DNA of 12,656 bases from Xanthobacteraceae bacterium (lineage in GTDB: Bacteria; Pseudomonadota; Alphaproteobacteria; Rhizobiales; Xanthobacteraceae). The notes under the pieces were generated by a model that was not told the origin of the DNA, did not search any database, and saw only the letters and a list, made by a program, of their open reading frames with translations. The translations under genes were made by a program, and so were the position numbers. The DNA is taken from the NCBI GenBank assembly GCA_030044035.1, contig JASHWN010000372.1, forward strand, positions 1-12,656. Reading direction: 5' to 3'. Positions 1 to 12,656 of the stretch are shown here, in pieces (the stretch's first letter is position 1; every line of letters begins with the position of its first letter).

Positions 1-1024
1 CGCCTCCCGCGCGCTTCCAGGCGTCGATGCCGCCTTGGATGTGGCAGGCCGAGGCAAAGCCGGCGTCTTGGGCCGCTTGCACCGCCATGGCCGAGCGCTC
101 GCCGAAGGCGCAGTAGAAGACGAGCCGCTTGCCGGTCGCCGCCGCCAATTCGTTGAGCATGCCGCCTTTGCCGATATAAGTCGCCAGGGCCGGATACGGC
201 GCGTGCAGCGAGCCGGGGATGGCGCCGTGCTTGTCGCGCTCGCCCTTTTCGCGCAGATCGATGAGCGCCACGTCGGTTCGCCCGCGCAACGCCATCGCCT
301 CGGCGGCGGACAGCGCCCAGCCGCGGCGCGCGATCTCCTCCTGGCGCAGCCCGACCTGGATGTTGGCCGGCACCGCGACGTCCATCATCTTCGGATTGGG
401 CAGCTTCAAATTGTTCATGAGCTCGACGTATTCGTCGATCGATTTGACTTTGAGGCGCGGATTGAACGCCTTCTCCTCGCCGATGGTCGAGACCGTGTCG
501 CCCTTGTAGTCGTGCGCCGGATAGAGCAGCGTCTCGTCCGGCAGTTTCAGGAGCTTGTTGAAGATCGAATCGTATTGCGCGCGCGGGTCGCCGTTCTGGA
601 AATCGGTGCGGCCGGTGCCGCGGATCAACAGCGTGTCGCCGGAAAACACGCGGTCGGCCATCAGGAACGAATAGGAATCGTCGGTGTGGCCGGGCGTGTA
701 CAGCACGTCGAGCCGCACGCCTTCGATTTCGATGCGGTCGCCTTCGGCAACCCGCATCGACACGACGTCGGCGTGGGTCTGTTCGCCCATCACCGTGATG
801 CAATGGGTGCGGTCGCGCAGCGCGCCGAGCCCGGTGACGTGATCGGCGTGCAGGTGGGTATCGACGGCCTTGATCAGCTTTAAGTCGAGCTCGCGGACGA
901 GCTGGAGATAGCGCTCGACCTTGTCGAGCACCGGGTCGACGATCAGCGCCTCGCCGCCGCGCCGGCTGGCGAGCAGATAGGTGTAGGTGCCCGATACGGC
1001 ATCGAAAAGTTGGCGGAAGATCAT
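1..1024 (-). CDS. Persulfide dioxygenase (ETHE1-like)-rhodanese fusion, C-terminus cut by window edge
   Basis: Reading the minus strand from ATG at 1024 gives 341 open residues with no stop before the edge. Residues 1-180 are a metallo-beta-lactamase fold: THLHADH (H57, H59, D61, H62), PGH (H113), SGD (D130) and YPAHD (H171). The GTGRTDFQNGD stretch at 136-146 is typical of ETHE1-type persulfide dioxygenases rather than glyoxalase II. Residues about 235-341 are a rhodanese domain with active-site loop CAFGERS (C305). Known for the family: the iron dioxygenase oxidises glutathione persulfide to sulfite, and the rhodanese moves sulfane sulfur between thiols, so the fusion fits cytoplasmic sulfide detoxification. 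It is clearly not a plain beta-lactamase. The Shine-Dalgarno (GGAA) is weak. The gene points away from FUSC, with a repeat-filled gap between. Only a few C-terminal residues are probably missing, since GGIDAWK near the end is a usual rhodanese terminus. Confidence 0.9.
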   Translation of the reverse strand, partial: MIFRQLFDAVSGTYTYLLASRRGGEALIVDPVLDKVERYLQLVRELDLKLIKAVDTHLHADHVTGLGALRDRTHCITVMGEQTHADVVSMRVAEGDRIEIEGVRLDVLYTPGHTDDSYSFLMADRVFSGDTLLIRGTGRTDFQNGDPRAQYDSIFNKLLKLPDETLLYPAHDYKGDTVSTIGEEKAFNPRLKVKSIDEYVELMNNLKLPNPKMMDVAVPANIQVGLRQEEIARRGWALSAAEAMALRGRTDVALIDLREKGERDKHGAIPGSLHAPYPALATYIGKGGMLNELAAATGKRLVFYCAFGERSAMAVQAAQDAGFASACHIQGGIDAWKRAGG

Positions 1025-1085
1025 GGCCGATTCCGGCGGCGATTGTACCGCCAATCGGCGGTGCGCAAAACGGCGCCAGCGCGTC

Positions 1086-1140
1086 GGCGGATTAGCCGAA
1101 GGTGTAATCCGCCGTAGCGCGAGCCGAATTGGCGGATTAG
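1086..1140. repeat. Truncated type-A palindromic element
   Basis: A 9-bp inverted repeat (GGCGGATTA at 1086-1094, TAATCCGCC at 1105-1113) is followed by a 17-nt spacer and a second GGCGGATTA at 1132-1139. This matches the first part of the element at 1776-1861, including a similar spacer (both contain CGCGA and end AATT). The right half of the second palindrome is missing: sequence switches at 1141 into the flank of a different element. It is therefore a type-A copy cut by, or joined to, the type-B repeat. Confidence 0.8.
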
Positions 1141-1150
1141 CAAGTAGCAA

Positions 1151-1242
1151 GTAGCCCGGATTGAGCGCAGCGAAATCCGGGGGACGGCGACATAGGCCGT
1201 CATGTCGTTCCCGGGTTTCGCTGCCGCTCAACCCGGGCTACG
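1151..1242. repeat. Type-B palindromic element (GTAGCCCGG...CCGGGCTACG)
   Basis: The left arm GTAGCCCGGATTGAGCGCAG pairs with the right arm ending CTCAACCCGGGCTACG. The arms are about 31 nt each around a loop of about 30 nt. The right arm has one extra C (TTCGCTGCCGCTC), so one end is slightly decayed. Each arm also contains a smaller palindrome (CCCGGATT/AATCCGGG on the left). It is non-coding, in the gap between the divergent sulfur gene and FUSC gene, and ends 45 nt before the FUSC start, so it may lie in that gene's leader. Confidence 0.8.
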
Positions 1243-1287
1243 CGCTACACGCGGATCGGTGGCAGAACCGAGAATGATGGAGCCAAA

Positions 1288-1770
1288 ATGTCGACCTGGC
1301 TACACGTGGATCAACGAGAAGTGCTGCATTCGATCAGGACGGCGGTCGGCGCGGTCGCTTCGGTATTGATCGCGCGATTATGCCGATTGCCCGAGCCCTA
1401 CTGGGCCGCCATTACCACCATCGTCATCATGCAATCGACGCTTGGCGCGTCCTTGACCATCTCGAAGCAGCGCTTTGTAGGCACCGCGCTCGGCGCCGCG
1501 ATGGGGGCGCTGCTAACGGCCTACACGGCGCAAAGCGTGGCGGCGTTTGGCGGCGGCGTATTTGTGCTCGGACTGATCTGCGCACTGCTTCGCATTGGGC
1601 GAAGCGCGTTTCGCTACGCCGGCATTGCGCTGGCCATCGTCACGCTCATAACCCGTGCCGAGCCGGCATGGATGATAGCCATCTTTCGGTTCCTCGAAAT
1701 TTCCGTGGGAATCGTGGTAGGATTGCTGGTGACCGCCATCTGGCCGGAGCCCGAGCCGACGGCGGCCTGA
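1288..1770 (+). CDS. Short FUSC-family membrane protein (aromatic-acid-exporter-like)
   Basis: The ORF encodes 160 residues and is preceded by GGAG (1279-1282) with 5 nt spacing. About six hydrophobic stretches are visible, near residues 17-32, 38-56, 64-82, 85-102, 110-123 and 128-151. The pairs RFVGTALGAAMGAL (62-75) and RFLEISVGIVVGLLV (134-148), each an R followed by a Gly-rich helix, resemble the FUSC/YccS/AaeB membrane half. Known members are two-module inner-membrane proteins of 350-700 residues linked to efflux of aromatic carboxylates or other small molecules. This one holds a single membrane module and no cytoplasmic domain, so it is a genuine short form or a remnant, and transport activity is inference. 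It has its own ribosome site, no same-strand neighbour upstream and palindromic repeats on both sides. Confidence 0.75.
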   Translation: MSTWLHVDQREVLHSIRTAVGAVASVLIARLCRLPEPYWAAITTIVIMQSTLGASLTISKQRFVGTALGAAMGALLTAYTAQSVAAFGGGVFVLGLICALLRIGRSAFRYAGIALAIVTLITRAEPAWMIAIFRFLEISVGIVVGLLVTAIWPEPEPTAA

Positions 1771-1775
1771 AGCGC

Positions 1776-1861
1776 CGTAGCACGTGGGGCGGATTAGCGA
1801 AGCGTAATCCGCCGCAACGCGACTCCAATTGGCGGATTACGCTTCGCTAATCCGCCCTACG
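1776..1861. repeat. Intact type-A element: two mutually inverted 26-bp palindromes
   Basis: Palindrome 1 (1788-1813) and palindrome 2 (1831-1856) each begin GGCGGATTA and end TAATCCGCC. Palindrome 2 is the exact reverse complement of palindrome 1. The DNA can therefore fold as two small hairpins or as one 26-bp stem with a 17-nt loop (1814-1830). The unit is bounded by CGTAG (1776-1780) and CTACG (1857-1861). It starts 5 nt after the FUSC stop codon, so it could act as a transcript-end hairpin for that gene. Confidence 0.85.
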
Positions 1862-2082
1862 CGCAGAGGCCGCCGAGACGCGGCACAGCGTTCGGCAATG
1901 GACTTAATGCGCGAACGATCATTGCAATGGGGGAGCGCCATCGCTAAATAAGCGCCATTCGCGATTGCGCCTGACCTTGTCGTTTCGGCCTCAACAGCCC
2001 TTACCAAGAACACGCAAAATCCCGATATGAGACCCGTGCGAAATGGTTTGTACGGGGCAATGACGCCTTTGCGCGTTTTTAC
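1862..2082 (+). other. Gene-free leader region upstream of the cold-shock gene
   Basis: No convincing ORF was found in this stretch in either direction; the long minus-strand frame across it is a shadow of cspA and its neighbour. Locally it is less GC-rich than its surroundings near 1940-2080, as expected for a promoter and 5' leader. Cold-shock genes commonly have long structured leaders, but no promoter hexamers or conserved cold-shock box could be fixed with confidence. Confidence 0.4.
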
Positions 2083-2094
2083 AAGGAGGCCTTG

Positions 2095-2304
2095 ATGGCC
2101 ACAGGTACCGTTAAATTCTTCAACGCCCAAAAAGGCTACGGCTTTATCGTTCAGGACAACGGCGGCCCCGATGTGTTCGTTCACATTTCGGCGGTCGAGC
2201 GCGCTGGCATGCGCAGTCTCAACGAGGGCCAGAAGCTGTCGTTCGACGTGGAGGCCGATCGCCGCAGCGGCAAGTCCGCTGCCGCAAACCTGCAAGCGGT
2301 CTGA
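2095..2304 (+). CDS. cspA: CspA-family cold-shock protein
   Basis: The protein has 69 residues, the usual length for a single cold-shock domain. RNP1 is KGYGFI (residues 13-18) and RNP2 is VFVHIS (27-32); the opening ATGTVKFFN is typical. Known role: a cytoplasmic five-stranded beta-barrel that binds single-stranded RNA/DNA and melts RNA structure during cold or growth transitions. The start is ATG 2095, because AAGGAGG (2083-2089) lies 5 nt before it; the in-frame TTG at 2092 is too close to that site. A strong hairpin follows 10 nt after the stop, so the gene may be mostly monocistronic. Which csp paralogue it is cannot be told from the window. Confidence 0.95.
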
Positions 2305-2314
2305 CCTTTTGCCG

Positions 2315-2352
2315 AAAGCAACGCCAGCGCTTGCCGCGCTGGCGTTGCTTTT
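2315..2352 (+). terminator. Strong hairpin terminator after cspA
   Basis: AAAGCAACGCCAGCGC (2315-2330) pairs perfectly over 16 bp with 2336-2351 around loop TTGCC. The 3' arm ends in a short T run (TTTT, 2349-2352). The T tract is short, so termination may be partial. The next gene's Shine-Dalgarno begins only 3 nt later, so the hairpin could attenuate read-through from cspA into it. Confidence 0.75.
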
Positions 2353-2370
2353 ACGGAAGGATGAACCAAC

Positions 2371-2616
2371 ATGGCGAAGAAGCCGGGCACCAATCCGAAG
2401 AACGCCTTCGTGTTTTTCGATGTGGTTTATGAGGATGGCTCGCAGCGCTCCAATCGGCGCGTGCCGGCCGAACTCCTTGGCGGCCCGGAAAAAGACGAAC
2501 CCGCGCGCGGCTTCATCATCGAGCAGGATCGGGAAATCGCCGATAAATCGGGACGTTCGGCGCCGGCTATAAAAAGCATTCGTCGCGCGTCCACGAAACG
2601 GACGGCAGATCGTTAG
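2371..2616 (+). CDS. Small basic hypothetical protein downstream of cspA
   Basis: The ORF encodes 81 residues with ATG preceded by GGAAGG (2355-2360), 10 nt away. I recognise no named domain. The N-terminal half (residues 11-35) reads like a small beta sheet: NAFVFFDVVYEDGSQRSNRR. The middle has an acidic PEKDEPARGFIIEQDREIA, and the tail from about residue 60 is rich in Arg/Lys (SIRRASTKRTADR). The periodic, codon-like composition and good ribosome site support a real gene. It has no signal peptide or membrane segment, so it is probably cytoplasmic. Its position right behind a cold-shock gene and its basic tail would fit a nucleic-acid-associated role, but that is inference. Confidence 0.6.
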   Translation: MAKKPGTNPKNAFVFFDVVYEDGSQRSNRRVPAELLGGPEKDEPARGFIIEQDREIADKSGRSAPAIKSIRRASTKRTADR

Positions 2617-2774
2617 CGGCACGTTGTCGCAAATCCTTCATTTTTGTGGCCGGTGAAACAGCCCGCCTCGCGGCCCAATCGCGAAAATGTGTGTTGGCCG
2701 GTCAAATTAGCTGCACAAGCGTCAGTCAATCATGAGGCTGCGGGGCGACCGTTGCTTGCTGACGGAGCCGTGAC

Positions 2775-3047
2775 ATGCGCTTGGTCATCGAATGCCTGCG
2801 ATGCGAGCGAGCCTGCCGCGATCTGGCCGCGCAGCTGACGAATCCAAGCGACAAGCGTGCGCTTGAACTGATGGCAGCCGGTTGGGCGCGGCGGGCTGCG
2901 GAACGGCTGCGCAAAATAGAAGGCGAAGCAGCCGGGTCGCTCGCGCCGCTCACGCCGCTCACGCCGCTCGGGCTGCCTCCGACGGCCTCGTGTAACAGAG
3001 CCGTGCGAACTGCCGAAACACATCGGCTGCGCCTGATAACGAACTAA
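2775..3047 (+). CDS. Small helical hypothetical protein with N-terminal cysteines
   Basis: The ORF encodes 90 residues. Its ATG follows GGAG (2763-2766) with 8 nt spacing. Residues 1-55 look helical and include C7, C10 and C14 and a segment of the form NPSDKRALELMAAGWARRA. This pattern resembles short uncharacterised proteins common in Bradyrhizobium-like genomes; that is recollection, not a search result. After residue 55 the sequence becomes low-complexity (SLAPLTPLTPLG), caused by a 9-bp tandem repeat, and the tail to 90 looks unconserved. The ancestral gene may thus have been shorter. A type-C repeat begins 11 nt after the stop. Function unknown. Confidence 0.5.
   Translation: MRLVIECLRCERACRDLAAQLTNPSDKRALELMAAGWARRAAERLRKIEGEAAGSLAPLTPLTPLGLPPTASCNRAVRTAETHRLRLITN
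2944..2970 (+). repeat. 9-bp tandem repeat, three copies
   Basis: CGCCGCTCA occurs at 2944-2952 and 2953-2961, and as CGCCGCTCG at 2962-2970. It encodes the PLT-PLT-PLG run in the small protein at 2775-3047. Because the unit is a multiple of three, copy-number changes keep the frame. Confidence 0.85.
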
Positions 3048-3058
3048 CAAGTAGCAAG

Positions 3059-3141
3059 CGTAGGGTGGGCAAAGGCGCGAAGCGCCGTGCCCACGCTGCA
3101 TGCTGACCGCGTGGGCTTCGCTGCGCTCGACCCACCCTACG
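3059..3141. repeat. Type-C palindromic element (CGTAGGGTGGG...CCCACCCTACG)
   Basis: CGTAGGGTGGG (3059-3069) and CCCACCCTACG (3131-3141) form a perfect 11-bp terminal inverted repeat. Inside are GGCGCGAAGCGCC (3074-3086), a hairpin, and the inverted pair CCCACGC/GCGTGGG. The right arm carries TTCGCTGCGCTCGA, close to the TTCGCTGC(C)GCTCAA of the type-B arm. It lies between convergent genes, 11 nt after one stop codon and 5 nt from the RNase T2 stop, so it could serve as a two-way transcript end. Confidence 0.85.
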
Positions 3142-3146
3142 TTTCC

Positions 3147-3833
3147 TTAACCGCCGCGCAGCGGTGGCATGACCAACTGATCGCTGCGGCAGGAGCGGCG
3201 GGCGACGTTTGGACAATCGCGAAACTGCAATTGTTTGGATAGGCACAGACGAACCTCGCTCAAGCGCTTTCTCGAGCATTCGACGGCAATGCCATTGGCG
3301 GTCAGCCCAGGATTGGCTTTGACAAAGGCGTCCGCCACGGCGCTTGGCGTCACGTTCAGCGGCTGGGCGAGGTCGCGATACTGCGATGGAATGGTGACGG
3401 CGGCGCGGGCCTTGCGCACGGTGTCGAAGTAGGCCTGCGGCGACAGGCCCGAACAGGTGCCGTGTTTGTCCCATTCGTTGAAGATGAGATGCGGCGCCGG
3501 CATCAAATCCAGCATCGAAGACACCAGGCCACGATCGATCCTTGGCGCCGGCACCTGGCAATTCTCTGGAAATCCTTTTTCATATTGCGGCCACAGCCCA
3601 TGGACCACGAACGCATAGGGCCGGGCGCCGCATTCGCCCCCGGCTGAGCGGCCGGCATGGCGTTCCGCCGCGTCAGCACAAAACGACGGCGACCATGACA
3701 GCGACAGCACATAGAAGTCGAACTGCCCCGGCGCGCCCCGCTGCGCATCCTGGGCCGATGCCGGCCCTGCCGAAGCGGAAACACAGAGCGCGACGATCGC
3801 TGCGATCGAGGACGTTACTGACCGTCTGGGCAT
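3147..3833 (-). CDS. Secreted ribonuclease T2
   Basis: From ATG 3833 the protein has 228 residues. Residues 1-27 are a Sec signal peptide (MPRRS, hydrophobic SIAAIVALCVSASAG, cleavage after PASA). Both RNase T2 signatures are intact: CAS I FVVHGLWPQ (catalytic H78) and CAS II NEWDKHGTC (E120, K123, H124). Several cysteines can form disulfides. Known activity: non-specific endoribonuclease cleaving RNA via 2',3'-cyclic phosphates, in the periplasm or outside the cell. ATG 3833 is chosen because GGAGG lies 8 nt upstream and the signal peptide then starts correctly; an in-frame ATG at 3860 would add nine acidic residues. It follows the Sel1 gene by 39 nt and is probably co-transcribed. Confidence 0.92.
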   Translation of the reverse strand: MPRRSVTSSIAAIVALCVSASAGPASAQDAQRGAPGQFDFYVLSLSWSPSFCADAAERHAGRSAGGECGARPYAFVVHGLWPQYEKGFPENCQVPAPRIDRGLVSSMLDLMPAPHLIFNEWDKHGTCSGLSPQAYFDTVRKARAAVTIPSQYRDLAQPLNVTPSAVADAFVKANPGLTANGIAVECSRKRLSEVRLCLSKQLQFRDCPNVARRSCRSDQLVMPPLRGG

Positions 3834-3872
3834 GGCAAGCGCCTCCGGCTCATCTTCCACGCCTCAGTCGCG

Positions 3873-5057
3873 TTACTTCTTCGCCTCGGCCGGTGCCGGC
3901 GCGTTCGCACCCGGCGCCTGTTGCTGCTGCGCTTGCGCCGCGGTCCTTGCCGCGATCGCTTGTTTGATGAAGGCGACCCAGGGCTCGGCGCGTTGTTCGG
4001 CGGTGGCGCGGGCGGTGGCGTCGAGCTGGCTGACGAAGACGTCGAGGTCGATATCGGTGTCGCCGGCGGCCTTGGCGATCAGGTGCCATTTCGCCGCTTC
4101 GATCGGGTCCGCCTTGGTGCCGACGCCGTGAGCGAGGATGAGCGCCAGCCGGTCCTGCGCGATCGGATTGCCTTTGAGCGCGGCCTTGCGGAACAGCTCG
4201 GTGGCGAGCGGCTGGTTGCGCTCGACGCCGTCGCCGTTGAATAGCGCGATGCCGTACTCGACCTCGGCGTCGGTCTGGTCGCCGAGCGCGGCGAGCGCGA
4301 ACAGGTGCACCGCCTCCTTCATGTCGCGCGGCACGCCGCGGCCGTCCTTGTAGAGCGTGCCGAGCGCGTACTGCGCCTGCGGATTGCCGCCGTCGGCGGC
4401 CTGCCGGAGGAGTTCGGCGGCGCGGGGAAAATCGCGCGGAAACAATTCGCCCTCGATGTAGAGCAGGGCGAGATCGTAGGCGGCGATCGGGTGGCCGAGC
4501 TTGGCCGCGGCGGCGAGCCACTTGGCGCTGTCCGCCCGGTTGCGCGGCTCGCCGCGGCCTTGGAGATCGAACATCGCCAGCGCGAACATGGCGTTGGCGT
4601 CGCCGCGCGCCGCGGCGAGCCGGTACCAGGACGCGGCCTTGGCGTCGTCCTGCGGGATGCCTAGCCCGTTGGCATAAAGCTCGCCGAGGAGCGTCATCGA
4701 CTTCGCATCGTTCGTGTTGGCGGCGCGCCCCGTGGCGAGCGCAAACGCCGTGATGTAGTAGCCGCGCTGGAACGCGCCGAAGGCGAGGTCGGGCGCCGGG
4801 CCTTTTTGTGCGGGCGGTGCCGCTTGCGCCGGCTGCGGGGCGGGCGCGGGGGCGGGCGCGGGTTTTTTCGCTGGCGCGGGTTTCGCCGCCGCCACATGGC
4901 GGGCGGGCGCATTTTGGGCGCTTGCCACGGCAACAAATCCAAGGCTCAGAATTGCGATTCCGGTCATTCCCGCGAAAGCGGGAATCCAGCGCATGAAAGA
5001 ACTGGGTGCCCGCTTTCGCGGGGACGAGCGGAAGCCGCACGTTCGTGCGAGCGGCAT
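3873..5057 (-). CDS. Exported Sel1-repeat (TPR-like) protein with a repeat-derived insert in its signal region
   Basis: From ATG 5057 the protein has 394 residues. After a hydrophobic stretch (GIAILSLGFVAVASA, AxA cleavage site) comes a Pro/Ala/Lys-rich linker, then about six Sel1-like repeats of about 36 residues (for example LGELYANGLGIPQDDAKAASWY and YALGTLYKDGRGVPRDMKEAV), and a Gln/Ala/Pro-rich C-terminus. Sel1 repeats form alpha-solenoids that bind partner proteins; the partner here is unknown. The start at 5057 overlaps the preceding stop as ATGA, a sign of translational coupling. Residues about 9-32 are encoded by a 72-bp interspersed repeat. In-frame ATGs at 4994 and 4967 lie within that repeat and are alternative starts, the former giving MRWIPAFAGMTG before the hydrophobic core. 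Start choice is moderately sure; the family is very sure. Confidence 0.85.
   Translation of the reverse strand: MPLARTCGFRSSPRKRAPSSFMRWIPAFAGMTGIAILSLGFVAVASAQNAPARHVAAAKPAPAKKPAPAPAPAPQPAQAAPPAQKGPAPDLAFGAFQRGYYITAFALATGRAANTNDAKSMTLLGELYANGLGIPQDDAKAASWYRLAAARGDANAMFALAMFDLQGRGEPRNRADSAKWLAAAAKLGHPIAAYDLALLYIEGELFPRDFPRAAELLRQAADGGNPQAQYALGTLYKDGRGVPRDMKEAVHLFALAALGDQTDAEVEYGIALFNGDGVERNQPLATELFRKAALKGNPIAQDRLALILAHGVGTKADPIEAAKWHLIAKAAGDTDIDLDVFVSQLDATARATAEQRAEPWVAFIKQAIAARTAAQAQQQQAPGANAPAPAEAKK
4960..5031 (-). repeat. 72-bp bipartite palindromic element (type D) inside the Sel1 gene
   Basis: Read on the plus strand it has hairpin ATTCCCGCGAAAGCGGGAAT (4966-4985), then CCAG, a 12-nt spacer, CTGG, and hairpin CCCGCTTTCGCGGG (about 5009-5022). 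Outer ends are CCGGTC and GAGCGG. It is 72 nt, exactly 24 codons, and the Sel1 frame is open through it, giving the peptide SSPRKRAPSS...WIPAFAGMT. The same architecture recurs at 11899-12024. Confidence 0.85.
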
Positions 5058-5698
5058 CAGCCGGGCGGGGCCGCCAGGCTCGCGCCGGCCGCAGCCAAAA
5101 TCCGTTCCGCTTCGCCTTCCTCGCTCCATATCCACTCACCGAGCGCGACGAAATCGGCGCCGGCTTGCGCCAGCGGCCGAATCTGATCGGCACTGGCGGC
5201 GTAGCCGATGCAGGGCGGTTGGAAAAGCTCCGCCCACCAGGTCAGGCGCTCCTCTATAGCCGCAAACGGCGGGTTTTTGCCGCCGCGATGTTCGCCGCTG
5301 CGGCCGCCGCCCTCGGGTTCCCCGAACATGACGTAGTCGGCGTCAGCTTCGCCGGCGAGCATGGCATCATCACGGCTGCGCAGGCCGCCGGCGCCGGCGA
5401 TGCGGTCGGGTTTTAGCGCCGGCAGGGCAGCGCGCAGCGCTGCGATGCCGGTCAAATGGGCGCCGTCGGCCCCGGCGCGGGCCACGAGTTCCGGCCGGCC
5501 GTCGACCAGCAGCGCAATATCGCGGCGCTGCACTACGGCCGCCACGCTTTTGATGCGGTTGATCAAGGTGCGCTCGTCGGCATCGCCAAGCCGCAGCAGC
5601 ACCGCCGCGATATCGGCCGCCGGCAGCGCGCGCTCCAGCGCCGGCACGAACGCCGCGGGGTCGGCGAGCAGGGGGGTGAAGAGGTAGAGGCGGGGCAT
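5057..5698 (-). CDS. ThiE/TenI-family thiamine-phosphate-synthase-like protein (divergent)
   Basis: The protein has 213 residues and the length and beta/alpha pattern of a TIM barrel of the ThiE/TenI family: YLFTP near the start, ALLVDGRPELVARAGADGAHLT in the middle, then GAGGLRSRDDAMLAGEADADYVMFG and a C-terminal GADFVALGEWIW. True ThiE joins the HMP-pyrophosphate and thiazole phosphate. Its usual phosphate-binding G-P-x-F-x-T-x-T-K loop is here replaced by FGEPEGGGRSGE, so thiamine-phosphate synthesis is doubtful and no gene symbol is given. It lies 40 nt behind fba and its TGA overlaps the Sel1 start. GAGG, 8 nt before the ATG, sits in the 3' arm of a hairpin (5705-5732) that could limit translation. 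Confidence 0.75.
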   Translation of the reverse strand: MPRLYLFTPLLADPAAFVPALERALPAADIAAVLLRLGDADERTLINRIKSVAAVVQRRDIALLVDGRPELVARAGADGAHLTGIAALRAALPALKPDRIAGAGGLRSRDDAMLAGEADADYVMFGEPEGGGRSGEHRGGKNPPFAAIEERLTWWAELFQPPCIGYAASADQIRPLAQAGADFVALGEWIWSEEGEAERILAAAGASLAAPPG

Positions 5699-5704
5699 GG
5701 CTCC

Positions 5705-5732
5705 ATCCTCACCCGCGAAGCGGGGGGAGGAT
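5705..5732 (-). repeat. Hairpin between fba and the ThiE-like gene, overlapping its ribosome site
   Basis: On the minus strand ATCCTCCCCCCGC pairs with GCGGGTGAGGAT around loop TTC, with one mismatch/bulge. The GAGG in the 3' arm is the best Shine-Dalgarno for the ATG at 5698. It looks like a decayed member of the CCTCCCCCGC-type palindromes, such as the one in tkt. In mRNA it would hide the ribosome site unless ribosomes finishing fba open it. Confidence 0.6.
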
Positions 5733-5738
5733 AGGCGC

Positions 5739-6764
5739 TCACGCCGCCTTGCGTTCCAGGTCGGCTTTCCATTGGCCGAGGCTGGCGAGGCCGTTCATCA
5801 TGGCGCGGTGGTTGAAAGCGCGCTGCGCGGCGGCGACGTTTTCCGGCTTGCCGGACCACACCGTCTGCGGTGCGTGCTGCAGCGCGCGGCCGTAGGAGAA
5901 CGACAGCTGCCAGGGCAGCGGACCCATGCGGTGCATGGCGTCGAGATGCGCGGTCGCATCCTCGTCGGACTGGCCGCCGGACAAAAACGCGATGCCGGGC
6001 AAGGCGGCCGGCACGCTGGCTTTGAGCACGCGCAGCGTCTTTTCCGCGACTTCCTCGACCGACGCGCGCTTGCCTGATTTCTTGCCCGGCACCACCATGT
6101 TGGGCTTGAGCACGATGCCTTCGAGCGCGACGCTCTGATAGTAAAGCTGCTCGAACACGGTCTTGAGCACCCACTCGGTGATCACGGCGCAGCGGTCGAT
6201 GTCGTGGCCGCCGTCCATCAGCACTTCCGGCTCGACGATCGGCACGATGGCTTGGTCCTGACACAGCGCGGCGTAGCGGGCGAGCGCATGCGCGTTGGTC
6301 AGGATGCCGGCGTAGCTCGGAATGTCGGCGCCGATGTCGATCACCGCGCGCCACTTGGCGAACTTGGCGCCGAGCCCGCGATATTCGACAAGGCGCTCGC
6401 GCAGCCCATCAAGGCCTTCGGTGATGACTTCGCCCGGCCGGAACGGCAGCGGCTTGGTGCCCTTGTCGACCTTGATGCCGGGGAGCGAGCCGGCCTTTTC
6501 GATCAGCTTGACCAGCGGCGTGCCGTCCTTGGCGTTCTGCCGGATGGTCTCGTCGTAGAGGATGACGCCGGCAATGTATTTCGACATCGCCTCGGTCGAG
6601 CGGAACAGGAGCTCGCGATAGTCGCGCCGGTTGTCCGGCGTCGACGGCACGCCGATGGCGTCGAAGCGCTTGCCGATGGTGCCGGTCGATTCGTCGGCCG
6701 CCAGGATGCCGCGTCCCGGCGCCGTCATCGCTGCGGCGACTTTGTGCAGTTGCTCAAGGTTCAT
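5739..6764 (-). CDS. fba: Class I fructose-bisphosphate aldolase
   Basis: The protein has 341 residues. Class I (Schiff-base) residues are all visible: D24 in LAADEST, K99 in GIKVDKGTKPL, K137 in GAKFAKWR, E178 in PIVEPEV, the Schiff-base lysine K220 in IVLKPNMV, SGG at 262-264 and R293 in YGRALQ. It has no class II zinc site. Reaction: reversible cleavage of fructose 1,6-bisphosphate to glyceraldehyde 3-phosphate and dihydroxyacetone phosphate in the cytoplasm; it can also act on sedoheptulose bisphosphate. GGAGG lies about 5 nt before the ATG. It follows pgk with 53 nt between and reads in the same direction, so it belongs to the tkt-gap-pgk-fba run. The family resembles eukaryotic aldolases, and fba class I here is full length. 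Confidence 0.96.
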   Translation of the reverse strand: MNLEQLHKVAAAMTAPGRGILAADESTGTIGKRFDAIGVPSTPDNRRDYRELLFRSTEAMSKYIAGVILYDETIRQNAKDGTPLVKLIEKAGSLPGIKVDKGTKPLPFRPGEVITEGLDGLRERLVEYRGLGAKFAKWRAVIDIGADIPSYAGILTNAHALARYAALCQDQAIVPIVEPEVLMDGGHDIDRCAVITEWVLKTVFEQLYYQSVALEGIVLKPNMVVPGKKSGKRASVEEVAEKTLRVLKASVPAALPGIAFLSGGQSDEDATAHLDAMHRMGPLPWQLSFSYGRALQHAPQTVWSGKPENVAAAQRAFNHRAMMNGLASLGQWKADLERKAA

Positions 6765-6793
6765 CGCGCCCTCCTGCGAGACATGCCGACATT

Positions 6794-6819
6794 ATAGCAT
6801 CATCGGTCATAGCATCATC
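6794..6819. repeat. 11-bp direct repeat at the pgk stop codon
   Basis: ATAGCATCATC occurs at 6794-6804 and again at 6809-6819, 15 bp apart start to start. The second copy overlaps the pgk stop (6818-6820). It looks like a recent small tandem duplication; no function can be claimed. Confidence 0.7.
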
Positions 6820-8017
6820 AGTCTTGGACCATCAGCACCTTGACGCCGGGCAGCGTCTTGCCTTCGAGCGATTCCAGGAACGCGCCGCCGGCGGTTGAGA
6901 CATGGGTGAGGCGGTCGAGCACGCCGGCGACGTTGAGCGCCGCCACGGTGTCGCCGCCCCCGGCAAAGCTGATGAGCTTTTTCGCCGCGGTGAGTTCCGC
7001 CACCGCCTCGGCAACCTCGGTGGTGCCGTTGTCGAACGGCTCGATCTCGAAGGCGCCGAACGGGCCGTTCCACACCAGCGTCTTGGCGCGGGCCAGCACC
7101 GAGACGACGTGCTCGACGCTGCGCGGACCGATGTCGAGGATCATGTCGGCCGGGCCGACCGCATCGACACCGACGACACGGGTCGGCACATGCGCCGCGA
7201 GTTTTGGCGCCACCACCGCATCGACCGGCAGCACGATCTCGCGATGCCGCGCCGCGGCCTTGGCGAGGATGTCGCGGGCCTGCGGCATGAGGTCGTTCTC
7301 GGTGAGCGATTTGCCGATCGGCTTGCCCTGCGCGGCGAGGAACGTGTTGGCCATGCCGCCGCCGATGATCAGCGTCTCGACCTTGCCGAGCAGGTGGCCG
7401 AGCAGGTCGAGCTTGGTGGAAATCTTGGCGCCGCCGACGATGGCGGCGACCGGATGTTGGGGCGTCTCGAAGGCTTTCGCCAGCGCATCGAGCTCCGCCT
7501 TCATGGCGCGGCCCGGATAGGCCGGCAGCTTTCCTTCCGTCACGATCCCGGTAATGGAAGCGTGGGCGCGGTGCGCCGCCGAAAACGCCTCCTCGACGAA
7601 GATGTCGCCGAGCGTTGCGAGTTGCTTGGCGAAATTCTTGTCGTTGTTTTCTTCCTCGGCGTGGAAGCGGGTGTTCTCCAGGCAGAGAATGTCGCCGTTC
7701 TGCATCGCCGAGACAGCGGCCTGCGCTTTCGGACCGACGCAATCTTCGGCGAACGCCACCGGCTGCTTGACGATGCGCGCCACTTCGGCCGCCACCGGGC
7801 GGAGCGAGTGGCTCGGGTCAAACCCCTTCGGCCGATTGAGATGCGATAGCAAGATCACCTTGCCGCCTTTGTCGGCGAGCTCGGTGATGGTCGGAGCGGC
7901 TTCCTCGATGCGGGTCGCATCGGTGATGTTGCCGTCGGCCATCGGCACGTTGAGGTCGACGCGCACGAGCACGCGCTTGCCCGTCACATCGGCATCGTCG
8001 AGGCTGCGGAAACGCAT
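6818..8017 (-). CDS. pgk: Phosphoglycerate kinase
   Basis: The protein has 399 residues, the normal bacterial length. N-domain (substrate) motifs are VRVDLNVP (18-25), SHLNRPKG (58-65), LENTRFH (113-119) and AFSAAHRAH (144-152). C-domain (nucleotide) motifs are GGAKISTKLDLL (195-206), IIGGGMANTFL, WNGPFGAFE and FAGGGDTVAAL. Reaction: 1,3-bisphosphoglycerate + ADP to 3-phosphoglycerate + ATP, reversible. One oddity: residues 142-143 are Glu-Glu where the family normally has Asn-Asp or similar before AF. It stands 100 nt behind gap, a gap with no hairpin terminator, so co-transcription is likely. The Shine-Dalgarno before ATG 8017 is weak. Confidence 0.96.
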   Translation of the reverse strand: MRFRSLDDADVTGKRVLVRVDLNVPMADGNITDATRIEEAAPTITELADKGGKVILLSHLNRPKGFDPSHSLRPVAAEVARIVKQPVAFAEDCVGPKAQAAVSAMQNGDILCLENTRFHAEEENNDKNFAKQLATLGDIFVEEAFSAAHRAHASITGIVTEGKLPAYPGRAMKAELDALAKAFETPQHPVAAIVGGAKISTKLDLLGHLLGKVETLIIGGGMANTFLAAQGKPIGKSLTENDLMPQARDILAKAAARHREIVLPVDAVVAPKLAAHVPTRVVGVDAVGPADMILDIGPRSVEHVVSVLARAKTLVWNGPFGAFEIEPFDNGTTEVAEAVAELTAAKKLISFAGGGDTVAALNVAGVLDRLTHVSTAGGAFLESLEGKTLPGVKVLMVQD

Positions 8018-8117
8018 GACAGGCGCGGCTCTACATCAACTTCACAAACAGGGGTCGCTTCGCGCCGTTGTTCTCTGATCGCTTTCGGTCGTCGCCCATT
8101 GTCATTTTTAGTTCGCT

Positions 8118-9125
8118 TCAGCCCAGTTTGCCCATCGCCACCGCGGTATCGACCATGCGGTTGGAGAAGCCCCATTCGTTGTCGTACCACGACATCACGC
8201 GCACGAACGTGCCGTCCATGACCTTGGTCTGGTCCATGTGGAAAACGCTGGAATGCGGATCGTGGTTGAAGTCGCTGGAGACGTTGGGCGCGTCGGTGTA
8301 GCCGAGGATGCCCTTGAGCTGCTGCTCGGCGGCGCGCCTGACCGCGGCGTTGATCTCGTCCTTCGAGGTCGCGCGCTTGGCGACGAACTTGAAATCGATC
8401 ACCGAGACGTTCGGGGTCGGCACGCGGATCGAAACGCCGTCGAGCCGGCCGGCGAGCTCGGGCAGCACCAGGCCGACTGCTTTGGCGGCCCCGGTCGAAG
8501 TCGGAATCATGTTCGCCGCCGCGGCGCGGGCGCGATAGAGGTCCTTGTGCACCTGATCGAGCGAGGGCTGATCGTTGGTGTAGGAGTGAATCGTCGTCAT
8601 GAAGCCTTTGTCGATGCCGACCGCGTCGTTGAGCACCTTGGCGACCGGGGCGAGGCAGTTGGTGGTGCAGGAGGCGTTGGAGACGACGGTGTGCGCCTTC
8701 TCGAGCTTGTCGTGGTTGACGCCGTAGACCACGGTGAGGTCGGCGCCGTCGGCCGGCGCCGAAACCAGCACGCGCTTGGCGCCGGCTTTCAGATGCGCGG
8801 CGGCTTTTTCCTTCGAGGTGAAAATGCCGGTGCATTCCAGCGCGACGTCGATGCCGAGCTCTTTCCAGGGCAGCTGCGCCGGGTCCTTGATCGCCGTGAC
8901 CTTGATGGCGCCGTTGCCGCAATGGATGGTGTCGCCCTTGACCGTCACCTCGCCGGGGAAGCGGCCGTGCACGGTGTCGTAGCGCAAGAGGTGCGCGTTG
9001 GTCTCGACCGGGGCGAGATCGTTGACGGCGACGACCTCGATATCGTCGCGGCCGGCCTCGACCACGGCACGCAAGGTGTTGCGGCCGATGCGGCCGAATC
9101 CGTTAATCGCAACGCGTACGGACAT
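8118..9125 (-). CDS. gap: Glyceraldehyde-3-phosphate dehydrogenase, type I
   Basis: The protein has 335 residues. The Rossmann opening is [12 protein letters not shown] (5-16). The catalytic motif is [12 protein letters not shown] with C153, and its helper histidine is H180 in [10 protein letters not shown]. The acidic residue in VNDLAP (D36) is the one that usually favours NAD. The [20 protein letters not shown] and [12 protein letters not shown] segments are family-typical. Reaction: glyceraldehyde 3-phosphate + phosphate + NAD(P)+ to 1,3-bisphosphoglycerate, reversible. Cofactor choice is not settled by sequence alone. It lies 105 nt behind tkt with only a weak GC hairpin between and has GGGAG before its ATG, so it is likely in the same transcript but may also have its own promoter in that AT-richer gap. 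Confidence 0.96.
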
Positions 9126-9230
9126 GAACTGCTCCCGGAGTTATTCCTGTGCCTTAAAACCGCGGCTTAATCCAACATTTCTACTCGCTTTATTTAACGG
9201 CAATAACAGCCGGCACAAGTCCGGCGCCGC

Positions 9231-11345
9231 TCAGCGCGCGTGCTTGAGCGCCGCCTCGGCCACCGCCTCGGGCGTGATGCCGAACGCCTTGTACAGATCC
9301 TTATACGGCGCGCTGGCGCCGAACCCGGTCATGCCGACGAAAACGCCGGCCGAGCCGATGATGGCGTCCCAGCCTTGGCGGATGCCGGCCTCGACCGCGA
9401 CGTTAACCCTGGCCTGGCCGATGATCGCGGCGCGTTTGTCGGCCGGCGCTGCCGCAAAGAGTTCGAAGCACGGCACCGAAACCACGCGCGCCGAAATTTT
9501 TTGCTCGGCGAGCAGCCTCTTGGCTGCGACCGCGATGGCGACCTCCGAGCCGGTGGCGAACAACGAAACCCTCACCCTACCCTCCCCCGCTTGCGGGGGA
9601 GGGTAGGGTGAGGGCTCAGCGGCGACCAGCTCGTAGGCGCCGAGCGCGCAGCGATTGTGCTCGTCGAAGCCTTGGCGCAGCTGCGGGGTGTTCTGCCGGG
9701 TCAGCGCCAGCACGCTCGGGCCGCTGCGGCTTTGCAACGCGAGCTGCCAGCATTCGGCGGTCTCGACAGGATCGCACGGCCGAAACACTTTCAGATTCGG
9801 GATGGCGCGCAACGCGGCGAGATGCTCGACCGGCTGATGCGTCGGGCCGTCTTCGCCCAGCCCGATCGAATCGTGGGTCATCACGTGAACGACACGCAGA
9901 CCCATCAGCGCCGCCAGGCGAATCGCCGGCCGGCAATAATCCGAGAACACCAGGAACGTGCCCGAATACGGCATGATCCCGCCATGCAGCGCCATGCCGT
10001 TCATGGCGGCGGCCATGGCGTGCTCGCGCACGCCGTAATGAATGAAGCGGCCGGCGTAATCGGCGGCGCTCAGCACGTGCATGGCCTTGGTGCGGGTATT
10101 GTTGGAGCCGGTGAGATCGGCCGAACCGCCGACCATTTCGGGCAGCGCCGCGGTGAGCCCTTCGAGCGCGAATTCCGACGCCGCGCGGGTGGCGACCTCC
10201 TTGGGCGCCTGCGCGAGCTTCTGCTTCAATTCGTGGACCGCCGCGGCGAGTTTCTTCTCCGGCAGCTCGCCGTTGCTGCGGCGCTCGAATTCGGCGCGTT
10301 TTTCGGCCGGCAAAGCGGCGAGCCGTGCCTGCCAGGCCAAGCGAGCCGGCCGGCCGCGCTCGCCGGCGGCGCGCCATTGCGCGCGGATCGCCGGCGGAAT
10401 CTCGAAGGCCGGCGCGCTCCAGCCGAGTTTTTGCCGTGCCGCGGCGACCTCTTCGGCGCCGAGCGCCGCGCCGTGCGCCTTTTCGGTGCCGCCCTTGTTG
10501 GGCGCACCGAAGCCGATCGTGGTGCGGCAGGCGATCAGCGAGGGGCGCTCGGATTTTTTGGCCGCTTCGAGCGCCGCGGCGATCGCCGCCGGATCGTGGC
10601 CGTCGATGCGGCTTGCCGCCCAGCCGGCCGATTCGAAGCGCTTGACCTGATCGACGGAGTCGGTGAGCGCCAGCGGGCCGTCGATCGAGATGCCGTTGTC
10701 GTCGAACAGCACGATGAGCTTTTTCAGCTTCAAGTGCCCGGCGAGCGCGATCGCCTCCTGGCTGATGCCCTCCATCAGATCGCCGTCGGAGGCGAGCACA
10801 TAGGTGAAGTGATCGACGAGTGCGCCGCCGAACTCGGCGGCGAGATGACGCTCGGCGATCGCCATGCCGACCGCATTGGCGAGCCCTTGGCCGAGCGGAC
10901 CCGTGGTCGTCTCGACACCCGGCGTGTGGCCGTGTTCGGGATGGCCGGGCGTGAGCGAGCCCAGTTGGCGGAAGCGCTTGATCTCCTCGATCGTCATCTT
11001 CTCGTAGCCGAGCAGATGCAGCACCGCGTAGAGCAGCATCGAGCCGTGGCCGGCGGAGAGCACGAAGCGGTCGCGGTCCGGCCATTGCGGATCGGCCGGA
11101 TCGAATTTCAGAAAGCGTGTGAACAAGACGGTGGCGATATCGGCCGCGCCCATCGGCAGGCCGGGATGGCCGGATTTGGCTTGCTCGACCGCGTCCATCG
11201 CCAGCGCGCGGATGGCGTTGGCCATGTGGTCGTGTTCTCCCGCGCGCGCGCTCAAATCCGGCGCGGCGGCCGCGGCTGCAGCGACGCGAGAGGGTTGGGC
11301 GAGTGTTTGGGCGCTCGCCGCGACAATGCGGTCCGGCTTGATCAT
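9231..11345 (-). CDS. tkt: Transketolase with an in-frame palindromic-repeat insertion
   Basis: From ATG 11345 the protein has 704 residues, longer than the usual 660-670. Motifs: SGHPGLPMG (H60), ThDP/Mg site SDGDLMEG (186-193) with N217 in [10 protein letters not shown], catalytic glutamate E441 in [14 protein letters not shown], and [16 protein letters not shown] (490-504). Reaction: two-carbon ketol transfer between sugar phosphates in the pentose phosphate and Calvin pathways. Two features explain the extra length. An Ala-rich N-terminal extension of about 40 residues precedes [13 protein letters not shown], where the family normally begins. About 15-16 residues at 577-592 ([15 protein letters not shown]) are encoded by a palindromic repeat. 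A GTG at 11357 is an alternative start; neither has a clear Shine-Dalgarno. It is the first gene of the minus-strand cluster. Confidence 0.95.
9569..9614 (-). repeat. 46-nt perfect palindrome (type E) inside tkt
   Basis: 22 nt on each side (9569-9590 and 9593-9614) are exact reverse complements around loop TT. The core is CCTCCCCCGC/GCGGGGGAGG with outer CCCTCACCC/GGGTGAGGG. It is fully open in the tkt frame, reading as a Pro-rich then Gly/Arg-rich peptide. The position falls between AYELVAAE and [11 protein letters not shown], a loop where other transketolases have only a few residues. Confidence 0.9.
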
Positions 11346-11408
11346 GGGACTGGCCACGCGCGGCTTTTTTGAAGCGAACGGCCGCGGTCACGCGAAGACT
11401 AAAGGGCA

Positions 11409-11436
11409 CAGATAGCATTGCAGCCCCTTGAGTCAA
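11409..11436 (-). promoter_or_regulatory. Sigma70-like promoter for tkt
   Basis: On the minus strand TTGACT (-35, 11436-11431), a 16-nt spacer and TATCTG (-10, 11414-11409) with an extended TGC just upstream of the -10. Transcription would start near 11402, giving a leader of about 55 nt before ATG 11345. It is the best promoter-like sequence in the window and is correctly placed for the central-metabolism cluster. No start-site data. Confidence 0.5.
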
Positions 11437-11497
11437 TTACGCGCCGCGCTGCCGTCCGCGTCATACACAGGCGCGCCGCATTCCGCGCCGCTAGACG

Positions 11498-11527
11498 TTG
11501 ACGCTCAATCTCGATGCGACGTAAGCT
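11498..11527 (+). promoter_or_regulatory. Possible promoter for DUF4164-zapA
   Basis: TTGACG (11498-11503) and TAAGCT (11522-11527) are separated by 18 nt and lie about 60 nt before the DUF4164 start. The -10 is poor. It would be back-to-back with the tkt promoter, the two -35 boxes about 60 bp apart. Confidence 0.3.
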
Positions 11528-11590
11528 TCCGGCAATAAATCTCTGCCGTGCCACAATTTTCGTCATGAGTGCGGACGTGGAGATCGGCCC

Positions 11591-11869
11591 ATGAGCGACA
11601 CCGATTCGATCGAGGCGGCGAGCCGGCGCCTGGCGCTGGCGCTCGACGCGCTCGATGCCGCGGCCGAGCACCGCCGCGACGCCGCCAAGAGCGAAGCGGC
11701 GCTGTCGGCGCAGCTCCACGCGCTCGGCAACGACCGGGCGCGGCTCGCCGGCGAGCTCGACCACGCCATCGCCCGCTCGCGCGCGCTCGAGGCCGCCAAC
11801 CGCGAAGTGGCGCAGCGCCTCGCCCGGGCGATCGACACCGTGCGCGGCGTTCTCGCCGACGAGGAATGA
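11591..11869 (+). CDS. DUF4164-type small coiled-coil protein
   Basis: The protein has 92 residues and is almost entirely one long heptad-patterned helix (about residues 6-88), rich in Ala, Glu, Arg and Leu, with no Cys, signal peptide or membrane segment. GGAG (11579-11582) lies 8 nt before the ATG. Size, coiled-coil character and position just before zapA and divergent from tkt match the DUF4164 gene of Hyphomicrobiales; the family assignment is from memory of this gene order. Function unknown; its neighbour suggests a cell-division or envelope-related structural role. The gap to zapA holds a large palindromic element, so the two may be expressed unequally. Confidence 0.7.
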   Translation: MSDTDSIEAASRRLALALDALDAAAEHRRDAAKSEAALSAQLHALGNDRARLAGELDHAIARSRALEAANREVAQRLARAIDTVRGVLADEE

Positions 11870-11898
11870 CGTGCAGCAGGGCCGATCGCTTCCCACAG

Positions 11899-12024
11899 CC
11901 GCTCGTCCCCGCGAGGGGTCCCCATCGCGCTCGCGCGATGGGGTGCCCCGTTGCGGGGACCCAGCGGGTTTGCGGTCAGGGGTGAGAACGCGATCTGGAT
12001 TCCCGCTTGTGCGGGAATGAGCGG
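11899..12024 (+). repeat. Type-D bipartite element enlarged by a nested palindrome, before zapA
   Basis: The ends are CCGCTC (11899) and GAGCGG (12024). Left hairpin: GTCCCCGC (11905-11912) pairs with GCGGGGAC (11953-11960). Inside its loop GGGG (11915-11918) pairs with CCCC (11946-11949), enclosing a perfect 11-bp stem CCCCATCGCGC/GCGCGATGGGG (11920-11943). Right hairpin: ATTCCCGC (11999-12006) pairs with GCGGGAAT (12011-12018) around TTGT. CCCAG (11960-11964) and CTGG (11995-11998) flank the spacer as in the 4960-5031 copy. It ends 35 nt before the zapA start. Confidence 0.85.
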
Positions 12025-12059
12025 AATTGGCTGAACCGATTTACACCAGCGGAGCTGCG

Positions 12060-12443
12060 ATGTCCCAGGTCAGCGTCACCATCAACGGCCGCCAATTCCG
12101 CATGGCGTGCGAGGACGGTCAGGAAGGCCATCTGATGAATCTGGCCCGCGATCTCGATACCCGGATCGAGGGCTTGCGGGCGAAATTCGGCGAGATCGGC
12201 GACACGCGGCTCACCGTCATGGCGGCGCTGACCATTGCCGATTCGCTGGCCGAAACCGCGGCGCGCCTCAAGCGGCTCGAGGACGAGCTCGCCGCGCTGC
12301 AGAACGCGCGCGCCGACGCGCTCAAGTTCGACAAGGCCGCGCGCGCCGCCATCACCAACGCGCTCAACGCCGCCGCCGAACGCATCGAGAGCATCACCGC
12401 CAAGCTCAAGCAGCCGCTCGGCGGCGGCGTGCCGTTAGGATAG
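12060..12443 (+). CDS. zapA: Cell division protein ZapA
   Basis: The protein has 127 residues. It opens with the ZapA beta-strand pattern QVSVTINGRQFRMACEDGQE followed by HLMNLARDLDTRI, then a long coiled coil (about 55-117). Known role: a tetramer that cross-links FtsZ filaments and helps assemble the Z-ring at midcell. ATG 12060 is chosen because GGAG (12051-12054) precedes it by 5 nt and MSQVSVTING is the normal N-terminus; an upstream TTG frame from 12027 would add 11 unrelated residues. The C-terminus is Gly-rich (LGGGVPLG). Confidence 0.9.
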   Translation: MSQVSVTINGRQFRMACEDGQEGHLMNLARDLDTRIEGLRAKFGEIGDTRLTVMAALTIADSLAETAARLKRLEDELAALQNARADALKFDKAARAAITNALNAAAERIESITAKLKQPLGGGVPLG

Positions 12444-12462
12444 CTCCGAAGGTCGATACCTC

Positions 12463-12618
12463 ATGCAAAAGCGCATTTGGCTCGGAGTCTTGATCGGCTC
12501 CGTCATTGGCGGATTCATTCCCGACCTGTGGGGAGCCGACTTGTTTTCTTACTCATCGGTGCTGCTCAGCACCGTCGGCGCGCTCGCCGGATTGTGGCTG
12601 GGCTACAAGATGAGTTAG
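12463..12618 (+). CDS. Small two-helix membrane protein (51 residues)
   Basis: ATG 12463 to TAG 12618. The protein begins MQKRIWLG. Helix 1 is about residues 6-20 (WLGVLIGSVIGGFIP) and helix 2 about 31-48 (SSVLLSTVGALAGLWLGY), with small-residue GxxxG-like patterns and a short DLWGADLF turn. The positive N-terminus predicts an inner-membrane hairpin with both ends in the cytoplasm. The start lies 19 nt after the zapA stop; AAGG (12449-12452) lies 10 nt before the ATG. Spacing suggests co-transcription with zapA. I do not recognise a named family; the GIGG/GLWLG style resembles small glycine-rich membrane proteins. Confidence 0.65.
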   Translation: MQKRIWLGVLIGSVIGGFIPDLWGADLFSYSSVLLSTVGALAGLWLGYKMS

Positions 12619-12656
12619 CCGCGCACCGCCAAATCAGGACATTAGCGGCGGATCAT

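Follow-up and report, generated by a model that had tools for sequence, protein, structure and literature searches.

A palindromic repeat of 72 nt that resembles a dimer of the CGTC repeats has probably inserted into the leader of a Sel1-repeat gene, close to the start of the gene and before the hydrophobic Sec core of the predicted signal peptide; judged from sequence comparison, we give this reading a probability of about 0.7. The window, i.e. the whole stretch of 12,656 nucleotides that was analysed, is contig C295 of the Xanthobacteraceae genome G000, which is 68% complete. On its minus strand lies a run of genes for a transketolase, a GAPDH-like protein, a PGK-like protein, a fructose-bisphosphate aldolase, a thiE-type protein and the Sel1-repeat protein. 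Pfam matches of the window translations back the names of the transketolase, the aldolase, thiE and Sel1, and the names glyceraldehyde-phosphate dehydrogenase and phosphoglycerate kinase come from reading the translations alone.

The leader of Sel1 and its insert

The thiE-type gene (5057..5698, minus strand; thiamine monophosphate synthase family, PF02581, E 5.9e-17) ends with the stop codon TGA at 5059-5057. The gene sel1 (3873..5057, minus strand; PF08238, E 1.8e-43), which encodes a Sel1-repeat protein with a predicted N-terminal signal peptide and is read here from the ATG at 5057, shares one base with this stop (CTGATG); the listed open reading frame that holds sel1 opens further upstream. 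A preliminary description of the window had spoken of an ATGA overlap, which is not what the window reads at this junction but is typical of the larger part of its relatives.

Read from the ATG at 5057-5055 on the minus strand, the protein begins with MPLARTCG, continues with 24 extra residues and then enters a hydrophobic stretch. The extra residues are encoded by a palindromic repeat element (REP dimer; 4960..5031, no strand assigned), which consists of two arms of 30 nt each (4960-4989 and 5002-5031) and a 12-nt loop (4990-5001) and which provides 24 stop-free codons in frame with sel1. It separates the thiE/sel1 overlap from the hydrophobic core of the predicted signal peptide, which together with an AxA site reads IAILSLGFVAVASA (4917..4958, minus strand). 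Removal of 4960-5031 would read MPLARTCG followed directly by LIAILSLGFVAVASA, and in this respect the sequence is as previously described, with 24 residues inserted.

With the insert, the hydrophobic peak starts at residue 34-35, compared to residues 3-20 in nine element-free genomes of the same genus, a set without G009, G012, G014 and G019. Without the 24 codons, or when counted from the ATG that the element has in its loop, the peak starts at residue 10-13, and in the window it then follows the overlap codon by 10-11 residues. The core is therefore placed as in the element-free genomes either by deleting the 24 codons or by starting in the loop. Only the positions of the hydrophobic peak were used in this comparison, as predicted AxA cuts end some leaders too early; in G009, the peak as taken within 75 residues misses the core.

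The palindromic element

The ends of the element can be recognized from its other copies. In an alignment of 28 copies, which includes the window copy and in which one copy (L024) is without the left end, most copies read CCGCTCATTC...GACGAGCGG at their ends, so that the ends coincide with the borders at 4960-5031 that had been proposed from the window. The majority sequence of these copies is CCGCTCATTCCCGCGAAAGCGGGAATCCAG, a variable loop and CTGGGTCCCCGCTTTCGCGGGGACGAGCGG. In its own genome, the element gives 66 BLAST matches at E<=0.001, a number in which a palindrome may count on both strands, and one of its arms matches the window twice, exactly at 4964-4989 and with 2 mismatches at 11995-12020 (0.00 expected). 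A strong hairpin is predicted at the element (81 nt, ssDNA -30.6 kcal/mol, z -6.9, matched by 0 of 200 shuffles), and Rfam gave no match anywhere in the window. Of the initial view that a mobile palindromic element sits in frame in a signal peptide, the dispersed palindrome ahead of the core is borne out, and mobility is presumed.

Several further repeats were seen along the way. A second copy of the element, degenerate and longer in its loop, extends over approximately 11944-12025 in the window, and a copy in G012 lies a short distance upstream of the thiE match. Another type of palindromic repeat, GGCGGATTA, occurs as a 36-nt pair at 1104 and 1804 (1104-1139), and a 34-nt inverted pair at 1780-1864 is of the same GGCGGATTA type.

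Distribution and phylogeny

Two genomes of the same genus, G010 and G018, contain the same insert as G000, at the same offset, in the same orientation and frame, and with a nearly identical loop. The distance from the thiE stop to the ATG in the loop is 65 nt in all three genomes, with no indel in this interval. The underlying DNA survey comprised 103 sel1 loci, one per genome, including 16 of the 20 genomes of the genus; the rest were the best matches of a search in which 377 of the 391 genomes of the family match. Seven loci had no usable sel1 start and were dropped, and in 93 of the remaining 96 thiE is found upstream. An element profile run over these 96 loci detected the element at the thiE/sel1 junction only in G000, G010 and G018, i.e. 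in a single genus. The occurrence of the same 24 residues across distant genera, which had been named beforehand as evidence against an insertion, was thus not observed at these loci.

A tree of the mature domain was built from 126 rows, after 18 of 130 proteins and 4 of 18 genome rows had been set aside for a missing motif or for their length. In this tree, G000 groups with the protein P0002 (100/93), and this pair is joined by G010 together with G018 (99/95) and then by G009 (100/100). Most simply, G000, G010 and G018 would have inherited the insert from one common ancestor, in which a CGTC-like head-to-head dimer entered sel1 a few codons past its start at the overlap with thiE and directly before the hydrophobic core. 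The overlap codon is ATG or GTG in 63 of the 93 loci with thiE, so that the insert has an ancestral start on one side and the core on the other. With a length of 72 nt and no stop codon, it would have kept the reading frame open, and it may have been tolerated as a stop-free, in-frame and basic addition to the least constrained part of the signal peptide.

A clean empty site, in which the linker is joined directly to the core, was not found among the near relatives examined, and the site reading MPLARTCG-LIAIL that had been expected from homologues did not turn up. G009 has the upstream ATG plus a different insert at the same place, with palindromic parts by eye, and the element-free genomes G005 and G006 possess a diverged leader and a CTG instead of the ATG at the overlap. 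The latter two also bear on the earlier consideration that element-free homologues without a start at the overlap would speak against an insertion, since they lack the ATG and thereby partly fit that description. P0002, a metagenome protein known from its protein record, starts with a methionine at an apparently equivalent place. Together with the upstream ATG of G009, this indicates that the ATG is probably older than the insert and was lost in G010 and G018.

Candidate start codons

The codon that overlaps the thiE stop is an ATG in 51 of the 93 loci with thiE, a GTG in 12, a CTG in 9 and a TTG in 1, and 20 loci show another arrangement. The window has a CTG at this place (5058..5060, minus strand), where the ATG or GTG of the 63 loci mentioned above forms an ATGA or GTGA overlap. 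The upstream ATG follows at 5055..5057 (minus strand); it is present also in G009, and in G010 and G018 it is replaced by ATA. As first described, the element itself supplies two in-frame ATG codons, namely a loop ATG (4994-4992; 4992..4994, minus strand), which is conserved in G000, G010 and G018 (MRWIPAFAG...), and an arm ATG (4967-4965; 4965..4967, minus strand), which is an ATG in G018 and a GTG in G010. A further in-frame ATG is located inside thiE (5127..5129, minus strand; offset -70) and could serve as alternative upstream start; G000, G010 and G018 all have such a codon within thiE, at offset -70 or -64.

In G010 and G018, the first ATG past the thiE stop is the loop ATG. With ATA at the position of the upstream ATG, an element-borne start is likely in these two genomes, where the element would most likely supply both the start codon and the n-region; the conserved gene context, the tree and the lost upstream ATG are what makes sel1 informative in this respect. 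The window is compatible with either start. Initiation at the overlap ATG, which coupling to thiE may help, would result in a basic 24-residue addition to the n-region, and initiation at the loop ATG would give a signal peptide of ordinary length, MRWIPAFAGMTGIAILSLGFVAVASA. Of the two outcomes that had been proposed, a long n-region or a replaced start codon, the latter fits G010 and G018 best, and for the window both still apply. A start at the loop ATG is disfavoured by its predicted position in the apical loop of a strong mRNA hairpin, and by eye no Shine-Dalgarno-like sequence precedes it. Compared with two control copies, the loop of the sel1 copy is slightly more conserved; the argument that this proves use of the start was dropped, as two controls are too few. 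The two possibilities can be told apart by their products, as an upstream start would give peptides from MPLARTCGFRSSPRKR and the loop start the N-terminus MRWIPAFAG.

It has also to be considered that translation could begin everywhere at the overlap CTG or at an ATG inside thiE, so that the element merely lengthens the n-region. The overlap CTG is common to G000, G010, G018, G009, G005 and G006, and G006 possesses no ATG, GTG or TTG from the thiE stop to +47; furthermore, some database homologues (P0009, P0016) begin in the stretch inside thiE. However, CTG is a rare start codon, ATG or GTG stands in its place at 63 of 93 loci, and a start inside thiE would produce a very long leader. We regard this alternative as possible rather than likely.

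Is the repeat translated?

A less probable view is that the element is an ordinary intergenic REP, transcribed but not translated, that influences at most mRNA stability or coupling, and that translation of sel1 begins past it or within its last codons. With arms that are stop-free in 11 of 12 reading frames, this repeat can easily give an open frame. Among 33 frames spanning other copies, ten were searched with Pfam, and a family was found in a single one (TctC, at L019), so that in most cases a frame that stays open across a copy does not point to a gene; the other nine long frames fit an intergenic repeat. From the end of the second copy in the window, about 35 nt remain to the ATG (12060) of an open reading frame that may encode a ZapA-like protein. 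By eye, two other shared copies in unannotated DNA are located at gene ends or starts and not inside genes, which would likewise suit an intergenic repeat. It has also been noted that many REPs at the NH2 termini of open reading frames may be extragenic (PMC3733652, as far as the accessible part of its text goes). Against an untranslated repeat stands the lack of an ATG, GTG or TTG that is common to G000, G010 and G018 and lies past the element but before the core ends: such a codon is present as TTG at +110 in G010 and as GTG at +104 in G018, and in G000 not before +131. The arm ATG or GTG at +92, in the last codons of the element, is shared by all three and would still permit such a late start.

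The one spanning frame with a Pfam family also argues for translation. This TctC-like gene of G000 (L019; PF03401, E 2.7e-06, 27.6 bits at a cut-off of 27) has a leader that consists of MTYS, 20 residues from another copy of the element and then VVDVILALILLFVAIWPARA. This frame has a TTG as codon 20 and a GTG as codon 86, and the only ATG, GTG or TTG between these two is an ATG four codons before the element; no such codon lies between element and core, and one CTG is found within the core. As the sole ATG of the leader precedes the element, export of the TctC-like protein seems to require that the repeat is read through. By eye, the leaders of the homologues are short and ordinary in G006 and G017, and their n-regions are long in G007 and G013. 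The leader of the G007 homologue (L201) reads RAERSNPIRHLSLDCFVALLLA, which in our view resembles another repeat-encoded peptide.

Probable recurrent insertions in homologous leaders

More distant homologues of sel1 were taken from the best 120 of 351 and the best 120 of 474 matches, which do not represent a census. Leaders could be scored against the arm peptides, as the sum of both arm scores, for 122 database proteins and 4 genome loci (126 in total), and 8 proteins gave none. Of these leaders, 21 exceeded all of their own 100 shuffles: those of the three genomes, 17 database proteins in which the match has the orientation opposite to that of the window copy, and P0090, which lay above its shuffles by one point and was not counted. 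The 17 leaders, which are known from protein records, share the frame AHSRxSGNP/GSPxSRGR. Some are near-copies of each other, e.g. P0126 of P0073, and P0091 and P0126 pass by small margins. For the second arm, 8 of the 17 show a clear match (32 or more) and about half a weak one. Among the 96 loci checked by DNA, the opposite-orientation form was not found at the junction. The tree includes 16 of the 17; on it, at least 8 changes are required for the opposite-orientation label and one more for the window orientation, be they gains or losses, with P0104 and P0002 left unlabelled as ambiguous. Other leader peptides were noticed by pattern, namely PPPLWGR, LTPPHKGEG and PDQRC, which are presumably repeat-encoded as well. 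Taken from these leader sequences, the leader of sel1 homologues has probably been invaded by repeats more than once.

A hot spot in the proper sense was not claimed, as there is no rate for comparable junctions and repeats are present also in other genes, i.e. in tkt and, by eye, in thiE of G001 and G016. In tkt (9231-11357, minus strand), a perfect 22-nt inverted repeat (9569-9614) is located in frame between the pyrimidine-binding and C-terminal domains. In G001 and G016 (L039, L040), the repeat-like peptides PSPARGGG and PSPARGRG are encoded upstream of sel1, where thiE lies.

The leader of P0002 scores 41 against the element at a shuffle maximum of 51, and a copy in another frame was considered for this protein and rejected, as its leader remains below the best of 100 shuffles; if P0002 is without the element, the tree requires two changes rather than one. 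Two separate insertions at the thiE/sel1 junction, one in G000 and one in the ancestor of G010 and G018, are very improbable, as offset, orientation and frame are identical and the loop is nearly identical in the three genomes, even though the sister of G000 (100/93) shows no visible element and homologous leaders elsewhere have seemingly been invaded repeatedly.

A wider and tentative proposal, which we consider possible rather than likely, is that repeats in this group act as portable cassettes of start codon plus n-region for exported proteins. Arginine-bearing, stop-free arms would be tolerated or favoured between start and Sec core. Members of different repeat families would have entered the leader of one orthologous gene on many occasions, in either orientation, and the element would have become the start site in one lineage. 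Should the readings given above for sel1 and the TctC-like gene be true, short palindromes would serve as raw material from which signal peptides are made, and a leader that contains an HSRxSGNP or WIPAFAG peptide would merit examination and should not be discarded.

Comparison with known repeat systems

A literature search found no paper that unites palindromic repeats, a signal peptide and an in-frame insertion or start codon, with most subscription journals outside its coverage. As short palindromes that are dispersed and often near genes, the copies resemble the GTAG REPs that are associated with RAYT transposases, but no GTAG is found at the element ends in the 28 copies. An association with RAYTs was sought and not found: in the two closest genomes, the stretches around the best Y1_Tnp matches (L120, L121) are free of element copies, and the 68% complete G000 gave no Y1_Tnp match. 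At two further loci (L122, L125), copies lie approximately 1.0 and 0.7 kb from short Y1_Tnp matches. In G010, a copy and a short Y1_Tnp-like match are separated by about 120 nt (G010:C87:12885-12949 and 13073-13180), and a similar match is present at G010:C97.

With the Rickettsia palindromic elements (RPE), the element has in common that palindromic repeats occur in frame in protein genes. Such elements are recognized by an in-frame insert and an empty site; here, the insert is in frame and shared by three genomes, and no clean empty site is available in near relatives. It differs from RPE in its Xanthobacteraceae host, in the repeat itself and in its position in a predicted export signal, and it is known here from DNA and its translations.

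The closest likeness is to the CGTC REPs (BMC Genomics 2013, PMC3733652), the following being based on the accessible part of that publication. Most CGTC repeats were found in alphaproteobacteria and have no flanking transposase; likewise, 6 of 8 Y1_Tnp loci examined here are without the element. CGTC-1 and CGTC-4 of R. conorii correspond to RPE-6 and RPE-4. Head-to-head dimers predominate among CGTC REPs, and inverted paired halves are present in nearly all of the 28 copies, with a central loop of varying length; these copies are the best BLAST matches to a dimer, so that single units are under-sampled. The half-stem of the element is 8 bp long (ATTCCCGC/GCGGGAAT in one half), its 4-nt loop is GAAA and a CCA tail follows. 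This agrees with the CGTC REP loop of 4-5 nt and its CCA tail, as GAAA (GCAA/TTTC on the other strand) and CCA(G) occur in both halves of most copies. The stem of CGTC REPs has a length of 8-9 bp and starts with A-T pairs, which is also true for the left half ATTCCCGC, whereas the right half GTCCCCGC has G-C as first pair and begins with GT and not AT. Different is also the tag, which is GCTC in most of the 28 copies and GGTC on one side of the window copy, and not CGTC, TGTC or CCTC.

Intragenic repeats of the CGTC type, N-terminal ones included, have already been published; over half of the inserts within open reading frames are dimers or groups that encode 20-30 residues, and it was cautioned that N-terminal cases may reflect a wrong start annotation (PMC3733652, accessible part). 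The wording "signal peptide" was not found in that part of the text. Compared to the CGTC inserts described there, the insert in sel1 stands out by its location in a predicted signal peptide and by the possible supply of a start codon.
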